DNA of 64,000 nucleotides, taken from Streptomyces sp. A2-16 (GTDB lineage Bacteria > Actinomycetota > Actinomycetes > Streptomycetales > Streptomycetaceae). The position numbers and the translations under genes are program-made. Below are positions 1-64,000 of the stretch, piece by piece (the first letter of the stretch is position 1; each line of letters starts with the position of its first letter). The stretch covers positions 4,526,001 to 4,590,000 of the forward strand of contig NZ_CP063808.1 in NCBI RefSeq assembly GCF_018128905.1, in the 5' to 3' direction. The notes beneath the pieces were generated by a model, which saw only the letters and a program-made list of their open reading frames with translations, had not been told where the DNA came from and made no database searches.

Positions 1-303
1 TTCGGCCCCGCCGACGGTACGGCCGTCGGGGCCGTCCTCGCCGACGGCCGTGCCTGCGTCCACGACGGAGCCGACCGGCTCGCCCTCGGCGTCGAATCCG
101 AGGGCCAGCCCGTGTCGATGGCCCTGTGGCGGAACCTCGGCGGCTTCCCCGAGGCCGCGCCCTACCGCAGCATCGGGATCGAGCCCATGCTCGGCCGCAC
201 CTTCGACCTCGCCCAGGCAGGCCCCGGCGACGCGGCGCGCGTCCCCGCCTCCGGGGAAGTCCACTGGCGCCTCACGCTGACCCCCGACTGCCGCTGCCCC
301 TGA
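1..303 (+). CDS. C-terminal end of a sugar-epimerase-like protein (partial)
   Basis: The frame is open from base 1 to a TGA at 301-303, so only the last 100 residues are present. The fragment carries a GIEPMLG segment and an all-beta looking composition, which recalls the substrate-contacting region of aldose-1-epimerase/galactose mutarotase-fold proteins; that resemblance is weak. It lies 79 bp upstream of a KDPG aldolase gene on the same strand and is probably the first visible gene of the same sugar-acid catabolic operon. The real start lies outside the window. Confidence 0.5.
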   Translation, partial: FGPADGTAVGAVLADGRACVHDGADRLALGVESEGQPVSMALWRNLGGFPEAAPYRSIGIEPMLGRTFDLAQAGPGDAARVPASGEVHWRLTLTPDCRCP

Positions 304-382
304 CCCCTTCCGCCGCACCCGGAGGCACCGGGCCCACCGGCCCCGCCGCCGAAGCCGACCGAGACACAAGGAGTTCTGGTCC

Positions 383-1015
383 GTGGACCTACGAGCCGCC
401 CTGGCAGACCGCCGCCTCGTCGCCATCGTCCGCGGAGGTGACCCCGACGCCGCGCTGCGCACCGTACTCGCCCTGGCCGAGGAGGGCATCGACCTCATCG
501 AGGTGTCCCTCAGCAGTGTGGACGCACTCGCTGTGATCGCGCGCAGCGCCGCGGAACTCGGCCCGCACCGGCCGATCGGCGCGGGTACCGTCCTGACCGC
601 GGACGACGCGCGCGCCGCCCAGGACGCCGGCGCCGCCTTCGCCGTCACCCCCGGCCTGGGCGCGGGCGCCGACACCGCTCGTGAGCTGGGCCTGCCGGTT
701 CTGGCCGGCGTCATGACCCCGACCGAGGTCATCACAGCCCAGGCCCAGGGCGCCGACGCGCTCAAGCTGTTCCCGGCCGCCCACGCCGGGGGACCGGCCT
801 ACCTCACAGCCCTGCGCGCGCCCTTCCCCGACGCCGCGTTCGTGCCCGTGGGCGGCGTGGACCTCGAAGCCGCTCGCGCTTATCTCACTGCCGGTGCCAC
901 CGCCGTCGGCGTCGGCTCCCCGCTCGTCGCCGACGCGGCCGACGGCGGCAGCCTGAGCGCCCTGCGCCGGCGTGCCCGGGCGTTTCGCAACGCCGTCGAG
1001 GAAGCGACCGCATGA
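383..1015 (+). CDS. eda: 2-dehydro-3-deoxy-phosphogluconate (KDPG) aldolase / 4-hydroxy-2-oxoglutarate aldolase
   Basis: This 210-residue protein has the usual length of class I KDPG/KHG aldolases. The family signatures are visible: Glu40 in IEVSL, the GAGTV loop at 66-70, and the Schiff-base lysine as Lys128 in ALKLFPA. It would split KDPG into pyruvate and glyceraldehyde-3-phosphate in the cytoplasm. GTG at 383 is chosen because AAGGAG (368-373) lies nine bases upstream. The stop overlaps the next start in an ATGA, so translation is probably coupled to the lactonase and kinase that follow, giving a hexonate/sugar-acid route of lactonase, kinase and aldolase. Confidence 0.9.
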   Translation: MDLRAALADRRLVAIVRGGDPDAALRTVLALAEEGIDLIEVSLSSVDALAVIARSAAELGPHRPIGAGTVLTADDARAAQDAGAAFAVTPGLGAGADTARELGLPVLAGVMTPTEVITAQAQGADALKLFPAAHAGGPAYLTALRAPFPDAAFVPVGGVDLEAARAYLTAGATAVGVGSPLVADAADGGSLSALRRRARAFRNAVEEATA

Positions 1016-1902
1016 CCGAGTACCAGGCCCTGCCCAGCGGCCCCGACCGCCTGGAGCTGGGCGAGGGCATCCGCTGGACGGGCGAACGCATCGTCCTGGT
1101 GGACATCCTCAAGGGACGGCTGCTGACCACGGCCCACGACCCTCACCACCCGCTGCGCGAACTCCTCAGCCTCCCCGTCCCGTTGGGCGCGGTGGCACCC
1201 GTCGCCGGCCGTCCCGGAACGTGGATAGCCGCCGCCGGCACCGGCGTCTGCCTCCTCGACGCCCACGGCATACCCCACTGGCTGGCCACTCCCGAGGACC
1301 GCCCCGGCCCGAGCATGCGCATGAACGACGGGATCGCCGACCCGGCGGGACGCTTCTGGGCGGGCAGCATGGCCTACGACACCACCCAGGGCGCCGGCAC
1401 CCTGTACCGCGTCGACCACGACGGCACCGTCACCCCCGCCGTCGAAGGCGTCACCATCCCCAACGGGCCCGCCTTCACCGCGGACGGCCGCACCATGTAC
1501 CTGGCCGACAGCGCCCACGGGATCGTCCGCCGCTACCCGGTCGACCCGGTGACGGGCAGCGTGGGCGCCCCCGAGGACTTTCTTACCGTCGACGAGGGCA
1601 GCCCGGACGGCATGACGGTCGACGCCGAGGGAGCTCTGTGGTGTGCCGTCTGGGGTACGGGCACGGTCCGCCGCCATCTGGCCGACGGGAGTCTCGACCA
1701 GGTCGTCCACCTCCCCGCCGCTCAGCCTGCCGGCGTCTGTCTCGAAGGCACGCTGCTGCACGTCACCACCGCCACCGTCGGCCTGGACACGCCCGGCCCG
1801 TACGACGGCGCGCTCTTCACCGTGCCCGTCGACGTCCCCGGCACACCGACGCCCGCCTACCGGCTCGCTCCCTCCGCACCGGTGCCGGGAGGAGTCGCAT
1901 GA
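1012..1902 (+). CDS. SMP-30/gluconolactonase/LRE family sugar lactonase
   Basis: The 296-residue protein is a six-bladed beta-propeller of the SMP-30 family. Expected divalent-metal ligands can be located as Glu18, Asn151 in IPNGPAF and Asp199 in SPDGMTV, with substrate-contact Asn105 in MRMNDG. Family members hydrolyse aldonolactones to aldonic acids. The gene overlaps the aldolase by four bases at its start and the PfkB kinase by four bases at its end (both ATGA), so the three are one translationally coupled unit. The exact sugar lactone cannot be read from the sequence. Confidence 0.88.
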   Translation: MTEYQALPSGPDRLELGEGIRWTGERIVLVDILKGRLLTTAHDPHHPLRELLSLPVPLGAVAPVAGRPGTWIAAAGTGVCLLDAHGIPHWLATPEDRPGPSMRMNDGIADPAGRFWAGSMAYDTTQGAGTLYRVDHDGTVTPAVEGVTIPNGPAFTADGRTMYLADSAHGIVRRYPVDPVTGSVGAPEDFLTVDEGSPDGMTVDAEGALWCAVWGTGTVRRHLADGSLDQVVHLPAAQPAGVCLEGTLLHVTTATVGLDTPGPYDGALFTVPVDVPGTPTPAYRLAPSAPVPGGVA

Positions 1903-2903
1903 GGGACACCTGGCGCCCCACGCGAGGACGCGTGGTCTGCATCGGCGAGACCATGGCCGCTCTGAGCCCCGACCCGGCTCTGCCGCTGGCCGACGCCGAC
2001 CACCTGCGACTGTCGGTCGCGGGAGCCGAGTCCAACGTGGCGATGTACCTCGCCGACCACGGCATCCCCGCCACCTGGCTCTCAGCCCTCGGCGACGATC
2101 CGATGGGCGACCGTGTGCGGGCCACCGTGGCCGCAGCCGGCGTCGACGTCACCCACGTACGTATCGACCCTGCGCGCCCCACCGGCCTGCTGATGAAGAA
2201 CCCGACTCCCTCGGGCACGCGCGTCCACTACTACCGCAGGGACTCGGCCGCATCCGCCCTCGGCCCCGACCTCCTCGACCACGAGGCGATGGGTACGGCG
2301 GCCCTCGTGCACCTCACCGGCATCACCCCGGCCCTGTCCGCGTCCTGCCGCGACCTGGTCACCCGCGCACTCGGCGTCCCCGCCCCCGACCGCCCGTACG
2401 CGATCAGCTTCGACGTCAACCACCGCGCCCCGCTCTGGCCCGAGGACACCGCCCCGGACGTGCTGCGCGGCCTCGCGGGACGCGCGGACATCGTCTTCGT
2501 CGGCCTGGACGAGGCCCAGAGTCTGTGGGGCACGCACCTGACCGCGGCCGCCGTACGCGAACTGCTGCCCGACCCGCGGATCGTGGTCGTCAAGGACGGC
2601 TCCCGCGAGGCCACGGCGTTCACGGCCTCGGACCCGGTCACGGTTCCCGCCCTGCGCACAGCCGTCATCGAACCTGTCGGCGCGGGCGACGCCTTCGCAG
2701 CCGGTTTCCTCGCCGGTCTCCTGCGCGGCGAAACCATGCTCCGCTGTCTGCGCCTGGGCCACATCACGGCGGTCTCCGCCCTGCGAGTGACCGGAGACCA
2801 CGGCCCCCTCCCGCCACCACCCGTCATCGACCGGCTCCTCGCCCGTACGGACAGGGAGTGGCAGGCACACGAGGAGACATGGTCGGGCGCGGAGCGGGGA
2901 TGA
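1899..2903 (+). CDS. PfkB-family sugar kinase, probably 2-keto-3-deoxygluconate kinase
   Basis: The 334-residue ribokinase-fold protein starts VVCIGETMAAL after a short leader. It carries the N-terminal GAESNVA sugar-binding region and the C-terminal PfkB signature GAGDAFAAGFLAG, with catalytic base Asp264. ATG at 1899 overlaps the stop of the lactonase gene. With KDPG aldolase two genes upstream, the likely reaction is ATP-dependent phosphorylation of 2-keto-3-deoxygluconate to KDPG. That specificity is inferred from context. Much longer open frames upstream in the same phase are chance high-GC extensions. Confidence 0.85.
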   Translation: MRDTWRPTRGRVVCIGETMAALSPDPALPLADADHLRLSVAGAESNVAMYLADHGIPATWLSALGDDPMGDRVRATVAAAGVDVTHVRIDPARPTGLLMKNPTPSGTRVHYYRRDSAASALGPDLLDHEAMGTAALVHLTGITPALSASCRDLVTRALGVPAPDRPYAISFDVNHRAPLWPEDTAPDVLRGLAGRADIVFVGLDEAQSLWGTHLTAAAVRELLPDPRIVVVKDGSREATAFTASDPVTVPALRTAVIEPVGAGDAFAAGFLAGLLRGETMLRCLRLGHITAVSALRVTGDHGPLPPPPVIDRLLARTDREWQAHEETWSGAERG

Positions 2904-3195
2904 GTTTGCCGACCGCCATCCACCCGCCCCCGACCTCCGCCCCGACTTCCCGCTGGGCGCCTACCACAGCGCGGAGCTGCCCTACCTGTTCGGCATGGGC
3001 GACCTCCGCCTGAACGACGGGCAGTCGGCCCTGTCCCGACGCATGATCGCCGCGTGGACGACGTTCGCCAGAACCGGCAAACCCGGCGACGACTGGCCGC
3101 CCTTCCCGCACACCCGGCGGTTGGCTCGCAACACGCTCTCGGGCGTGGACGCGGCGGCCGAACACCGCTGCGCCTTCTGGTCGCGCAACCCCTGA
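2899..3195 (+). pseudogene. C-terminal remnant of a type-B carboxylesterase
   Basis: The frame that begins inside the end of the kinase gene encodes DEFADRHPPAPDL, GAYHSAELPYLFG and AWTTFARTGKPGDDWP, which are the conserved last part of para-nitrobenzyl/carboxylesterase type B proteins. GAYHSAEL includes the position of the catalytic histidine. The N-terminal 400 or so residues, including the nucleophile elbow, are absent. This is therefore a deletion remnant butted against the sugar operon, not a functional enzyme. Confidence 0.75.
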
Positions 3196-3258
3196 CGCCC
3201 TTGGTCCGCACACCTGCCGCGGACGGACCGTACGAACGAACCCCTCCGGAGGAAGCCC

Positions 3259-3669
3259 ATGAACGAAACCGGCACACCGCTCGCCGAGGCCGACTACATC
3301 GGCGCCACCGCCCACGAGTTGAGCGAGAAGCGAGCAGCGGCGAAGATCGCGGCCGGCATCAGCCAGAAGACCCTCTTCCAGCGCCGCGGCCGGATCATCC
3401 TGCACCCCGACCTGCTCGTCCTCACCGGCTGGTCCCACAACGGCGATCTCACCCTCACCCGCACGGACATCACCGCGGCAGAAACCCGCTTCACCCACCT
3501 CTACGGCCGCTTCCTCGGCGGCCTGCTCAACGCCGGCCGGCCCCTCATCCTCCGCACCACCCATGCCGCGGCCGACGAGGTGTACCTGCTCATCGACCAC
3601 CGGGACTTCCTGGAGACCACGGACGATCGGGCCTGGCAGAAGCGCATCGATCGGTGGCGCCGCGACTGA
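3259..3669 (+). CDS. hypothetical protein, PH/GRAM-like small protein
   Basis: This is a 136-residue protein of unknown function. ATG at 3259 has a good ribosome site (GGAGGAAG) about five bases upstream. After a helical N-terminus it shows a run of short beta segments (GRIILHPDLLVLTGW, then NGDLTLTRTDI), which recalls bacterial PH-like or GRAM-like domains. It has no signal peptide or membrane span. It stands alone between the esterase remnant and the ECF41 unit. Codon use is typical of the region. The PH-like assignment is only an impression from strand pattern. Confidence 0.6.
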   Translation: MNETGTPLAEADYIGATAHELSEKRAAAKIAAGISQKTLFQRRGRIILHPDLLVLTGWSHNGDLTLTRTDITAAETRFTHLYGRFLGGLLNAGRPLILRTTHAAADEVYLLIDHRDFLETTDDRAWQKRIDRWRRD

Positions 3670-3679
3670 AGTGCCGGGA

Positions 3680-3860
3680 AACGGTGGCGAGTTCGAGCGA
3701 GGTCAGCGCATCAACGATGTTCAGGAAGCCGGCGTTGACCTCGGCCGGACCGCGGCAGCCATGACCGCGGTAGTCACGGGTCTCGCGCGGACGATGGTTG
3801 AGCGCACGGGCGATGGCGTCCAGGCGGGCCTGGCTGAACGTGCGCAGACGCGCGCTTGGG
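3680..3860 (-). pseudogene. IS30-type transposase C-terminal remnant
   Basis: The minus strand encodes LRTFSQARLDAIARALNHR followed by PRETRDYRG and, after a disturbed stretch, PAEVNAGFLNIVDALTS. The pattern (F)SQ..LDA.A..LN.RPR.T...PAE matches the end of IS30-family transposases. There is no start codon and no upstream DDE region, so it is a remnant. It lies between the hypothetical gene and the ECF41 promoter. Confidence 0.45.
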
Positions 3861-3878
3861 GGAGGTACGGCCGTTGGG

Positions 3879-3905
3879 TGTCACATTCCTGGGCCCGGCG
3901 GTGTC
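3879..3905 (+). promoter_or_regulatory. ECF41-type promoter (TGTCACA-N16-TGTC)
   Basis: TGTCACA at 3879-3885 is followed by 16 bases and TGTC at 3902-3905. Group ECF41 sigma factors are known to use a TGTCACA -35 element and a CGTC -10 element, so the -35 is perfect and the -10 has one mismatch. The site sits about 55 bases upstream of the decarboxylase GTG at 3959 and would give a short leader. It predicts autoregulation of the decarboxylase-sigma pair. Confidence 0.65.
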
Positions 3906-3958
3906 TTCATGTCCAACAGGCCGACAGGCCGACGGCCATGAAGAAGAAGGAGCACACC

Positions 3959-4543
3959 GTGACACTGCGCATCCCGAAGGCAGAACTCCCCGCCGAGCTC
4001 ACCGAGAACATGATCAAACAGTTCGGTGCCGTGCCCGAGCCCTTCGAAGTGACGGCGCACAACCCCAAGGTCGCCCAGGACTCCACGGAGCTCGGGCGCC
4101 AGGTGAGCGAGTGGGACATGGCCGACGAGGGGCTCAAGACGTTCGCACACATGGCGGTTGCCGCGCAGGTCGGCTGCAGTTGGTGCCTCGACATCAACTA
4201 CTTCCAGGCGCTGCACAAAGACCTGGACTTGGCCAAGGCGAGCCAGGTGCCGCGCTGGCGGGAGTCGGAGGTGTTCACGCCGCTGGAGCGCGACGTGCTG
4301 GAGTACGCCGAGGCCATGACGAACACGCCGCCGACCGTCACCGACGAGCTGTACGCGGGCCTGCTCGACCGGCTCGGCCCGGCTGCGATGGTCGAGCTCA
4401 CCGCGTCGATCGCCTTCGCCAACCTGTCGACCAGGAACAACACGGCCCACGGAATCACCTCGCAGGGCTTCTCCGACGCGTGCGGGACTCCGCTGGCCGC
4501 GCGTTCGGGGAACTCCGACGTGGCGTCGTCGGCGGCGATATGA
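3959..4543 (+). CDS. carboxymuconolactone decarboxylase (AhpD-like) family protein
   Basis: The 194-residue all-helical protein carries the CMD/AhpD signature with Cys73 and Cys76 in GCSWCLDINY, typical of peroxidase or thiol-redox members. GTG at 3959 is preferred because AAGAAGGAG (3944-3952) is spaced six bases away. The in-frame ATG at 3938 lacks a comparable site and would place that Shine-Dalgarno inside the gene. It overlaps the downstream ECF41 sigma gene by four bases (ATGA). CMD, oxidoreductase or epimerase genes are the known genetic partners and targets of ECF41 sigma factors. The substrate is unknown; a redox-protective role is an inference. Confidence 0.85.
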   Translation: MTLRIPKAELPAELTENMIKQFGAVPEPFEVTAHNPKVAQDSTELGRQVSEWDMADEGLKTFAHMAVAAQVGCSWCLDINYFQALHKDLDLAKASQVPRWRESEVFTPLERDVLEYAEAMTNTPPTVTDELYAGLLDRLGPAAMVELTASIAFANLSTRNNTAHGITSQGFSDACGTPLAARSGNSDVASSAAI

Positions 4544-5406
4544 CCGAGGACCCCTTCGTCACCCACCGCAGCCTGCTCTTCACGGTCGCCTACGAGATGC
4601 TCGGCTCGGCGGCCGACGCGGAGGACGTACTGCAGGACTCCTGGCTGCGGTGGGCCGACGTCGACAGGTCGCAGGTGCGTGAACCGCGGGCGTACCTCGT
4701 CCGCACCGTCACACGCCAGGCGCTCAACCGGCTGCGCACGTTGTCCCGCAGCCGTGAGGAGTACGTGGGCGAGTGGCTGCCGGAACCCTTGCTGACCAGC
4801 CCCGATGTCGCCGACGACGTCGAACTCGCGGAGAGCGTCTCGATCGCGATGCTGACCGTCCTCGAAACGCTGGGGCCGACAGAGCGGGCGGTGTTCTTGC
4901 TGCGGGAGGTCTTCGAGATGCCCTACGGCGAGATAGGCGAGGCCATCGGGAGGTCCGCCGCGACGGTGCGACAGGTCGCGCGGCGGGCACGCGAGCACGT
5001 GGCCGCCCGGCAGCCGCGCATTCGGGTGAGCCGGGCCGAGCAGCGGACCGTCGTCGACCGCTTCCTTCTCGCCCTGCGCACCGGGCAGTTGCAGGACCTG
5101 CTGGAGGTCATGGCGCCGGACGTCGTCCTGATCGCCGATGGTGGAGGGATAGTGCCCGCCGTGCTGGCGCCGATCCACGGGGCCGAACCGGTGGCGAGGC
5201 TGCTTGCGCGCGCGAACCAGGTCGCGGTCCCGTTCGAGATGACACCGGTGTGGCTCAATGGCGCTCCCGCGGGCCGGATCGAGATGAACGGCGAGCCGAC
5301 CGCGGTGAGCCTCGTGGTGGAGAACGGGCAGGTCACCCGGATCTACATCGTGCGAAACCCGCAGAAGCTGACACGGCTCGACGAGCCCGCCGAACTCGCC
5401 AGATGA
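4540..5406 (+). CDS. ECF41-group RNA polymerase sigma factor (SigJ-like) with fused SnoaL-type domain
   Basis: The 288-residue protein has region 2 at about 8-70 (HRSLLFTVAYEMLGS...DAEDVLQDSWLRW) and region 4 at about 105-160 (MPYGEIGEAIGRSAATVRQV), joined by a linker with the group marker WLPEP. It ends in a C-terminal SnoaL-like domain of about 110 residues with the DGGG motif starting at Asp200 and a final NPQKL in place of the usual NPDKL. These three marks define ECF41, in which the fused domain replaces an anti-sigma factor. ATG at 4540 is coupled to the decarboxylase stop. The promoter at 3879-3905 is the expected target. Confidence 0.9.
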   Translation: MTEDPFVTHRSLLFTVAYEMLGSAADAEDVLQDSWLRWADVDRSQVREPRAYLVRTVTRQALNRLRTLSRSREEYVGEWLPEPLLTSPDVADDVELAESVSIAMLTVLETLGPTERAVFLLREVFEMPYGEIGEAIGRSAATVRQVARRAREHVAARQPRIRVSRAEQRTVVDRFLLALRTGQLQDLLEVMAPDVVLIADGGGIVPAVLAPIHGAEPVARLLARANQVAVPFEMTPVWLNGAPAGRIEMNGEPTAVSLVVENGQVTRIYIVRNPQKLTRLDEPAELAR

Positions 5407-5517
5407 ACCCGCCGCCCCGCACAAGGGGCAGCCCGCTCCGGCTGGAATTCGTCTCGTTCCCCGCAGCGGGCGTCCTGGACGAGTCATTCGAATGTTGACG
5501 GTGTGTCCGGGTACGGA

Positions 5518-5567
5518 GACAGGGCGTCCAAGATCGCTATGTGACGAACAACCTTGGACGCCCTGTC
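5518..5567 (+). repeat. 15-bp inverted repeat around the IS982-type transposase start
   Basis: GACAGGGCGTCCAAG (5518-5532) and its perfect complement (5553-5567) flank a 20-base loop that contains the GTG start at 5541. The right arm is part of the transposase coding sequence (CTTGGACGCCCTG). The hairpin would enclose the start codon, which could dampen transposase translation. The left arm could equally be an insertion end. Confidence 0.6.
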
Positions 5568-6340
5568 GACCGCACCGTAGGTGAAGATCGACGACGAGAT
5601 CGGGGCCACCCGATGGCTTGGCCGACCGCCGCAGTTGACGGATTCCGAGCTGGTCACCCTTGCCGACGCGCAGGCTCTGCTGGCCTCACCTCGGAGCCGC
5701 GCTCGCTGCGGTTCGTGGACTCCCGGCTGGGACCGATGTTCCCGTACGTGCCCAGGCAGCCGGGCTGGAACAAGTGGCTGCCGGCGGCGTTGCCGCCGGT
5801 CAAGAAGGCAATACGGTTGTTGGCCGTCGAGACGGACTTCTGGTTCGACAACCCCAGGATCGTCGACTCCACGCCGGTGGAGTACGGCCACTCGCGTCCG
5901 ACGGTGAAGCGGTCGGACATGGTCGGCTGGGCCGGATACGGGTACTGCGCCTCGCGCTCCGGGTTCTTCTGGGGGCTGCGCCTGTTCCTGGTCTGCACCC
6001 CGACCAGGATGTCCGTCCTGTGGGCGCTGGCGAACCCGAGGACGGACGAGCGGGAGGTGCGGTCCGCGATGCTGGACCGCGAACCGCACCTGGCCGCCGC
6101 ACCGGCCGGGCCTGCCGGTGATCGCGGGCAAGGGCTGCGCCTCCAAGGAGTTCGAGGCCGATCTGGCCTTCCGGGACGCGGCGTTGCTGCGGCCGTCGTT
6201 CAAGCGCGAGAAGAAGCGCAAGGGCGAGAGCCTCCTGAAGTCGGTGCGGCAACTGATCGAGTTGGTCAACGACACTGCCTCGGGCGACGCGGACGGCGAC
6301 ACCCTCGAAGGTCTGCCCACCGTGCGCAGCCAGCCGTTAC
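5541..6340 (+). pseudogene. IS982-family transposase, frameshifted
   Basis: Reading through three frames recovers an IS982 transposase. GTG 5541 gives VTNNL. A second frame gives VKIDDEIGATRW and LTDSELVTLADAQALL. The first frame then resumes with LRFVDSRLGPMFPYVPRQ, DSTPVEYGHSRPTVKRSD and GWAGYGYCASRSGFFWGL. Near 6118 the frame changes again to VIAGKGCASKEFEADL and LKSVRQLIELVNDT. At least three indels (near 5580, 5690 and 6100) break it, so no active enzyme can be made. It abuts the 3' end of the minus-strand membrane/nucleosidase operon. Confidence 0.8.
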
Positions 6341-6414
6341 CGAGGAGCCCTGCTCTGCGCCCAGCCCCCGCAGGCGCGGGAGAGGAGGCCAGTGATCAAA
6401 GGTCCGATCTGATG

Positions 6415-7080
6415 TCAGGGATGCTGTGTGAGGGGGGCTTCGGTGCTGTTGGTCCAGGCGGTGTCGAACTGTTGGAGGGCGATGCTGTAGAGGAGGCCGG
6501 GTGCTCGTGCGTAGAGGCAGGGCGAGTTCCTGCCGTGCGCGGTGTCGCTGTAGAAGGTGAGGTAGGCGACCTTGTCGGTGGCGATGATGCGGCATGTGTG
6601 GGGGAGGTTGTAGCGGCGCAGTCGGATGCCGGGTTGTGCGTGGGCGGCCCGGGTGAGGTAGTCGATGTTGGCCCGGACCTGGCTTCTGAGGAGGTCGGGG
6701 GTGAAGCCCGGGTCGAAGTGGGCGACATTGTGGGAGCGACGGTCGAGCCAGGAATCGTGGGGTGTGTCGGGGTCGGGGAGCAGGATCTGGACGGATGCGG
6801 GTGAGACGGTGCCCGACCACAGGGGGGCGAAGGCTTCGCGGGTGAGGATGTTGCCGCGTCCTGCCATGACTTTGACCCATTGGGCGCGGGCAAGGTCCTG
6901 GCGCATGGTGTGCTCCGCGGAGGCTTGACGGCGGTAGACGCGGTGGAGTCCTGTGCCGTTGAACCAGGAGCAGGCGGCGGTGAGCCACCACAGGGGGCGT
7001 GCGGCGTGCACGAGGCTGAGGCCGAGCAGGAGGGCGCTGGCGGCGAGCGAGCTGAGAATGCCGAGCAGGAAGGCGTTCAT
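6415..7080 (-). CDS. single-TM protein with uncharacterised soluble domain (third gene of the nucleosidase operon)
   Basis: This 221-residue protein has an N-terminal hydrophobic segment (about 3-45, one long or two short membrane helices) followed by a soluble domain. The soluble part contains VKVMAGRGNILTREAFAPLW, VQILLPDPD, CRIIATDKVAYLTFYS and HGRNSPCLY. The order of strand-rich blocks with a late H/N-rich block faintly recalls phospholipase-D-like folds, but no HKD motif is present and I do not assign one. It lies 62 bp downstream of the nucleosidase gene on the same strand, with a CGGAG site seven bases before ATG 7080. Co-transcription with the two upstream genes is likely. An effector role is inference. 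Confidence 0.7.
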   Translation of the reverse strand: MNAFLLGILSSLAASALLLGLSLVHAARPLWWLTAACSWFNGTGLHRVYRRQASAEHTMRQDLARAQWVKVMAGRGNILTREAFAPLWSGTVSPASVQILLPDPDTPHDSWLDRRSHNVAHFDPGFTPDLLRSQVRANIDYLTRAAHAQPGIRLRRYNLPHTCRIIATDKVAYLTFYSDTAHGRNSPCLYARAPGLLYSIALQQFDTAWTNSTEAPLTQHP

Positions 7081-7142
7081 GCTGAGGCTCCGGTGGTGGG
7101 AGTTCTCCTTGGGCTGTGCCGGTGTTGCCTCGGGGCCGGACT

Positions 7143-8036
7143 TCAGAAGTAGGGGAGCAGGCAGCTGAGGACGTGGGCGGCGTTTCGTGCGGCGAGTTCG
7201 TGGTGGCCGTGGCCCTTGTGTTCGTCTGCGTTGTCGGATACGCCGCGGATGACGATCCAGCCGGGGTTGGTTGTGCCGTGGACCGAGTTCTCTTGCCAGT
7301 ACTGGCTGAGGCCTCCGGCTTCCATGTCTACGGCGAGGACTTTTTCGTGGTAGTTGGTCAGGTAGGTGCGGATGTCGCTGGCCCGGTCGGCGATGACGGC
7401 TTCGCCTGACCCGATGACTCCGGGGTAGACCTCGTACTGCTCGCCGGCGTGTGCGGTCATCTGGCCGTTGATGCGTGCCGGTGTCCCGTACTCGGTGAAG
7501 TAGGCGTTCACGGCATGCACGATGTGCGCCGGCGCTTGGCGGTGTTCACCGCGGCGGCGGGTGTCCTGAGGATTGATCTTTCGGTTCTCGTAGTAGACGA
7601 CATCGGTGGAGACGATGACGTTGCCGATTCGGGCGTGGTCGTCGTGGAGACCTCCGGCGATGCCCACGAGGGCCCACAGCCGGGGGTTGTAATGGCGGCG
7701 GAGGTTCTCCAGGGCCGCCATCGTGGATCGCTGGCCCTGGCTCTGGGTCTGTGTGGCCACGATGCGCAACGTGGCGTCGGAGGAGATGTGTTCGCCCTGG
7801 TAGAAGTAGAGGCCGCTGGGTGTCTTGTGGCGGCGTAGTTTTAACTCGTCGATGACGGAGCGGAGTTCCTCACTGAGGATGGTGACGATGCCGAGGTCCC
7901 ACGGGATGTCTGCTTCGGTGGCGGGCTCGGCCGAGGGCAGAGGGGCGGTCGCGGAGGCGTGGGCATGATCGCCGATGGCGATGGTGCTGAAGGTGTTGTT
8001 GTTGCCGCGGCTGATGATGCCTTTGTTGTTGGTCAT
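7143..8036 (-). CDS. nucleoside phosphorylase/MTA-SAH-nucleosidase family protein with N-terminal Gly/Asn motif
   Basis: Of 297 residues, about 46-297 form a PNP_UDP_1 domain. The family landmarks are VGIAGGL (124-130), GDVV-like IGNVIVST, IGSGEAVIAD (208-217), AVDMEAGGL with Glu239 (ribose-binding glutamate) and RGVSDNAD with Asp268 (the catalytic acid position). It should cleave or phosphorolyse an N-glycosidic bond of a purine-type nucleoside, in the cytoplasm. Before the domain lies a short low-complexity motif (GI..RGNNNTF....AIGDHA, about 6-25) that repeats the C-terminal motif of the upstream membrane protein. ATG 8036 overlaps the upstream stop (ATGA), so the two are coupled. The fused motif is unusual for a housekeeping nucleosidase and suggests recruitment into a signalling assembly. 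Confidence 0.85.
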   Translation of the reverse strand: MTNNKGIISRGNNNTFSTIAIGDHAHASATAPLPSAEPATEADIPWDLGIVTILSEELRSVIDELKLRRHKTPSGLYFYQGEHISSDATLRIVATQTQSQGQRSTMAALENLRRHYNPRLWALVGIAGGLHDDHARIGNVIVSTDVVYYENRKINPQDTRRRGEHRQAPAHIVHAVNAYFTEYGTPARINGQMTAHAGEQYEVYPGVIGSGEAVIADRASDIRTYLTNYHEKVLAVDMEAGGLSQYWQENSVHGTTNPGWIVIRGVSDNADEHKGHGHHELAARNAAHVLSCLLPYF

Positions 8037-9766
8037 GTGGCTGCTCCGTTGTCGGCCTGTGCGGGCTGGTTCGCGGAGACGTTGACCTGAGCTGCGTCTC
8101 CTACGGCATTGTTGGTGAAGCTGTTGTTGTCGCCGAAGTTGAAGATTCCGCTGTTGATGATCTTGAGGGCGCGGTCGTTGAAACCGGACGTATCGACGCC
8201 CCTGGCCTGGAGGAAGTCACTGGCGGCACTCAAGAGACGTTGCTCTATGGTTTTCAGGCGCCCGAGGATGTCGCTCTTCTCCAGTTGGACCTTGGTCCAG
8301 GTCTGGGATGACTCTTCCCGTATGCTCACGCGGCTGCCGATGAGGATGTTGCGGATGGGGGTCCTGGTGAGGTCCCGGGGCAGCACGGCGGCCTTGGCCA
8401 CCCTGTAGAGGTATCGCAAGACCCGCCATGAGTACTGGATGTCGGTGGGCAGCGCGCTCAGTTCGTTGAAGGCTGCCCAGAGGACCGCCGCAGCACCGTG
8501 GTGGCCGAACTCCTCACCCCGCTGGAACGAGCGCGGTGTGTGGGCGAGTACGCATGCTGCCGTGGACAGGCTCAGGGTGCGTCCCTGCAAGCTGACGTGC
8601 AGGAGGACGGTCGCGACGAATTCGGACCCGTCGGCGGGTGTGATGATCTCGAGGAAGTGGTGCTGCTTCGATTCCGGCGTGTCGATGATGGAGCGCAGTT
8701 CGCTGCGGGTGAAGTGGTGCGGAAGGAGAGACTGGTCGACGGCGACATCGGTCTCGGCGACGTAGACGCGGTCCCGGACTTCAGCAGGCAGCCGGACGTC
8801 GTGGCTGTCGGCGTTGAGCGGCAGAACGGCTTCGCGTAGGTATTCGACAAGTTCGTGTGCCTTGAAGGGCGGCACCGCGTGCTCACGCTCGTGCAGAGGT
8901 TCGTCGTCGGATTCGGCCCTCAGCAGTTGGATGCTCATCGGCGGGTTCCACTGGTAGACGAGCTCGCCGGCTCCGATGAAAGGCGATTCGTCACCGAAGA
9001 GCGTGAACATGGTGAGGTCGTCGTCCTCGTCGTCGCTGTGCCGGGTTCGGCGGTACACGGCGCACATGTGGTGCTGCTGACGGTCGGCTGCTCGCTGACG
9101 GCCGGACAGGCGGGAGGGGCGCAGGGCAGGTGTGCGCAGTATGCGGTTGAGGATCAGTTGGCGTGTGGCGCCCACGGCCAGGTAGACGAGTGTGAGCGCC
9201 GCGGCCAGCAGGAGCGCCGCCACTGCCTGTCGGGGATAGAGGAGGCCGATGGCCAGGATGGTCAGGGCCAGCCACAGTGCGGCCGTGGTGACGCGTTTGA
9301 CTACACGTGCTTTGGGCGTGGTGACGCGTGGGAGGAGGAACCTGAGGAGATGGCGATGAGCCCGTAAGGGATCCGGGACACGGCGTCGGGACCTGCCGGC
9401 CGCCATCGACTGGCTGTCGACGCCTCGCAGCAGTACGGCCAGACGCAGCAGCAACAGGAGTCCGAAACCGCTGGCGATCAGAAGGGCCGCGGGGACGCTT
9501 CCGTTGAGCAGGGGAGCGGCTATCGCGGCGATGACCGTGGTCCGGGCGAGGGCCCTGAGTGCAGCGGCACGCCATGCGTGCTGCATGACGGGGACGATGT
9601 CGAAGCCGTAGGACGGGGCGACCCTGCGGTGCGGCGCGGTGCAGACCTCGTCGATCACAAGGTCACGGAAGCGTTCGTCCACGTACACGCCGGCACACAG
9701 ATGACGGGTGGCGGCCGTGGGTTCGAGCGTTGTCTCCTGTGCTGGTAGCGCGTCGGACGTGGTCAT
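8033..9766 (-). CDS. four-TM protein with large soluble domain and C-terminal Gly/Asn motif
   Basis: This 577-residue protein belongs to no family I can name. It has an N-terminal soluble segment of about 70 residues and two helical hairpins of membrane spans at about 76-115 and 160-200. A basic linker leads to a large soluble domain at about 240-500 (FTLFGDESPFIGAGELVYQW, then LLHVSLQGRTLSLS). A short coiled-coil-like helix (LGRLKTIEQRLLSAASDF) precedes the end. Residues 537-566 form GIFNFGDNNSFTNNAVGDAA, matching the nucleosidase N-terminus. It is first in a coupled operon and divergent from an NrtR-type regulator across a shared palindrome. A sensor or receptor role is inferred from this layout. 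Confidence 0.75.
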   Translation of the reverse strand: MTTSDALPAQETTLEPTAATRHLCAGVYVDERFRDLVIDEVCTAPHRRVAPSYGFDIVPVMQHAWRAAALRALARTTVIAAIAAPLLNGSVPAALLIASGFGLLLLLRLAVLLRGVDSQSMAAGRSRRRVPDPLRAHRHLLRFLLPRVTTPKARVVKRVTTAALWLALTILAIGLLYPRQAVAALLLAAALTLVYLAVGATRQLILNRILRTPALRPSRLSGRQRAADRQQHHMCAVYRRTRHSDDEDDDLTMFTLFGDESPFIGAGELVYQWNPPMSIQLLRAESDDEPLHEREHAVPPFKAHELVEYLREAVLPLNADSHDVRLPAEVRDRVYVAETDVAVDQSLLPHHFTRSELRSIIDTPESKQHHFLEIITPADGSEFVATVLLHVSLQGRTLSLSTAACVLAHTPRSFQRGEEFGHHGAAAVLWAAFNELSALPTDIQYSWRVLRYLYRVAKAAVLPRDLTRTPIRNILIGSRVSIREESSQTWTKVQLEKSDILGRLKTIEQRLLSAASDFLQARGVDTSGFNDRALKIINSGIFNFGDNNSFTNNAVGDAAQVNVSANQPAQADNGAAT

Positions 9767-9788
9767 GTCCTACCCCCGGCTCCTACAG

Positions 9789-9809
9789 TTATGGTTGCTG
9801 TGACCATAA
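9789..9809. promoter_or_regulatory. palindromic operator between membrane/nucleosidase operon and NrtR-type gene
   Basis: TTATGGT (9789-9795), seven bases, then ACCATAA (9803-9809) form a perfect dyad in the 64-bp gap between the two divergent genes. The AT-rich dyad in this GC-rich DNA is the obvious candidate site for the adjacent Nudix/winged-helix regulator, which would then control both itself and the operon. Confidence 0.6.
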
Positions 9810-9830
9810 GTGTCGGCGGAGTTTAAGTCA

Positions 9831-10580
9831 ATGAGACCTTTAGGGGTGCGGGTGGACGACTGGCTGAAGGATTCGGACGAGGTCGGACCCTCCTGGCTGA
9901 CCGTGGACCTCGCGATCTTCACCCTCAGGGACGACCAGTTGATGGTGCTCCTGGTCGAGCGCGGCCTGGACCCCTTCCACGGCATGCCCGCGATGCCCGG
10001 AGGCTACGTGCAAAAGAACGAGACCCTGCGCGACGGCGCCCTGCGTGAGCTGGCGGAAGAGGCCGGCATCGACGGCAGTCGGCTGCACCTGGAGCAGCTC
10101 GGCGCCTACGCAGATCCTGGACGCGACCCACGGGGCAGAGTGGTGACGGTCGCCTACCTTGCACTGGGGCCGAACCTGCCGGCCCCCGTCGGCGGGACTG
10201 ACGCCGCACGTGCATTCTGGGCGCCGGTGGCGCACTTGGAGGACGGCACACTCGAGTTGGCGTTCGACCATCAGGCCATCCTGGCGGAAGCTCTGGAGGA
10301 GGTCCGACGGAAGATCGAGTACACCGCTGCGGCCACCGCCTTCTGCGGGGAGACGTTCACCCTCAGAGATCTGAGGACGGTGTACCAAGTGATCTGGGGC
10401 CAGCAACTGGATCCCAGCAACTTCCGCCGCAAGATCCTCAACACCACGGGATTCGTGCAGCCGACGGGAGATCAGTGGCTGCCCCCTACCGGCCGTCCTG
10501 CCGCCCTGTATCGGCGTGGACAGGCGTGGCTGCTCAACCCGCCCCTGCTTCGCTCCACAACAACCGGCCAGCGACGCTGA
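9831..10580 (+). CDS. Nudix-domain transcriptional regulator, NrtR-type
   Basis: The 249-residue protein has an N-terminal Nudix domain with a complete Nudix box at 58-80 (GYVQKNE, then RELAEEAGI, fitting GX5EX7REUXEEXGU). The C-terminal part (about 155-245) is winged-helix (FTLRDLRTVYQVIWGQ, then NFRRKILNTTGFV), the NrtR architecture. NrtR proteins bind ADP-ribose or NAD-related ligands and repress NAD-metabolism genes. ATG 9831 is preferred over GTG 9810 because GGCGGAG lies nine bases upstream and because 9810 touches the operator. An intact Nudix box means hydrolase activity cannot be excluded. Its divergent neighbour encodes a nucleosidase operon, not NAD salvage, which is unusual. Confidence 0.85.
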   Translation: MRPLGVRVDDWLKDSDEVGPSWLTVDLAIFTLRDDQLMVLLVERGLDPFHGMPAMPGGYVQKNETLRDGALRELAEEAGIDGSRLHLEQLGAYADPGRDPRGRVVTVAYLALGPNLPAPVGGTDAARAFWAPVAHLEDGTLELAFDHQAILAEALEEVRRKIEYTAAATAFCGETFTLRDLRTVYQVIWGQQLDPSNFRRKILNTTGFVQPTGDQWLPPTGRPAALYRRGQAWLLNPPLLRSTTTGQRR

Positions 10581-10624
10581 ATCGGCTCCAGGCCCGTCAC
10601 CGGCCATCCCTTGTCGGCGTCGCA

Positions 10625-10854
10625 CGGGAGGAGGCACGGCTACCTCTGGGCCTTCTCCTCGATCACCGCCTCACTCAGCGCCAAGGCCCACTACCGACGC
10701 CGCCGTGAACCAGGGCGACTGGCACGCCTCAGCCCGGTGCAACCTGTTCAACCGCATGATCGGACAGCTCTACCACTGCCTGCGGCATGAGCAACTCTTG
10801 GACGAGGTCGTCGCTTTCCCCGCACCACCACCCACGGTCGCGGAAGCGGCCTGA
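10625..10854 (+). pseudogene. IS110-family transposase C-terminal remnant
   Basis: One frame gives HGYLWAFSSITASLSAKAHY and the next gives CNLFNRMIGQLYHCLRHEQ and LLDEVVAFPAP before the stop at 10854. These are the conserved end of IS110-type transposases (WAF..LTAS..A..HY...; LFN...GQL.HCL). A frameshift near 10700 separates them and the N-terminal DEDD domain is missing. Confidence 0.65.
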
Positions 10855-10864
10855 ACGCGGGAAC

Positions 10865-11404
10865 TCACACGAGTCCGGCAGCCTGTCGAAGCTTCGCTCG
10901 ATCGTCGAGACGGGTCAGTTTCTCCGCCAACATCGCCACTAGGCTCGCGTTCTCCGTGAACACGGCCCGGCACTGTTCACGCTCGGGATGATCGCCGTCA
11001 CTGCCGAACCACCGCACCACGGCTTCGTTGCGTCCGTCGACCGGCTCGGAGAATCCAGCGATCGAGACCAGAAGACCCAGCAGGCCAGACTGCACTGGAA
11101 CCTGAGGGTCGCTTGCAAGGCGGAGCAGGAACGGCAGCACTGTCGGCATGGCCAGGTTCATCTCTGTGATGCTGTTGAGGATGGAGTTGGTGAGTACGCG
11201 CTTGGCCTCGGGCGCGGCAGTCTGATCGAGGAGTCCGTGCAACAGAACCGGGATCGCGGCTGGGCACTCCGGGAACTCGGACCACCGGACGTCTTCACAC
11301 CCGTGGAGGGCGGGATGGCCACGGCCAGCCTCAACCGCATGCGGGTAGTCCTGGATGAACCGAGATATCGCCGTCTCCTTGGCGGTCAGATCCGTGCTGC
11401 ACAC
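10865..11404 (-). CDS. HEAT-repeat-like hypothetical protein
   Basis: From GTG 11404 this encodes 179 residues; the frame stays open to 11509, so the start is uncertain. The body is alpha-helical, with helix pairs such as AIPVLLHGLLDQTAAPEAKR, MPTVLPFLLRLASD and LLGLLVSIAGFSEP, resembling HEAT/armadillo-type small proteins common in Streptomyces. No catalytic motif is seen. An ISL3 remnant begins just upstream on the opposite strand, so the N-terminus may have been cut by that insertion. Confidence 0.5.
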   Translation of the reverse strand: MCSTDLTAKETAISRFIQDYPHAVEAGRGHPALHGCEDVRWSEFPECPAAIPVLLHGLLDQTAAPEAKRVLTNSILNSITEMNLAMPTVLPFLLRLASDPQVPVQSGLLGLLVSIAGFSEPVDGRNEAVVRWFGSDGDHPEREQCRAVFTENASLVAMLAEKLTRLDDRAKLRQAAGLV

Positions 11405-11514
11405 TTGCCTGTCCCCGTCCTGCCGCAACAAACCCTGAACTCCGCGTTTCCGAACTCTGGCGCGATCAGGGAGCCATGCGCAAGCCATGACAAGGAACCG
11501 ATACTGCACGGCGA

Positions 11515-11785
11515 ACTACTGGCCGATCACGCTCCCGTCACCTACCAGATGGTCCGCGCCCACATCGCCACCCTGCGCAGTAGGCCTCCTAACGCGCCGC
11601 CGCCACCGACGGTGCGGCAGGTGACCGGCTGGCTCACCCGCCACCCCAGTGCCCTCAGCGAGGAGAACCGCGCCGACCTGAAGAACGTCCTGGCCCACTG
11701 CCCGGAACTGGATGCCGCCGGGCATGTCCACGACTTCGGCGAGATCCTCTTCACGAATTGGGGGCGTCCGAGGCTTGATCAAATA
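11515..11785 (+). pseudogene. ISL3-family transposase remnant, left part
   Basis: The frame encodes LLADHAPVTYQMVRAHIATL, PPPPTVRQVTGWLTRHP, LKNVLAHCPELDAAGHVHDF and GEIL. This is the region between the helix-turn-helix and the last catalytic part of ISL3 transposases. The missing continuation appears again at 13395-13560, beyond the IS1380 element, so one ISL3 gene has been split. Confidence 0.7.
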
Positions 11786-11863
11786 AGCAGAAAATGCTCC
11801 TGACCTGCAACGATGGGACTTGTCTAGGGTCCTGTGGGCTGCACGGAAAGAAGTACTCTCCCG

Positions 11864-13240
11864 GTGAAGAAGCGTATCGGGTCATACCCGCGTGTCCGCA
11901 TCGAGGGCGGCGGCCGGACGGTGGTCTCGCAGGCCGGGGGCGTGCTGCTGGTCGAGACCGTACGCAAGGCCGGCCTGGACACCGCGATATCAGCGACGCT
12001 GACGCCGTGGCGGAAGCCTCGTGCCGTGCACGATCCGGGCAAGATCCTGCTGGACGTGGCCCTGGCGGTCGCGCTGGGCGGGGACTGCCTCGCGGATGTC
12101 GCCATGCTGCGGGCCGAGCCGGCCGTGTTCGGGCCGGTGGCCTCCGACCCGACGGTCTCCCGGCTCATCGACACCCTCGCGGCCTCCGGGAAGAGCGCCC
12201 TGCGGGCCATCCGTTCCGCGCGGGCTGAAGTCCGCCGACATGTCTGGCGGTTGGCCGACCGGAAAGCGCCTGATGCGGGCGGGACGGTGACCGTGGACCT
12301 CGACGGGGTGCTGGTGGTGGCGCACTCGGAGAAGGAGGACCCCGCACCCACGTGGAAGCGAACCTACGGCCACCACCCGCTCATGGGGTTCGTCGACCAC
12401 GGACCGGGCGGCACGGGTGAACCGGTCGCGGCCCTGCTCAGAGCAGGCAACGCGGGATCGAACACGGCCGCTGACCACATCACCGTCGCCCAACCGGCCT
12501 TGGCCCAGCTGCCGAAGAAGTACCGGAGCGGGCGCCGGACGCCGATCCGAACCGACTCCGCGGGCGGCACCCACGACTTCGTCGCCTGGCTCGCTCAGCG
12601 GGGACGGTGGCTGTCCTACTCGGTCGGCATGGTGATCACCGAGCAGGTCCACCAGCATGTGCTGAAGGTTCCGGCATCGGCCTGGACTGCGGCCGTCGAG
12701 GCCGACGGCGAGATACGCGACGGCGCCTGGGTCGCCGAACTCACCGGCGACGTCCTGGACGGCTGGCCCAAGGGCATGCGGCTGATCGTCCGGAAGGAAC
12801 GGCCACACCCCGGGGCTCAGTTGCGGCTCACGGATGCGGACGGCATGCGGCTGACCTGCTTCGCCACCAACACCTTGGGCCGGCCGATCGCCGAGCTCGA
12901 ACTCCGGCAACGGCTACGGGCCCGCGCCGAGGACCGCATCCGCGCTGCCCGGGCCACCGGCCTGCGCAACCTGCCCCTGCACCGCACGGCCCAGAACCGG
13001 ATCTGGCTGGCGATCGTGCAGATCGCTCTCGACCCGCTGGCCTGGATGCCGATGCTCGCCCTGACCGGCACGGCCAGGCTCTGGGAGCCCCGCCGACTAC
13101 GGCTCCGCCTGCTCACCGCGGCCGGACAACTCGTGACCACCGGCCGCCGACGGATCCTCCGCCTTACCCGGCACTGGCCCTGGACCGGTCACATCACCGC
13201 AGCCTTCGACCGGCTCACCCAACTGCCCGGCCCTGGCTGA
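11864..13240 (+). CDS. IS1380-family transposase
   Basis: The 458-residue DDE transposase begins VKKRIGSYPRVRIEGGGRTV, the typical IS1380 N-terminus. GTG 11864 is preferred over the in-frame GTG 11834 because GGAAAGAAG lies about ten bases upstream of it. Acidic positions appear in TVDLDGVLVV, IRTDSAGGTH and the later ELELRQRL region. The frame is intact. Its left flank (about 11805) has the CCTGACCTGCAACGATG-like end expected of IS1380. I could not find the complementary right end, so the element may be one-ended. It sits inside an ISL3 remnant. Confidence 0.85.
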   Translation: MKKRIGSYPRVRIEGGGRTVVSQAGGVLLVETVRKAGLDTAISATLTPWRKPRAVHDPGKILLDVALAVALGGDCLADVAMLRAEPAVFGPVASDPTVSRLIDTLAASGKSALRAIRSARAEVRRHVWRLADRKAPDAGGTVTVDLDGVLVVAHSEKEDPAPTWKRTYGHHPLMGFVDHGPGGTGEPVAALLRAGNAGSNTAADHITVAQPALAQLPKKYRSGRRTPIRTDSAGGTHDFVAWLAQRGRWLSYSVGMVITEQVHQHVLKVPASAWTAAVEADGEIRDGAWVAELTGDVLDGWPKGMRLIVRKERPHPGAQLRLTDADGMRLTCFATNTLGRPIAELELRQRLRARAEDRIRAARATGLRNLPLHRTAQNRIWLAIVQIALDPLAWMPMLALTGTARLWEPRRLRLRLLTAAGQLVTTGRRRILRLTRHWPWTGHITAAFDRLTQLPGPG

Positions 13241-13394
13241 TCAGCAGATTCCCCGTCCCTTCGACAGCACCTCAACACACGGAGCAGCGGAATCCGGCGC
13301 CCTCCCGAGGCGGCACTCGGGTCTTCGGCCTGCGCAGGCTCAGTCCACGGCACGAAAACGGTCCACCGACGCCGTCGGCGGACCGTCAAGAAAG

Positions 13395-13560
13395 ATCGAG
13401 GCTAACTTCGCACTCCACTTGCTCCGCGACCTCGACGCCGTGACTGCCGACTGACCGTGGAATCGAGCTCTGGCAGCGTCGAGGGCGCTGTGAACCGAAT
13501 CAAGAAGATCAAGCGGCAGCTCTACGGGCGCGCTGGATTCGAACAAGCCAGAGACAGAAA
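13395..13560 (+). pseudogene. ISL3-family transposase remnant, right part
   Basis: NFALHLLRDLDAVTAD, a stop or frame change, then SSSGSVEGAVNRIKKIKRQL and YGRAGFE give the final block of ISL3 transposases (SSG.VEG.VNRIK..KRQ..GRA.F). This continues the fragment at 11515-11785 and shows that the IS1380 element landed within it. It ends a few bases before the 3' end of the interrupted GNAT gene. Confidence 0.7.
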
Positions 13561-13575
13561 TAGTGCCGTCCGTGT

Positions 13576-13685
13576 TCAGAGGACGTCCATCGCGAAGCGA
13601 CGACAGACGTACACCCGGGCGAATTGCTCGCGCATGACCCGTTCGTCTTCCACGCCGGCGTGGAGGAAAGAAGCGATCGGCCTTA
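13576..13685 (-). pseudogene. 3' part of IS-interrupted GNAT acetyltransferase
   Basis: The minus strand reads RPIASFLHAGVEDERVM, then REQFARVYVCRRFAMDVL and a stop at 13576-13578. This is the C-terminal strand of the same acetyltransferase whose first 155 codons lie at 14572-15040. Removing the 886-bp IS5 element and one TTA copy rejoins the halves in frame (REGL-RPIAS) into 576 bp, or 191 residues. Confidence 0.85.
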
Positions 13686-14571
13686 CTGGCTCTAACAAAA
13701 GCGAGTTGATCATGTGACTGTGTGCTTGATCGCTCGTTGATGTGGTCATGGGGAAGCGTCAGTCGCGGCCGTGGATCGTGTCGGACGAACTGTGGTCGCT
13801 CATCGAACCGTTGCTGCCCGAGCCACCGCCCAAGCAGGTCGAGGGACGGCCGCGAGTGCCCGACCGGCAGGCCTTGTGCGGCATCTTGTTCGTCCTGCAC
13901 ACCGGCATCCAGTGGGAGTACCTGCCCCAGGAGCTGGGCTTCGGCTCGGGCATGACCTGCTGGCGGCGCCTGGCGGCCTGGAACGAGGCCGGCGTGTGGG
14001 ACCAGCTACATCAGCTGCTGCTGAACAGGCTGCGGTCGAAGAACCAGCTGGACTGGTCCCGGGCGGTGATCGATTCCTCCCATGTCCGGGCCGCACGCAG
14101 GGGCCCAAAAGCGGACCCAGCCCGGTCGACCGCGCACGGCCGGGCAGCAAGCACCACGTCCTCACCGACGGCCAGGGCATCCCGCTCGCCGTGTCGCTGA
14201 CCGGCGGAAACCGCAACGACGTCACCCAACTGCTGCCCCTGCTGGACAAGATCCCGGCGGTGGCGGGAGTAGTGGGCCGGCCACGCAGGCGGCCCGACAT
14301 GCTCTTCGCGGACCGCGGCTACGACCACGACAAGTACCGCCGGCTCCTGCGTGAACGCGGCATCCGGCCCGCGATCGCCGAACGGGGCCAGCCTCACGGC
14401 ACCGGCCTGGGCACGTTCCGGTGGGTCGTCGAGCGCACCATCTCCTGGCTGCACGGCTTCCGCCGCCTGCGCATCCGCTGGGAACGGCGCGACGACATCC
14501 ACGAAGCTTTCCTCGGCCTCGCCGTCTGCCTGATCACCCACCGACACGTCCAGAGGCTTTGTTAGGGCCAG
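13686..14571 (+). mobile_element. IS5-family (IS427-group-like) insertion sequence, copy 1
   Basis: The 886-bp element runs from CTGGCTCTAACAAAAGC to GGCTTTGTTAGGGCCAG, near-perfect terminal inverted repeats. TTA flanks both sides (13683-13685, 14572-14574), a 3-bp TNA duplication. It encodes one transposase in two phases. It interrupts a GNAT gene. Copies 2 and 3 lie at 25328-26213 and 55643-56528 in the opposite orientation. Confidence 0.92.
13748..14565 (+). CDS. IS5-family transposase by programmed -1 frameshift (copy 1)
   Basis: The first phase (MGKRQSRPWIVSDELWSLIE onward) holds the DUF4096-like N-terminal region and the first catalytic Asp in VIDSSHVRA. At 14104-14110 the zero-frame heptamer C CCA AAA allows a -1 shift into the second phase. 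That phase holds HHVLTDGQGIPLAVSLTGGN, the second Asp in FADRGYD and the Glu in WVVERTISWLHG, ending at 14565. The fusion would be about 272 residues. Without slippage a 150-residue protein is made, the usual IS427-type control. Confidence 0.88.
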
Positions 14572-15040
14572 TTAGCCCCTCTCGGCGTTCGGTGATGGCC
14601 CGGTCCGGCTCGCCGGCATCGGCGTAATAGTTGGCATAGACATGGAGGTAGTGCTGGCTCTCGGTGAAGCCCATCGCCCGATACCAGTTCAACGTCGCGG
14701 GATCGTCCCTCGTCCAAGCATCCATCGTCGGCACACCCAAGGCGCCGACACGGGCGCGCGCCTCGGTGAGAAGTGCACGACCGAGGCCCTGGTGCTGGTA
14801 GTCGGGGTGGACAGCAACGGTGTCGATGGTCGCTAGTTCTTCGCCGACGGTGACGTCAATGAGTCCTTGGACTGCTCCCGACTCGGAGGCTACGACCAGC
14901 GCGAAACCTGGGGCGGGCACCTCGGGCTTGCTCGTCAGGACGTCGTCGAAGTAAGGAGTGTTCAAGAAGGAAAGCACTCGGCAGCGTAGCCAGGAGACCT
15001 GGTCGGCAGGGCGATACTCACGTATGACGTGGTTCAACAC
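14572..15040 (-). pseudogene. 5' part of GNAT acetyltransferase interrupted by IS5 copy 1
   Basis: GTG 15040 has GAGG six bases upstream and begins VLNHVIREYRPADQVSWLRC. The acetyl-CoA loop is visible as VAVHPDYQHQGLGRALL, followed by TLNWYRAMGFTESQHYLHVY. After about 155 codons the frame runs into the insertion and ends 38 bp inside it with foreign residues. The 36-residue C-terminal end lies at 13576-13685. The enzyme would N-acetylate an unknown small substrate. The loss of its last strand probably inactivates it. Confidence 0.85.
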
Positions 15041-15306
15041 GGTGATCCTCAATGCGCGTGGCGAAGTCTGGATGCTTGCGGTCGCGTTGTTGAGAGAGCA
15101 CGACGGAGATTGTGTGCGCTGCCCCGCACGCGGGCAATCGCTTTTTCCCGGCCAACCGGACGGCAAGACGTATGCGGTCTTGCGTGAACCCGTCCCTAGC
15201 AATCGAACATCGTGGCTACGTTCCGTCACTGCTCCCCAAGATCTGTGCCAGAACCGACTTTTGATGTCGCTCCCGGTTGTCAGTGCCGGGTGGGAGACTG
15301 CCCCGC

Positions 15307-15903
15307 ATGATCGCACCGAACCCGAAAGCGGACCTTCTCCGGTACTTGCAAGAGGCGCGTGACGCCCTGGTGTGGAAGCTCGATGGTCTCTCGGAGTACG
15401 ACGTCCGCCGTCCGCTGACTCCCACGGGCACGAACCTGTTGGGGCTGGTCAAGCATGTCGCCAGCGTGGAGCTGGGGTATTTCGGCGACACGTTTGGGCG
15501 GCCGTTCTTCGTCGGGGAGCCGCCGTCCTGGTGGTATACCGAGGAGTCAGAGCCCAACTCGGACATGTGGGCCACTGCGGATGAATCACGGGAAGAGATC
15601 GTTGGGCTGTATCGCCAGGCGTGGGAGCACTCCAACAGCACGATCGCGACGCTGCCGCTTGACGCGGTCGGTCACGTCCCGTGGTGGCCGGAGGAACGCC
15701 GAGAGGTGACGCTGAACCACATCGTGGTGCGCGTGATCTCCGATACTCAGCGGCATGCTGGTCACGCCGACATCGTGCGAGAGCTCATCGACGGATCCGT
15801 CGGACTCTTGCAAGGCAAGGACAACCTGCCGCCAGGGGATCAGGCGTGGTGGGAGGACTACCGGAGCCGGCTGGAGCGTGTGGCGCGGGAAGTCGGCGGC
15901 TGA
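15307..15903 (+). CDS. DinB-family (DUF664) protein
   Basis: The 198-residue four-helix protein has the family layout: LLRYLQEARDALVWKLDGL, LVKHVASVELGYFGDTFGR, and the late metal-site block RHAGHADIVRELIDG. Histidines in VKHV and RHAGH are the expected metal ligands. DinB/YfiT-like proteins include thiol-dependent transferases (mycothiol or bacillithiol users), but many remain uncharacterised, so no reaction is assigned. ATG 15307 follows GGGAG. An in-frame GTG at 15277 is possible. It is divergent from the interrupted GNAT gene across about 265 bp in which I see no other gene. Confidence 0.8.
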   Translation: MIAPNPKADLLRYLQEARDALVWKLDGLSEYDVRRPLTPTGTNLLGLVKHVASVELGYFGDTFGRPFFVGEPPSWWYTEESEPNSDMWATADESREEIVGLYRQAWEHSNSTIATLPLDAVGHVPWWPEERREVTLNHIVVRVISDTQRHAGHADIVRELIDGSVGLLQGKDNLPPGDQAWWEDYRSRLERVAREVGG

Positions 15904-16341
15904 TCTCGCCGTGCTGCCGACCCCGTTGGTTCCGGGGTCGGTCATGCGGTGCCGTTCATCCGGCTGCGGTTTGCTCGGCCAGGGCTCCAGCCACTGAATG
16001 TCTCGTTCGAAGCGATTATGGCGACGCTGTTACCTCGGCGCCCACCTGGCCGGCGAAGGCGTTGCAGACCGCGCCGCCGCCGAGGAAGTTGGCCGCCATC
16101 TGGGCCATCGGGATCCTCGACGGTGATGAGATCGGCCACAGGGTTCCTTTTCCTCATGCTCCGTTGGAACTTGAAACAGCAGCTCAGCACCCCTGCGGTC
16201 AAGTTCCATAGAGTCGAGTTCGCTCAATGCATAGAAGATCGACACGGCCGTAGCAAGCGATCGCCTTGGAGGCGGACCGCAGGCTCGGTGAGCTCCGGTT
16301 CACGGATCCACGTTCTGCGCAGCCATTAGAGAGTGAGCGGG
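15904..16341. other. 438-bp stretch without an intact gene
   Basis: I see no intact gene here. The minus strand holds a short open piece (PMAQMAANFLGGGAVCNAF, then AGQVGAEVTASP and a stop) that looks like the end of a lost protein which I do not recognise. Confidence 0.4.
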
Positions 16342-16498
16342 CGAGAGCGACCGGATGGTTCCGACCCAGAACTCGGTCGACCTGGCGCGGCGAGTGCCGA
16401 ACGGCGAGTTGGTCCTATACCCCGACGCCGGCTGTGGCGGCATCTTCCGGTTCCACGGGCAGTTCGTGGAGACGGCTCTCGAGTTCCTCGAGCGGTAA
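16342..16498 (+). pseudogene. C-terminal remnant of an alpha/beta hydrolase
   Basis: ESDRMVPTQNSVDLARRV, LVLYPDAGCGGIFRFHG and VETALEFLER match the end of the intact hydrolases at 28119-28985 and 34015-34854 (NDRMVPS...IYPDSGHGGIFQYH...VEFLAR). The catalytic His of DSGHGG is Cys here. The first 220 or so residues are missing, so it is a relic, possibly of a former paralogue. Confidence 0.7.
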
Positions 16499-16617
16499 AG
16501 GGCGTGCGGTGCGGTCGTGGTCTGGGCCGCGGGTGGTGCCCTCAGGGCCGTGGCGCCCATCGGGTGAGCGGCTCGAGGTACCCGTTCGTCTGATGCGACC
16601 TCGCCTTCCCTTCCGTC

Positions 16618-17190
16618 TCACCCCATGAACGCGAGAGCGTTCTCGATCCCCAGCTCAAGGACCTCATCGGCGCGCTTCTGGTCGGACAGGGCGCGGGACA
16701 GCTGCATCGTCCCCACCAGCATGGTGAACAGCCCGATGGCCTTGGCCTGAGCGGACCGCGGGTCCTCGGGTGTCAGGCGGGCGGAGATCTCCTCCAGGAT
16801 GGCCCGCGCGCCGTCGCTGTAGGCCTGCCGGGTCCCGTCCTCGCAGCGGCCGATCTCGTCGAGAAGGGCGGCGGAGGGGCATCCGAGGCCGGGGTGGTCC
16901 CGGTGCTCGGGGGACAGGTACTCGCGGATGAGGTCCTCGAGTCCCGGGCGGCCGGGCCGCAGGGTGCTGTAACTCGCGACCTGCGTGTGGAGTTCCTCGG
17001 CTACGACATGGGCGACGAGGTCGTCCTTGGACGCGAAGTGGGCGTAGAAGGCTCCGTTGGTGAGCCCTGCGTCCGCCATCAGCGTGGCGATGCCTGAGCC
17101 GTCGATGCCGTCCTGCTTGAACCGGTGGCCGGCCTTCTCGATGATGCGTCGCCGCGTCACCTGCTTGTGCTCCTTGGCGTAGCGCACCAC
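16618..17190 (-). CDS. TetR/AcrR-family transcriptional regulator
   Basis: The 190-residue protein begins VVRYAKEHKQVTRRRIIEKA. Its N-terminal helix-turn-helix reads GSGIATLMADAGLTNGAFYA followed by HFASKDDLV, and the ligand domain carries GCPSAALLDEIGR, typical of the YxaF/LmrA-like branch (TetR_C). GTG 17190 is chosen because GGAGGAAG (17194-17201) lies just upstream; GTG 17187 is almost equally placed. It is followed downstream by the hydrolase relic. Its target is unknown. One candidate is the palindrome before the Old Yellow Enzyme gene. Confidence 0.82.
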   Translation of the reverse strand: MVRYAKEHKQVTRRRIIEKAGHRFKQDGIDGSGIATLMADAGLTNGAFYAHFASKDDLVAHVVAEELHTQVASYSTLRPGRPGLEDLIREYLSPEHRDHPGLGCPSAALLDEIGRCEDGTRQAYSDGARAILEEISARLTPEDPRSAQAKAIGLFTMLVGTMQLSRALSDQKRADEVLELGIENALAFMG

Positions 17191-17308
17191 GAGCTTCCTC
17201 CGTTCGCTCCGTAAGGCTGATGCTTCCCACTCGAGGGTAATCCATGGCCTGACGTGCGTAATACCATGACTGGCGGGCCCATGTCCGGCGTCCGCATGGC
17301 CGACGTGC

Positions 17309-17806
17309 TCATGTCCGGATGCGAGCACCGGGTCCGAGTCGGGCGGTGACTTCCGCGGGGGTAAGGGTGGAGTGCTCCGCGGAACACTCGACGACGACGC
17401 GGACCGGGGCGTCGCAGTCGGTGTGACGGATGTCCAGTACGGGCCCCTCGGGGCCGAGGGCGTACGCCTCGCCCCACTGGCTCAGCGCCATCAGGACAGG
17501 CCACAGATCCCAGCCCTTGCGGGTCAGGCGGTACTCGTTGCGGGAGCGACTGCCTGGCTCCTGGTAGGGGACGGTCTTGAGGATGCCGGCCGCGATCAGC
17601 TTCCGGAGGCGGTCGCTGAGGACGGCTTCCGACAGGCCGATGTGGCGGTGGAAGTCGTCGAAGCGGCGGACTCCGTTGACGGCGTCACGCAGGATCAGCA
17701 ACGTCCATTTCTCTCCGACCACGTCGAGCGTGCGCTGGACGGGGCAGTTCTCCGTGCTCGCCTCAAGCCACTCCATCCCGCCAGCGTAAGGGTCTGGCTT
17801 CGTCAT
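17309..17806 (-). CDS. HxlR-family winged-helix regulator
   Basis: The 165-residue protein shows the HxlR/MarR-like pattern: ENCPVQRTLDVVGEKWTLLI, LSEAVLSDRLRKLIAAGIL, and the wing YQEPGSRSRNEYRLTRKG. The Cys in ENCPV is the position used for redox or aldehyde sensing in HypR/HxlR relatives. It is divergent from a thioesterase gene with 62 bp between starts and probably controls it. ATG 17806 is used; an in-frame Met at residue 11 is a possible alternative. Confidence 0.85.
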   Translation of the reverse strand: MTKPDPYAGGMEWLEASTENCPVQRTLDVVGEKWTLLILRDAVNGVRRFDDFHRHIGLSEAVLSDRLRKLIAAGILKTVPYQEPGSRSRNEYRLTRKGWDLWPVLMALSQWGEAYALGPEGPVLDIRHTDCDAPVRVVVECSAEHSTLTPAEVTARLGPGARIRT

Positions 17807-17835
17807 TGACAGTCAGGGGAGCGGGAAACTAGCTT
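17806..17835 (+). promoter_or_regulatory. candidate housekeeping promoter for the thioesterase gene
   Basis: TTGACA (17806-17811), 18 bases, TAGCTT (17830-17835) resembles a Streptomyces HrdB promoter (TTGACN/TAGNNT). The GTG start follows 33 bases later. The -35 overlaps the start of the divergent HxlR gene, so regulator binding here could affect both. Confidence 0.45.
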
Positions 17836-17868
17836 CGTTTTCAAAAGCCAGATGGAAGGTGCCCGGTC

Positions 17869-18369
17869 GTGGGACGAACGCGTACGTATCAATGGGAAGA
17901 TCCCGCGATCCTGGCGGAAGCCGCCGGACGCATGGCCGGTATCGACTTCCTGCGTGAGTTGCAGGCGGGGCGACTGCCGGCGCCGCCCATCAATTACTCC
18001 ATCGACTTCACTCTGAGCGAGGTGGAGCCCGGTAGGGCGGTCTTCTCCCTGACACCGGGGGAGGAGCACTACAACCCGATCGGCAGCGTGCACGGCGGCA
18101 TCTTCGCCACCCTGCTCGACTCGGCGGCTGGTTGCGCAGTCCAGTCGACCCTTCCCCAGGGCGTTGCGTACACCTCGCTCGACCTGACGGTGAAGTTCCT
18201 GCGACGGATCACCGTGGACACGGGCACGGTACGCGCCATCGGCACGGTGGTCAGCAAGGGCCGTCAAACCGCCCTGGCCCAGGCGCAGTTGGTCGATGGC
18301 ACGGATCGTCTGCTCGCCCATGCCACCAGTAGCTGCATGCTCTTCCCGGTACCTCCCTCGCAGGGGTGA
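17869..18369 (+). CDS. PaaI-family hotdog thioesterase
   Basis: The 166-residue hotdog protein has the PaaI/YbaW-type active-site block NPIGSVHGGIFATLLDSAAG with the acidic catalytic residue in LLDSA, and the late strand TVVSKGRQTALAQAQL. It would hydrolyse an acyl- or aryl-CoA thioester in the cytoplasm. GTG 17869 has GGAAGG upstream. It is divergent from the HxlR regulator and convergent with an Old Yellow Enzyme gene. The inter-gene region 18456-18518 holds a 12-bp inverted repeat with a 39-base loop that could be a weak shared terminator. Confidence 0.85.
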   Translation: MGRTRTYQWEDPAILAEAAGRMAGIDFLRELQAGRLPAPPINYSIDFTLSEVEPGRAVFSLTPGEEHYNPIGSVHGGIFATLLDSAAGCAVQSTLPQGVAYTSLDLTVKFLRRITVDTGTVRAIGTVVSKGRQTALAQAQLVDGTDRLLAHATSSCMLFPVPPSQG

Positions 18370-18571
18370 GCCTCGGCTGCGACCGGTATCGGTCCGGGCC
18401 GTGATTCCGGACTCCCTCGATCGCGGCGCAGAACGCCGGGGTGTGAGGTGAAACCGCTGCGGCGCACGTCGGTCGCGGCCCGTAACTCCTCGGGTCGCCG
18501 GCCTCCGTGCGCCGCAGCTGTGTCGAGGCGCCAGAAGGTGGTGGTTCCCTCGGGCGCCGGGCTGCGCTTCG

Positions 18572-19639
18572 TCAGGCGGCGTGGGTGGGGTAGTCGGTGT
18601 AGCCGGCCGCGCCGCCGCCGTAGAAGGTGGCGGGGTCGGGGGTGTTCAGGGGGGCGCCGGAGCGTACGCGCTCGACGAGGTCGGGATTGGCGAGGGCCAT
18701 GGTGCCGACAGTGACGACGTCGGCCAGACCGTCTTCGACGTCCTTGGCGCGTGCGGCGATGTCGGCACCGGCCCGGTTGAGGATCAGCGTGGTCGGCCAC
18801 AACTTGCGGAGGGTGGAGAGGAGTTCCTCGTCGCCGCCGTGCCCGATGTGCAGGTAGGCGAGGTTGAGGGGGGCGAGGGCGCGCAGGAGGTGCGGGTAGA
18901 GCTCGTGCGGGTCGCTCTCCGCGAGGTCGTTGAGCTTGAAGGGGTTGCCGGGAGAGATCCGGATGCCGGTGCGGCCGGCGCCGATCTCGTCGGCCACGGC
19001 TGTGGCGACCTCCACCGCGAAGCGGATGCGGTTGTCGAGGGAGCCCCCGTACTGGTCGGTGCGCTGGTTGGTGCTGGGGAAGAGGAACTGGTTGACCAGG
19101 TAGCCGTTGGCCCCGTGGATCTCGACGCCGTCGGCGCCGGCCGCGATGGCGGCCGCGGCGGCGCGTCGGAAGTCGTCGACCGTGGCGGCGACCTCCTCGG
19201 TGGACAGCTCGCGCGGCTCCGGCATCTCCTGGAGCCCGGACGGGGTGAACGTCTGGCCGGCCGGCTTGATCGCGGAGGGTGCCACCGGCTGCCGGTGGTG
19301 GGGGGTGTTGTCCGGGTGGGAGATGCGCCCGGTGTGCATCAGCTGGATGACGATGCGTCCGTCGGCCTTGTGTACGGCGTCGGTGACCTTGCGCCAGCCG
19401 GCGATGTGATCCTCGGTGTAGATGCCCGGGGTCACCGGGTAGCCCTGGCCGTCGGCGGAGGGCTGGGTGCCCTCGGTGATGATCAGCGCGTGCGAGGCGC
19501 GCTGGGCGTAGTACTCGGCGTTCAGCTCGGTCGGCACGCCGTCCGGGGTGGCCCTGCTGCGGGTCAGGGGGGCCATTGCCAGCCGGTGGGGCAGGGCGAT
19601 CTCTCCGACGACGGTCGGGTTCCACAGGGCGTTGAGCAT
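18572..19639 (-). CDS. Old Yellow Enzyme family alkene reductase
   Basis: The 355-residue TIM barrel begins MLNALWNPTVVGEIALPHRL and carries OYE marks: IQLMHTGRISHP, VEIHGANGYLVNQFL (His/Asn/Tyr active-site trio), SPSTNQRTDQYGGSLDNR-like FPSTNQRTDQYGG, and FMN-phosphate contacts near VTVGTMALANPDL. It would reduce activated C=C bonds using NAD(P)H and FMN. ATG 19639 has TGAGGAA upstream, better than the Met 17 codons further out. A perfect ATTACGATCGTAAT palindrome lies about 150 bp upstream and suggests TetR-type control. Confidence 0.9.
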   Translation of the reverse strand: MLNALWNPTVVGEIALPHRLAMAPLTRSRATPDGVPTELNAEYYAQRASHALIITEGTQPSADGQGYPVTPGIYTEDHIAGWRKVTDAVHKADGRIVIQLMHTGRISHPDNTPHHRQPVAPSAIKPAGQTFTPSGLQEMPEPRELSTEEVAATVDDFRRAAAAAIAAGADGVEIHGANGYLVNQFLFPSTNQRTDQYGGSLDNRIRFAVEVATAVADEIGAGRTGIRISPGNPFKLNDLAESDPHELYPHLLRALAPLNLAYLHIGHGGDEELLSTLRKLWPTTLILNRAGADIAARAKDVEDGLADVVTVGTMALANPDLVERVRSGAPLNTPDPATFYGGGAAGYTDYPTHAA

Positions 19640-19787
19640 GGGTGATTCCTCAGGTGATGGGTGGTGGTTCCAAAAGGGGGGCGCAGACACCGCCTGGACG
19701 TGGACACCGGGCTCTTCTGTTTCCGGGTTCGAAGACGCACCCGCACTGCGCCCGCTGGCCGAGTCGGAGCCGCAATCGGCCTATCAA

Positions 19788-19801
19788 ATTACGATCGTAA
19801 T
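19788..19801. promoter_or_regulatory. 14-bp palindromic operator upstream of the alkene reductase
   Basis: ATTACGATCGTAAT is a perfect palindrome in an AT-rich patch. A 13/14 match, ATTACGATCGTCAT, lies at 33968-33981 in front of an alpha/beta hydrolase gene beside a TetR gene. The same regulator may bind both. Confidence 0.6.
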
Positions 19802-19884
19802 GTTATGCGGTTGGGTGGACGGTGGCAAGTGGGTGCCGGCATGCGGCACGCAGTCGCGCGGCGCAGTTCGCGCGAGAACCTCAC

Positions 19885-20200
19885 GCCAGAGCGGATGGGG
19901 ACTTCTGCAACCGAAACTGGGATCGCCTGCTCCGCCCAGATGACCTAGCCCTCGTGGTTGTGCCGCGTGCCCCAGTGTCCGGTGGGCTGGGCGAGGAGGA
20001 GCAGGCCCCGGCCGTCCTCGTCGAAGACCCGGGCATGGCGCAGGTGCGGGGCGGCGCGGCCGGCGTCGGAGACTTCGCCCGTCAGGGCGGACTGAAAGAT
20101 CATCCGCAGCTCAACCGGGGCTCGTGCCCTAGCGGATGGCGGTCGTCGCCAGTTCGCTGACCACGAGTTCGGTGGTGAAGGCCAGTTCTTCCAGCCCTCA
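19885..20200 (-). pseudogene. remnant of an anti-sigma-factor-like ATP-binding protein (HATPase_c)
   Basis: The minus strand gives LAFTTELVVSELATTAIR (N-box region), then in another phase GEVSDAGRAAPHLRHARVF, DEDGRGLLLLAQPTGHWGTR and HNHEG, a TAG, then VIWAEQAIPV. This is the small Streptomyces RsbW-like ATPase family with an internal stop and at least one frameshift. It occupies most of the gap between the alkene reductase and acyl-CoA synthetase genes. Confidence 0.6.
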
Positions 20201-20357
20201 GGCGGTCAGTTGATCGGATGCGCCTGGACGCGGGCCGTGCAGATGACTGCCGGTCGCTGGGGAAACGCCGGGTCGCGACATGATCGGCGTCAAAGGCTCC
20301 GGTGGGGCAGTCCGCCGGGCGCGCCCGCCCACCGCAGCCAGGAACGGCGCCAGGCGA

Positions 20358-22247
20358 TCACGGGGTGTGACCGGCGCGGCGGAGAACGGGGCGCAGGGCC
20401 TCGATGACACCGGGGTCGTCCACTGTGGAGGGGATGGGTTCGTCGTGTCCGTCGGCGATGCCGCGCATCGTCTTGCGGAGGATCTTTCCCGAGCGGGTCT
20501 TGGGCAGGGCGGCTACTACCGCGACGTCCTTGAGGGAGGCGACGGCGCCGATCCGCTCGCGCACGAGCTGGACGAGTTCGGCCTCGACCTCTCCCGGTTC
20601 GCGGTCGACGTCGGCTTTCAGGACGACGAAGCCGCGCGGTACCTGCCCCTTCAGGGCGTCGGCGACGCCGATGACGGCGCATTCGGCGACGTCGGGATGA
20701 GCGGCCAGGGCCTCTTCCATGCTGCCGGTGGACAGGCGGTGTCCGGCGACGTTGATGACGTCATCGGTGCGGCCCATGACGAAGACGTAGCCGTCGTCGT
20801 CGATGTGACCGCTGTCGCCGGTCAGGTAGTAGCCGTCGTAGGCGGATAGGTAGGAGGCGATGTAGCGGTTGTCGTCGTTCCACAGGGTGGGTAGCGCGCC
20901 CGGCGGCAGGGGGAGCTTGACGACGATCGCGCCGTCGACGCCCGGCGGTACCGGCTCGCCCGCGGGATCGAGGATGCGGACGTTCCAGCCCGGCAGGGGG
21001 CGGCTGGGGGAGCCGGGCTTGATGGGGGCGGCTTCGATGCCGACCGGGTTGGCGACGATGGGCCAGCCGGTCTCGGTCTGCCACCAGTGGTCGATCACCG
21101 GGATGCCCAGCAGATCGCTCGCCCAGTGGTAGGTCTCGGGATCGAGGCGCTCGCCGGCGAGGAAGAGGTGGCGCAGACCGGTCAGGTCGTATCCCGCGGT
21201 GAGCGTTCCCTTCGGGTCCTCCTTCCTGATCGCCCGGAACGCGGTGGGTGCCGTGAACATGGTCTTGACCCCGTACTCGGCGGCAACGCGCCAGAACTGG
21301 CCCGCGTCCGGGGTGCCCACCGGCTTGCCTTCGTACAGCACCGTCGTCGCGCCGACCAGCAATGGCGCGTAGACGATGTACGAGTGCCCGACGACCCAGC
21401 CGACATCGGAGCCGGTGAACATCGCCTCGCCCGGGCCCACGTCGTAGACGGCCCCCATCGACCAGTGGAGGGCGACCGCGTAGCCGCCGCAGTCACGCAC
21501 GACTCCCTTGGGCTTTCCGGTGGTTCCGGAGGTGTAGAGGATGTAGAGGGGGTCGGTTGCGGGGACGGGAACGCAGTCGGCCGGCGGCGCGGCAGCCACC
21601 AGGTCGGCCCAGTCGAGATCGTGAGGCCCCAACTCGGCCGTCTCCTGCGGGCGTTGCAGGATCACGCTCTTTTCCGGCTTGTGCGCCGCGAGCTCGATCG
21701 CCTCGTCGAGCAGGGGCTTGTACGCGATGACACGCTTGCCCTCGATGCCGCAGGAGGCGGAGACGACCACCTTGGGGGCCGCATCATCGATGCGCAGCGC
21801 GAGTTCGCGCGGGGCGAACCCGCCGAAGACGACCGAGTGCACCGCGCCGATGCGTGCGCAGGCCAGCATCGCGACAACGGCCTCGGGAACCATCGGCATG
21901 TAGATCACCACACGGTCGCCGTGCCCGACACCGAGCCGCGCGAGCGCTCCCGCGAAAGCCGCCACCTCGTCCCTCAGCTGGACATAGGTGTAGGTGCGCC
22001 GGGTGCCGGTCACGGGGGAGTCGTAGATGAGCGCGGCCTGTTCACCGCGGCCGGCTTCGACGTGCCGGTCGAGCGCGTTGAAACAGACGTTGAGCCGACC
22101 GTCGGGAAACCAGCGGTGGAAGGGGGCACCCGAGGAGTCCAGGGCGCGTCGTGGGGTGACATCCCAGTCGATGCCCTCCGCCGCCTTCAGCCAGAAGCTC
22201 TCCGGGTCCTCGGTACTGGCGCGGAAGACATCCTCGTGTGTTCCCAT
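20358..22247 (-). CDS. prpE: propionyl-/acetyl-CoA synthetase (AMP-forming)
   Basis: The 629-residue acyl-adenylating enzyme starts MGTHEDVFRASTEDPESFWL. It shows the P-loop YILYTSGTTGKPKGV, the A5 motif WWQTETGWPI, the hinge region YLTGDSGHIDDDGYVFVMGR followed by TDDVINVAGHRLST, and the C-terminal PKTRSGKILRK, whose lysine is the catalytic and acetylation-controlled residue. Length and motifs fit PrpE better than Acs (about 650), but acetate use is possible. ATG 22247 has AAAGGAG close upstream. It probably feeds propionate or acetate into CoA metabolism. Neighbouring hydrolase and HIBCH-like genes suggest short-chain acid catabolism. Confidence 0.87.
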   Translation of the reverse strand: MGTHEDVFRASTEDPESFWLKAAEGIDWDVTPRRALDSSGAPFHRWFPDGRLNVCFNALDRHVEAGRGEQAALIYDSPVTGTRRTYTYVQLRDEVAAFAGALARLGVGHGDRVVIYMPMVPEAVVAMLACARIGAVHSVVFGGFAPRELALRIDDAAPKVVVSASCGIEGKRVIAYKPLLDEAIELAAHKPEKSVILQRPQETAELGPHDLDWADLVAAAPPADCVPVPATDPLYILYTSGTTGKPKGVVRDCGGYAVALHWSMGAVYDVGPGEAMFTGSDVGWVVGHSYIVYAPLLVGATTVLYEGKPVGTPDAGQFWRVAAEYGVKTMFTAPTAFRAIRKEDPKGTLTAGYDLTGLRHLFLAGERLDPETYHWASDLLGIPVIDHWWQTETGWPIVANPVGIEAAPIKPGSPSRPLPGWNVRILDPAGEPVPPGVDGAIVVKLPLPPGALPTLWNDDNRYIASYLSAYDGYYLTGDSGHIDDDGYVFVMGRTDDVINVAGHRLSTGSMEEALAAHPDVAECAVIGVADALKGQVPRGFVVLKADVDREPGEVEAELVQLVRERIGAVASLKDVAVVAALPKTRSGKILRKTMRGIADGHDEPIPSTVDDPGVIEALRPVLRRAGHTP

Positions 22248-22430
22248 CGCGCACTCCTTTGTGGCATCAAGGGACGGTGGTGTGGCTGTGTGTGGAAGCG
22301 TGTCAGACACAGGTACCGCATGCCGGCCGACATGGTCGAGCAGGATGCCGGCGACAGGCGGACCGGTCACCGGCATCGCGGTGGTGCGGCGGTCCGGCCG
22401 AAAGGCCGCTCCGCCCGGTGCGGCTTCAGC

Positions 22431-23342
22431 TCACGCGCCCAGGTGCTTGCGGAGCCACTGACCCATCCGCTGGATCGCCTCGTCCACCTCGGGTACGCGC
22501 CCCGCGCCCAGGACGAACGAGTGCTGTCCCTCGGGCAGCGGGTGGACCTCGGAGGTGACCTTGAAGTCCTTGAGGCGACGGCCCAGTTGGGCGCCGTCGT
22601 CGGCGAGGGTCTCGTACTCGCCGTAGAGGACGATCGTGGGAGGCAGGCCGGTCAGATCGGCGTTCACGAGGCTGATCTTCGGATCGGCGAAGTCCACTCC
22701 GGGCTCCTGGAGCCAGGCTCCACGGAAGAGCTCAAGAGTGTTCCTGCTGAGCATCTTGTCGTTGTCTTCGTTCTCGTCCACCGACGCGTTCTGGATGGTG
22801 AGGTCGGTCCACGGCGAGACGCTGACGATCGCGCCCGGGGTCGCCTCCCCCTGTGCGAGCAGGCGCAGCGGGAGCATCACCGCGAGGGTGCCGCCGATCG
22901 AATGGCCCGTGCTGCCGATGTTCCGCGGCTCGTAGCCCTGCGAGAGCAGCCACCGGTACGCCGTCTCGGCGTCGTCGAGCTGCGCCGGGTACGGGTGTTC
23001 CGGCGCCAGGCGGAAGTCCACGACGAGAGAGCGGGCGCCGGCCGCCTTCGCGATATGGCCCGCAGCCTTGCGGTCCGAGTGCATCGAGGCGGTGACCGAC
23101 CCGCCGAAGTGGAAGTGGAGCAGAGCCCGGTCGGGATCGGCTCCCTCGGGGATGGCCCAGAGGGCGGGGACGCCGCCCGCGTCCACCTCGGCGTACGTGA
23201 CGCCCTCCGGCTCGGTCGACGCCTTGTGGTTCGAGTCGACGATGTCGCGGACGATGGCCAGGTCAAGGCCCGGCGTCGAGGACTTCGCGCTCACGCTCTC
23301 GAGGAACTGGGCGAACTGCTGTGCCTCTGGGCTTGCTCCCAT
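22431..23342 (-). CDS. alpha/beta hydrolase of the hormone-sensitive-lipase family
   Basis: The 303-residue protein has the HSL family order: an oxyanion block LLHFHFGGSVTASMHSDR (HFGG instead of HGGG), the nucleophile elbow GHSIGG, the acid in VLYGEYETLADD and the base in LPEGQHSFV. It probably hydrolyses short-chain esters. ATG 23342 follows AAGGAG. A CTGAGT-N12-ACTCAG dyad lies 80 bp upstream. It follows the acyl-CoA synthetase gene by 183 bp in opposite order of transcription (hydrolase first), so the two may form one transcript. Confidence 0.85.
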   Translation of the reverse strand: MGASPEAQQFAQFLESVSAKSSTPGLDLAIVRDIVDSNHKASTEPEGVTYAEVDAGGVPALWAIPEGADPDRALLHFHFGGSVTASMHSDRKAAGHIAKAAGARSLVVDFRLAPEHPYPAQLDDAETAYRWLLSQGYEPRNIGSTGHSIGGTLAVMLPLRLLAQGEATPGAIVSVSPWTDLTIQNASVDENEDNDKMLSRNTLELFRGAWLQEPGVDFADPKISLVNADLTGLPPTIVLYGEYETLADDGAQLGRRLKDFKVTSEVHPLPEGQHSFVLGAGRVPEVDEAIQRMGQWLRKHLGA

Positions 23343-23422
23343 GGTGGTGCTCCTTCGCAGGTTGCTGCCACGCCCACGTCCCGCGTGCAGCCAGGTCGAT
23401 GTGCTGGTCCTGACGCTACTGA

Positions 23423-23446
23423 CTGAGTATAGAAAAGTAAACTCAG
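23423..23446. promoter_or_regulatory. dyad operator upstream of the HSL-type hydrolase
   Basis: CTGAGT (23423-23428), 12 AT-rich bases, ACTCAG (23441-23446) form a perfect dyad in the promoter region of the minus-strand hydrolase gene. The GAGT/ACTC half-sites resemble those beside the two paralogous TetR genes at 26.9 and 31.85 kb. Confidence 0.5.
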
Positions 23447-23479
23447 GAGGAGGGGGCGCCTCTGGTTGCGGGGGCGCGG

Positions 23480-24103
23480 CGGCGCTGTGCGGGCGACCCT
23501 CGACAGCGGCGTCGACGCGCACTCATGCCGTCGAGGCGTACCTGAGCCGCAAGGCCAGTCCCTTCTCCGACGGCCTTGCGCTGAACGCGGTCCCGGACCA
23601 TCGGCCACTACCACCGCCGCCGCGTCTGGCCGACGGGGGACAGACTCCGAGGCTCGCGAGGCGATGATGCTCGCCGCGGCCCAGGCCGGCATCGCCTTCT
23701 CCAAGGCCGGCGTGACGCTCAGGCACGGCAGGAGCAGCCCGATCGGCGCGCACTTCCACGTTGCTCGTGGTCTGTCGAACGCGATGCTCTTCCCCGCGGC
23801 GACGGCGTTCTCCGTACCGGCCGCCGAGAGCCGGCACGCCGACTGCCCCCGCACGCTCGGAGTTGCCGCCGACGGCGACGGCGATGCCCTGGCGGCCGGG
23901 AGGTTCGTGTGGGCGCTCCGGGACCTGTGCGAGGATCTTGAGGTGCCCACCCCTCAGGTCAACGGCATCGCCAAGGCCGAGTGGTTCAGTCTGTCGCCCC
24001 TCGTGGCTGAGCAGGCGCCCGCGTCCGGATTTTCCCCGCCGACAATCCCGTTGGGCCCACTGTCGACGAGATCCAGGACCTCTGCGCGCAGATCTACGGC
24101 TGA
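23480..24103 (+). pseudogene. iron-containing alcohol dehydrogenase remnant
   Basis: Across two phases one reads THAVEAYLSRKASPFSDGLA, then REAMMLAAAQAGIAFSKAGV, PIGAHFHVARGLSNAMLFPA, DCPRTLGVAA and finally VDEIQDLCAQIYG with a stop at 24103. These are the metal-binding and C-terminal regions of Fe-ADH/1,3-propanediol dehydrogenase-type proteins, including the HAVE and HFHVA..LSNA motifs. The N-terminal nucleotide-binding domain is missing and frames are broken. Confidence 0.7.
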
Positions 24104-24160
24104 GGGCCGGCGACTGAGGAACGGTGATGGCACAACAGCCAGGTCCGCGCGGAGTACGAG

Positions 24161-25180
24161 ATGAGACGCATGACTGACACTGCTGAGGGCGAGGTTCTCA
24201 CCGACGAGCACCGGGGCGTCGGCCGGATCCTTCTGAACCGACCCAAGGCGCTCAACGCCCTGACGACAGGCATGGTCGCGGCCATTGACGGTGCGCTCGC
24301 CGCATGGGAGCACACGCCGCTGTCCGCTGTGGTGATCGCCAGCACCAGTGTGAAGGCCTTCTGCGCCGGCGGCGACATCCGCACGGTCCGCGAGCACAGC
24401 CTCGCTGGGGATGCCGAGGCCAGTGAGCGGTTCTTCGCCTCCGAGTACCGGCTCAACGCCCGGATCGCTGAGTATCCCGTGCCGGTCGTGTCGCTCATCG
24501 ACGGCATGTGCATGGGCGGTGGTCTCGGTCTGTCGGTCCACGGAGCCTTCCGCGTCGTCACCGAGCATGCGGTGCTGGCGATGCCCGAGACCGGCATCGG
24601 TTTCTTCCCCGACGTCGGGGCCAGCTACTTTCTGCCGCGGCTGCCCGGCGCGATCGGCATGTACCTGGGACTGACCGGGCACCGTCTCGACGCTGCCGAC
24701 GCCCTGTACACGGGGCTGGCCACGCACTTCGTCCCCACGGACAGGCTCGGTGCGGTCGGAGATGCCCTGGCAGACAGCCCAGGCGTCCCCGTAAACGTCG
24801 TCCTGAACCGTCTTGCCGACCGTTCCCCGGTGGGGGAGAGCGGGCTGGCGGAGGTGCGCGGGGAGATGGACTGGGCGTTCGGCGCGCCGAACCTAGGCGA
24901 GATCGAGAAACGCCTGCGTCACCTCGACACCGCCTGGGCGGCAGGCGCGTTGATCGCCTTGGAGTCCGCCTCGCCGCAGAGCTTGGAGATCACTCACGAC
25001 CTGCTGGCCCGGGGCAGACAGCAGACGTTGCGCGAGTGCCTTGACACCGAGCTCACTCTCACGCGCACGACCATCCGCACGCCGGACTTCCTGGAGGGCG
25101 TCCGAGCGGCCTTGGTCGACAAGGACCGCAGTCCCACCTGGGAACGTGAGGCCCAGGGCGGACGGACGCTGCCGGCCTGA
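24161..25180 (+). CDS. 3-hydroxyisobutyryl-CoA hydrolase-like crotonase-fold protein
   Basis: The 339-residue protein has the crotonase oxyanion segments KAFCAGGDIRTV and MGGGLGLSVHGAFRVVTEHA. It then reads LAMPETGIGFFPDVGASYFL and PRLPG, the pattern that marks the HIBCH branch rather than true enoyl-CoA hydratases. The C-terminal extension (SLEITHDLLARGRQQTLREC) also fits. It would release 3-hydroxyisobutyrate from its CoA ester in valine catabolism. ATG 24161 has GGAG seven bases upstream; ATG 24170 is an alternative. A fragment of a dihydrolipoamide dehydrogenase gene lies just beyond on the other strand. Confidence 0.85.
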   Translation: MRRMTDTAEGEVLTDEHRGVGRILLNRPKALNALTTGMVAAIDGALAAWEHTPLSAVVIASTSVKAFCAGGDIRTVREHSLAGDAEASERFFASEYRLNARIAEYPVPVVSLIDGMCMGGGLGLSVHGAFRVVTEHAVLAMPETGIGFFPDVGASYFLPRLPGAIGMYLGLTGHRLDAADALYTGLATHFVPTDRLGAVGDALADSPGVPVNVVLNRLADRSPVGESGLAEVRGEMDWAFGAPNLGEIEKRLRHLDTAWAAGALIALESASPQSLEITHDLLARGRQQTLRECLDTELTLTRTTIRTPDFLEGVRAALVDKDRSPTWEREAQGGRTLPA

Positions 25181-25224
25181 GCATGTGCGCCGTGAGCAGG
25201 TTCTCAGAGCTGACCGGGGCAAGG

Positions 25225-25325
25225 CGGAGCTTGCCGAAATCGGCGCGTGGTTCGTTCATGCCGAGTCGCGCGGCGCGGATCGCGGTGACGTGCCCGCGGT
25301 TCCGGCGCCGATGGTGACGACGCCT
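25225..25325 (-). pseudogene. possible dihydrolipoamide-dehydrogenase N-terminal remnant
   Basis: The minus strand reads VVTIGAGTAG and, one base out of phase, GHVTAIRAARLGMNE. Joined, this resembles the FAD-binding start of Lpd-type proteins ([21 protein letters not shown]). It is frameshifted and cut at its 5' side by IS5 copy 2. It is short, so the call is tentative. Confidence 0.35.
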
Positions 25326-25327
25326 TA

Positions 25328-26213
25328 CTGGCCCTAACAAAGCCTCTGGACGTGTCGGTGGGTGATCAGGCAGACGGCGAGGCCGAGGAAAGCTTCGTGG
25401 ATGTCGTCGCGCCGTTCCCAGCGGATGCGCAGGCGGCGGAAGCCGTGCAGCCAGGAGATGGTGCGCTCGACGACCCACCGGAACGTGCCCAGGCCGGTGC
25501 CGTGAGGCTGGCCCCGTTCGGCGATCGCGGGCCGGATGCCGCGTTCACGCAGGAGCCGGCGGTACTTGTCGTGGTCGTAGCCGCGGTCCGCGAAGAGCAT
25601 GTCGGGCCGCCTGCGTGGCCGGCCCACTACTCCCGCCACCGCCGGGATCTTGTCCAGCAGGGGCAGCAGTTGGGTGACGTCGTTGCGGTTTCCGCCGGTC
25701 AGCGACACGGCGAGCGGGATGCCCTGGCCGTCGGTGAGGACGTGGTGCTTGCTGCCCGGCCGTGCGCGGTCGACCGGGCTGGGTCCGCTTTTGGGCCCCT
25801 GCGTGCGGCCCGGACATGGGAGGAATCGATCACCGCCCGGGACCAGTCCAGCTGGTTCTTCGACCGCAGCCTGTTCAGCAGCAGCTGATGTAGCTGGTCC
25901 CACACGCCGGCCTCGTTCCAGGCCGCCAGGCGCCGCCAGCAGGTCATGCCCGAGCCGAAGCCCAGCTCCTGGGGCAGGTACTCCCACTGGATGCCGGTGT
26001 GCAGGACGAACAAGATGCCGCACAAGGCCTGCCGGTCGGGCACTCGCGGCCGTCCCTCGACCTGCTTGGGCGGTTGCTCGGGCAGCAACGGTTCGATGAG
26101 CGACCACAGTTCGTCCGACACGATCCACGGCCGCGACTGACGCTTCCCCATGTCCTCATCAACGAGCGATCAAGCCGACAGTCACATGATCAACTCGCTT
26201 TTGTTAGAGCCAG
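25328..26213 (-). mobile_element. IS5-family insertion sequence, copy 2
   Basis: This 886-bp copy in reverse orientation has ends CTGGCCCTAACAAAGCC and GCTTTTGTTAGAGCCAG and TTA duplications at 25325-25327 and 26214-26216. It differs from copy 1 by a few bases, including one in the transposase (PEQPPK instead of PEPPPK) and several just upstream of its start. Copies 1 and 2 are inverted relative to each other and bound a 10.8-kb segment. Confidence 0.92.
25334..26151 (-). CDS. IS5-family transposase by programmed -1 frameshift (copy 2)
   Basis: It has the same two-phase organisation as copy 1, with ATG at 26151, the CCCAAAA heptamer and the DDE residues intact. The single visible change in the protein is Pro to Gln near residue 26, so it is probably functional. 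Confidence 0.87.
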
Positions 26214-26274
26214 TTAGTGCGTGCTCACGAAGTGCCCCCGTTCCGAGGACATGGTCGGCTCGTGGAGTGAGCGG

Positions 26275-26883
26275 TCATGCGGCGCGGACATGTGGTGCCA
26301 GGGTGGCGTGGATCTGGTTGCGGATGTCGGCGAGCACGGCTTCGTCGCTGCGGTGCAGGCACACGGTGGCGGTGGTGCTGATGTGGATGATCGCGGTGAT
26401 CACCCGCGCCAGTGTTGCCGCGTCGGCGGCGCCGATGTCCTCGTTGCGGGTGAGCAGACTGGTGATGCCGTCTTCGAGGCGACCGGCAAGGGTCAGGCCC
26501 ACTTGCCGGTATGGCTCGGCCGGGTCGCCGAAGACGAGTTCGCGCACGTATGTGCGGCCGTTCTCGATGTGCTCCCTCACGCACTCCACCACGGGGCGGA
26601 TGAGAGCGATGACCGGCTCCAGCGCGCCCTGTCCGACGGCGGCGTTCGCGGCGGCGAGGCCGGAATCGACGGCGGCGGCGAACTTCTCGTTCTGCACCAT
26701 GATCAGCAACTCGGCCTTCGTGGACGCGTACAGGTAGAGCGTCCCGATTGCGACATCGGCCCGGCGGGCGACCTGCTGCGTCGTGACCCTGTCGACGCCG
26801 TGTTCGACGAACAGCTCGCGGGCTGCGGTCATGATGCGCTCGCGCTTGTCCTGTTTGGCCCTCTCGCGGCGCCCGATCGGCAT
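26275..26883 (-). CDS. TetR-family regulator of the quinone reductase/hydrolase operon
   Basis: The 202-residue protein begins MPIGRRERAKQDKRERIMTA and carries the helix-turn-helix TTQQVARRADVAIGTLYLYA followed by STKAELL. It is a clear paralogue of the TetR at 31899-32486 (MPLGRRERNKQEK...). ATG 26883 has GGGAAG seven bases upstream and matches the paralogue's start; upstream Met/TTG codons are less likely. It is divergent from the 27057-30771 operon, with paired GAGTNNACTC sites between them, so it most likely represses that operon and itself. Confidence 0.85.
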   Translation of the reverse strand: MPIGRRERAKQDKRERIMTAARELFVEHGVDRVTTQQVARRADVAIGTLYLYASTKAELLIMVQNEKFAAAVDSGLAAANAAVGQGALEPVIALIRPVVECVREHIENGRTYVRELVFGDPAEPYRQVGLTLAGRLEDGITSLLTRNEDIGAADAATLARVITAIIHISTTATVCLHRSDEAVLADIRNQIHATLAPHVRAA

Positions 26884-26909
26884 GTGATCACTTCCCATGG
26901 GGACCCCCC

Positions 26910-26949
26910 TTGACAATAATTCTGAGTGGACTCATAGTTGAGTGTACTC
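26910..26949. promoter_or_regulatory. promoter overlapped by paired TetR-type operators
   Basis: TTGACA (26910-26915), 17 bases, CATAGT (26933-26938) is a fair forward promoter for the operon at 27057. Two decamers, GAGTGGACTC (26924-26933) and GAGTGTACTC (26940-26949), cover it with centres 16 bp apart. Binding there would block the polymerase. Confidence 0.6.
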
Positions 26950-27056
26950 GGATCAGTGGTGTGGGGCGAGGTTGTGAGGTCCCCGGATGTCGCGCCGGGT
27001 TTGCCGATCCAGTCTCATACCTGGATAAATAGGACAAGAATTAGGAGCGGCGCCCC

Positions 27057-28052
27057 ATGAGAGCGTTCGTCGTCACCAAGTACAAGGAGCCGCTGCAGGA
27101 GGCGGAGGTCCCCGAGCCCACCGTGGGGGAGCACGACGTGCTTGTGCGAGTGGAGGCCGCCGGGCTGAACCCGCTGGATGAGAAGATCCGCGCCGGTGAG
27201 TTCAAGCAGGTCCTGCCCTACAAGCTGCCGCTGATCCTGGGCAACGACGTCGCGGGCACCGTCGTCCGCGTCGGGACGGCGGTTCGCGGCTTCAAGCCCG
27301 GAGACGAGGTCTACGCCCGGCCCCACCAGGACCGCATCGGCACGTTCGCCGAGCGCATCGCCGTAGCGGAGGGCGACCTGGCGCTCAAGCCCGCTTCCAT
27401 CAGCATGGAAGAGGCCGGCTCGCTGCCGCTGGCGGCGCTCACGGCGTGGCAGGCGCTGGTGGAGCGCGGGAGGGTGCGGCCCGGGCAGAAGGTTCTCATC
27501 CACGCCGGGGCCGGCGGGGTCGGTTCGATCGCGATCCAGCTCGCCGCACACCTCGGTGCGCACGTCGCCACGACCGCCGGCGCTTCCAACGCGGACTTCG
27601 TGCGCGCGCTCGGCGCGGACACGGTGATCGATTACCGCAGCCAGGACTTCGAGCAGCTCCTGACCGGCTACGACCTGGTGCTGGACAGCCTCGGTGGGGA
27701 GACTCTCGAGAAGTCCCTGCGGGTGCTCAAGCCCGGCGGCAAGGCCATCGGGATCGCCGGTCCCCCGGACCCCGCGTTCGCTCGCGAGGCCGGCCTGAAC
27801 CCGCTGCTGCGCCTCGCGGTCGCAGCCCTGAGCCGCAAGATCCGCAAGCAGGCCAAGAAGCTCGGCGTGACGTACGAGTTCCTGCTCATGCGCGCCAGCG
27901 GCGACCAGCTCCGCCAGATCACCACCCTCATCGACCAGGGCGCGGTGCGCCCGGTTGTGGGAAAGGTGTTCCCCTTCGACCAGACCCCGCACGCGCTGCG
28001 GTCCCTGTCCCAGGGCGGCATCCGCGGCAAGGCCGTCATCGGCAACAGCTGA
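27057..28052 (+). CDS. NADPH:quinone reductase-like zinc-independent MDR oxidoreductase
   Basis: The 331-residue medium-chain dehydrogenase has VRVEAAGLNPLDEKIRAGEF, the GNDVAGTVV substrate-domain block, and the cofactor motif IHAGAGGVGSIAIQLAAHL (AxxGVG type). It lacks the structural zinc cysteines, as quinone oxidoreductases do. It would transfer hydride from NADPH to quinones or enones. It is first of four same-strand genes (then hydrolase, EthD-like protein and crotonase-fold protein) with a TetR gene divergent. ATG 27057 follows TTAGGAG. Confidence 0.87.
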   Translation: MRAFVVTKYKEPLQEAEVPEPTVGEHDVLVRVEAAGLNPLDEKIRAGEFKQVLPYKLPLILGNDVAGTVVRVGTAVRGFKPGDEVYARPHQDRIGTFAERIAVAEGDLALKPASISMEEAGSLPLAALTAWQALVERGRVRPGQKVLIHAGAGGVGSIAIQLAAHLGAHVATTAGASNADFVRALGADTVIDYRSQDFEQLLTGYDLVLDSLGGETLEKSLRVLKPGGKAIGIAGPPDPAFAREAGLNPLLRLAVAALSRKIRKQAKKLGVTYEFLLMRASGDQLRQITTLIDQGAVRPVVGKVFPFDQTPHALRSLSQGGIRGKAVIGNS

Positions 28053-28118
28053 CCCGCCGCAACCGCGACGGGCGACACGAAACACACAGCGACACAGAAC
28101 ACGCAAGGAGAATCCGTC

Positions 28119-28985
28119 ATGAGCAGCACAGACACCCCGAACGAAGCCGTCATCACCTCCTACGCGAAGGCCCCGGCCCGCACCGTCAGGGCCGGCGGCG
28201 TCACCTACGCCTACCGCGAGCTGGGACCGAAGGGCGGCATCCCCGTCGTCTTCTTCGTCCACCTCGCCGCGACCCTGGACAACTGGGACCCCCGCATCAT
28301 CGATCCCATCGCGAAGGGCCGTCACGTCATCGCCTTCGACAACCGCGGTGTCGGGGCATCCACCGGTCAGGTGCCGGACAGTGTCGAGGCGATGGCCGAG
28401 GACGCCTACACCTTCATCAAGGCGCTCGGGTACGACAAGATCGACGTCTTCTCCTTCTCCCTCGGTGGCATGGTCGCTCAGGCCCTGGTGGTGAAGCACC
28501 CCGAGCTCGTCCGCAAGCTGGTCCTCACCGGCACCGGGCCCAAGGGCGGCAAGGACATGGACAAGGTTGCCAGAGTCACCTACTGGGACATCCTGCGCGC
28601 CACGTTGACCCGCTCGGACCCCAAGGAGTTCCTGTTCTTCAACCGCAATGCCACCGGCAAGCCCGCCGCACGCGCGTTCGTCAACCGGCTCAAGGAGCGC
28701 ACCGTCGACCGCGACGTGGACATCAAGACCAAGGCGTTCCAGACGCAGCTGAAGGCCATCAAGAAGTGGGGGCGCTCCGCCCCTGACGACCTGTCGTCGA
28801 TCACACAGCCCACCCTGATCGCCAACGGCGACAACGACCGCATGGTGCCGTCGATCCTGTCGGAGGACCTGCACCGGCGCATCAAGGGCAGCGAGCTGAT
28901 CATCTACCCCGACTCCGGGCACGGCGGCATCTTCCAGTACCACCAGGAGTTCGCCCCCGTAGCGGTCGAGTTCCTGGCTCGATGA
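28119..28985 (+). CDS. alpha/beta-fold hydrolase
   Basis: This is a 288-residue hydrolase with the nucleophile elbow VFSFSLGGMVAQAL, acid in ANGDNDRMVPS and base in YPDSGHGGIFQYH, a complete Ser-Asp-His triad. The cap region and FDNRGVGAST block fit the haloperoxidase/esterase-like group. AAGGAG precedes ATG 28119. Very similar proteins are encoded at 34015 and, as a relic, at 16342. Substrate unknown. It sits within the TetR-controlled operon. Confidence 0.85.
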   Translation: MSSTDTPNEAVITSYAKAPARTVRAGGVTYAYRELGPKGGIPVVFFVHLAATLDNWDPRIIDPIAKGRHVIAFDNRGVGASTGQVPDSVEAMAEDAYTFIKALGYDKIDVFSFSLGGMVAQALVVKHPELVRKLVLTGTGPKGGKDMDKVARVTYWDILRATLTRSDPKEFLFFNRNATGKPAARAFVNRLKERTVDRDVDIKTKAFQTQLKAIKKWGRSAPDDLSSITQPTLIANGDNDRMVPSILSEDLHRRIKGSELIIYPDSGHGGIFQYHQEFAPVAVEFLAR

Positions 28986-29013
28986 CCACCTGACCAGGAA
29001 AAAGGGCAACATC

Positions 29014-29820
29014 ATGAGCACGTCACCGGTCGCCGCGCCCCTGGAAGTGAAGAAGCCTCTCACCTCCTCGATCCTGCTGTGGGTGCGCACCGACCAGCCC
29101 CGCCAGACCGGCATGGACCACTGGAAGGGCCCGCACTCCGGGATCATCTCCGCCACCCCGGGCCTGGAGGAGTACCGGCAGATCCACCTCGCCGAGCACA
29201 ACACGGGCCTATGGCCGGCCATCGACGGGGTCCAGACCGCGATCCCCGCGGAACGGAAGATCGACGGCGTCGCGGAAGTCACCTTCCAATCGGCGCTTGC
29301 ACCCCTGAAAGGGCGCAAGCAGACGAAGCTCGCCTACGCCGACGAGATCAACGTGTTCCGCCGCACCCTGCTCTACACCGGCCCGCCGAACTCATCCCGC
29401 TGGTACGACCTCGCAGGCCCCGGACAGACGGTCGGAGCCCGCACCCTGATCTATCTGCGCCGCAGAGACGGGGTCGGCGCCGGCGCCTTCCGGAAGTTCG
29501 TCAACGAGCAGCTCGCCCCCGCGCTCGCCGGCACCGGAGTGCTGAAGGAACTGCGCACCCAGACCTTCCTGCCCTGGACGAAAAAACTCTGGGACACCCC
29601 CAGCGTCGCCCACGACAACCCCCACGACCAGCACTTCCACGCCTCGGTCAGCCTCGGGTTCACCGACACCGCGGCACGGGACGCCTTCTTCACCGGCAAC
29701 GCGATCGAGGACCTGTCCAACCGGCTGGCACCGCAGGTCTCCGCGATCCACGCCTACGACGTCGCCGCCGCCCTCACCTACGTCAAGAACGGCGACATCC
29801 TCCCGCACTACGAGGAGTGA
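29014..29820 (+). CDS. EthD-like dimeric alpha/beta-barrel protein (uncertain)
   Basis: The 268-residue protein seems built from two ferredoxin-like halves. The first has SSILLWVRTDQPRQTGMDHW and GIISATPGLEEYRQIHL; the second has ARTLIYLRRRDGVGAGAFRK and FHASVSLGFTDTAARDAFF. Repeated beta-alpha-beta halves with conserved W/H are typical of EthD/ABM-type proteins, often found beside hydrolases and oxidoreductases in degradation operons. I do not recognise a specific family. ATG 29014 starts 29 bases after the hydrolase stop. Confidence 0.65.
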   Translation: MSTSPVAAPLEVKKPLTSSILLWVRTDQPRQTGMDHWKGPHSGIISATPGLEEYRQIHLAEHNTGLWPAIDGVQTAIPAERKIDGVAEVTFQSALAPLKGRKQTKLAYADEINVFRRTLLYTGPPNSSRWYDLAGPGQTVGARTLIYLRRRDGVGAGAFRKFVNEQLAPALAGTGVLKELRTQTFLPWTKKLWDTPSVAHDNPHDQHFHASVSLGFTDTAARDAFFTGNAIEDLSNRLAPQVSAIHAYDVAAALTYVKNGDILPHYEE

Positions 29821-29937
29821 GCAGTGCAGGTGGGGCGGGACCGCCGGACCTGCTCGGCAAGTCCATCCGCCCCGGGCGTCCTTCCCCTCCTCGCGCCCCA
29901 ATCGCCGTCTGAACCCCTCACGCATCCGGAGCCAACC

Positions 29938-30771
29938 ATGAGCGAGCAGCAGAGCACCATCCACTACGAGCGCACCTCACCGCAGATCGCGAAGATCACC
30001 TTCGCCAACCCGCCCGTCAACCTCATCGTCGGCGAGACGGTCCTGCGCCTCATCGAGATCGTCACCGAACTGGCCACCGACCCGGACATCCAGGTCGTGC
30101 TGTTCGACAGCGCCACCCCCGACTTCTTCTACAACCACTTCGACCTGGCCGCCGCCGCCGACTTCCCGGCCTCCGAGGACCCGGACGCGGTGCCGGCATG
30201 GACGAATCTGGTCCTGGAACTCTCCAAAGCGCCGTACATCACGATCGCGGCCATCCGTGGACGCACCCGCGGGGGCGGGAACGAGCTCGCCCTCGCCCTC
30301 GATCTGCGCTACGCCAGTCGTGAGAAGGCGATCTTCGGACAGCCCGAGGTCGGTAGCGGACTGTTGCCCGGCGGTGGTGGCAGCGAACGCCTGCCCCGGG
30401 CCATCGGACGCGACCGCGCCCTGGAGGCCATCCTCACCAGCGACGACTACGACGCCGACACCGCCGAACGCTGGGGCTGGGTCACCCGCGCCCTGCCCGA
30501 CAGCGAACTCGACGCCTTCGTCGGCACCGTCGTCGCCCGGCTCGCCTCCTTCGACCGCACCTCACTCGCCTCGGCCAAGGCCCAGATCAACCGGGCGTCC
30601 CTGCCCCCGGACGCGGATCTGGTCGCCGCGTACGGTGAGTTCGCCCACTCCCTCACCCTCCCTGGTTTCCTCACCCGGGCCGCAGGCACGCAGGCCGTCG
30701 TCGAACAGGCCGGCATCGACTTCGAGTACCGGCTCGGGCACTACATCGGCATCGCCAACCAGCAACGCTGA
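29938..30771 (+). CDS. enoyl-CoA hydratase/isomerase-fold protein
   Basis: The 277-residue crotonase-fold protein has the oxyanion blocks DFFYNHFDLAAAADF and IRGRTRGGGNELALALDLRY, then FGQPEVGSGLLPGGGGSERL. The usual CAG(A/G)D is altered to FFYNHFD, and the catalytic glutamates are at GQPE and neighbouring positions, so it may not be a standard hydratase. ATG 29938 has GGAG upstream. It is the last gene before a strong terminator at 30783-30822. Confidence 0.82.
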   Translation: MSEQQSTIHYERTSPQIAKITFANPPVNLIVGETVLRLIEIVTELATDPDIQVVLFDSATPDFFYNHFDLAAAADFPASEDPDAVPAWTNLVLELSKAPYITIAAIRGRTRGGGNELALALDLRYASREKAIFGQPEVGSGLLPGGGGSERLPRAIGRDRALEAILTSDDYDADTAERWGWVTRALPDSELDAFVGTVVARLASFDRTSLASAKAQINRASLPPDADLVAAYGEFAHSLTLPGFLTRAAGTQAVVEQAGIDFEYRLGHYIGIANQQR

Positions 30772-30782
30772 CACGCATCGAA

Positions 30783-30822
30783 AACGAGGACGGACGCGGC
30801 CGATGCCGCGCCCGTCCTCGTT
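30783..30822 (+). terminator. strong hairpin terminator after the quinone reductase operon
   Basis: Arms 30783-30800 and 30805-30822 pair over 17 of 18 positions (AACGAGGACGG, then CGCGGC, with one mismatch) around a CGAT loop. It starts 12 bases after the stop of the crotonase-fold gene. Confidence 0.8.
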
Positions 30823-30976
30823 TGCCGGGGGGCCCACCTGATTTCCGACGTCTTCGGCACCGTGGTCGGATCGGGCTGCTGCCGGATCGACCGCCGATGT
30901 CATCCACCGCTCGACGGCCGCGACGGCGCACCGCTTTTGGACACCGGCCGTCCAACTGTTCGAACATGGATCACTG

Positions 30977-31007
30977 GGTCCCGACGTGAAGAGATCACGT
31001 CGGGACC
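30977..31007 (-). terminator. hairpin terminator after the SDR gene
   Basis: GGTCCCGACGTG (30977-30988) and its exact complement (30996-31007) enclose a 7-base loop, 12 bases beyond the stop of the minus-strand SDR gene. Confidence 0.7.
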
Positions 31008-31018
31008 GAAGATCAAGC

Positions 31019-31732
31019 TCAGGCGTCCGTGCTGTGCAGGTCCGGGTAAAGCGCCTCGACGGGGCCGCTCAGAGCCGCCTTGACCCCCTTGGTCAAGTCG
31101 TCGGCCAGGACCTCGTATTCTCCGGCCTCGACGGCGTCGTAGACCGCCGTCACCAGCTGCGTCGGCAGCATCTTGGGTCCGTCGGCGTGCGCGGCCATAC
31201 CGGTGTCGACGTAGCCCATGTGCACACCCGTCACGTGGACGCCCATGGGTGCGAACTCGATGCGCAGGGAGTTGGTGGCCGACCACAGTGCGGCCTTGGA
31301 CGCGCTGTAGGCGCCGCCGAAGGCATACCAGCTGGCAACGGAGTGCACGTCGATGAGGGCGGACCCCTTCTTGGCGGCGAGGATCGGTGCGAAGGCGCGG
31401 GCGAGGAAGACCGGTCCGAAGAAGTTGGTCTCCATGTTCGCCCGGATGTCCGCCTCGCTGACGTCCAGCAGGCTCGCACTCGGCGGGGTGGCGCCCGCGT
31501 TGTTGACGAGCACGGTGACATCCGCCGCGGCGGCCACGGCCGCGTGGATCGACGTGCGGTCGGTGACGTCAAGGGGCAGGGGGACGATGCGTTCGTCGTC
31601 CCAGGCGCGGGGGGTGCGGGCGGTGGCGTAGACCTTGGCGGCGCCGCGTGCGAGGGCGTCGTGGACGAAGTGGGTGCCGATACCGCCATTGGCGCCGGTG
31701 ACGAGGACGACTGCTCCATCGAGGGAGGGCAT
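31019..31732 (-). CDS. short-chain dehydrogenase/reductase
   Basis: The 237-residue classical SDR shows the cofactor motif VTGANGGIG, the structural LVNNAGAT, and the catalytic YSASKAA preceded by VHSVASWYAFG. It is probably an NAD(P)(H)-dependent alcohol/ketone oxidoreductase. ATG 31732 follows AAGGAA. It is divergent from a TetR gene with paired operator-like decamers between the starts, so it is the probable target of that regulator. Confidence 0.87.
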   Translation of the reverse strand: MPSLDGAVVLVTGANGGIGTHFVHDALARGAAKVYATARTPRAWDDERIVPLPLDVTDRTSIHAAVAAAADVTVLVNNAGATPPSASLLDVSEADIRANMETNFFGPVFLARAFAPILAAKKGSALIDVHSVASWYAFGGAYSASKAALWSATNSLRIEFAPMGVHVTGVHMGYVDTGMAAHADGPKMLPTQLVTAVYDAVEAGEYEVLADDLTKGVKAALSGPVEALYPDLHSTDA

Positions 31733-31846
31733 TGGTTCCTTCTTTCCCAGGGGGATGTGAAGTACGTGGCTGCGCATGGAGGGGCAACGACACGTCGCCC
31801 CGCGATGGGAGAATGAGCGGAGCCACATTCGAGCCCACATGGTAGT

Positions 31847-31872
31847 GAGTACAATCATAACTGATTACAGTC
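31847..31872. promoter_or_regulatory. paired TetR operator decamers between SDR and TetR genes
   Basis: GAGTACAATC (31847-31856) and GATTACAGTC (31863-31872) have centres 16 bp apart, the same geometry as the GAGTNNACTC pair at 26924-26949 beside the paralogous regulator. Confidence 0.5.
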
Positions 31873-31898
31873 AGAATCTATTCCTGGAGGACACCGCC

Positions 31899-32486
31899 AT
31901 GCCTCTCGGACGGCGCGAGCGGAACAAGCAGGAGAAACTCGACCGCATTGTCGCTGCCGCCAGTGAACTGTTCGCCGAACACGGCGTCGACGAGGTCACG
32001 ACCCAGCAGATCGCGGACAAGGCCGACATCGGCACCGGGACGCTGTTCCTTTATGCCAAGACCAAGGGCGAGCTCCTCCTCCTTGTCCAGAACGCCAAGT
32101 ACGTCGAAGCACTTGAGCGGGGCCGGGCGGACGCCGATACCGTCCCCGGCGTGCTGGACGCGGTGCTGGCGATCGTCCGGCCGATCGTCGAGTGCAATCG
32201 CGTTCAGGTCGACAACGGACGCACCTACCTGCGAGAGATGGTCTTCGGCGACCCCGAGGAGCCCCGGCACGGCGCGGCACTGGCCATCGTCGCGCAGACC
32301 GAGGAGGCCGTCGCCGCCGTGCTGCGCCGGGACGAGCGGGTCACGGAGGGCGACGCCGCGACGTTGGCACACATCGTGTCCGCCGTGATGTTCCTCAGCA
32401 TGGCGGTGGGCGTGAACATCGCCTTGAGCGTCGAGGAGATCGTGCAGGACATCCGGGGGCAGGTCGAGGTCCTGCTGCCTCGCTGA
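31899..32486 (+). CDS. TetR-family regulator
   Basis: The 195-residue protein begins MPLGRRERNKQEKLDRIVAA and has the helix-turn-helix TTQQIADKADIGTGTLFLYA. It is closely similar to the 26275-26883 regulator. ATG 31899 has CTGGAGG nine bases upstream; the longer open frame from 31776 is not needed. It is divergent from the SDR gene. Autoregulation through the decamers at 31847-31872 is likely. The ligand is unknown, but the paralogues share a ligand-domain pattern (RPIVEC....NGRTY.RE.VFGDP). Confidence 0.86.
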   Translation: MPLGRRERNKQEKLDRIVAAASELFAEHGVDEVTTQQIADKADIGTGTLFLYAKTKGELLLLVQNAKYVEALERGRADADTVPGVLDAVLAIVRPIVECNRVQVDNGRTYLREMVFGDPEEPRHGAALAIVAQTEEAVAAVLRRDERVTEGDAATLAHIVSAVMFLSMAVGVNIALSVEEIVQDIRGQVEVLLPR

Positions 32487-32625
32487 AACGCGGCCCGGCC
32501 TCAGGCCCAGGTGACCATCCGGGTAGTCCTTGGCTGCGGCATGGCCCGAATCCCCAATGGCAGGTCATCCGGCCGTTGCCGCCCATACCGGCATGACTGG
32601 ACGGGTGGGGCGGCCGGCCGGATGG

Positions 32626-32935
32626 CTACCGCCAACTGCGTGTTGTCGATTCCAGGATCTCCTCCGACAGTTCCGTGCCCGCCGTGGCGCGGGCGAGCAG
32701 GATCGCGCCGACCAGGATGGCCACCATGGGAAGGCCGTCGTCGGCCTCGGTGGACATCCACGCGGCAGATTCCTGGACTCGGCGGCGTAGGTTTCGCGTA
32801 CCTCCGCGGCTGTGGGCTCGCGAGCCATGGCCCCTGCGATTCCGGCGGTGGGGCAACCGGTGCCGGGCTGGCCACGGTGCTCGGCCTGCAGGGAGAAGCC
32901 GACGAGAGTGCCGCGTGCCGTGGCGTGATCGCCGT
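32626..32935 (-). pseudogene. TetR-family C-terminal remnant
   Basis: EHRGQPGTGCPTAGIAGAMA in one phase and ESAAWMSTEADDGLPMVAIL, LARATAGTELSEEILE in the next give the ligand domain end of a TetR protein (GTGCP...LSEEIL). No DNA-binding domain is left and the frame is shifted. Confidence 0.6.
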
Positions 32936-33009
32936 GGGCCCGATATGCGGCCGCCTGAAGTAGATCGTCCTGCGGTGGCGGGCGTTGCTCGCCGGGAAGA
33001 TCGCCGGGA

Positions 33010-33190
33010 TCGTCTGGCGGTGCTGCGCTGTGACCAGCGGCCCGGCGATATGGTCGGCGGGAACGGGGTGCGCCGCTCCATCGTGAGCCGGTGGGTGCGC
33101 GAGGTCGTGCGCCTGCTGGCCGCCCGCGCCCCGCGCCTGGACCGCGCGTTGCAGAAGATCGCCCGAAAGGGCGGCGGGGTGGTCCTGCCG
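33010..33190 (+). pseudogene. DDE_Tnp_4-type transposase N-terminal remnant
   Basis: AVLRCDQRPGDMVGGNGVRR, SIVSRWVREVVRLLAARAPR and LDRALQKIARKGGGVVL resemble the helix-turn-helix start of IS5-type transposases (AVLRHDQ......STVRRWV.EV..LLA.RAPRLDRAL..IA..GG.VVL). The catalytic part is absent. Confidence 0.5.
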
Positions 33191-33268
33191 GTGTTCGTAC
33201 TGAGGCGACTGGGAGCCGGCGTCGTGCTGCTCGTGGTGCTGAGCTGGGCTTGCGTCGGTCGGCTGCGG

Positions 33269-33877
33269 TCAGGTTTTTGGACTCCTTGCCGCCGGCCGGT
33301 CGCTGTTGCCCTGTGCCAGTGACGCGAGAATCTCCTTGCGGCAGACATCGAGGATTTCGTCCGCCAGCGGAGAACCGTCCGGGCATGCCCGCGACAACAT
33401 GATCGCGCCGACCGAATGGGCGAGCATGTCGATCACCATCATGCGGGCCGCGCGCTGGTCCGCATCCCCCGGCGTATCGCTTGGGGACTGAAGGACCGTC
33501 AGCAGGTTCTCGATCCCGGCTGCGAACTCTGTTTTGATGTCGGCCGGCTGACGCGCGGCGTCGCCGCCGAGGGCCGCGATGGTGCAGCCGTCGCTGCGCC
33601 CGTCGCGATGCTCCCGCGAGACGTAGCGCTCGACGAACTCGGCGGGGTCCAGGCCTTCTGTCCGTGCCACGGTCTGCGACAGCCCGCTTGCGGACGCCTC
33701 GGCCATCAGGTCGGCCTTGGAGCGGAAGTGCTTGTAGAACCCGCCATGGGTGAACCCGGCGGCTGCCATCAGTTCTGCCACGCCGACGCCGTCATAGCCG
33801 CGCTCCCGGAACAGCCTGGAGGCTGTCGCGACGATGTGGGCACGGTTCTGCTCTGCCTGTGCCTTGGTGACCCGCAT
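33269..33877 (-). CDS. TetR-family regulator
   Basis: The 202-residue protein begins MRVTKAQAEQNRAHIVATAS with the helix-turn-helix GVAELMAAAGFTHGGFYKHF. The ligand domain carries DGCTIAALGGDAAR, similar to the 16618-17190 regulator. ATG 33877 is chosen because the extension to 33931 runs into the operator region. It is divergent from the alpha/beta hydrolase at 34015. Two palindromes lie between them (33933-33948 and 33968-33981), so it probably represses both genes. Confidence 0.85.
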   Translation of the reverse strand: MRVTKAQAEQNRAHIVATASRLFRERGYDGVGVAELMAAAGFTHGGFYKHFRSKADLMAEASASGLSQTVARTEGLDPAEFVERYVSREHRDGRSDGCTIAALGGDAARQPADIKTEFAAGIENLLTVLQSPSDTPGDADQRAARMMVIDMLAHSVGAIMLSRACPDGSPLADEILDVCRKEILASLAQGNSDRPAARSPKT

Positions 33878-33932
33878 GTCCAGCCGTCCCTTCGTCGGTC
33901 GACGCTCGACGCTCGACGGTCCACCATACATA

Positions 33933-33948
33933 GATGTCGATCGACATC
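33933..33948. promoter_or_regulatory. 16-bp palindromic operator, TetR side
   Basis: GATGTCGATCGACATC is a perfect palindrome 56 bp upstream of the minus-strand TetR start, a likely autoregulatory site. Confidence 0.6.
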
Positions 33949-33955
33949 AAAGAGA

Positions 33956-33985
33956 TTGACTTTTAAGATTACGATCGTCATTCTA
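33956..33985 (+). promoter_or_regulatory. promoter with embedded operator for the hydrolase gene
   Basis: TTGACT (33956-33961), 18 bases, ATTCTA (33980-33985) could be the hydrolase promoter. Its spacer holds ATTACGATCGTCAT (33968-33981), nearly identical to the palindrome upstream of the alkene reductase gene at 19788. Confidence 0.5.
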
Positions 33986-34014
33986 ATGCTCACCCCTCCA
34001 GAAAGGCTCAGGCC

Positions 34015-34854
34015 ATGAGTGACACGCATGTGACCGCACCGACTCAGTACATCGAGGTCGACGGCGACCGGTTCGCCTACCGGCGCTGGGGCAAGCCCTC
34101 GGGCGTCCCGATCTTCCTGGTCCAGCACTTCCGCGGGGGGATGGACAACTGGGACCCGCTGCTCACCGACGGCCTGGCCGAAGGCCGTGAGGTCATCTTG
34201 TTCAACGGGCGCGGCATCGCCTCGTCATCGGGCACACCGCGCAACCGGATAGAGGACATGGCCGACGACATCGCCGCGGTCATCCGGGCGCTGGGGCTGG
34301 AGCAGGTCGACCTGCTCGGCTTCTCGCTCGGCGGTTACCAGGTGCAGGAGGTCACACTGCGCCATCCCCAGCTGGTGCACAAGCTCCTCCTGCTCGGCAC
34401 CGGCCTCCGCGGCGGGGACCCGACAAGTGACCCCCAGGTGCCTCAGTACGCCCTGAACCCGGTCCCCAGCCTGGAGGACTTCCTCTTCCTGTTCTTCGGC
34501 CGCTCGGAAGCCGCGAAGCAAGCGGGCAAAGCCTTCTGGGAGCGCCGCCACCAGCGGGCCGACCAGGACCCGCCGAGCTCGCCCGCGGTCGCACAGGCGC
34601 AGTTCGAAGCGACCGTCGCCTACGCGGAACCGCTGCCGGGCGAGAACCCCTACGCCCACCTGAACGCGATCACCCAGCCGACGCTGGTCCTCAACGGCGA
34701 GAACGACGTGATGATCGCCTCGATCAACTCCTGGCACCTCGCCCAGAACATCCCCAACGCTCAGCTGCTGATCTACCCCGATGCCGGGCATGGAGCGCAG
34801 TTCCAGTATCCCGAGCGGTTCCTGAAGCACGCCATTCAGTTCCTCGACGAGTAA
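34015..34854 (+). CDS. alpha/beta-fold hydrolase
   Basis: The 279-residue hydrolase has the triad in [14 protein letters not shown] (nucleophile), [11 protein letters not shown] (acid) and [13 protein letters not shown] (base). It is a paralogue of the enzyme at 28119-28985. GAAAGG precedes ATG 34015. It is divergent from a TetR gene and probably induced when that repressor is released. The substrate cannot be read from sequence. Confidence 0.86.
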
Positions 34855-35039
34855 CGCCTGCGGGGCTCTCGAAAGCGACGCACTGCGCAGCGGCATTCTC
34901 GCGCAGCTGGTCAAGGCGGCGAAATCGGCGACGCTGCGTTGGCCGGACTGTCTTCCGTTTCGACCACCGGGACGTAGAAGACTCGTTGACCTGGGAAGGT
35001 GTGCGTGTCGCATTCCGGGATCCGGTGAGCCTGCGCCCG

Positions 35040-36671
35040 CCATCACGGACCGGGCGTCAGCGACTGCACCGAAGCCCAGCTGGCGGATGGCCTCCTCGTA
35101 CAGAGCGACAGTGCGGCGCAGGTCGGTGTTCTCCATGAAGGTGCCCGGGTACAGGCGGGTGTCGTGGCGGGCAAGGATGGCGACGCAGGTGGGCTTCGTC
35201 GGTGACGACCTGACCGTCGAAGACGGTGTGACGGGCGAGCTCGGCGAGCCGGGCTTCGGCTTCCTCTCCGGCGGGGCCCGTGAGGGAGGGCCGGTTGTCG
35301 TCGGCGTCCAGTTCGGCGAGGAACTGGCCGCGGGCGAAGGCTTCTTCGGCCTCGACCTCGTCGCGGAGGCCGGAGTCGCTGGTGCCGGCGTAGCCCCGAA
35401 CATTGGATGCGCTGGTGGCGGTACTGCAGGGCGCCGGCGATGGTGCTGCCCGGGCGGCGGGCGATGAACCAGTGCCGCAGCATGTGCGGCGTCGCCTTCA
35501 CGTCTACGTCCTGGGCATGGCACCGGGCGTTGGCGTCGGCGAAGACCTGCTTCCACCCGGACATCGTCATCGGCAGGCCCCACTGGTTCAGCCACACCAT
35601 CGCCGGCTCCCACCTGCCATCGGCTGTCGTCACCAGCAGTCGGCGCCGCTCCTCCGCATCCAGGCGGCCACCGCCACCCACCGGCCCCCCGCATTCGGGG
35701 TGCGGCCGGTTCCTCCATCAGCAGCGACCGGCGCGTCGGGATGTAGAGGTCGTGCGAGCGCCCGTAGCCGAGCATCTTGGCCCGGTCCTGCTCCACGTAG
35801 TCGCGCACATCTCGCAGCACCGGCACTGGCCAGTACACCGCCCGGCCCGACTGCCCCTTGGAAATCGCGTGCGGCAGCACTGCTCGCGCGTTGACGATCC
35901 CTGACATCGCAGGCGGCAGCTGCGGCAGATCGAACACCGTCAGCGCCGAGTGCTCGCACAACCGCAGCCCCGTACGGACCATCGAACCCGCGTATGCCGC
36001 GTTCCGCGCCGCCCACCCCCCACGGAACCCGCGCCTTGGCATCTCCTTCGAGCCGAAGCCGCACAGCCCGACATTGCGCCACAGCCGATACGACTTCGGT
36101 GGCAGCCACTTCACCTCGCGTCGTGGCCCCATGCGCGACGTCTCGGCCGGCACTTGCCGCACCATCGTGCCACCAGCCCAGCCCAGCCCCGCCACGGCGA
36201 CCACACCGAAGCCGCGCGCTGACGGATGGGACTGGCCCGGACAAGGTCCTGCTCGATCGCCCACAGGTAGAACTGGTGGACCGTGGACACCTCCAGGTCC
36301 CACCTCGTGTCTTCCAGACGAGGTCCACGCTCATCACGACGCCGCCCAGTCGTCCATGGACGCATCACGCCAGTCCTGCCTGCCCCGCGCGAACCACAGG
36401 AAGTCGAAGTACGTGCGCAGGTCCCGGGCCTGTGCGGCCTGGGCGTTCCACGGCAAGACGCCAGCCACACCGAGAAACACCGGTTCAGCGCCACGTCGTA
36501 CCCGCCCGCCGGGCTGATCGGGAACGGCCGCCCCTCGGGCACCCCCAGATCGTCCAACCCCTCACCGAGATCGGCGAACAGGGAGCTGAACTCCCGCATG
36601 AACGGGGCCTTCTCGCGCGGCCACTCCAGATCTCGACGGGTGAAATACGCTCGCCAACCGGTGATCGACAT
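35040..36671 (-). pseudogene. tyrosine recombinase/phage-type integrase, multiply frameshifted
   Basis: Pieces in several phases on the minus strand make one integrase of roughly 500 residues. The start is MSITGWRAYFTRRDLEWPRE (ATG 36671), then [20 protein letters not shown] (core-binding domain). Next come [32 protein letters not shown] (around catalytic Arg), [12 protein letters not shown] (HxxR box) and [16 protein letters not shown] (second His region). The frame changes at least three times and the terminal Tyr region is not in the same phase. It marks an old integration event and is inactive. Confidence 0.75.
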
Positions 36672-37146
36672 GACGCTGGACGATAATCCGGTGACAGCTC
36701 AACAGCGCATCACCAAAGGCACGCGACAACAAGGCACGCGGGGCACGGGGCTCCGCAGACTGCCGCGGCCGTCGGCAGCCCTCGGAGCCGTCGTCGCGGT
36801 CGGCGGCCTGCTCGTCAAGCTCGCCCAGAAGAACTACGCCACCGAGGACGTCCAGACCGACGAGTCACTCGATGCCAGGGTTCCGACACCCGCGGAGCTT
36901 GAGTTCGCCGCCATCGTGCGCGCTGCCGCAGAAGACGTGGGGAAGATCATGAGTGTCTCCACGAACGGCTTCACCGTGGAAGCAAAGATCCGATCCAACT
37001 CCGGCAGGGGAACGTGGACGGCACACTTCGAGTTTGACGAAGAGACTGGTCACTGCCGCTACTCCCATCCCTACCAGGGTGCGACCGCGCCACTGTTCTT
37101 CATCGAAAAGGTCCAACGGCGACTCAGCGAAGCAGCGGCCACCTGA
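36670..37146 (+). CDS. hypothetical protein with one membrane span
   Basis: ATG 36670 gives 158 residues; GTG 36691 is an alternative start. After a basic N-terminus comes one hydrophobic segment (SAALGAVVAVGGLLVKLA, about 39-56). The soluble tail reads FTVEAKIRSNSGRGTWTAHF and EFDEETGHCRYSHPYQGA. I do not recognise the family. The tail looks like a small beta-sheet domain facing one side of the membrane. Its start overlaps the divergent start of the broken integrase. Confidence 0.55.
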   Translation: MTLDDNPVTAQQRITKGTRQQGTRGTGLRRLPRPSAALGAVVAVGGLLVKLAQKNYATEDVQTDESLDARVPTPAELEFAAIVRAAAEDVGKIMSVSTNGFTVEAKIRSNSGRGTWTAHFEFDEETGHCRYSHPYQGATAPLFFIEKVQRRLSEAAAT

Positions 37147-37178
37147 CAGCCAGTTCGGCCCTTTAGCTTGTCATTTAA

Positions 37179-37214
37179 GGTCCGGCGTCGAACGCGGCTC
37201 GAACTTGGTCGGTG
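37179..37214 (+). repeat. left-end repeat of the IS701-like element (second copy at 38027-38062)
   Basis: Thirty-six bases beginning GGTCCGGCGTCGAACGCGGC recur at 38027-38062 with two mismatches. The outer copy is preceded by the terminal CTTGTCATTTAA; the inner copy is not. Confidence 0.85.
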
Positions 37215-37291
37215 GACCACCAGACAGCCGATCTACCTAGGAATGCCCTCGTTCGGCGAGATTGCCGCACGAGCCTGATCCCGTGGCTTCG

Positions 37292-37831
37292 TCAATCGGA
37301 CGGCGTGGCCGGGGACCGCATGCCGAGCCACTGCTCGGCGTCCCAGGCATGGAACCGCTCTACCTCGGTGAACCCCAGCTTTGCCACGAGGCGCATCGAG
37401 GCGACGTTTGCGGTCTGGGTGGCGAGCACCACCGGCTCGCCGGGAAAGGCGCTGTCGAACCAGTCGAGTGCCGCCGCGCACGCCTCGGCGGCGTATCCAA
37501 ATCCCCACGCCCGCGGCAGGAACAGGTAGCCGAGATCGACCTTCCCCGCCGCAGCTGGACGATGGTGCTCCGGTTCCCTCACGAGCTGGATCTGTCCGAT
37601 CATCGCCCCGTCGAGATCGACGACGAAAGTGCCGGGCCGCCGCCCAGGCACCTCGGGCACCTCGCGCTCAAGCTCGTCCCGCGACCGGGGGCCGCCGAGG
37701 TAGGTGTGAACCTCCGCCGAAGCATGCAACTCGATGAACGCCGCACGGTCCCGGGCCTCGGACTCACGGAGCACGAGCCTCTCGGTTCTAATCGGGGCAG
37801 GTGGCCAGGCGACGGGTCCGAGCTCAGTCAT
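37292..37831 (-). CDS. GNAT-family N-acetyltransferase (RimJ/RimL-like)
   Basis: The 179-residue protein begins MTELGPVAWPPAPIRTERLV and shows the RimJ/RimL-type order: RTERLVLRESEARDRAAF, DLGYLFLPRAWGFGYAAEAC (acetyl-CoA loop) and NVASMRLVAKLGFTEVERF. It acetylates an amino group of a protein or small molecule; the substrate is unknown. ATG 37831 matches family starts although the ribosome site is weak; ATG 37885 is an in-frame alternative. It lies between the outer and inner left ends of the IS701-like element and may be a passenger. Confidence 0.83.
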   Translation of the reverse strand: MTELGPVAWPPAPIRTERLVLRESEARDRAAFIELHASAEVHTYLGGPRSRDELEREVPEVPGRRPGTFVVDLDGAMIGQIQLVREPEHHRPAAAGKVDLGYLFLPRAWGFGYAAEACAAALDWFDSAFPGEPVVLATQTANVASMRLVAKLGFTEVERFHAWDAEQWLGMRSPATPSD

Positions 37832-37936
37832 GCCGGCCAGCCAATCAGCAGGCTCGGCAGCGATCAAGACTCGCAGACCGATCAAGCCACCGGCCCAGGC
37901 CCCACCTCGCCAACGGGCCGGGCTTTACGTCAACCA

Positions 37937-37964
37937 CGGCTCCGCCAGCGCGCTGGCGGAGCCG
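37937..37964. repeat. perfect 28-bp palindrome
   Basis: CGGCTCCGCCAGCG is followed directly by its complement (37951-37964), giving a hairpin without a spacer. It lies upstream of the GNAT gene. It could act as a bidirectional terminator or protect passenger expression from outside transcription. Confidence 0.6.
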
Positions 37965-38150
37965 CTTCCATGAGAGGAGCTTCCGTGACCAGCACTCTTG
38001 ACATGCTTGGAGAGCTCGGAGCGTGCGGTCCGGTGTCGAACGCGGCTCGAACTTGTTCGGTGTTTTCGCAGTTCAGCGGACGTGAGGGCGGCCTCCGTCT
38101 GATCCTTTGCTCCGTCACAGAGGCAGAGGAACAGTACGAAGGCCGTGGTC

Positions 38151-39635
38151 ATGAGTCTGGTGTGCCCAGGTGTCCTGCGGGACGCGTTCGCGGAAGTGTC
38201 ACGCTTCCGGACGGAGTTGTACGAGTGTCTGATTGCCCGGGGCGACGCGCTGTTCGAGTTATGCGACGCCTTGTTGTGCACGGACGGGCCGGTGCGGACG
38301 CTCGTCGATCTGGCGCTCGCCCCGGAACACCGCCGCGGGCACGGGGCCCTCTACGGTGGCCTCAACCAGGGGCGGATCGACGTCGCCCGGCTGCGTCGGA
38401 TCCTGGTGTCGACGCCGCTGCCGAGGGCTGCGGACGGTCGGATCGTGCTGGCCGCAGACGTCTCGCCGTGGTTGCGGCCGGACGCCAACACCTGCCCTGA
38501 CCGGGCTTTTTGTCATACGTTCGGCCGGGGCGAGGGCAAACACCAGATGGTGCCCGGCTGGCCGTACTCGATCGTGGCCGCGCTGGAGACGGGCCGCACG
38601 TCGTGGACGGCGGTGCTGGACGCGGTCCGCCTCGAGCCTGGCGCTGACGTCGCCGCGGTGACCACCGTCCAGATCCGCGAGGTCGTCGAGCAGCTCGTTG
38701 AGGCCGGCCAGTGGAAGCCGGGCGACCCGCACGTCCTGGTCGTGCTGGACGCCGGGTACGACGCACCTCGCATCGCCCACCTGCTGGCTGACCTGCCCGT
38801 CGAAGTCCTCGGCCGGCTCCGCTCAGACCGGGTGATGCGCCGTCCGGCCCCCTCCCGCAACGAGTTCGCCCTGGCCAACCCCCTGGGCGGCCGACCACCC
38901 AAGCACGGTGGCGAGTTCGTCTTCGGCGATCCCTCCACCTGGGGCGTCGAGCAGGCCGTGACGGTCACCGACACCCGCCTCTACGGCAAGGCGACCGCGC
39001 GGGCATGGGACCGACTGCACCCAAGGCTCACCCGGCGGGCGGCCTGGATCGAGCACGACGGACCACTGCCTCTCATCGAAGGCACCGTCATCCGCCTCGC
39101 CGTGGAGAAACTGCCGTCCGGCGGGGTGAACAAGCCGGTCTGGCTGTGGTGGTCCGGCACCGGAGCCAGCGCGGCGGACGTCGACCGCTGCTGGCAGTCC
39201 TTCCTCCGGCGTTTCGACCTGGAGCACACGTTCCGCCTGCTCAAGCAGACACTCGGCTGGACCAAGCCCAGGCTTCGCAGTTCGGATGCGGCCGACCGGT
39301 GGACCTGGTTGGTGATCGCCGCCTACGCCCAGCTCCGGCTCGCCCGGCCACTGGCCACCGACCTCCGCAGGCCCTGGGAGAAACCGACCGAGCCGAACAG
39401 ACTCACCCCCGCCCGCGTCCGACGGGGGTTCAGGAACCTGCGCACGAAGACCGGCTCTCCGGCCAGTGCACCGAAACCTTCAACACCCGGACCAGGAAGG
39501 CCACGTGGCTCGAAGAACCGCGGTCCGGCCACCCGTCACGACGTGGGCCGCGTCCTTGCGACCGGCGAGGCATACAGCCGCCCCGCCCATCACAAAGTCG
39601 GCACGAAACCACGGAGAGTCAACCCCGATCGTTAA
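38151..39635 (+). CDS. IS701-like transposase
   Basis: The 494-residue protein begins MSLVCPGVLRDAFAEVSRFR and carries FELCDALLCTDGPVRTLVDL and HRRGHGALYGGLNQGRIDVA. Acidic residues lie in IVLAADVSPWLRPDA, LVVLDAGYD and the late DLEHTFRLLKQTLGWTKP (E and the YREK-like box). This is a large actinobacterial transposase family assigned to IS701. ATG 38151 has GAAGG eight bases upstream. The frame is intact. About 325 bp before it (37832-38150) hold only the palindrome and the inner end repeat. Confidence 0.85.
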   Translation: MSLVCPGVLRDAFAEVSRFRTELYECLIARGDALFELCDALLCTDGPVRTLVDLALAPEHRRGHGALYGGLNQGRIDVARLRRILVSTPLPRAADGRIVLAADVSPWLRPDANTCPDRAFCHTFGRGEGKHQMVPGWPYSIVAALETGRTSWTAVLDAVRLEPGADVAAVTTVQIREVVEQLVEAGQWKPGDPHVLVVLDAGYDAPRIAHLLADLPVEVLGRLRSDRVMRRPAPSRNEFALANPLGGRPPKHGGEFVFGDPSTWGVEQAVTVTDTRLYGKATARAWDRLHPRLTRRAAWIEHDGPLPLIEGTVIRLAVEKLPSGGVNKPVWLWWSGTGASAADVDRCWQSFLRRFDLEHTFRLLKQTLGWTKPRLRSSDAADRWTWLVIAAYAQLRLARPLATDLRRPWEKPTEPNRLTPARVRRGFRNLRTKTGSPASAPKPSTPGPGRPRGSKNRGPATRHDVGRVLATGEAYSRPAHHKVGTKPRRVNPDR

Positions 39636-39648
39636 ATGACAAGGTTAG

Positions 39649-39975
39649 AAGACGCCTGCTCTGTTGGGCTGTTTGGTGGTGCAGTCGAGGGTGCTGATGG
39701 GTCCGTCCCTCGCGATGATTCGCCGACGGCAGACAGGTTGATGCCAGAACAGACTGGAATAGAGCGCCGACTTCAAGCAAACCTAGAACGGTTGGTGGAA
39801 AGCGGTGGAGGCAGTCGCTGGCACTCCGTGACGTGACCTCGATCCTGTGGCGCGGGCGGCAACATAGCACGGGATCGCCGGTTACCGAAACCGGCGATTG
39901 TCCAGATCATTTAATCCAGTCCGGGGACGCGCCGTGCGTGCGTCCTGAAGTGCCATGTGAGGAGTCAAGGAAAAC
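39649..39975. other. 327-bp intergenic region with a hairpin
   Basis: I see no gene. ATCGCCGGTT (39874-39883) and its complement (39889-39898) form a hairpin about 75 bp before the next start, possibly a terminator or leader structure. Confidence 0.4.
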
Positions 39976-40599
39976 GTGTCGGTCCCTGCAATAGACGAAG
40001 CGGCCATGCTGTCCCCGGTACAGGTTCGGTCCTTGCTCGAACGAGTACGGGAAGACACCGGCGGCAATCAGGCCGTGTACCCGTTCCTGCTCTCCTTGGG
40101 GGCGGCGGCGCTTCAGCCCGGTGAGGCGATCGGCCTTCGTGTGGACGACGTGACCCTCCCGGAAGAGGGGTTGGGTGAGTTGCTGGTCCGTGGAGAGAGG
40201 GGCAGGAAGGTTCCTGTTACTCCCAAGCTTGCCGGTGTGCTGAGGCACTGGATCAGCAGCGCCGACCTGGGACCAGGCGATCGGCTGTTTCCCGGTGAGC
40301 AGGGCGGACCGCTGTCGTCGTCGGTCTATCGGCGGGTGTGGAGGCAGGCGCGCGAGGCTGTGCTGCGGCCGGATGAGCTGGAGGCCGGCCTGGGGGAGAA
40401 GGTCTCCGGTCTTCGCGAGGTCTGCCTGGTGGATTGGCTCAGGAGGGGGCTCTCCGCTTGGGGAGTCGCCGAGTGGGCTGGTGTCAGTGCGAGTTGGCTT
40501 GCTTTGCGGTACCCGCAGTGCTTCCGGGTGGACGACGTCGAGATCGACTGGGATCGCCTGGAAGAGATGCTGGATCTTCCGGACTCTCCCGAGCAGTAA
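39976..40599 (+). CDS. degenerate tyrosine-recombinase catalytic-domain protein
   Basis: This 207-residue protein consists of only the catalytic half of a tyrosine recombinase. ALQPGEAIGLRVDDV aligns with the Arg-I box, GERGRKVPVTPKLAGVLRHW with the beta-hairpin, GLREVCLVDWLRRGLSAWGV with the HxxR box and EWAGVSASWLALRYPQCF with the H...Y box. The box-II and box-III His positions are changed (LREV, WAGVS), so strand cleavage is doubtful. GTG 39976 follows GGAGTCAAGGAAAAC. It is followed by an excisionase-like and an integrase gene. An accessory or regulatory role is possible. Confidence 0.65.
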   Translation: MSVPAIDEAAMLSPVQVRSLLERVREDTGGNQAVYPFLLSLGAAALQPGEAIGLRVDDVTLPEEGLGELLVRGERGRKVPVTPKLAGVLRHWISSADLGPGDRLFPGEQGGPLSSSVYRRVWRQAREAVLRPDELEAGLGEKVSGLREVCLVDWLRRGLSAWGVAEWAGVSASWLALRYPQCFRVDDVEIDWDRLEEMLDLPDSPEQ

Positions 40600-40815
40600 G
40601 TTCCGTCCCGCGCTACGAGCGCGGGCCCACCCGCCGCACGCATCCCGAACATCGGCGGTCCACGCCTCGCTGCGGCCATCCCCTGACGCAGCGCCTCGGC
40701 GATGTGGTCCTACTCCCCTGACGGGGCGGTTGACCTTCGTCCTGGACCACCTGGCAGCCCGGCTGAATCTATTCGCCGGCTTGGCCTTCCACCCCCTGTT
40801 CCCGAGGACTCGCCC

Positions 40816-41022
40816 TTGCCTGCCCGTTTGCTGTCCATCCCCGCTGTCGCCGCCGCCCTGGACGTCGACCGCCGCACCGTCTACCGCTTCATCGCCGCCG
40901 GAGACCTCCCCGTCGTCGATCTGCGCACCGGGACGGAACGTTCCCGCGTCCGTGTCCCCGCCTCCGGGCTGGAGGAGTTTATCGCCAGCAGGTTGGTCGC
41001 TTCTCCGCGTGCCCGCCGGTGA
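40816..41022 (+). CDS. excisionase-type helix-turn-helix protein
   Basis: The 68-residue protein (LPARLLSIPAVAAALDVDRR, TVYRFIAAGDLPVVDL, RVRVPASGLEEFIASR) is a MerR/Xis-like HTH_17 domain as found in excisionases and small recombination directionality factors. TTG 40816 is used because GAGGA lies seven bases upstream and no better start exists. It sits 66 bp before the integrase gene, the usual xis-int order of actinobacterial integrative elements. Confidence 0.75.
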   Translation: MPARLLSIPAVAAALDVDRRTVYRFIAAGDLPVVDLRTGTERSRVRVPASGLEEFIASRLVASPRARR

Positions 41023-41088
41023 TCTCTCGCCGTCCGTCCGGTCCCCACCGTTCCCGAACGAAGGAGTAGTACCGCGTACCTGCGCAAA

Positions 41089-42177
41089 TTGAAGTCCGGC
41101 AAGTGGCAGGCGACCGTACGCAACCGGGCCGGAGACCGGTTCAGCGAGTCCTTTCCCCTCAAGGCCCAGGCGCGTGCCTGGGGTATCGAGCTGGAGACCC
41201 AGTTCGCCCGCGGAGGCATGCGCGACCCGCGGGCCGGTGAAACCGTGTTCCGGGAGTGGCACGACCTGTGGTGGAACGCCCGCATCGTCGAACCCCACAC
41301 CCTGCGGGGCGACGCGTCCAGCATCAAGAACCACGTCATGCCCAACTGGGCGGACTGGGAGATGCGGGCCATCACCCGGATGGACGTCCAGAGCTGGATC
41401 CGCTCTCTGGTCGAGAAGGGAGTCGGCGCCTCCGCCATCAAGCGGGCCTACAACCTGATGTCGTCGATCATGCGTGCGGCGGTCGACGACGATGTGATCG
41501 CGGTGAGCCCGTGCCGCAGCATCGACCTGCCGACCGTCGCGGTCAAACCGCCGCAGTGGTTCACGCCCGACCAGGCGCAGAGCATCCTCGATGAACTCGC
41601 CCCCGCCTGGCGGACGATGTGCCTGCTCGGCTTCTACACCGGACTCCGCTGGGGAGAGCTCTCCGGCCTGCACCGCCAGCGTATCGACACACGGCGCTCG
41701 CGCCTGTTCGTGGTGGAGGTCAATACCAAAAGCGGCATCAAGGAGTACCCCAAGAGCTCCAAGAGCCGCCGCGAAGTCCCGCTCCCGCCCCACGTCCTGG
41801 AGGCCCTCGAACGCCACATCCACCGACTCGAGCGTGACGCGGTGGTGTTCACCACCATCACCAAGGGCCGCTCCGGGCGCCTGCTCGCCGACAGCAACTG
41901 GCGTACGCAGACCTGGTGGCCAGCCGTCGAGGCCGCCTATCACTTCGGCGACGACGGTGAGCTGCAACTTGTCCCGCATTACCCGCCGCACTCCATGCGC
42001 CACACCTGCGCCTCGTGGCTGGTCCAGAGGGGAGTCTCGCTCTACGAGGTCCAGCATCTGCTCGGCCACGAGAGCTTCCAGACGACCCAGCGGTACGCCC
42101 ACCTCCAGCCGGATGCCCACAAGGCTGTCCTTGGAGCCTGGCAGCGAATGGAAACCCCGCTCGTCATTGCCGTATGA
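41089..42177 (+). CDS. tyrosine recombinase/phage-type integrase
   Basis: The integrase of about 362 residues has a complete catalytic set: Arg in YTGLRWGELSGL, Lys near KSSKSRREVPL, HxxR in PPHSMRHTCASWL, His in HLLGHESF and nucleophile Tyr in TTQRYAHL. The SAM-like core-binding domain spans about 45-140. The start is odd: AAGGAG (41061-41066) is followed by ACC at 41071 where family members begin M-A-Y-L-R-K-L. The first usable in-frame codon is TTG 41089, 22 bases from that site. The start may have been mutated. A strong terminator follows at 42183. Confidence 0.82.
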   Translation: MKSGKWQATVRNRAGDRFSESFPLKAQARAWGIELETQFARGGMRDPRAGETVFREWHDLWWNARIVEPHTLRGDASSIKNHVMPNWADWEMRAITRMDVQSWIRSLVEKGVGASAIKRAYNLMSSIMRAAVDDDVIAVSPCRSIDLPTVAVKPPQWFTPDQAQSILDELAPAWRTMCLLGFYTGLRWGELSGLHRQRIDTRRSRLFVVEVNTKSGIKEYPKSSKSRREVPLPPHVLEALERHIHRLERDAVVFTTITKGRSGRLLADSNWRTQTWWPAVEAAYHFGDDGELQLVPHYPPHSMRHTCASWLVQRGVSLYEVQHLLGHESFQTTQRYAHLQPDAHKAVLGAWQRMETPLVIAV

Positions 42178-42182
42178 ACGGA

Positions 42183-42215
42183 CCTTCGCCCTGTCCTCTG
42201 TAGACAGGGCGAAGG
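42183..42215 (+). terminator. terminator after the integrase
   Basis: CCTTCGCCCTGTC and its perfect complement (42203-42215) enclose a 7-base loop, five bases after the integrase stop. Confidence 0.8.
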
Positions 42216-42289
42216 CGTATATGCGCGGAACGGCGCCGGGTCGTGGAGCCGGTTGTGACTGGTCGTCGCACGCGACCAGCGGCCGTTGT

Positions 42290-42327
42290 GCCGAAGGGCC
42301 GGCCTCTGGAGAGGCCGGCCCTTCGGC
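42290..42327 (-). terminator. terminator after the large secreted-protein gene
   Basis: GCCGAAGGGCCGGCCTC (42290-42306), TGGA, and its perfect 17-bp complement (42311-42327) lie 14 bases beyond the stop of the minus-strand gene. Confidence 0.8.
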
Positions 42328-42341
42328 GTCAGTGCTGTGTG

Positions 42342-45300
42342 TCAGGTGTAGTAGCCGCTGCAGTCGACGACGAAGTCAGTGCTTCCGGAGCTGTTGTTGT
42401 AGATGCTGATCTGTCCGTTGGTGTCGGTGGGGGTGAGGGTGAGGTTGGCGAGGGTGTCGCCGGTGCCCCAGTTGATGTTGCTGGTGGCGGGTTTGCCGAT
42501 GGCGGTGGGGTAGGCGGTGGCGTAGCCGCCGCTGGCGGTGTTGGTGACGGTGAGCATGGCTGCGAGGGTGGGGGTGGTGGCCGTGGTGACTTGCTGGGTG
42601 GTGGCGGTGGTGAGGGTGTAGGTGCCGTTTGCGGCGACGGCGCCCTTGGTTCCGCCGATGCCGCTGCGGGTGTCGACGAGGCGGGTGGGGTTGAGCGTGT
42701 GGAATTTCTGGCCGGTGGTTGTGGTGGTGTAGTAGCCGGAGATGTCGGCCAGGACGGCGGTGGCGTTGCCGTGGACGGAGATGGTGATGGTTCCGGAGGT
42801 GCCGATGGGGACGTCGCCTGACAAGGAGGCGATGGTGTTTCCGCTGGTGAAGCTGAGGCTGGTGTCGGCGGTGGGGGCGTAGCCGGTGGCGTATGCCTGG
42901 AGGTAGCCGGCTCCTGCGGCGTTGGCGGCGGCGAGGTTGACTGCTACGGCGGTGGCCGTGGCGGGGATGTTGTTCTGTCCGGTGATCTGCAGGGTGAAAT
43001 TGGTGCCGACGGCCACGGTGCCGGTGCTGGTGAGGTTGGTGTGGGCGATGCTGGAGCGGGTGTCCAGGGCCCTTATGGCGCTGGTCAGTGGTGTGTAGGT
43101 CTGGTCTCCGGGCGCGGTGGCGTCGCTGGTGAAGTAACCGGTGAGGTCGACGATCAGGGCCGTGGTGCCGCCGGCGCTGTCGATGTGGGTGTAGAGGTCG
43201 ATCTTGCCGTCGTTGCCGACCGGAACGATCTGGTAGCCGGTGGCGGTGGTGTTGGCGGCGAAGTTGGTGGATGAGGTGATGGGGCGTTGGGTTCCGTCGG
43301 CGTAGGTGGTGACGTAGCCGGTGTCGCTTTCGCCTGTGGCGGTGACGTCGATGGCGACGGCGGTGACCGAGTCGGGGACGGTGGTGGGGGCGCTGCTGAC
43401 GGGTGAGGTGACGCTGTTGCCGACGATCTTGAGGTGGGTGACGGAGTCGGAGGTGACGGTGCTGGCACCGGCGGTGATGCCGGTGCCGGTGATGCCGGTG
43501 CCGTTGCGGGTGTCGAGGATGCGGGTGGGTGTGACGGCTTGGTGGTATCCGGCCGGGGTGTATGGCTGGGCTGGTGGTACGGCCGAGCCGGTCCAGGTGC
43601 GGACGCGGGCGAGTTCACCGGTGAAGTAGTCGGTACGGGCGGAGGCGTTGAGGGCGTCGCCGAGCTGGAAGTTGCCGCTGGCACCGGTGGTGGGGGCGGT
43701 GTGGTTTCCGGTGGCGACGAAGACGTCGTCGACGTAGAGGTTCATCACGCCGGTGGGTTTGTCGTAGGTCGCGGTCAGGTGCGCCCAGGTGCCGAGGTGG
43801 ACGCTGCCGCCGGTGATGGTGTCGAAGGTCCAGGCGGTGCCGGAGCCTGTGTTGAGGCTGAACTGCCAGCCGCTGCTGGTGGGCAGGAGCAGGATGCCGG
43901 AGTCGGCGCTGCCGCTCTGCGAGAGCACGGCGCCGCCGTAGGCGGTGGGGTCGGCCCAGACGGACACAGTGAGGGACTTGGTCAGGTCCAGGGCTTTGCT
44001 GCCCTGGAGGTAGTCGTGGTCGGCGGAGTCGAGTTGGATGTCGGGGTCGAACAGGCCGCCGGTCGGGGCGGTGACGCCGCTGGTTCCGGTGAGGGTGATC
44101 GCGCTGGTGGCGGTGTCGTCGGCGGTGAGTGCGGTGGTGTCGTAGTCGTTCAGCGGCCAGTCGTGGGTGTCGGTGCTCAGGGCCTGACCGGTGGGGGTGG
44201 TGAAGCTGGCGGTGGTGCCGTTGAGGGTCATCTCATGGGCGGTAGCGCTGCCGGTGCTGCTGATGGTCCAAAGGTCGGGGGAGTGGTCGTTGTTGATGTC
44301 GGCGGCCTGAAGGGTGGGCTGGCTGACGGAGTCCCAGCCGCTGCTGGCGGCCTCGACGGAGGTGAGGGTGGTGTCGGTGGCGCCGTTGGACAGGGTGTCG
44401 TAGGTCAGGGATTGGAGGTTGGCGGGGCTGAGGTACCACAGCTGGCCATGGGAGGGGTCGCTGGTGTCGGTGCTGGTGTCACGGGCGAACAGCTGCGGCA
44501 GGCCGCTTGCGTCGAGGGTGCTGGTGATCGTCCAGCCGCTCCAGCCGGTCGTGCAGGTGGTGGTGCTGGTGTTCTGGGCCAGGCAGTAGGGGTTGTAGTC
44601 GGCCAGGTCGGTGGCCTGGTCTGTGCCGACGTAGCTGCCTCGCCCGTTGAAAGTGGCTTCGTCGTAGAGCGATCCGTTGATCAGGAGCAGCAGGTCCGGG
44701 TAGCCGCTGGGGATGTCGCCGTTGACGGTTTGGTACAGGTTGCCGCCGCTGGCGATCGAGGTGGCAGGCGTGATGGTTTTGGTGATGGTGCCGTCGTCGT
44801 TGAAGGTCGTGTTGGTAAATGCGAATGTGGCGGTGGAATCGGCTATTTGGGTGTAGTCGCTGCCGTCCGCTCGTGTCTGGAGGTCGGTGCCGTCGCCCTG
44901 GCCGCGCAGGATCTCGCCGCGGATGGCCCCGGTGGAGGTGTTGTAGCTGTAGTCGAGGACGTCGTTGAAGCCGTTGCCGGTGAAGAAGTGGCCGGTGATG
45001 ACTTGGGTGCCGGTGAAGGAGGTGGCGGTCTGGGTGGTGGAGACGCCGTTGCCGTCGATGCCGATGTTGCGGGCGGCGGGGTTGAGCATTCCGCCGCCGT
45101 TACCCGTGGCCTGCCAGAGGCCGGCGGGCAGCGAGTTCTTGCCGCCGACGGTCAGCAGGTCGGCGTTGGAGTCTCCGTTGAGGTCGTCGCTGGTGGCCGT
45201 GGCGGGAGCCTGCGCGATGAAGAGGTAGTTGTAGGTGTCGCCCACGTTGCCGCTGGCGCCCACGGCTGTGACGGTCAGGACGTTGGTCTGGGTGGTCGGC

Positions 45301-47466
45301 TTCAGCGAGAAGCTCGCGCTGTAGGGGCTGGTGCTTGAGGCAGTGACGCTGACGGGATTGCCGCCGTTGAGCTGATAGCGGTAACTGCCGGGAGCCGTAG
45401 TGGTGTTGGTGTCGGTGATGGTGAAGCTCGCGGAGGTGCCCACAGTGCACTTGCTGCCGCCCGAGGGGCTGTCCTTGAGTTCCGGGCACGGGGTCGTGGA
45501 CGATGACGTGTCAGGACTGACGGTGGGAGCGCCTGGGGCGGTGGGGTCGTAGTAGAAGTGGCAGGTCTTCGACTGGTCGCTGATCAGATCGTGGTCAGTG
45601 ACGGTGAGGTACCAGGCGAACTCGGTCTTGGCAGTCAGGGCTTGGAAGGGCCCTGAGCTGCTGGTGTGAGAGAAGGCGGTACTGGCGGTGGTCCCGCTGG
45701 TGGCGTCGATCGCCCGCGTATACGTGCTGCCGCTCGCCATGTTCTTCAGAGTGAAGTCCGCAGTGAGGCCGCTGGTGGTGCCGTCAGGGTCGGACACCCC
45801 GGCGCGCAGGGTCACGTCGCCCAGCCCGAGCGAGGTGGGTGTCGTGGCGGTGCAGCTCGTAGCGGGGCTGGTGGTCAGCGAGGTCGGAGTGTTGGGTTTG
45901 TGATCATAGGTGGTGGTGATGGTGGCCTGTTTGCTGAACTGCTTCCAGGCCAGGTCGTTGCTCTCGTTGTCGGCCTTCAACTCGAAGGTGGCCTTCGACC
46001 ACTCGCCGGCGGCGGCCTGCACCATGAGGTCGTGGATGTCGAAGGTGACGTCCGCGGGGCCGCAAGAGGTGGACCAGCCGTGGGCGACGGACTGGGAGCC
46101 CAGGGATTCGAGCCTCGCGGGCTGGTGGTTCCAGGTCGTGCTCGAAGTGATCGATCCGGTCCAGTAGAGGTCGACGGCTTCGGCGGTGCAGGAAGCGGAC
46201 CAGTTCTCGTAGAAGGAGATATGAGAGTCGATCACGTCCTGCGCGCCCCAGATACTGCTGTGGATGCTCGTCTGGTAGAAGGCGCGGTTGGTGGAGACGT
46301 CGGAGGTCCAGTCGGTGTAACCGACATGAAGCGGACCCGGGGGTAGAGGCGGCGGGCTTCCAGAATGCCGTGTCGGGCCACTCACTGTCGACGAACGCCC
46401 ATGCCTGGACGGTGTCAGTCTGCCCTGAAGGTGTGAAGGTAATGGTGGGGTCGATGTAGACGGGGTAGACGGTGTCCTTGCCAGTCAGCAGTCCGCGGTC
46501 GGGAGACAGGCTGATGCGGCCCGGGTGGTAGGCGGCCTTCAGGCTCGTCTTACGGGCGGCGTCACCCGGTGATGCGGGACTCGAGGCGAGGGGGGCACCG
46601 TTGCGCCGGTCCACGCTTTGGCCAGTGCGCGGGTCGGTGGCCTTTGGCGTGTTCGCCGCGGGACGGCTGGAGTCCCACATCGTGGGGGCGATGGCAGAGA
46701 ACAAGGTGCGTCCGGAGTGGTCCTTGGCAGTGATGTCACCGGCCTTGTCACTGGCCAGGGTCACCCCCGTCGCCTTGGTGGACAGGTTGAGGTTGGCCAG
46801 GGCAGGGTTTGCGGCTGCCGTGGCGTTCTTGACGATCAGGACTTCGCTGAACCCGCCGGTGTCCTGCGCGGTCACGGCGAGGTCCACATCGGGCAGCACG
46901 TCCGGGTACGTTGCCGTCGCACCGGAGAGAGTGGGCGTGCGCAGAGCGAACGCTGCGGGCAGCGACACGGCCAGGGAGCCGCTGCCGGCCCGCATGCTCG
47001 CGAGCGGTTCCCCCGTGCCACCGCCGGAGAGGGACAGCGTGCCTGTCGTGACCTTTGGGGAGATGGTTCCGTCGGCGTGGCGCACCAGGGTGGGATCCAG
47101 ACTCTTCCATTGTCCGTGTACCAACCGGCGTACCGGAGCCACTGTCTGTCTGAGCGTCAGCGTGCCGTTCGGGTTGGCGGTGAGCGTGGAGGAGTCTGTG
47201 GTGGCGGCTGTCGCCTGGACCGGTTTGCCTGTGGAGCGCGCCTTGGCCATGGCCTGGTCTTCGGTCAGCCAGGTAGACGACTTGGCTACTGCGTGCGGCG
47301 TGACAGCGCGCGCCGATTGACCAGCCGGGTCGGCGAGAGCGGGAGCGCTCCACGCCCCGGTGACCGCGAGAGCAGCAGCGCCAACAATCATGCGGCGTGC
47401 CCAGGCCAGGGGCACACGCGTCCGCTTATTCTTTTGCACTTTCTTTCCTTGAATCTTGTGGCTCAT
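42342..47466 (-). CDS. giant secreted multidomain protein (DNRLRE-like, LamG, C-terminal repeats), frameshifted
   Basis: Two overlapping phases make one gene: ATG 47466 to about 46340, then to the stop at 42342. Removing one base from the C run on the coding strand (G run 46339-46343) restores a protein of about 1707 residues. It has a signal peptide (basic start, hydrophobic 24-44, APALA-D cleavage). A spaced beta domain near TVYPVYIDPTITF and WAFVDSEWPDTAFW resembles DNRLRE, common in secreted RHS-linked proteins. FG-GAP-like DLNGDSNADLLTVGG, a LamG-type module (LTVSVWADPT, then YVDDVFVATGNH) and three C-terminal repeats follow. It is divergent from the RHS toxin gene and is probably a surface or exported partner. 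The frameshift may be a sequencing error. Confidence 0.8.
42345..43565 (-). repeat. three tandem protein repeats of about 120-140 residues
   Basis: Each repeat starts with a (R)xLDTR/LVDTR block (TPTRILDTRNGTG, AIRALDTRSSIAH, NPTRLVDTRSGIGG) and ends with VDLTGYFT, ADISGYYT or VDCSGYYT. Approximate coding ranges are 43125-43565, 42720-43103 and 42345-42706. They look like beta-sandwich modules for cell-surface or glycan binding, an inference. Confidence 0.75.
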
Positions 47467-47883
47467 GGGGAATTCGGCGCGGCATTTTTGGTCGCAATGA
47501 TTGAACCCTCAGTGATGGGTCATGTATTTGCAAAGCACTGTTGGGCTTGCCTTGACCGTCCTGATGTGCGGTTCCCGGTGGTCTTGTGAGGGCGCTTGGC
47601 GTCACGGCGGTTTGGTCGGAACGGGCGTCACCGTATGAGCAGTTGTGCCTGGTTAGGGGGTTCCTGTGATCCGGATCACATCATGAGCATGTCCGGTGCG
47701 GCCGCATCTGTAGCGCTTCATCGGCTCTTCACAGTTCGTTTTTACCGGCTCCTTATTCTTGGAGTTTGCGCATTCAGGTAATTCTTTGTCTGCGGACGAG
47801 CGATCACGCGGAGCGGCAATAGGCGCGTGAGCCCCATACGAGCGTCTGGCATTTCGGCATGTCGTCGTGGCGAGGGGTGGGTC
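47467..47883. other. 417-bp divergent promoter region of the two secreted-protein genes
   Basis: I see no coding gene. The region is AT-richer than its surroundings and contains the Crp-like palindrome at 47665-47680. Confidence 0.5.
47665..47680. promoter_or_regulatory. Crp-like palindromic site
   Basis: TGTGATCCGGATCACA is a perfect 16-bp palindrome that matches both the enterobacterial CRP consensus TGTGA-N6-TCACA and the Streptomyces Crp core GTG-N6-CAC. It lies 198 bp from the secreted-protein start and 203 bp from the RHS start, midway between them. Confidence 0.6.
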
Positions 47884-50800
47884 GTGTCAGGTAGAGACGC
47901 GCGCAGAAACAGCACAACGGGTGTGGCGCGGAGTCGCCGTAGGGTCCGGCGGCTGCTCGTTGGGTCGGCGGCGGTCCTGGCGTGGTCCCTGAGTCTCAGC
48001 CTGGTCTTCGGTTCCACGGCGAGCGCGCTACCCGCGGCACAGCACCCGACGGCCGCCCTGCCCAAGGCAGACCTGGGCCACTCGGTCACGGGCCTGAAGT
48101 CCGTCTCGCCCAAGCGCGTACGCATCTCGGAAGCCACCCGGCACACCATCACACCGACTCAGATGTCATGGCCGACCGCCCACACCGGAACCCTCCACCT
48201 CAGCGCTCCTGCGCACACAGCCGGTATGGGCGCCAAGGCCACCGCCGCCGGAACCCCGGTCTGGGCCCAGGCCCTCGCTCCCAGAAAGGGCACCTACACC
48301 GGCCCCAAAGCGCTGGGAGTCTCCGTCAAGTCCCGTTCGCTCTCCGCCCGATTGGGCGTGTCCGGGCCGGTGTGGTCGCTTGCCCCCGCACAGGACGCCG
48401 GAGCTGCATCCTCGGACTCGGCCCGCGTGATGGTAGGTCTGGACTATGGCGCGTTCCGCCAAACCATCGGAGGTAACTACGCCTTCCGTCTGCACCTCGT
48501 GCAACTGCCCGCCTGCGCACTGACGACTCCTCAACTGGCCAAGTGCCGCAAGCAGACACCTCTGACCTCCCGCAACGACGCCAAGTCCGCGGCCATATCA
48601 GCAGCGATCACGCTTCCCACAGCCACTGCAGTCAAGCCTGCCTCTACGGGAGCCGGTCAGCCCAAGGCAGGGGCGGCAGTTGCGGCTGTCTACACGGGAC
48701 CGTCCTCAACGGTCGCTGCCGCGCAAACGGCCTCGACCTCGGGCGCAGCCACGGTGATCGCGGCAACCGATTCGACGGGACAGGAGGGCGGGGCGGGGGG
48801 CAACTACGCCTCGACGCTGTCGTCGGCCGGCTCCTGGGGCCAGTCCGGATCGTCGGGTGACTTCACCTACACCTACAAGGTGGAATCGCCGGCCGCTTCG
48901 ACATCGCTGGCACCGGACGCGTCGCTGTCGTACGACTCCGGCAGTGTCGACGGGAAGACCGCCAACACGCAGGCTCAGTCGTCCTGGGTGGGTGACGGGT
49001 GGGACACGCAAGACTCCTTCGTCTCACAGGAGTTCGCCCCCTGCTCCGATTCCCCGGAAGGCAGCGCCGGTTCGGTGACGACCACCGACGAGTGCTACGA
49101 CGGTCCGGTCCTGACGATGTCGTTGAACGGCTCGTCGACGTCGATCGTCTACGACAAGAACACCTCCACCTACAAACTGGCCAGCGATGACGGTGCGACG
49201 GTCAGCAAGGTGACGGGCTCGTCGAATGGATCCGGTACATATGACACTTCGTACTGGGTGATCACGGAGCGGGACGGCACCAAGTACTACTTCGGCCGCA
49301 ACCAGCTGCCCGGCTGGGCGTCCGGGAACGACACGACGAACTCGGTGGACTCCGAGCGGGTGTACGCCGCGCACTCCGGCGACCCCTGCTACAACTCCAC
49401 GGCCACCAGCAGCTACTGCACCATGGCCTACAAGTGGCACCTCGACTACGTCACCACCGCCACCGGCGCGGCGATGGCCTACTACTACAAGCAGGACACC
49501 AACTACTACGGCGCCTACAACGGGGCCTCCGAGGTCAAGTACGTACGCGACTCCTACCTCACGCACATCGACTACGGCTTCACCACCGCCACCGGCCCCT
49601 ACGGCACCATCCCCGACAAGATCGTCTACGGCACGTCGGTGCGCTGCACCTCCACCAGCACCAACTGCGGCAGCGCGGAAACCTCCTCCAACGCCGCCTA
49701 CTACCCCGACGTCCCCTACGACCTGGTCTGCGCCACCGGAGCGACCTGCAGCGCCTACGGGCCGTCGTTCTTCTCCACCGTCCGTCTGACCTCGATCACC
49801 ACACAGCAGTACTCCACCTCGACCAGCGGGTACGTGACGGTCGACTCCTACGCCCTGACGCAGACCGAGCCCAATACCGGGGATGCGACCAGCGCGACCT
49901 TGTGGCTGTCCTCCGTCCAGAGCACCGGATCGGACACCACCGCAGGCGGCTCGACCTCTGCGATTACCATGCCGCCGGTCAAGTTCGCGGGTTCGGCGCT
50001 GGAAAACCGGGTGAGCACGGCCACCTACCCGGGCTTGTTCCGCTACCGCATCACAGCGATCACCAACGAGATGGGCGGGGTCACCGGCGTCTCCTACACC
50101 CTGCCGACCGCCTGCTCGACCTCCGCCACACCGTCCTCGAACACCGCCTCCTGCTTCCCTGAGTACTGGACGCCCAGCGGCTACATCAGCCCGATGCTGG
50201 ACTGGTTCAACAAGTACGCGGTGCAGGAAGTCCTGGAGACCGACACCTACGGCGGCTCGGCGACGAAGGAATCCGACTACGCCTACAGCGGCGCGGCCTG
50301 GCACTACGACGACGACGAGAACACCAAGCCGAAGTACCGCACCTACGGGCAATGGCGCGGCTACCAGCAGGTGACCACCACCACCGGCAACGGCTCCGGT
50401 GACGCCAAAACCAAGCAGGTCGACTCCTACTACCAAGGCATGGACGGAGACTGGCTCTCCTCCACCTCGACCCGCAGCATCTCGCTGACCGACTCCCAGG
50501 GCGGACACCACACCGACTCACCCCAACTCGCCGGACAGGTAATGGAGTCCACGTCCTACCTGGGCAACGGCGGTGGCGTCGACAGTTCCACGATCACCTC
50601 GTACTGGATCTCCGCGGCCACCGCCACCCGCACCCGCTCCGGGCTGCCGGACCTGACCGCCAACGCGATGGGCACGGCCGAAGTGTGGAGCCGCCAGCGG
50701 CTGACCGACGGCGGCACCACCAGCTGGCGCTACACCGAGGCCGACACCACCTACGACGCCACCCGCTCGGACGACGACTTCGGCCTGGCGACCTACGTCT

Positions 50801-53800
50801 ACAAGCACACCGTGCCGGTCGACTCCCACTACGACCAGTGCACCGCCACCACCTATGCGCCAGCCAATACCGGCGCCAACCTCGTCGGCCTCGTCTCGTC
50901 CACGGAAGAGGACTCGGTCGCCTGCTCCGGCTTCACCGAAGGCTCTGTCGCCTCCGTGCCCGCCGGGCTGAACACCCTCGCAGCACCGGCCAGCGTCAAC
51001 CGGCCCGACCAGGTCGTCTCCGCCACCCGCACGTTCTACGACGACGCGACCTTCTCCACCACGTTCCCGCAGTCCAGCGCCCCGACCATGGGCCTGGTCA
51101 CCATGACCCGCACCGCCACCGACTATGGGGCGGGCGCGTTCACCTGGCGCACCACCGTGAAGAACACCTACGACAGCACCTACCATCGCCTGTCCGGCAC
51201 CACCAACGGCAACGGCAACACCACCACGACCAGCTACACGGTCAACTCCGCCTATCTGACCACCGGACAGAGCGTCACCCAGCCGACCGTCGGTGGAGTC
51301 GCCCACACCAGCAGCTCGACATTCGACCCCGAGCGCGGGCTGACCCTGACGAGCACGGACGCCAACCATGTGGTGACGACCGTCCAGTACGACGCATTGG
51401 GCCGGGCGACCTCGGTGTGGAAGGACTCCCGCGCCACCACCTCGCTCGCCAACCTCACCTACGCCTACACCCTGACCAACAGCGCTGTTTCGGGTGTGGT
51501 GACCAACACTCTCAACGACAACAACGGCTACCTCACCTCGGTCAGCATCATCGACTCGCTGGGACGCGTTCGGCAGAGCCAGACCTACACCCCGCAGGGC
51601 GGCCGTCTCATCGACGACACCCTGTACGACTCTCGCGGCTGGACGGCGAAGAAGAACACCGACTACTGGGACTCTTCCACCACTCCCACGCTGTCGCTGA
51701 AATCGGTGGCCGACAACCAGGTCGCTGACCAGGACGTCTACACATACGACGGGCTCGGCCGGCCCATCTACGACACCTCCGAGAAAAACGGGGTCATCGT
51801 CTCCACCGCTACGACGGTCTACAACGGCGACGCCACCACTGTCATCCCGCCCACCGGGGGCGTCACCAAGACCACCCGCACCGATCCCCTTGGCCGCACC
51901 ACCGAACTCGATGAATACACCGCCGCACCCACGCTGACCACACCGCTGAACAGCGCCACCGGCATCTTCTACCTCACCGGCGGCACCAGCAGCGCCACCA
52001 CCTACGGCTACGACGGCCACGGTCACCAGGCCACCACCACCGACGCCAAGAACCAGGTGTGGAGCAACACCTACGACCTGGCCGGTGAGGTGACCACCAA
52101 GACCGACCCCACTGCCGGCACGACCTCGGACATGACCTACGACGCGGACGGAAACCTGCTGCAGAGCAAGGATGTCCGCGGCGTGTACGTCTCGTACACC
52201 TACGACGCCCTCGACCGGAAGACCGGCCAATACGCCGCAGCCGCCGCCAGCCAAGTCGCCTACAGTTCGACGAGTTCGCCCGGCAACCAGACGGCATCCT
52301 GGGTATACGACAACGCCAACACCGCGATCTCCGGCATGACCTACCCCGTCGGCCACGCAACCACCGCCACCTCGTACAGCGGCGGCTACGCCTACGTCCA
52401 ACAGGCCGTGAACTTCGACGTCTTCGGCGAATCCCTCGGCGAAGAAACCATCATCCCCTCCGCCGCGCAGGGCACAGTCCTCGGCAAGACCTGGAAGATC
52501 ACCCACGCTTACACCAGCGTCCTGGGCCTGCTGCGTTCCGACAGCTACACGCTTGGTGCCGGCCTGCCTGCCGAGACTGTCGGTTACGCCTACAACAACG
52601 AGGACGAACTCACCGGTCTGGCCTCCACCTCCTACAGCTACCTGCAAAGCGTCAGCTACAGCGCCTACAACCAGGTCGCTCAGGTCCAGCTCGGCTCCTC
52701 CACCTCCTATGCCACCGCCACCGACACCTACGACGCACATACCGGGAACCTGACCGACCAGCTCCTCACCCGCTCCACCACCACCCCGGCCAGCGTCGAC
52801 GAAACCGCCTACAGCTACGACCTCGTCGGCAACATCACCCACCAGACCGAAACCCGCTCCGGCTCCAGCACCACGGCCGAGACCCAGTGCTACACCTACG
52901 ACCCTCTCGACCGTCTCACCGATGCCTGGACCGCCACCGACAGCTGCGCCGCTGCCCCCACCAGCAGCAGTCACAGCACCGTTGGTGACGGCATCACCGG
53001 CGGCGCGTACTGGACCAGCTGGACCTACGACGCCATCGGTAATCGCCTCACCCAGACCCAGCACGCCATCTCCGGCACGGCCAGCGACACCGTCACCAAC
53101 AACGTTTACTCCGCCAGCCAGCCCAACACCCTGACCAGCACAAGCACAACCGGCGGCACCACCGGCTCCACCAGCTACGTCTACGACGACGCCGGCAACA
53201 CCCAAAACCGCCACACCAGCACCGGCGACCAAACTCTCGTCTGGAACAACGCCGAACAGCTGACCAGCGTCTCCAACAGCACCACCGGCACCACCACCAG
53301 CTACATCTACGACGCTGCCGGCAGCCTGCTCCTCCAGATCGACCCAAGCACCACCACGCTGTATCTGGGCAGCGAGCAGATCACCCTTGACAACTTCGCA
53401 GGCACGGCCACCGGAGTGCGCTACTACAGCGCCCCCGGCGGCGCCACCATCGTCCGCACCGGCACCGGCACCAACTACGGCTTCGAACTCGCCGCCGACC
53501 AGCACGGCACCAACAGCCTGTACCTCGACAACACCGCCCAGACCCCCACCTGGCGCCAGTTCGACCCCTACGGCACCCCCCGCGGCACCCCCGCAACCTG
53601 GGCGGACAACCGCACCTTCCTCAACAAAACCACCGACACCACCACCGGCCTCACCAACATTGGCGCCCGCGAATACGACCCCACCCTCGGCCGCTTCATC
53701 AGCCTCGACCCTCTCTTCGAAGCCACCAGCCCGCAAGAAATCGGCGGATACACCTACGCCGGCGACAATCCCGTCACCCAAAGCGACCCCAGCGGACTGT

Positions 53801-55119
53801 GCCAGGCCGACATCTGCGGCTATGGCGTCCCCAAGGGCAACGTCGTCGGCGGCAGAAGCGGCATCATCCGCAACGCCCCTATCGACCCTGAAAACATCAG
53901 CAGAGGGACCTGCCACCCCACCTGCGGACCAATCAAATACAACAACTGGGGCACGACAACCAAGAGCTCGGACTCGACCTCTGGTAGCGGAAGCCAAACA
54001 GTCACACGACCCAAGGGAAACGGCGAGTCGATCGCACTCGGCCAAGTCGCCGGCCTGGTTGACGTACTCACTCACGTAAGCGATGCGACACACCCATGGT
54101 GCTCAATTCTTTCGATCGGGTGTGGCCCAGACGCCAGTGCCGTTGACGGCTGGATGCAGGACCTCGGCGCAGACACTGACTCGCTTGACTATCAGGCTTC
54201 TAAGAAAACCGGCCAGGAAGCTGGCAATCTGATTGCCGGTGGAGAGCTCGGCGGAGAGCTCTTCGGGGAGGAGGGAGGGCTCCTCGGGGAGGAAGGCATC
54301 GGCTGCAGCTTCGCTCCCTCCACCGCGGTCCTGATGGCTCATGGCACAACCAAACCCATCAGCAAAATCAAGGTGGGCGACAAAGTCCAAGCCGCTAGCC
54401 CGAAAACCGGAAAGCACCAGGGCACCCGCACCGTCCAGCACGTCTGGATCAACCACGACCACGACCTACTCGATCTCACGGTTCGGACCAAGACCGGCCA
54501 CGCTGCCACCCTCCACACCACTGCCAACCACCCCTTCTGGGACGACACCATCCACGCCTGGGTCCCGGCTGGCAGCCTTCGCAAGGGCGACTCGCTCAAT
54601 ACGGCCAGTAACCAGCACGTCGACGTAGTTGCCACACGCCTCACGCCGGGAACCGCAGACCGGTGGAACCTCACAGTCCAGCAACTCCACACGTATTATG
54701 TGATGGCTGGATCGACACCGATCTTGGTTCACAACAGCGCTGGAGACCTGTGCCCGACTTCCGCTCTCAAGGGCGATGAGCCAGGCACGGCAGACCGTTT
54801 GCGAGCGGATCCGCAATTTACTGGTGGGGATCTTCACGGCTATGTGGACACGAACGCGCCTGATTACGTCGATTCGTATGGTCGAACATATGATGCGGTT
54901 GGCGGACCGACCGCTTGGTCACGAGGGAACATGCAGCAGATGTTGGGTTCTATCCGGTCCCACCTCTACCACAAGACCGGAATGAATTTCACCGTTCTTG
55001 ATCTGACGGGAGCGTCGAGTGGGCAGATTGACACTGTATTCGAGCATCTTGACAAATGGGATGCGGATCCTGGACTGAAGCCCACGAGTAAGCTCCTCAT
55101 CCTTGGAGATAGCTACTAA
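47884..55119 (+). CDS. RHS-repeat polymorphic toxin with Hint domain
   Basis: GTG 47884 (GAGGGG six bases upstream) gives 2411 residues; GTG 47827 is an in-frame alternative. A signal peptide (RRRVRRLLVGSAAVLAWSLS...ASA) is followed by a long N-terminal region and many YD repeats (YDALGRATS, YDGLGRPIY, YDADGNLLQ). The RHS core end is REYDPTLGRFISLDPLF with NPVTQSDPSGL near residue 1970. A Hint autoprotease-like domain spans Cys2141 (GCSFAPSTAVLM) to VHN ending at 2284, with TTANHPFW inside. The last 127 residues are the variable toxin (YDAVGGPTAWSRGNMQQML, FTVLDLTGASSGQID), which I cannot assign. The toxin DNA is visibly AT-richer than the core. Confidence 0.9.
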   Translation: MSGRDARRNSTTGVARSRRRVRRLLVGSAAVLAWSLSLSLVFGSTASALPAAQHPTAALPKADLGHSVTGLKSVSPKRVRISEATRHTITPTQMSWPTAHTGTLHLSAPAHTAGMGAKATAAGTPVWAQALAPRKGTYTGPKALGVSVKSRSLSARLGVSGPVWSLAPAQDAGAASSDSARVMVGLDYGAFRQTIGGNYAFRLHLVQLPACALTTPQLAKCRKQTPLTSRNDAKSAAISAAITLPTATAVKPASTGAGQPKAGAAVAAVYTGPSSTVAAAQTASTSGAATVIAATDSTGQEGGAGGNYASTLSSAGSWGQSGSSGDFTYTYKVESPAASTSLAPDASLSYDSGSVDGKTANTQAQSSWVGDGWDTQDSFVSQEFAPCSDSPEGSAGSVTTTDECYDGPVLTMSLNGSSTSIVYDKNTSTYKLASDDGATVSKVTGSSNGSGTYDTSYWVITERDGTKYYFGRNQLPGWASGNDTTNSVDSERVYAAHSGDPCYNSTATSSYCTMAYKWHLDYVTTATGAAMAYYYKQDTNYYGAYNGASEVKYVRDSYLTHIDYGFTTATGPYGTIPDKIVYGTSVRCTSTSTNCGSAETSSNAAYYPDVPYDLVCATGATCSAYGPSFFSTVRLTSITTQQYSTSTSGYVTVDSYALTQTEPNTGDATSATLWLSSVQSTGSDTTAGGSTSAITMPPVKFAGSALENRVSTATYPGLFRYRITAITNEMGGVTGVSYTLPTACSTSATPSSNTASCFPEYWTPSGYISPMLDWFNKYAVQEVLETDTYGGSATKESDYAYSGAAWHYDDDENTKPKYRTYGQWRGYQQVTTTTGNGSGDAKTKQVDSYYQGMDGDWLSSTSTRSISLTDSQGGHHTDSPQLAGQVMESTSYLGNGGGVDSSTITSYWISAATATRTRSGLPDLTANAMGTAEVWSRQRLTDGGTTSWRYTEADTTYDATRSDDDFGLATYVYKHTVPVDSHYDQCTATTYAPANTGANLVGLVSSTEEDSVACSGFTEGSVASVPAGLNTLAAPASVNRPDQVVSATRTFYDDATFSTTFPQSSAPTMGLVTMTRTATDYGAGAFTWRTTVKNTYDSTYHRLSGTTNGNGNTTTTSYTVNSAYLTTGQSVTQPTVGGVAHTSSSTFDPERGLTLTSTDANHVVTTVQYDALGRATSVWKDSRATTSLANLTYAYTLTNSAVSGVVTNTLNDNNGYLTSVSIIDSLGRVRQSQTYTPQGGRLIDDTLYDSRGWTAKKNTDYWDSSTTPTLSLKSVADNQVADQDVYTYDGLGRPIYDTSEKNGVIVSTATTVYNGDATTVIPPTGGVTKTTRTDPLGRTTELDEYTAAPTLTTPLNSATGIFYLTGGTSSATTYGYDGHGHQATTTDAKNQVWSNTYDLAGEVTTKTDPTAGTTSDMTYDADGNLLQSKDVRGVYVSYTYDALDRKTGQYAAAAASQVAYSSTSSPGNQTASWVYDNANTAISGMTYPVGHATTATSYSGGYAYVQQAVNFDVFGESLGEETIIPSAAQGTVLGKTWKITHAYTSVLGLLRSDSYTLGAGLPAETVGYAYNNEDELTGLASTSYSYLQSVSYSAYNQVAQVQLGSSTSYATATDTYDAHTGNLTDQLLTRSTTTPASVDETAYSYDLVGNITHQTETRSGSSTTAETQCYTYDPLDRLTDAWTATDSCAAAPTSSSHSTVGDGITGGAYWTSWTYDAIGNRLTQTQHAISGTASDTVTNNVYSASQPNTLTSTSTTGGTTGSTSYVYDDAGNTQNRHTSTGDQTLVWNNAEQLTSVSNSTTGTTTSYIYDAAGSLLLQIDPSTTTLYLGSEQITLDNFAGTATGVRYYSAPGGATIVRTGTGTNYGFELAADQHGTNSLYLDNTAQTPTWRQFDPYGTPRGTPATWADNRTFLNKTTDTTTGLTNIGAREYDPTLGRFISLDPLFEATSPQEIGGYTYAGDNPVTQSDPSGLCQADICGYGVPKGNVVGGRSGIIRNAPIDPENISRGTCHPTCGPIKYNNWGTTTKSSDSTSGSGSQTVTRPKGNGESIALGQVAGLVDVLTHVSDATHPWCSILSIGCGPDASAVDGWMQDLGADTDSLDYQASKKTGQEAGNLIAGGELGGELFGEEGGLLGEEGIGCSFAPSTAVLMAHGTTKPISKIKVGDKVQAASPKTGKHQGTRTVQHVWINHDHDLLDLTVRTKTGHAATLHTTANHPFWDDTIHAWVPAGSLRKGDSLNTASNQHVDVVATRLTPGTADRWNLTVQQLHTYYVMAGSTPILVHNSAGDLCPTSALKGDEPGTADRLRADPQFTGGDLHGYVDTNAPDYVDSYGRTYDAVGGPTAWSRGNMQQMLGSIRSHLYHKTGMNFTVLDLTGASSGQIDTVFEHLDKWDADPGLKPTSKLLILGDSY

Positions 55120-55464
55120 ATGTCTGCGGTAATTGTTTTCACCGAAGGTGACCCGTGGTTCATCAATTCACGCAATTGGAGCGTTATTCTCGAGCGCATC
55201 ATGGGCACAGTTCAGCCCGCAGACCGGGACTCCTTCGATTGGTTCCTGAATGAAACTGGGCTTGATTTCCCGTCAGTTGAACCGGATGGTCGAAGTTCGG
55301 TGGCCCGGTTGGTTCTATCAGTCGTGGAACAGTTGCAGGTGGAACTTTCGATCAAGCCTGAGGGGGGTGCGGTGGCAAATAGCCCGTATTACGGAGACCT
55401 GGTGTCGAAGTTGAGAAATGAGATCAATGTTAACTCGGGTGACGGGAGCGCTCTTGATGGGTGA
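55120..55464 (+). CDS. probable immunity protein for the RHS toxin
   Basis: The 114-residue acidic protein begins immediately after the toxin stop (TAA then ATG, no spacer), so it is translationally coupled. It has no signal peptide, is mostly helical (FNETGLDFPSVEPDG-like loop, SVARLVLSVVEQLQVELS) and shares the low GC of the toxin cassette. Position, size, composition and coupling are those of immunity genes in polymorphic toxin loci. I do not recognise the family. Confidence 0.75.
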   Translation: MSAVIVFTEGDPWFINSRNWSVILERIMGTVQPADRDSFDWFLNETGLDFPSVEPDGRSSVARLVLSVVEQLQVELSIKPEGGAVANSPYYGDLVSKLRNEINVNSGDGSALDG

Positions 55465-55536
55465 GGGCTGTCCTGTAAATAATCTTGCATCGGGTCAGGG
55501 CGCGGCTGACTGCCATGGGGCCTCTCGGCTATCCGG

Positions 55537-55642
55537 CGAGCTTGAGGTTGTGTAGGTGGGCGATGCCGAGCATCGCGTGATGGGCGCCATCGCCTTCGAG
55601 TCGGCAATACCGCAGGATCGCCCAGCACTTCGTGCGGGCTAA
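55537..55642 (-). pseudogene. IS5-type (DDE_Tnp_4) transposase C-terminal remnant
   Basis: ARTKCWAILRYCRLEGDGAH and HAMLGIAHLHNLKLAG then stop match the end of DDE_Tnp_4 transposases (K.W.ILRDCR..GDG.HHA...IA..HNL.LAG). IS5 copy 3 separates it from the upstream part at 56529-56745. Confidence 0.7.
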
Positions 55643-56528
55643 CTGGCCCTAACAAAGCCTCTGGACGTGTCGGTGGGTGATCAGGCAGACGGCGAGGCCG
55701 AGGAAAGCTTCGTGGATGTCGTCGCGCCGTTCCCAGCGGATGCGCAGGCGGCGGAAGCCGTGCAGCCAGGAGATGGTGCGCTCGACGACCCACCGGAACG
55801 TGCCCAGGCCGGTGCCGTGAGGCTGGCCCCGTTCGGCGATCGCGGGCCGGATGCCGCGTTCACGCAGGAGCCGGCGGTACTTGTCGTGGTCGTAGCCGCG
55901 GTCCGCGAAGAGCATGTCGGGCCGCCTGCGTGGCCGGCCCACTACTCCCGCCACCGCCGGGATCTTGTCCAGCAGGGGCAGCAGTTGGGTGACGTCGTTG
56001 CGGTTTCCGCCGGTCAGCGACACGGCGAGCGGGATGCCCTGGCCGTCGGTGAGGACGTGGTGCTTGCTGCCCGGCCGTGCGCGGTCGACCGGGCTGGGTC
56101 CGCTTTTGGGCCCCTGCGTGCGGCCCGGACATGGGAGGAATCGATCACCGCCCGGGACCAGTCCAGCTGGTTCTTCGACCGCAGCCTGTTCAGCAGCAGC
56201 TGATGTAGCTGGTCCCACACGCCGGCCTCGTTCCAGGCCGCCAGGCGCCGCCAGCAGGTCATGCCCGAGCCGAAGCCCAGCTCCTGGGGCAGGTACTCCC
56301 ACTGGATGCCGGTGTGCAGGACGAACAAGATGCCGCACAAGGCCTGCCGGTCGGGCACTCGCGGCCGTCCCTCGACCTGCTTGGGCGGTGGCTCGGGCAG
56401 CAACGGTTCGATGAGCGACCACAGTTCGTCCGACACGATCCACGGCCGCGACTGACGCTTCCCCATGACCACATCAACGAGCGATCAAGCCGACAGTCAC
56501 ATGATCAACTCGCTTTTGTTAGAGCCAG
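55643..56528 (-). mobile_element. IS5-family insertion sequence, copy 3
   Basis: This is a third 886-bp copy with ends CTGGCCCTAACAAAGCC and GCTTTTGTTAGAGCCAG, and TAA duplications at 55640-55642 and 56529-56531. The transposase sequence matches copy 1. It lies inside an older DDE_Tnp_4 transposase gene. Confidence 0.92.
55649..56466 (-). CDS. IS5-family transposase by programmed -1 frameshift (copy 3)
   Basis: ATG 56466 opens the first phase and the second phase ends at 55649, with the CCCAAAA heptamer between. The catalytic residues are those of copy 1, so it is probably functional. Confidence 0.87.
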
Positions 56529-56745
56529 TAAGAGGAGCTCAATGGGGCGCGGACCTGTTTGCGAGAGGTGTTGGGTGCCTTCTCTTGCCAGGACGGCAAC
56601 TCTTCACCTTTACGGAGGCAGTGCGGCATCACGAGACCGGTGCCCGGATAGCAGCCGTCCGTGGTCACCGTGTTGCCGGCTGTGTCTTTCGCACCGAACT
56701 CCGCCCACGTCTTGCGGTCGTTGCGGTTGACCTCGCCCGCCCGAG
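56529..56745 (-). pseudogene. IS5-type (DDE_Tnp_4) transposase remnant, central part
   Basis: EVNRNDRKTWAEFGAKDTAG, VTTDGCYPGTGLVMPHCLRK and LPSWQEKAPNTSRKQVRA are the catalytic middle of a DDE_Tnp_4 transposase. Its continuation lies beyond IS5 copy 3 at 55537-55642. Its N-terminal half is missing, replaced by the truncated TerD gene. Confidence 0.7.
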
Positions 56746-57296
56746 ACGCGGCAGGAAACCGGCCGGACGCGGCGGCGGTCCTCGTCCGAGGTGCCGTCCT
56801 CGATCTGCCTGACACTCGCACGGCCTGGACGGTGTCCGCCGCGTGGCGTCAGCAGACCTCGTGTGACTTGGATGTCGTCGCCTTCGCGGTCGACGCGGGC
56901 GAACAGGTGGCTGGAGACGAGGACTTCGTTTTCTACGGCGCGCCCGAGCATCCCGATGGGACCGTACGGCTCGCCATGGACGGTCCGACGGAGCAGGCCG
57001 TCACCGCCGACCTGGAGCGGCTGCCCTTGGAGGTCCGCCGGGTCGTCATCGCTGCCGCGATCGACGGCGCCGCGACCTTCGCCGATGTCGGGGACGTAGA
57101 GATCACCGCCGTCCGCGGGATCGGCGCGGCCCCGACCGCGCGGGCCACCCTGGATGCCGCCACCACGGAGCGCACCATGATCCTCGCCGAGCTTTACCGG
57201 CGAGGAGAGGGCTGGCGGCTGCGTGCCATCGGACAGGGTTACGACCACGGCCTCGCGGACCTCGCTCGCGGCTACGGTGTCGATGTCGCGGAATAG
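56661..57296 (+). CDS. TerD-family protein, N-terminus disrupted
   Basis: From about 56760 the frame encodes a TerD domain: VLVRGAVLDLPDTRTAWTVS, CDLDVVAFAVDAGEQVAGDE, DFVFYGAPEHPDGTVRLAMD, AELYRRGEGWRLRAIGQGYD and HGLADLARGYGVDVAE. The DFVFYG and acidic loops are the calcium-binding type sites of this family, linked to tellurite and stress responses. The first 30 or so codons overlap the antisense transposase remnant and are not TerD-like, so the original start was lost. Expression would need a substitute start such as GTG 56661. Confidence 0.7.
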   Translation: MVTVLPAVSFAPNSAHVLRSLRLTSPARDAAGNRPDAAAVLVRGAVLDLPDTRTAWTVSAAWRQQTSCDLDVVAFAVDAGEQVAGDEDFVFYGAPEHPDGTVRLAMDGPTEQAVTADLERLPLEVRRVVIAAAIDGAATFADVGDVEITAVRGIGAAPTARATLDAATTERTMILAELYRRGEGWRLRAIGQGYDHGLADLARGYGVDVAE

Positions 57297-57373
57297 CCGA
57301 CAGGTCTCTCTGGCGGAGCCGGGCTCTCAAGGGCCTATCACCCGTACGTGTCATTGCAGAGGGCGTTGGGGCG

Positions 57374-58749
57374 GTGTGGGCTGCTCTCATGCATCGCTGG
57401 TCTCCCCTGAACGAACGGCAGCACACACTTCTCCGTCGACTTGCCGACGGAGAGGACTCCGGAGACTGGGAGCCGGGTGGGTGGCGGTCGGCCTATGCGT
57501 TGCGTGATCGAGGGTTGTTGGCGATCCGGCGTGGCGAAGACGGAGCGCATCTACAGGTCACCGAGGCAGGGACGTTCTATCTGCGGAACGGCCACCACCC
57601 GGAGCATCCCGTGCACGCAAAGCGTGCGGCTGCGGGCGCGACAGGCGGCAAGCCATCGACTGGTCCGACTCCATGCAGCGAGCGCCCCGTCGCTCGTGCG
57701 CGACGCGCGAAGGCGACTGAACTCGTCGAACGACTCGTGGCCGAAGGGCGCGTGATCGTGAGTGACCCCGACGAGGACGAGATCACGGAGTGGCGGCGCG
57801 CCATCAACTATGCCAAGCGGCACGGTCTGGAACCCCAGGGCAAGCGCATCGAGAAGACGAGTTACAGCCGGAGCGGATTCGAGATGTTCTTGGCGACCGG
57901 CCCGCACGTCAACTCCCGGGGGCAGGCGCCCAGCGACGCGCCGCAGGTCCAGGTCCCGGTCCAATTGCGCTCGCCGCACCCGGTGGTTATAGCCCTCCGG
58001 GACGAGGAGCGACTGACCATGCCATCCACTCTTCGCCGACGCACGCTGCTTCTTCTGCAGGGCCTGGTTGGCGAGGCCGTGCGACGTGGGTACGAAGTTA
58101 GGGGCAGTCCGGCTCGCTCATGGCGTGCGGGCGAAGTGAACGTGGTCGTCGGCGACTTCGCCTGCACGGTCACGATTCAGCAGGAGTTCCCCCAGTCCGA
58201 TAACCCGGAACGCTCCGGGAGACTCGTGATCGAGCTTCCCTACAACCGGTCTGGTCGTCAACGGCGCTGGGGCGATCGCAAGCGGTGGGTCGTGGAGGAC
58301 GCGCTAGGCGCGGTCCTTAGAGAGATCGAGGCCCGCGCCGTGGAGGAGGCGCAGCGCAGGGTGGACGAGGCGCAAGCCGAGGCGGACCGCGAGGTCCGGT
58401 GGAAAGAGGCCATGACGAATGCGAGGGAGCACAGGCTGTGCAGGCCCAGTTCGCCGAAGTGCTCCGTGAGCAGGCCGGCGACTGGCGCGAAGCGATGCTG
58501 CTGCGGGCCTATTGCGACGCAGTGGAGCGCCGACTCGTGAGCCTTGAGGAAGCGGACAACATTGACGCGGAAGGGGAGAGGCGGTGGCTGGACTGGGCTC
58601 GACGGTACGTCGAGGCCCGCGACCCGCTCAGCCGACTACCGGTCATGCCGAACCACCGCGAACCGACGCCGGACGACCTCAAGCCGTACCTGAAGGGCTG
58701 GAGCCCATACGGCCCCGAGCCGCGCCGCTTCGGCTGGGATTCTCCTTGA
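57374..58749 (+). pseudogene. hypothetical protein, split by a 2-bp insertion
   Basis: The first phase (MWAALMHRWSPLNERQHTLL, through VARARRAKATELVERLVAEG and GRRQ...RRWGDRKRWVVEDALG) runs to about 58420. The second (AQAVQAQFAEVLREQAGDWR, YVEARDPLSRLPVMP, LKPYLKGWSPYGPE) runs to 58749. The junction NARE-QAVQAQF is restored by removing two bases in GAGCACAGG. The intact product would be about 458 residues: an N-terminal winged-helix-like part, a basic middle and a helical end. I recognise it only as a hypothetical actinobacterial family; function unknown. Confidence 0.6.
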
Positions 58750-59283
58750 GAGCGTCCGTTCGGCCGACCTCTGTTCTGGCCCGTCGTGACGCTCGTTTGA
58801 CGCTCCGGGGACCGAAGGGGCCTTCCAATTGCGTGGCAAATAGCCGCTGACCTGCGCTGATGCATGCCTCCTCGCCAGCCGACATCTTTCCGATGACGTC
58901 GCACGTGGAGTGCGTGGCGATTTTGGAGCCTGGCGCAAAGGGGCTCTGACCTGCGACTTTCTTGGCTTTCCATATGTGGTCTGTGGTGCTCGACCTGTTT
59001 CCCGAAGCACACGACGTCAAATTCGCCCGATGCTCATCATCCACCGCTGACCTGGTGTTTTGCGAGTCAGGCGAAGGCAGCCTCTGCGGCTTCGTCGGTC
59101 CAGCCTGGGGTTACGGCGCGTGGTCTTGACGCTCGGTCGACGCTCGTTCTGACGGATTGTCAGTGAGGAAACATGCTTCGGACGAGCAGGCGCCCCCTGC
59201 GGACGATTGCGCTAGTGCATCGGTAGTGTCCGCTCCGACGCACCGGGCCTGCGGCACCGCGGTCCGCGAGGAGGAGGATCACC
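58750..59283. other. 534-bp stretch without a recognisable gene
   Basis: No gene with plausible codon use is seen. GACGCTCGTT-type motifs recur at 58788 and 59141, which could be remnants of an old integration site. The kup promoter must lie in the last 200 bp, but I cannot place it. Confidence 0.4.
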
Positions 59284-61254
59284 ATGGCCGATCGTGGGCA
59301 CGAGGTCGCGGGAAACGAGGTATCCGCGGCGCCGCCACCTCAGTCTCGTCCGGCGAGCGCGCGGGACGCGGTGCGGCTCGCCGTGGTGATCGGTGCGCTC
59401 GGTGTGGTCTTCGGCGACATCGGGACCAGCCCGATCTACACCCTCCAGACGGTGTTCAACCCGAGTGACCCGCATCCCGTGCCGGTGACCACGGACAACG
59501 TGTACGGGGTGGTGTCGCTGGTGTTCTGGGCGGTGATGGTCATCGTCACGGTCACCTACGTGCTCCTGGCGATGCGCGCCGACAACGACGGCGAGGGCGG
59601 CATCATGGCGCTGATCACCCTGCTACGGCGGTGGAGTTCACAACGCGGGCGTCGGGCCACCGTCGTACTGGCCGGACTCGGCATCTTCGGCGCGTCGCTG
59701 TTCTTCGGCGACAGCATGATCACTCCGGCGATCTCGGTGCTGTCCGCGGTCGAAGGGCTCAAGGTCGTCGAGCCCTCGCTGGGCAGCGCGGTCGTGCCGA
59801 TCACCGCGGTGATCATCGTGGTGCTGTTCCTGGTGCAGCGCCGGGGAACCGCGGCGGTGGGCCGGGTGTTCGGGCCGGTCATGATCCTCTGGTTCACGGC
59901 CATCGGCACGTGCGGCGTCGTCGGCATCGCCGACCACCCGGGCATCCTCAGGGCGCTGTCACCGACGTACGCGCTGGGCTTTCTGTTCGGACACTGGGGT
60001 ACGGCCTTCTTCGCGCTGGCCGCGATCGTGCTGGCGGTCACCGGCGCCGAGGCGCTGTACGCCGACATGGGGCACTTCGGCCGCCGGGCGATCACCCGGG
60101 GCTGGCTCTTCCTCGTGTTGCCCGCCTGCGTCCTGAGCTACCTGGGCCAGGGCGCGCTGATCCTCGACGATCCGGACAACATCAGCAGCCCGTTCTTCCT
60201 GCTCGTGCCCGACTGGGGACGCTGGCCGATGGTCCTCCTGGCGACGGCGGCGACCGTGATCGCCTCCCAGGCGGTGATCACCGGCGCGTACTCGGTCGCC
60301 TCCCAAGCTGCCCAGCTGGGCTACCTGCCGAGGCTGCGCATCGCGCACACCTCCGAATCCACCATCGGCCAGATCTACGTCCCCTGGATCAACTGGCTCC
60401 TGATGGTCTCGGTCCTCACCCTGGTCTTCGCCTTCCGCAGCTCCGCGGCGCTGGCCTACGCGTTCGGCATGGCGGTCACCGGCACCATCACCATCACCAC
60501 CCTGCTCTTCTTCTACGTCGCCCGCGCCAAGTGGGGTACGCCCCGCTGGCTGCTCGGCATCGGCGGGGGCCTGCTCCTTCTGATCGACCTGCTGTTCGTG
60601 GCGGCCAACATGACCAAGCTCGTCCACGGCGCGTGGCTGCCGCTGCTGATCGGCCTCACCGCGTTCACGGTCATGACGACCTGGCAGCGCGGCCGCGAAC
60701 TCGTCACCGAGGAACGAGCACGCCAGGAAGGGCCGCTGCCCGAGTTCATCGACCACCTCCGCACAGGACAGGAGCCGACGCTCCTGGCGCCCGGCACGGC
60801 CGTCTTCCTGAACCGGGACAAGGAGACCGCGCCCCTGGCCATGCGGGCCAACGTCGAACACAACCACGTGCGGCACGAGCAGGTCGTGATCCTGTCCATC
60901 GGTACCGAGCCAGTGCCTCGCGTCCCGGCCGACCGACGGATCGTTGTCGACGACCTCGGGTACGGCGACGACGGGATCATCCACGTCACCGCCCGGTTCG
61001 GCTACATGGAGACGCCGGACGTGCCCGGCACACTGGCCATGCTCGACCCGGCCGATACCGAAGGGCCGCTGCAACTCGACCAGGCGTCCTACTTCCTGTC
61101 CAAGATCGAGCTCCGGCGCGGGAAGGCCCCGACGATGGCGCCCTGGCGCAAGCGGCTGTTCATCGCCACCTCCTACATCACCGCCGACGCCGCCGAGTAC
61201 TTCAGCCTGCCCCGCGACCGCACGGTCATCATGGGATCGCACATCGAGGTGTAG
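59284..61254 (+). CDS. kup: Kup-family potassium uptake transporter
   Basis: The 656-residue protein has the Kup signature LGVVFGDIGTSPIYTLQTVF in the first membrane span, followed by GEGGIMALITLLRR, FFGDSMITPAISVLSAVEGL and about twelve spans up to residue 460. The C-terminal cytoplasmic domain of about 190 residues (APGTAVFLNRDKETAP, LDQASYFLSKIELRRGKAP, YFSLPRDRTVIMGSHIEV) has normal length. It imports K+ with H+ across the plasma membrane. ATG 59284 follows GGAGGAGGA. An APC-family permease faces it from downstream. Confidence 0.93.
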   Translation: MADRGHEVAGNEVSAAPPPQSRPASARDAVRLAVVIGALGVVFGDIGTSPIYTLQTVFNPSDPHPVPVTTDNVYGVVSLVFWAVMVIVTVTYVLLAMRADNDGEGGIMALITLLRRWSSQRGRRATVVLAGLGIFGASLFFGDSMITPAISVLSAVEGLKVVEPSLGSAVVPITAVIIVVLFLVQRRGTAAVGRVFGPVMILWFTAIGTCGVVGIADHPGILRALSPTYALGFLFGHWGTAFFALAAIVLAVTGAEALYADMGHFGRRAITRGWLFLVLPACVLSYLGQGALILDDPDNISSPFFLLVPDWGRWPMVLLATAATVIASQAVITGAYSVASQAAQLGYLPRLRIAHTSESTIGQIYVPWINWLLMVSVLTLVFAFRSSAALAYAFGMAVTGTITITTLLFFYVARAKWGTPRWLLGIGGGLLLLIDLLFVAANMTKLVHGAWLPLLIGLTAFTVMTTWQRGRELVTEERARQEGPLPEFIDHLRTGQEPTLLAPGTAVFLNRDKETAPLAMRANVEHNHVRHEQVVILSIGTEPVPRVPADRRIVVDDLGYGDDGIIHVTARFGYMETPDVPGTLAMLDPADTEGPLQLDQASYFLSKIELRRGKAPTMAPWRKRLFIATSYITADAAEYFSLPRDRTVIMGSHIEV

Positions 61255-61306
61255 GCGTCCCTGCCGTCGGAGGGCCCCACTCGGTCACCGGAATCTGCAG
61301 ACCGGG

Positions 61307-61825
61307 TCAGGACAGTCCCGACTCCCGGAGCACCGCCCGTGCCGTCTCGTCGTCGATGCGGCGGCCCAGGCGGTCGAGGACGTCCGCTCCGTGGCGGAGC
61401 GTTCCGCGTTCCAGGGAGCGGCGGACGCCCGTGTCGAGCTCGTGCCAGAGCAGGGGGTTGGCGGCGAGGGTGCGTGCGTCGAGCTCCAACGTGTGGCCGT
61501 GGACGTCCCGCAGGACCAGGTGGGAGGAGACGCCGTCGTGCTGCCGTACGGCGGTCAGCGCGTCCGTGCGGACGACGAGCCTGCGCCAGGGGGTGCGCAC
61601 CGCCAGCCAGCCGGGGCCCGCGCTCACCCGCGGCGGCAGCAGCACGGCGCACACCGTGGCTGACAGGGTGACCCAGAGCAGGGCGCGCAGAGGTGTCAGG
61701 CTTCCGGCATCCCAGTCGACCAGGAGATCCATGGCGCAGAAGATCAGCGCGCAGCCGACCGCGAACCGGGCGCTGTCACGCCAGTGGCGGTCGCCTGCCG
61801 CGGCCGCCGGCCCGTTGCGTTCCAT
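61307..61825 (-). CDS. small membrane protein with PH-like tail
   Basis: ATG 61825 gives 172 residues. Two hydrophobic spans (RFAVGCALIFCAMDLLVDW, LLWVTLSATVCAVLLPP) are followed by a strand-rich tail (GWLAVRTPWRRLVVRTDALT, HLVLRDVHGHTLELDARTL). The layout resembles bacterial PH-domain membrane proteins of unknown function. It lies about 105 bp after the APC permease gene in the direction of transcription. The extension to 61909 has no better start. Confidence 0.65.
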   Translation of the reverse strand: MERNGPAAAAGDRHWRDSARFAVGCALIFCAMDLLVDWDAGSLTPLRALLWVTLSATVCAVLLPPRVSAGPGWLAVRTPWRRLVVRTDALTAVRQHDGVSSHLVLRDVHGHTLELDARTLAANPLLWHELDTGVRRSLERGTLRHGADVLDRLGRRIDDETARAVLRESGLS

Positions 61826-61930
61826 GCCCCCGACGCTAGGCGGCCGTAGGGCGGTCGGCTGCCGACACTGACGGGGTCCTGACGCCGTACGGGTGAGTAT
61901 TGACGGCATCCTGACGGGGGCGCCGGAGGT

Positions 61931-63883
61931 TCAGCCGGTGTGCACCCGCGGGCGGCGTGCCCGGTCCGGTTCCGCCTCGCGCAGGACCTCGCGGGTGACC
62001 GGGGCCACCTCGCCCTGCCCGAAGAGGAAGAAGCGCAGGAAGTTGGCGAACGGGCCGCCCTCGGTCCACTCGAAGTAGATGTGCGGGGTGCAGCCCGTCT
62101 CGTCGCGGACGTGGAGCAGGAGGGCGGCGAGCGCGTTGGGGACGGACGAGGACTCCAGGGTCAGGACGCGGTAGCGGTCGTGCAGGACCTCGCCGCGGAC
62201 CGTCAGGCTTGCCTCGAACTCGGAGGGGTCGGTGACCGTGACCTCGACGAAGACGAAGTCCTCCTGCTCCGGCATGTCGTTGTCGGCGCGGATCTGCTCG
62301 ATCTTGTCGCGGTACTCGGCCTTGTCGCGCTGGTCGGGCTCGTTGGCGATGAAGCGGATCTTGCGGCTGGCGATGTCCCTGATGAATCGTTCCGCCATGT
62401 CGTCCAGCTCAACGTGCGTGACGCGCAGCTCGAAGGCGCGGGCCAGGCGGGAGAGGAGGGAGACAAGGATGATGCCGGCGATGAAGCAGGCGCCGATCTT
62501 GACGCCGTCGGGGCGTTCGATGACGTTGACGACGGTGACGTAGAGGAAGACCACCGAGATGGCCCCGAAGCCGACGGTCCAGTTCCGCTGGCCGGCCTTG
62601 TGGGCGGCGATGGTCACCGCGACCGCGGCCGAGCTGATGAGGACGAGGACGCCGGTGGCGTAGGCGCCGCCCTGGGCGTCGACGTCGGCGTCGAAGATCC
62701 AGGTGACCAGGAAGCCGATGAGGGTGAAGACGATGACCATGGGGCGGACGGCGCGGGCCCAGTGCGGGGCCATGCCGTAGCGGGGGAGGTAGCGCGGCAT
62801 GAGGTTGAGCAGGCCGGCCATCGCGGAGGCGCCGGCGAACCACAGGATGGCGATGGTGGAGATGTCGTAGAGCGTGCCGAAGGCGCCGCCGAGGTATTCG
62901 TGGGCGAGATAGGCGAGGGCGCGTCCGTTGGCCGGGCCGCCGGACTCGAAGTCCTTCTCCGGGATCAGGAGGGTGGTGATGAAGCTGGTGGCGATCAGGA
63001 AGACGCTCATGATGACCGCGGCGGCCGTCAGGAGCTTTTTGGTGTCCCGGATGCGGCCCTTGGGGCTTTCCTCCGTGTCGCTGTCGTCGCCCTTCACGTG
63101 GGGCATGACCGCGACGCCGGTCTCGAAGCCGGACAGGCCGAGCGCGAGCTTCGGGAAGACGATGAGGGCCACGCCGATCATCACGAAGATGTTGCCGTGT
63201 TCGGCGGTCAGGGCGCTGGACCAGTCGGTGACGACGTGGCCCGCGGTGATGATGTGCCAGAAGCCGACGATCACGACGACGACGTTCAGGGCGAGGTAGA
63301 GGCCCACCAGGACGACCGCGACGCCGATCGCCTCCAGGAAGCCCTTGAGGAACACCGCGCCGAGCAGGGCGACCAGGACGAGGGTGATCAGCATCTGCTG
63401 GTCGTGCAGGGCGCTGTTCAGGTGCGGGTTCTCGACCAGGTGGGTGGAGGCGTCGGCGGCGGAGAGGGTGATGGTGATCAGGAAGTCGGTGGCGGCGAAG
63501 CCCAGCAGGGTCAGGACGAAGAGCTTGCCCTTCCAGAAGGACAGCAGCCGCTCCAGCATCGCGATCGAGCCCTCTCCGTGCGGGCTCTCCTCGGCGACCC
63601 GGCGGTAGACGGGCAGGGCGCCGGCCAGGGTCACGATCACCAGGACGATGGTGGCGATCGGGGAGAGCAGGCCGGCTGCCAGGGCCGCGATGCCCGGCTG
63701 GTAGCCGAGGGTGGAGAAGTAGTCGACACCGGTCAGGCACATCACCCGGTACCACCGCTCGCCCTTGTGTGCGGGCTTCGGTTCGGCGTGGGGGCCCGTG
63801 TGGCCACCCGCCCTGCCCATCTCGGACAGGCCCTGCAGCATCCACGCGCGCAGCCGCTGCGGAGGGCGTTCGGTGGTGACCAT
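61931..63883 (-). CDS. APC-superfamily permease
   Basis: The 650-residue protein has about twelve membrane spans between residues 45 and 480, beginning [20 protein letters not shown]. It has [20 protein letters not shown] and [20 protein letters not shown], then a C-terminal cytoplasmic domain of about 160 residues ([37 protein letters not shown]). APC-family members carry amino acids or, in the KimA and Kup branches, potassium. The long cytoplasmic tail and the adjacent kup gene make a K+-linked role possible, but amino-acid transport remains the default. ATG 63883 has AGGAG nearby upstream. Confidence 0.85.
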
Positions 63884-64000
63884 CGGAGGGCTCCTGGTGC
63901 GCGGCTCGGTGAGGGGTTCGGGCCATCACACGGACGGCGGCACCAGCGTAAGCAGAGAGTGACGCATGGGCCCACGGGAGCGTGCTCCGAACGCGTCAAG

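Follow-up and report, generated by a model that had tools for sequence, protein, structure and literature searches.

Introduction

Bacterial amyloid signalosomes of the BASS type are NLR/Bell two-gene systems (Dyrka et al. 2020, as reviewed in PMC7889193), and in fungi the PNP_UDP-associated amyloid signalling motif (PUASM) forms fibrils and prion foci (PMC9815663). The EADs and EACC1 systems were described by Kaur et al. 2020 (PMC7159879). Previous work has further shown that general amyloid predictors fail to discriminate amyloid signalling motifs, whose composition (about 30 aa, Gly/Asn-rich, Leu-poor) resembles that of the tag reported here (PMC8086366). NLR-independent signalling amyloids were posed as an open question by a review of the field (PMC7889193).

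The locus described here was found in Streptomyces sp. A2-16 (host genome, 9.8 Mb), in a stretch of 64,000 nt (GCF_018128905.1, NZ_CP063808.1, positions 4,526,001-4,590,000) that was analysed as a whole and is referred to as the window. By analogy with the systems above, it looks like a non-NLR, amyloid-type plug and socket that would switch on cell-suicide or defence enzymes.

A matching motif at the ends of two adjacent gene products

Based on the ORF calls, a three-gene operon on the minus strand of the window encodes a 4-TM protein (the putative receptor), a nucleosidase and a 221-aa TM protein (Table 1). An earlier note on this DNA had placed the first two genes across a four-base overlap, which was confirmed, and had claimed that the pattern GI...G[DN]NN[ST]F...A[VI]GD.A is common to the tail of the receptor and the head of the enzyme. 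The pattern fitted both termini without gaps, and both motifs lay where they had been placed (core residues 540-559 and 6-25, respectively), although the range given for the receptor, 537-566, was slightly wide and was narrowed to 537-561.

When the tail was aligned with the head, a score of 69 (BLOSUM62) was obtained, as against 22.9 +/- 4.1 (maximum 48) for shuffles of both segments, and none of the 5000 shuffles scored as high. The motif was also the top local alignment between the full-length 4-TM protein and the full-length nucleosidase, and only two G[DN][NH]N strings, those of the receptor tail and the enzyme head, were present in all six frames of the window. A profile of tails and heads, which was built with both window sequences included, detected just the two window sites genome-wide (E about 1e-12, with the next match at 9.6). 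With a tails-only profile made from the tails of other loci, the window receptor tail ranked first in the genome (E 8.7e-14); the second match, 122 bases away, was the nucleosidase head, with an E value (0.435) that is not significant alone, and the third was the head of the partner of another receptor.

In 38 related loci, from Streptomyces to Planotetraspora, the nucleosidase was likewise followed by the third gene of the operon, the product of which had no Pfam match. The nucleosidase-type locus was present in 6 of 121 Streptomyces genomes. Together with the transposase-like ORFs near the operon (putative, from ORFs alone; window 5484-6320, 11834-13240 and 13742-14565), this distribution fits a mobile, accessory locus.

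Table 1. Coordinates of the operon and its features in the window
Feature	Position	Strand	Evidence
4-TM membrane protein, putative sensor, 577 aa	8033..9766	-	ORF list, AF2 model, hydropathy
Predicted alpha/beta domain of the 4-TM protein, residues 257-525	8192..8998	-	Structure model
Receptor C-terminal motif INSGIFNFGDNNSFTNNAVGDAAQV, residues 537-561	8084..8158	-	Pattern, profile, alignment
4-nt overlap of receptor stop and nucleosidase start codons	8033..8036	-	ORF list
Nucleosidase N-terminal matching motif NNKGIISRGNNNTFSTIAIGDHAHA, residues 3-27	7956..8030	-	Pattern, profile, alignment
Nucleosidase, PNP_UDP_1 / MTA-SAH nucleosidase superfamily, putative effector, 297 aa	7143..8036	-	PF01048, PADLOC, PDB, alignment
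Third operon gene, 221 aa, N-terminal TM segment	6415..7080	-	ORF list, hydropathy, neighbourhood comparison

The receptor family

In the AlphaFold2 model of the receptor (pLDDT 80.6, pTM 0.78), the N-terminal segment is helical and is followed by four long helices (57-87, 91-116, 152-176 and 178-211), then by an alpha/beta domain and, from residue 541, by a disordered tail, which is the motif (residues 541-577, pLDDT under 50). The alpha/beta domain weakly resembled Bet v 1/START helix-grip folds (VIA, best Z 7.8; many helix-grip entries at Z 6-7), and since the resemblance is only weak, the role of ligand-binding sensor that the model suggests for this domain is a guess. Foldseek gave no significant match for the receptor (best E 0.067), nothing was found when its sequence was compared with solved structures, and neither the window protein nor 46 relatives matched Pfam, NCBIfam or PADLOC. 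No description of the family was found in the literature searched, which was chiefly open-access and covered BASS through a review (PMC7889193); it is in this sense that the family is regarded as previously undescribed.

By profile search (E <= 1e-10), a family member was found in 148 of 150 Streptomyces genomes, and a profile search of genomes sampled across the phylum found one in 15 of 396. A strong homologue (E about 1e-40 or better) was counted by hand in about 87 of the 150, and many of the remaining genomes had a divergent paralogue only. The family extended to at least five further actinobacterial families, with relatives in Nocardiopsis, Planomonospora, Actinomadura, Herbidospora, Dactylosporangium, Phytohabitans and Kineosporia.

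Inspection of 16 divergent paralogues with no matching gene behind them (L327-L342) showed that all 16 lacked the motif and had a conserved ...P.KAD.YDA-like C-terminus. This partnerless subfamily may be the sole family member in many Streptomyces genomes, and it might keep an ancestral function. At the locus L003 / L158 (genome G051), a stop codon was seen within the receptor match, with the nucleosidase frame intact alongside; this receptor is apparently a broken copy, or else an assembly error is responsible.

Covariation of tails and heads

A total of 200 receptor loci were collected, and the downstream gene was called blind to the motifs, which yielded 186 pairs; from these, 63 non-redundant pairs were drawn for the covariation test. 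The receptor tails varied strongly by subfamily (STFAIGSHAHAES, NNSFV.GNNNTTNSGTQN, MSGGAVA.G, IIATGG..V.SSAVASG, NIGSV.GGQNQFG and GDNNQVNTG, among the texts found), and in nearly all of the 186 pairs the next gene opened with the tail text of its own receptor. The motif was about 25-30 aa in length, rich in Gly (18%) and Asn (10%, compared with 1.5% in the receptor body) and Leu-poor, and it was disordered in the models of the receptor and of a small partner (pLDDT under 50).

Among the 63 non-redundant pairs, tails scored 69.2 against their own heads and 32.3 against those of shuffled partners (sd 1.3; maximum of 10000, 38.3), and control segments adjoining the motifs scored 23. The same held for the nucleosidase pairs alone (own 78.1, shuffled 54.5, sd 2.1), in which the head differs from Streptomyces to Nocardiopsis, Actinomadura and Dactylosporangium and the receptor tail differs in step. 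Homologous gene pairs were checked for absence of the motif, and the opposite was found, given that 57 of the 63 carried matched motifs (score >= 45), at the receptor C-terminus and the effector N-terminus as in the window. The proposal of the earlier note that receptor and effector are paired through matched terminal motifs is thus strongly supported, as homologous pairs covary pair by pair.

Both termini are Gly/Asn-rich, and low-complexity segments of this kind might look alike by chance; yet the shuffles described above preserved composition, and the own partner ranked first of 63 in 40 cases and among the top three in 51. For pairs within the same genome, own scores exceeded cross scores in 49 of 50 comparisons (the exception, L205, being a tagless receptor), by which chance is refuted, and its probability is negligible. 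Three pairs coexist in the host genome of the window (the window pair, L099 and L181); as every pair has a motif text of its own, several could run side by side in one cell.

The likeness could also be a relic without function, left by a duplication that spanned the gene junction, with gene conversion keeping the copies alike. The two window motifs are no more than about 130 bp apart, and the same codon was used at identical residues slightly more often in own pairs (62.7%) than in mismatched pairs (54.4%), as this explanation would have it. The DNA of the window tail and head is nevertheless far from identical (51 of 75 nt the same, 24 different; 7 of 11 codons shared), the likeness is one of protein and is limited to the motif, with diverging flanks, and paralogues without a matching partner are also without the motif, which makes such a relic highly improbable. 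The likeness has been maintained at the protein level. A recent DNA duplication as the origin of the motif was rejected by the same codon comparison.

Alternatively, tail and head might never touch and instead be docking tags for a common third factor, either a chaperone or the product of the third gene, which is indeed conserved with the nucleosidase type. The third gene of the nucleosidase operon is type-specific, however, whereas tails match heads in all types, and a common factor would give no reason for each pair within one genome to have a text of its own; we regard this explanation as very improbable, if slightly less so than a relic. Homotypic coupling of tail and head is, judging from the sequences, very likely. 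That a specific, co-evolving, short, Gly/Asn-rich and predicted disordered tag is common to the membrane protein and the enzyme of the next gene can be taken as established at the sequence level.

Partner proteins

Enzymes of the PNP superfamily serve as immune effectors, for example the Detocs effector. By sequence signature, the partners in the 186 pairs were 47 nucleosidases, 10 TIR proteins and 127 small proteins (85-235 aa), with 2 left unmatched. The small proteins in this tally include L231, a locus of the nucleosidase type whose partner was called only in part. The window enzyme matched PF01048 (PNP_UDP_1; 54.9 bits, cut-off 25.1), the PADLOC model 'Effector, PN-superfamily' and, in the PDB, MTA/SAH nucleosidases (7e-20). 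Its residues E57, E239 and D268, which we take to be the equivalents of E12, E174 and D197 of E. coli MTAN, were invariant in an alignment of 28 sequences. The TIR partner matched CAP12-PCTIR_TIR (PF10137, 2e-27) and is of the CAP12/Pycsar type. With matches to PADLOC effector models among the partners, the nucleosidases and TIR proteins are, as far as their signatures tell, immune-type effectors.

The commonest partner was a small helical family of putative effectors, in which the predicted structure shows the disordered motif followed by four helices; Foldseek gave no significant match for the small helical partner. Some members are related to DUF5955. DUF5955 itself was rejected as the partner family, as the true DUF5955 (PF19380; L300, L295-L318) is a separate gene elsewhere and is only distantly related to the small helical partners; it was present in 24 of 25 Streptomyces genomes searched, and the motif was absent from those inspected. 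In several inspected loci, the DUF5955 gene adjoined genes for an IclR-type regulator and a MobA-like nucleotidyltransferase.

The small-helical loci had a third gene of their own: in L096, L099 and many others in Streptomyces, a different gene was seen behind the small partner, about 350-390 nt past the receptor stop. It encodes an N-terminal WNEETQRWE motif, a Pro-rich linker, a TM segment and an extracellular-looking domain, and the protein had no Pfam match.

On the receptor tree, the nucleosidase and TIR partners each fell into essentially one clade, and frequent effector swapping is accordingly unsupported. A second copy of the motif was found in about 11 distinct partner loci; of the 13 second matches listed, L117 was dropped as a proline/glycine-rich match only, and L140 and L266 proved to be one locus fetched twice. 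Two copies of GG(I/V).IG.M(T/S)GGA(V/A)A.G were present in the partners of L131, L145, L148, L266, L276, L279, L280, L287 and L290, and one in the receptor.

Proposed mechanism and significance

We propose that the 4-TM protein would sense a cue through its N-terminal and its C-terminal alpha/beta domains, with no NLR involved. Upon activation or clustering of the receptor, the disordered C-terminal motif would fold, most likely into a beta-arch/cross-beta stack, and the folded tail would template or capture the matching motif, likewise disordered, at the N-terminus of the co-translated nucleosidase. This capture would concentrate and activate the enzyme, which may then cleave a purine nucleoside or nucleotide and so deplete the purine pool, and the cleavage would arrest or kill the infected or stressed cell. 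We infer cross-beta structure, the direction of signalling, the substrate and the role in defence.

The reading as an amyloid signalosome is favoured because the composition of the motif, the second copy that some effectors carry, the neighbouring position of the genes and the types of effector all match (PMC7889193, PMC8086366). It is also favoured by the fibrils and prion foci formed by PUASM, a motif that is likewise linked to PNP_UDP (PMC9815663). Given tail-head coupling, amyloid-like templating is, by this analogy, probable, and an anti-phage or suicide role of the sensor-effector pair appears reasonably likely. Taken as a whole, we lean modestly towards a non-NLR membrane sensor-effector signalosome in which a suicide effector would be recruited or activated by homotypic, probably amyloid-like templating.

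The main rival is homotypic as well and would account for the sequence data equally well: tail and head may fold together, either as a small beta-solenoid or as two paired beta-arches, and the constitutive, stoichiometric complex so formed at the membrane would do no more than anchor or inhibit the enzyme. The covariation suits any specific contact between tail and head, Gly/Asn-rich repeats are also found in solenoids, and the overlapping genes have receptor and enzyme co-translated. The motifs, however, are short, disordered in the models and doubled in some partners, which brings them nearer to HET-s and BASS than to a fixed interface, and a likeness on both sides is expected for cross-beta stacking but unneeded for a hetero-interface. 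A non-amyloid clamp of this kind is considered unlikely, if far from negligible.

Whether Streptomyces and relatives hold widespread NLR-independent amyloid signalosomes, with the 4-TM family templating diverse suicide effectors through dozens of insulated private motifs, is to us an evenly balanced matter; if so, single cells would run several orthogonal prion-like channels. The family is a concrete, testable candidate for NLR-independent signalling amyloids, with 186 natural matched pairs. Paralogues without the tag or a matching partner are strong internal controls, and the nucleosidase and the NADase-type TIR offer enzymatic read-outs. The tagged receptor-partner pairs are thus of high interest, being common, testable and internally controlled, and their library of pair-specific motifs would provide orthogonal self-assembling tags and help in learning how amyloid specificity is encoded.

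Comparison with known systems

As in EAD/EACC1 systems, a copy on a core component is matched by a copy on the effector of the next gene, the match is pair-specific, and such systems are enriched in multicellular bacteria. EADs, however, are small domains with an alpha-helical or alpha+beta fold and belong to VMAP, GAP1 and similar systems, whereas the motif here is a disordered stretch of about 25-30 residues in a 4-TM protein; the single TM helix and the caspase partner of EACC1 also set it apart from the receptor described here. The window enzyme resembles MTA/SAH nucleosidases and the immune effectors of the PNP superfamily in its fold, its invariant catalytic residues and its match to the PADLOC PN-superfamily effector model, but it differs from both in the added N-terminal motif and its tie to a membrane protein.

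The earlier note had called the arrangement BASS/RHIM-like, which stands as an analogy. With BASS the family has in common a short motif (20-40 aa) carried by two proteins whose genes adjoin or overlap, a large number of motif texts, occurrence in actinobacteria and TIR effectors. As membership, the claim did not hold. The receptor crosses the membrane several times and has no NTPase domain (no Pfam match to NB-ARC, NACHT or STAND NTPases in the window protein and 46 relatives), the motif is at the receptor C-end and the effector N-end, whereas BASS has it at the receptor N-terminus and the effector C-terminus, and nucleosidase and small helical effectors are found here. The motif had no match in Pfam to a known amyloid-motif family. 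With two defining features of BASS failing, NLR and termini, the window system is, by its sequence features, not a member. In HET-s and some BASS effectors the motif is reported to be doubled, and the one-versus-two relation of fungal HET-s systems is seen here in some pairs, with one copy on the receptor and two on the partner.

PUASM differs in being fungal, in having an NLR partner and in its position at the C-end of the enzyme (PMC9815663). Its pattern, FxGxGxQxxGxGxF, was on inspection found in neither window motif, the core of which contains no Gln. In both systems, however, a Gly-rich motif on a PNP_UDP_1 enzyme is matched on a receptor encoded by the adjacent gene (PMC9815663), and PUASM may be regarded as the closest validated analogue of the locus described here.

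Follow-up and report, generated by a model that had tools for sequence, protein, structure and literature searches.

The window, by which we mean the whole stretch of 64,000 nucleotides analysed here (Streptomyces sp. A2-16, contig NZ_CP063808.1), contains at positions 37167–39643 a 2,477-bp element that is bounded by perfect 12-bp inverted tips and that encloses two genes, one for a GNAT acetyltransferase and one for a transposase. The features of the element and of its edges are as follows.

37162–37166, no strand: left copy of the target duplication, TTTAG, whose last four bases (TTAG) equal those of the right copy; the five-nucleotide frame comes from comparison with the family
37167–37178, plus strand: outer left inverted-repeat tip, CTTGTCATTTAA, of the type seen in simple relatives
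37179–37214, plus strand: outer copy of a 36-nt left subterminal sequence, directly abutting the tip
37292–37831, minus strand: GNAT acetyltransferase passenger gene, 179 aa from its ATG (Acetyltransf_3 and Acetyltransf_1 matches; homologues)
37937–37964, no strand: perfect 14-bp palindromic hairpin without a T run, between GNAT (promoter side) and the inner IS end
38027–38062, plus strand: inner copy of the same 36-nt sequence, lacking a tip, the point at which simple relatives run on from the tip
38145–39635, plus strand: transposase, 496 aa, NF041680 family (DDE_5; profile matches)
39632–39643, minus strand: right inverted-repeat tip, TTAAATGACAAG, the reverse complement of the left tip
39644–39648, no strand: right copy of the target duplication, GTTAG
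39645–39661, no strand: TTAGAAGACGCCTGCTC, attachment core (tRNA-Arg TCT anticodon arm) of an adjoining integrative element, the insertion target

The inverted ends pair at 13 of 14 nucleotides, and in a scan that combined inverted repeat, tip and flanking repeat the paired ends scored 34.0, compared to a null maximum of 26.0 (67 null loci, reversed flanks). Both ends match exactly the tip CTTGTCRTTTA, a consensus that we derived from relatives, and the stop codon of the transposase falls within the right inverted repeat. The two copies of the 36-nt direct repeat are identical at 34 of 36 positions (94%), and their alignment scores 62, where 200 shuffles gave no more than 29. An initial annotation, made from the sequence letters, had described perfect 12-bp inverted ends, a GNAT gene and a transposase inside them, and a second, tip-less left end at 38027–38062. 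All of these were recovered, the two genes through Acetyltransf_3 and DDE_5 matches located between the tips and the second end through a repeat far above shuffled sequence.

The transposase and simple relatives of the element

Comparison with profile models indicated that the transposase scores 590.7 bits on the NCBIfam model NF041680 ("putative transposase"; cut-off 440), which is above the curated score, whereas the IS701 models, whose cut-offs are 170 and 150, give 53.6 and 31.1 bits. Because the IS701 scores lie so far under their cut-offs, we regard the transposase as related to IS701 and not as a member; the label "IS701-like" given initially thus stands as a statement of distant relation, and membership was rejected on these scores together with the duplication length discussed below.

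When we searched 392 genomes of the genus (own genome included), the strongest relative matches spanned query positions ~861 to 2448, indicating that relatives begin at the inner copy. Consistent with the earlier prediction that a normal IS starts at the inner repeat, in 13 of 29 first-batch relatives query nucleotides 1 to ~46 (the outer tip and the 36-mer) are exactly contiguous with the body, without GNAT; in these simple elements one reads the tip CTTGTC[A/G]TTTA and, directly after it, GGTCCGG. Since simple relatives join the outer tip straight to the inner-copy sequence, the 848 bp at 37179–38026, which contain GNAT and the second left end, are additional. For the 62 nt that precede the inner copy, a search with 37920–38026 against 150 genomes gave two short non-self matches only (30 and 29–31 nt), and none of 294 other genomes matched a 32-nt pattern, even with 3 mismatches allowed.

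The GNAT passenger

The GNAT gene scores 76.9 bits on Acetyltransf_3 (cut-off 25.4), and its reading frame as listed reaches a TTG at 37885. Homologues with up to 90% DNA identity are present, without the IS, in many genomes of the genus, with matches that often run from the stop codon (query position 126) into the promoter region, and the own genome has two paralogues (84% and 77%). Against 17 homologues the dN/dS is 0.21–0.45, which indicates that GNAT is, or recently was, under purifying selection. Judged by these homologues, GNAT is an ordinary Streptomyces chromosomal gene, unrelated to transposition. The 2 kb on each side of the element gave no match at any of the 17 GNAT loci fetched, and no IS tip was found beside the 17 homologues. 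Near another NF041680 element, but outside it, lies an N-terminal piece of a GNAT gene, 26 aa long and 85% identical to that of the window (L104:1293–1370).

Ends and target duplications across the family

For the family survey we tried 84 loci, chosen by similarity to the window's element: 70 loci (including 40 further stretches) and 14 plasmid regions. Three of the 70 (L010, L106, L112) gave no candidate end pair and five of the 14 plasmid loci (L138, L139, L141, L144, L146) were not delimited; these were dropped, so that 67 + 9 = 76 loci were counted. Ends were located by tip and inverted repeat alone, with the flanks ignored, and 56 of the 76 loci exceeded the null maximum of 29. Identical four-nucleotide flanks occur in 28 of these 56, compared to a permuted mean of 6.0 and maximum of 16 (10,000 shuffles). 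Reframing the flanks revealed a perfect five-nucleotide duplication in 24 of the 56 (CTNAN, once TTCAG), a four-nucleotide CTAR duplication in eight that form a more distant subgroup, and a match at four of five positions in four (the window's element, L009, L015 and L136); the family consensus is CTNAG, and a target duplication is absent in the remaining 20. A three-base TNA duplication was also considered and dropped, as the last base matches too in elements such as L013, which has CTTAC at either end, and L029 (CTGAA).

This comparison changes how the window's own flanks are read. The initial annotation had placed the element at 37167–39644 between TTAG duplications, and its left end and the likeness of the last four bases hold; after comparing the 56 relatives, we replaced the four-nucleotide duplication and the right end at 39644 with a five-nucleotide frame in which the element ends at 39643 and TTTAG faces GTTAG (four of five positions). 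The shared TTAG is by itself weak evidence, because its T and A are set by target preference.

Using cut-offs that we set ourselves (>300 nt to the left or >200 nt to the right of the transposase match), 33 of the 56 elements are loaded (15 left, 17 right, one on both sides) and 23 are simple, a proportion that is not an unbiased prevalence because the 84 loci were picked by similarity to the window's element. The simple form is ~1.6 kb long, with ~130 nt before the transposase match and 10–140 nt after it. In the 15 left-loaded elements 442–1231 nt separate the left tip from the transposase match, and in the 17 right-loaded ones 290–629 nt separate the match from the right tip; the element loaded on both sides is L136, on Streptomyces anulatus plasmid NZ_CP109253.1, and L095, earlier classed as "both", is tallied as left in the final count. 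Perfect duplications flank 18 of the 33 loaded elements (7 left, 11 right). At one locus (L097, genome G296, listed on contigs C2 and C1 of one genome) two NF041680 copies lie in opposite orientation ~620 bp apart.

Cargo genes of the relatives

Passenger ORFs were hand-picked from six-frame lists, and some of the right-hand ones may not be genes. Seven of ten left passengers have a Pfam match above cut-off, to domains that have no relation to transposition.

L017, left: DUF402
L021, left: NmrA/NAD_binding_10 (NmrA-like reductase)
L027, left: APH_6_hur (APH-like kinase)
L095, left: CN_hydrolase (nitrilase)
L105, left: glutaredoxin
L124, left: UPF0167
L127, left: Pribosyltran (phosphoribosyltransferase)

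Among the other left passengers, that of L024 gave only sub-threshold HTH matches to Pfam and those of L128 and L132 gave no Pfam match. The outward-facing left ORFs of these three end inside the tip (nucleotide 8), as the window's transposase does in the right tip. One of ten right-hand ORFs has a Pfam match (DUF6086, in L028) and nine have none. Some ORFs without a Pfam match recur, namely one common to L013 and L100, one to L018, L020 and L025, and one to L029, L035 and, on the left side, L128 (likeness by eye).

These right-hand ORFs, nine in ten of them lacking a Pfam match and some common to several species, would fit the reading that the extra DNA is a normal accessory part of the IS, such as a regulatory leader or an antitoxin-like partner, and not captured host genes. 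We consider this explanation very improbable for the extra DNA as a whole, as the left passengers belong to many unrelated enzyme families, simple 1.6-kb elements with good ends do without extra ORFs, and GNAT has chromosomal homologues without the IS. It is contradicted for the enzymes and could still hold for some of the small right-hand ORFs. Plasmid annotations enter the passenger as a hypothetical protein beside a "putative transposase" (for example at L136), which may explain how such cargo gets missed.

Loaded units at unrelated sites, and the fate of the inner end

Comparison of loaded units between loci supports transposition of whole units in relatives, as far as sequence can indicate. 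Aligned from tip to tip together with their cargo, L007 and L008 of two genomes reach 94.8% identity over 2,290 columns, and their flanks are unrelated; the loaded units of L009 and L015 share 90.5% identity over their whole length and are flanked by TGAG and TTAG. More distant pairs are L013/L100 (75.8% identical, flanks TTAC and TGAA) and L029/L035 (76.1%, flanks TGAA and TGAC).

In all 14 left-cargo loci in which an inner tip was sought, the outer tip is intact, whereas the best tip-like sequence near the place of the inner tip agrees with no more than 7 of the 11 consensus bases; in most of them one can still make out by eye the subterminal part of the inner end. When 12 left-cargo elements were tested for a duplicated left end, the window's element and L021 alone lay above the shuffled maximum and the other ten did not. 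L021 scores 85 against a shuffled maximum of 28; its outer left end retains ~95 nt (48 nt in the window), its inner copy is ~84% alike (62 of 74 columns, by eye), and a tip, though mutated, survives at its inner end next to CTAGG. A duplicated right end was sought in 14 right-cargo elements, of which L008 scored 19 against a shuffled maximum of 18 and the rest fell within shuffles. The notion of a GNAT gene captured between a duplicated outer end and an old inner end fits the anatomy of the window's element, and L021, with another passenger, has a duplicated left end of this kind and a decayed inner tip; in the other ten left-cargo relatives tested no such duplication rises above shuffles.

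In a composite transposon, two IS copies act jointly through their outer ends. As in such a transposon, the gene in the window lies between two directly oriented copies of an IS end; unlike in one, the outer left copy amounts to 48 nt and the inner end has no tip. It is quite possible, if a little short of an even chance, that the unit is the decayed remnant of one: GNAT would have lain between two ISs in direct orientation, of which the left one shrank by deletion to the 48 nt of its end, while the right one lost its inner tip to decay. This history would fit the end duplication of the window's unit and that of L021 (~74 nt duplicated, with the mutated inner tip by CTAGG). It would also fit CTTGACATGCTTGG (within 37997–38026, upstream of the inner copy), in which 11 of 14 positions agree by eye with CTTGACGTTTTTGG, the tip found in L032 and L034, a likeness that is suggestive only. 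CTTGACATGCTTGG lies 18 nt further upstream than expected of the inner tip and is possibly this tip, decayed and with 18 nt inserted. Against such a history, no transposase remnant lies beside the outer left end, and none of the ten other left-cargo elements tested has a duplicated end above the shuffled maximum. A decayed composite would in any case be a special case of how our leading explanation, capture of GNAT by way of a second left end, could have begun.

The insertion site

The element looks to occupy, as read from sequence, the attachment core of an integrative element. At 39645–42177 we observe the core, a short integrase-like protein, an excisionase-like HTH protein and a tyrosine integrase, which together form one integrative-element end with the IS exactly in the core. 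The own genome keeps an intact tRNA-Arg(TCT) with TTAGAAGGCGCCTGCTC, and several relatives have the core without the IS, the sequence behind it being related to the kilobase that follows in the window. Many left flanks in the family resemble RAACAGGCNCTNAG, and right flanks such as CTCAGTGCCTGTTC of L023 look like its mirror image. This suggests that the NF041680 target may be palindromic; attachment cores in tRNA stems would fit such a target.

The initial annotation had called for the whole unit at other loci and for an empty site, and neither was found. The 2.48-kb unit was not found in the 391 other genomes of the genus searched, and an exact 18-nt junction scan of genome contigs gave no second copy, its two matches both being in unrelated phyla. 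The left flank is a mosaic (G104, then G068, at 93–94%) that matches G068 up to 37157, and the right flank matches G105, G112, G080 and G092; as no genome has both flanks joined, there is no strict, contiguous empty site. Mobility of the window unit itself is accordingly something that we infer from the family.

Empty sites were sought at other loci as well. For L136 and L142, plasmids L147 and L149 have CTAAC where the elements sit at CTAAG, and the right flanks differ, which leaves no clean empty site; for L140 the left flank alone was shared; and the joined flank of L100 matched, across its left part, its own genome only. L136:2567–2580 and L142:2817–2830 mark the same place behind a DUF6009 gene on two Streptomyces anulatus plasmids, occupied by different NF041680 elements whose cargo differs too; the flanks on their right are unlike each other.

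The lack of another copy, both in the 391 genomes and in the junction scan, speaks for a local origin. In that case a simple IS would first have inserted at the attachment core, its left end would later have received the 848 bp with GNAT through recombination, either illegitimate or with a further left end, and the unit would have stayed in place from then on. The 94% identity of the 36-nt copies would also fit, as would the own 9.8-Mb genome, which has one complete NF041680 gene only and two fragments elsewhere (116 and 46 bits). We nonetheless hold a local origin to be improbable, as relatives of the same plan occupy different sites with their own duplications and the two copies, which differ at 2 of their 36 positions, do not stem from a fresh duplication.

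A probable transporter IS with a GNAT passenger

The term transporter IS (tIS) denotes, in the available text of PMC3129680, an IS copy that includes passenger genes unrelated to transposition; the excerpt of PMC9330008 uses it too. In the window an unrelated GNAT passenger lies inside the outer tips of a single IS, which by its anatomy is a real transporter IS, built as the initial annotation guessed; such loading is common in the family. Other family members are transporter ISs as well, although the window's unit occurs at no second locus among the 391 genomes. Our leading explanation, which we consider likely, is that this transporter IS is an NF041680 element whose working left end lies beyond a captured chromosomal GNAT gene. 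The comparisons establish the anatomy, the homology, the lack of the 848 bp in simple relatives, the shared modular plan and the presence of related loaded units at unrelated sites. Beyond this, the window unit probably moved together with GNAT: the transposase would take the outer left tip and the right tip as its two ends, and the whole 2,477-bp unit would move and insert at a CTNAG-like target, the inner left end being unusable because its tip is lost.

As for its origin, we suspect that a second left end came to lie beyond GNAT, that the transposase paired this tip, past the neighbouring gene, with the far tip and skipped the inner end, and that the new unit then moved while the inner end that had been passed over decayed. 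Presumably the window's unit and L021 are young enough to show the duplicated-end step, which these two alone display; for the rest we infer it. Counting against our explanation are the single copy of the unit, the one-base flank mismatch, the missing contiguous empty site and the 20 of 56 relatives without a duplication, and 848 bp entering a resident simple IS would give much the same structure.

More tentatively, and with the balance leaning somewhat against it, NF041680 may be a gene-capture system of Streptomyces that packs single chromosomal genes to the left or right of the transposase and spreads them between chromosomes and linear plasmids. If a 12–18-nt tip suffices as an end, the transposase could combine its far tip with one that lies on the other side of a neighbouring gene. 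The compact units of such a system would be somewhat like integron cassettes, but usually with one gene per element.

The closest known parallel is IS231 of the IS4 family. According to the available text of a 2008 IS4 review (PMC2266710), its left inverted repeat and its transposase are separated by extra DNA whose passenger genes serve resistance, metabolism and unknown functions, a layout that recurs in the window; that text adds that modular passengers had not been observed outside IS231, perhaps for want of searching. The element is not an IS231 member, as its duplication is five nucleotides long and its transposase is of a different family: IS231 has an IS4 transposase with a YREK motif, a 10–12-bp duplication and CAT ends and occurs in the Bacillus cereus group, whereas NF041680 has a 5- or 4-bp duplication, CTTG ends and right-side cargo too, and occurs in Streptomyces. 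With IS701 the family shares a DDE transposase, a simple form of ~1.6 kb and a short duplication, and one NF041680 subgroup duplicates CTAG or CTAA. The tip consensus and the CTNAG of the main clade are nevertheless unlike the IS701 row in Table 1 of PMC2266710, which lists a conserved 4-bp duplication: four-nucleotide duplications are confined to 8 of 56 elements, against 24 with five nucleotides and four of five positions in the window.

Our literature search, which covered few of the subscription journals and not ISfinder, found no paper that names NF041680 and no title or abstract that presents the family as cargo-bearing or as a tIS; in the text available, PMC7371123 and PMC11092175 concern Tn3 passengers and IS counts, not NF041680 cargo. 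NF041680 is a second IS family with modular cargo, on both sides of the transposase and in the main antibiotic-producing genus, and the occurrence of simple and loaded forms side by side makes capture directly testable.

We note, finally, that the own genome contains a truncated NF041680 element (L164:5440–6187) in which ~450 bp, with an open minus-strand frame inside, separate one of the two transposase fragments from the right tip GTTAAACGACAAGG. Given this distance, the broken second copy may have had right-hand cargo.
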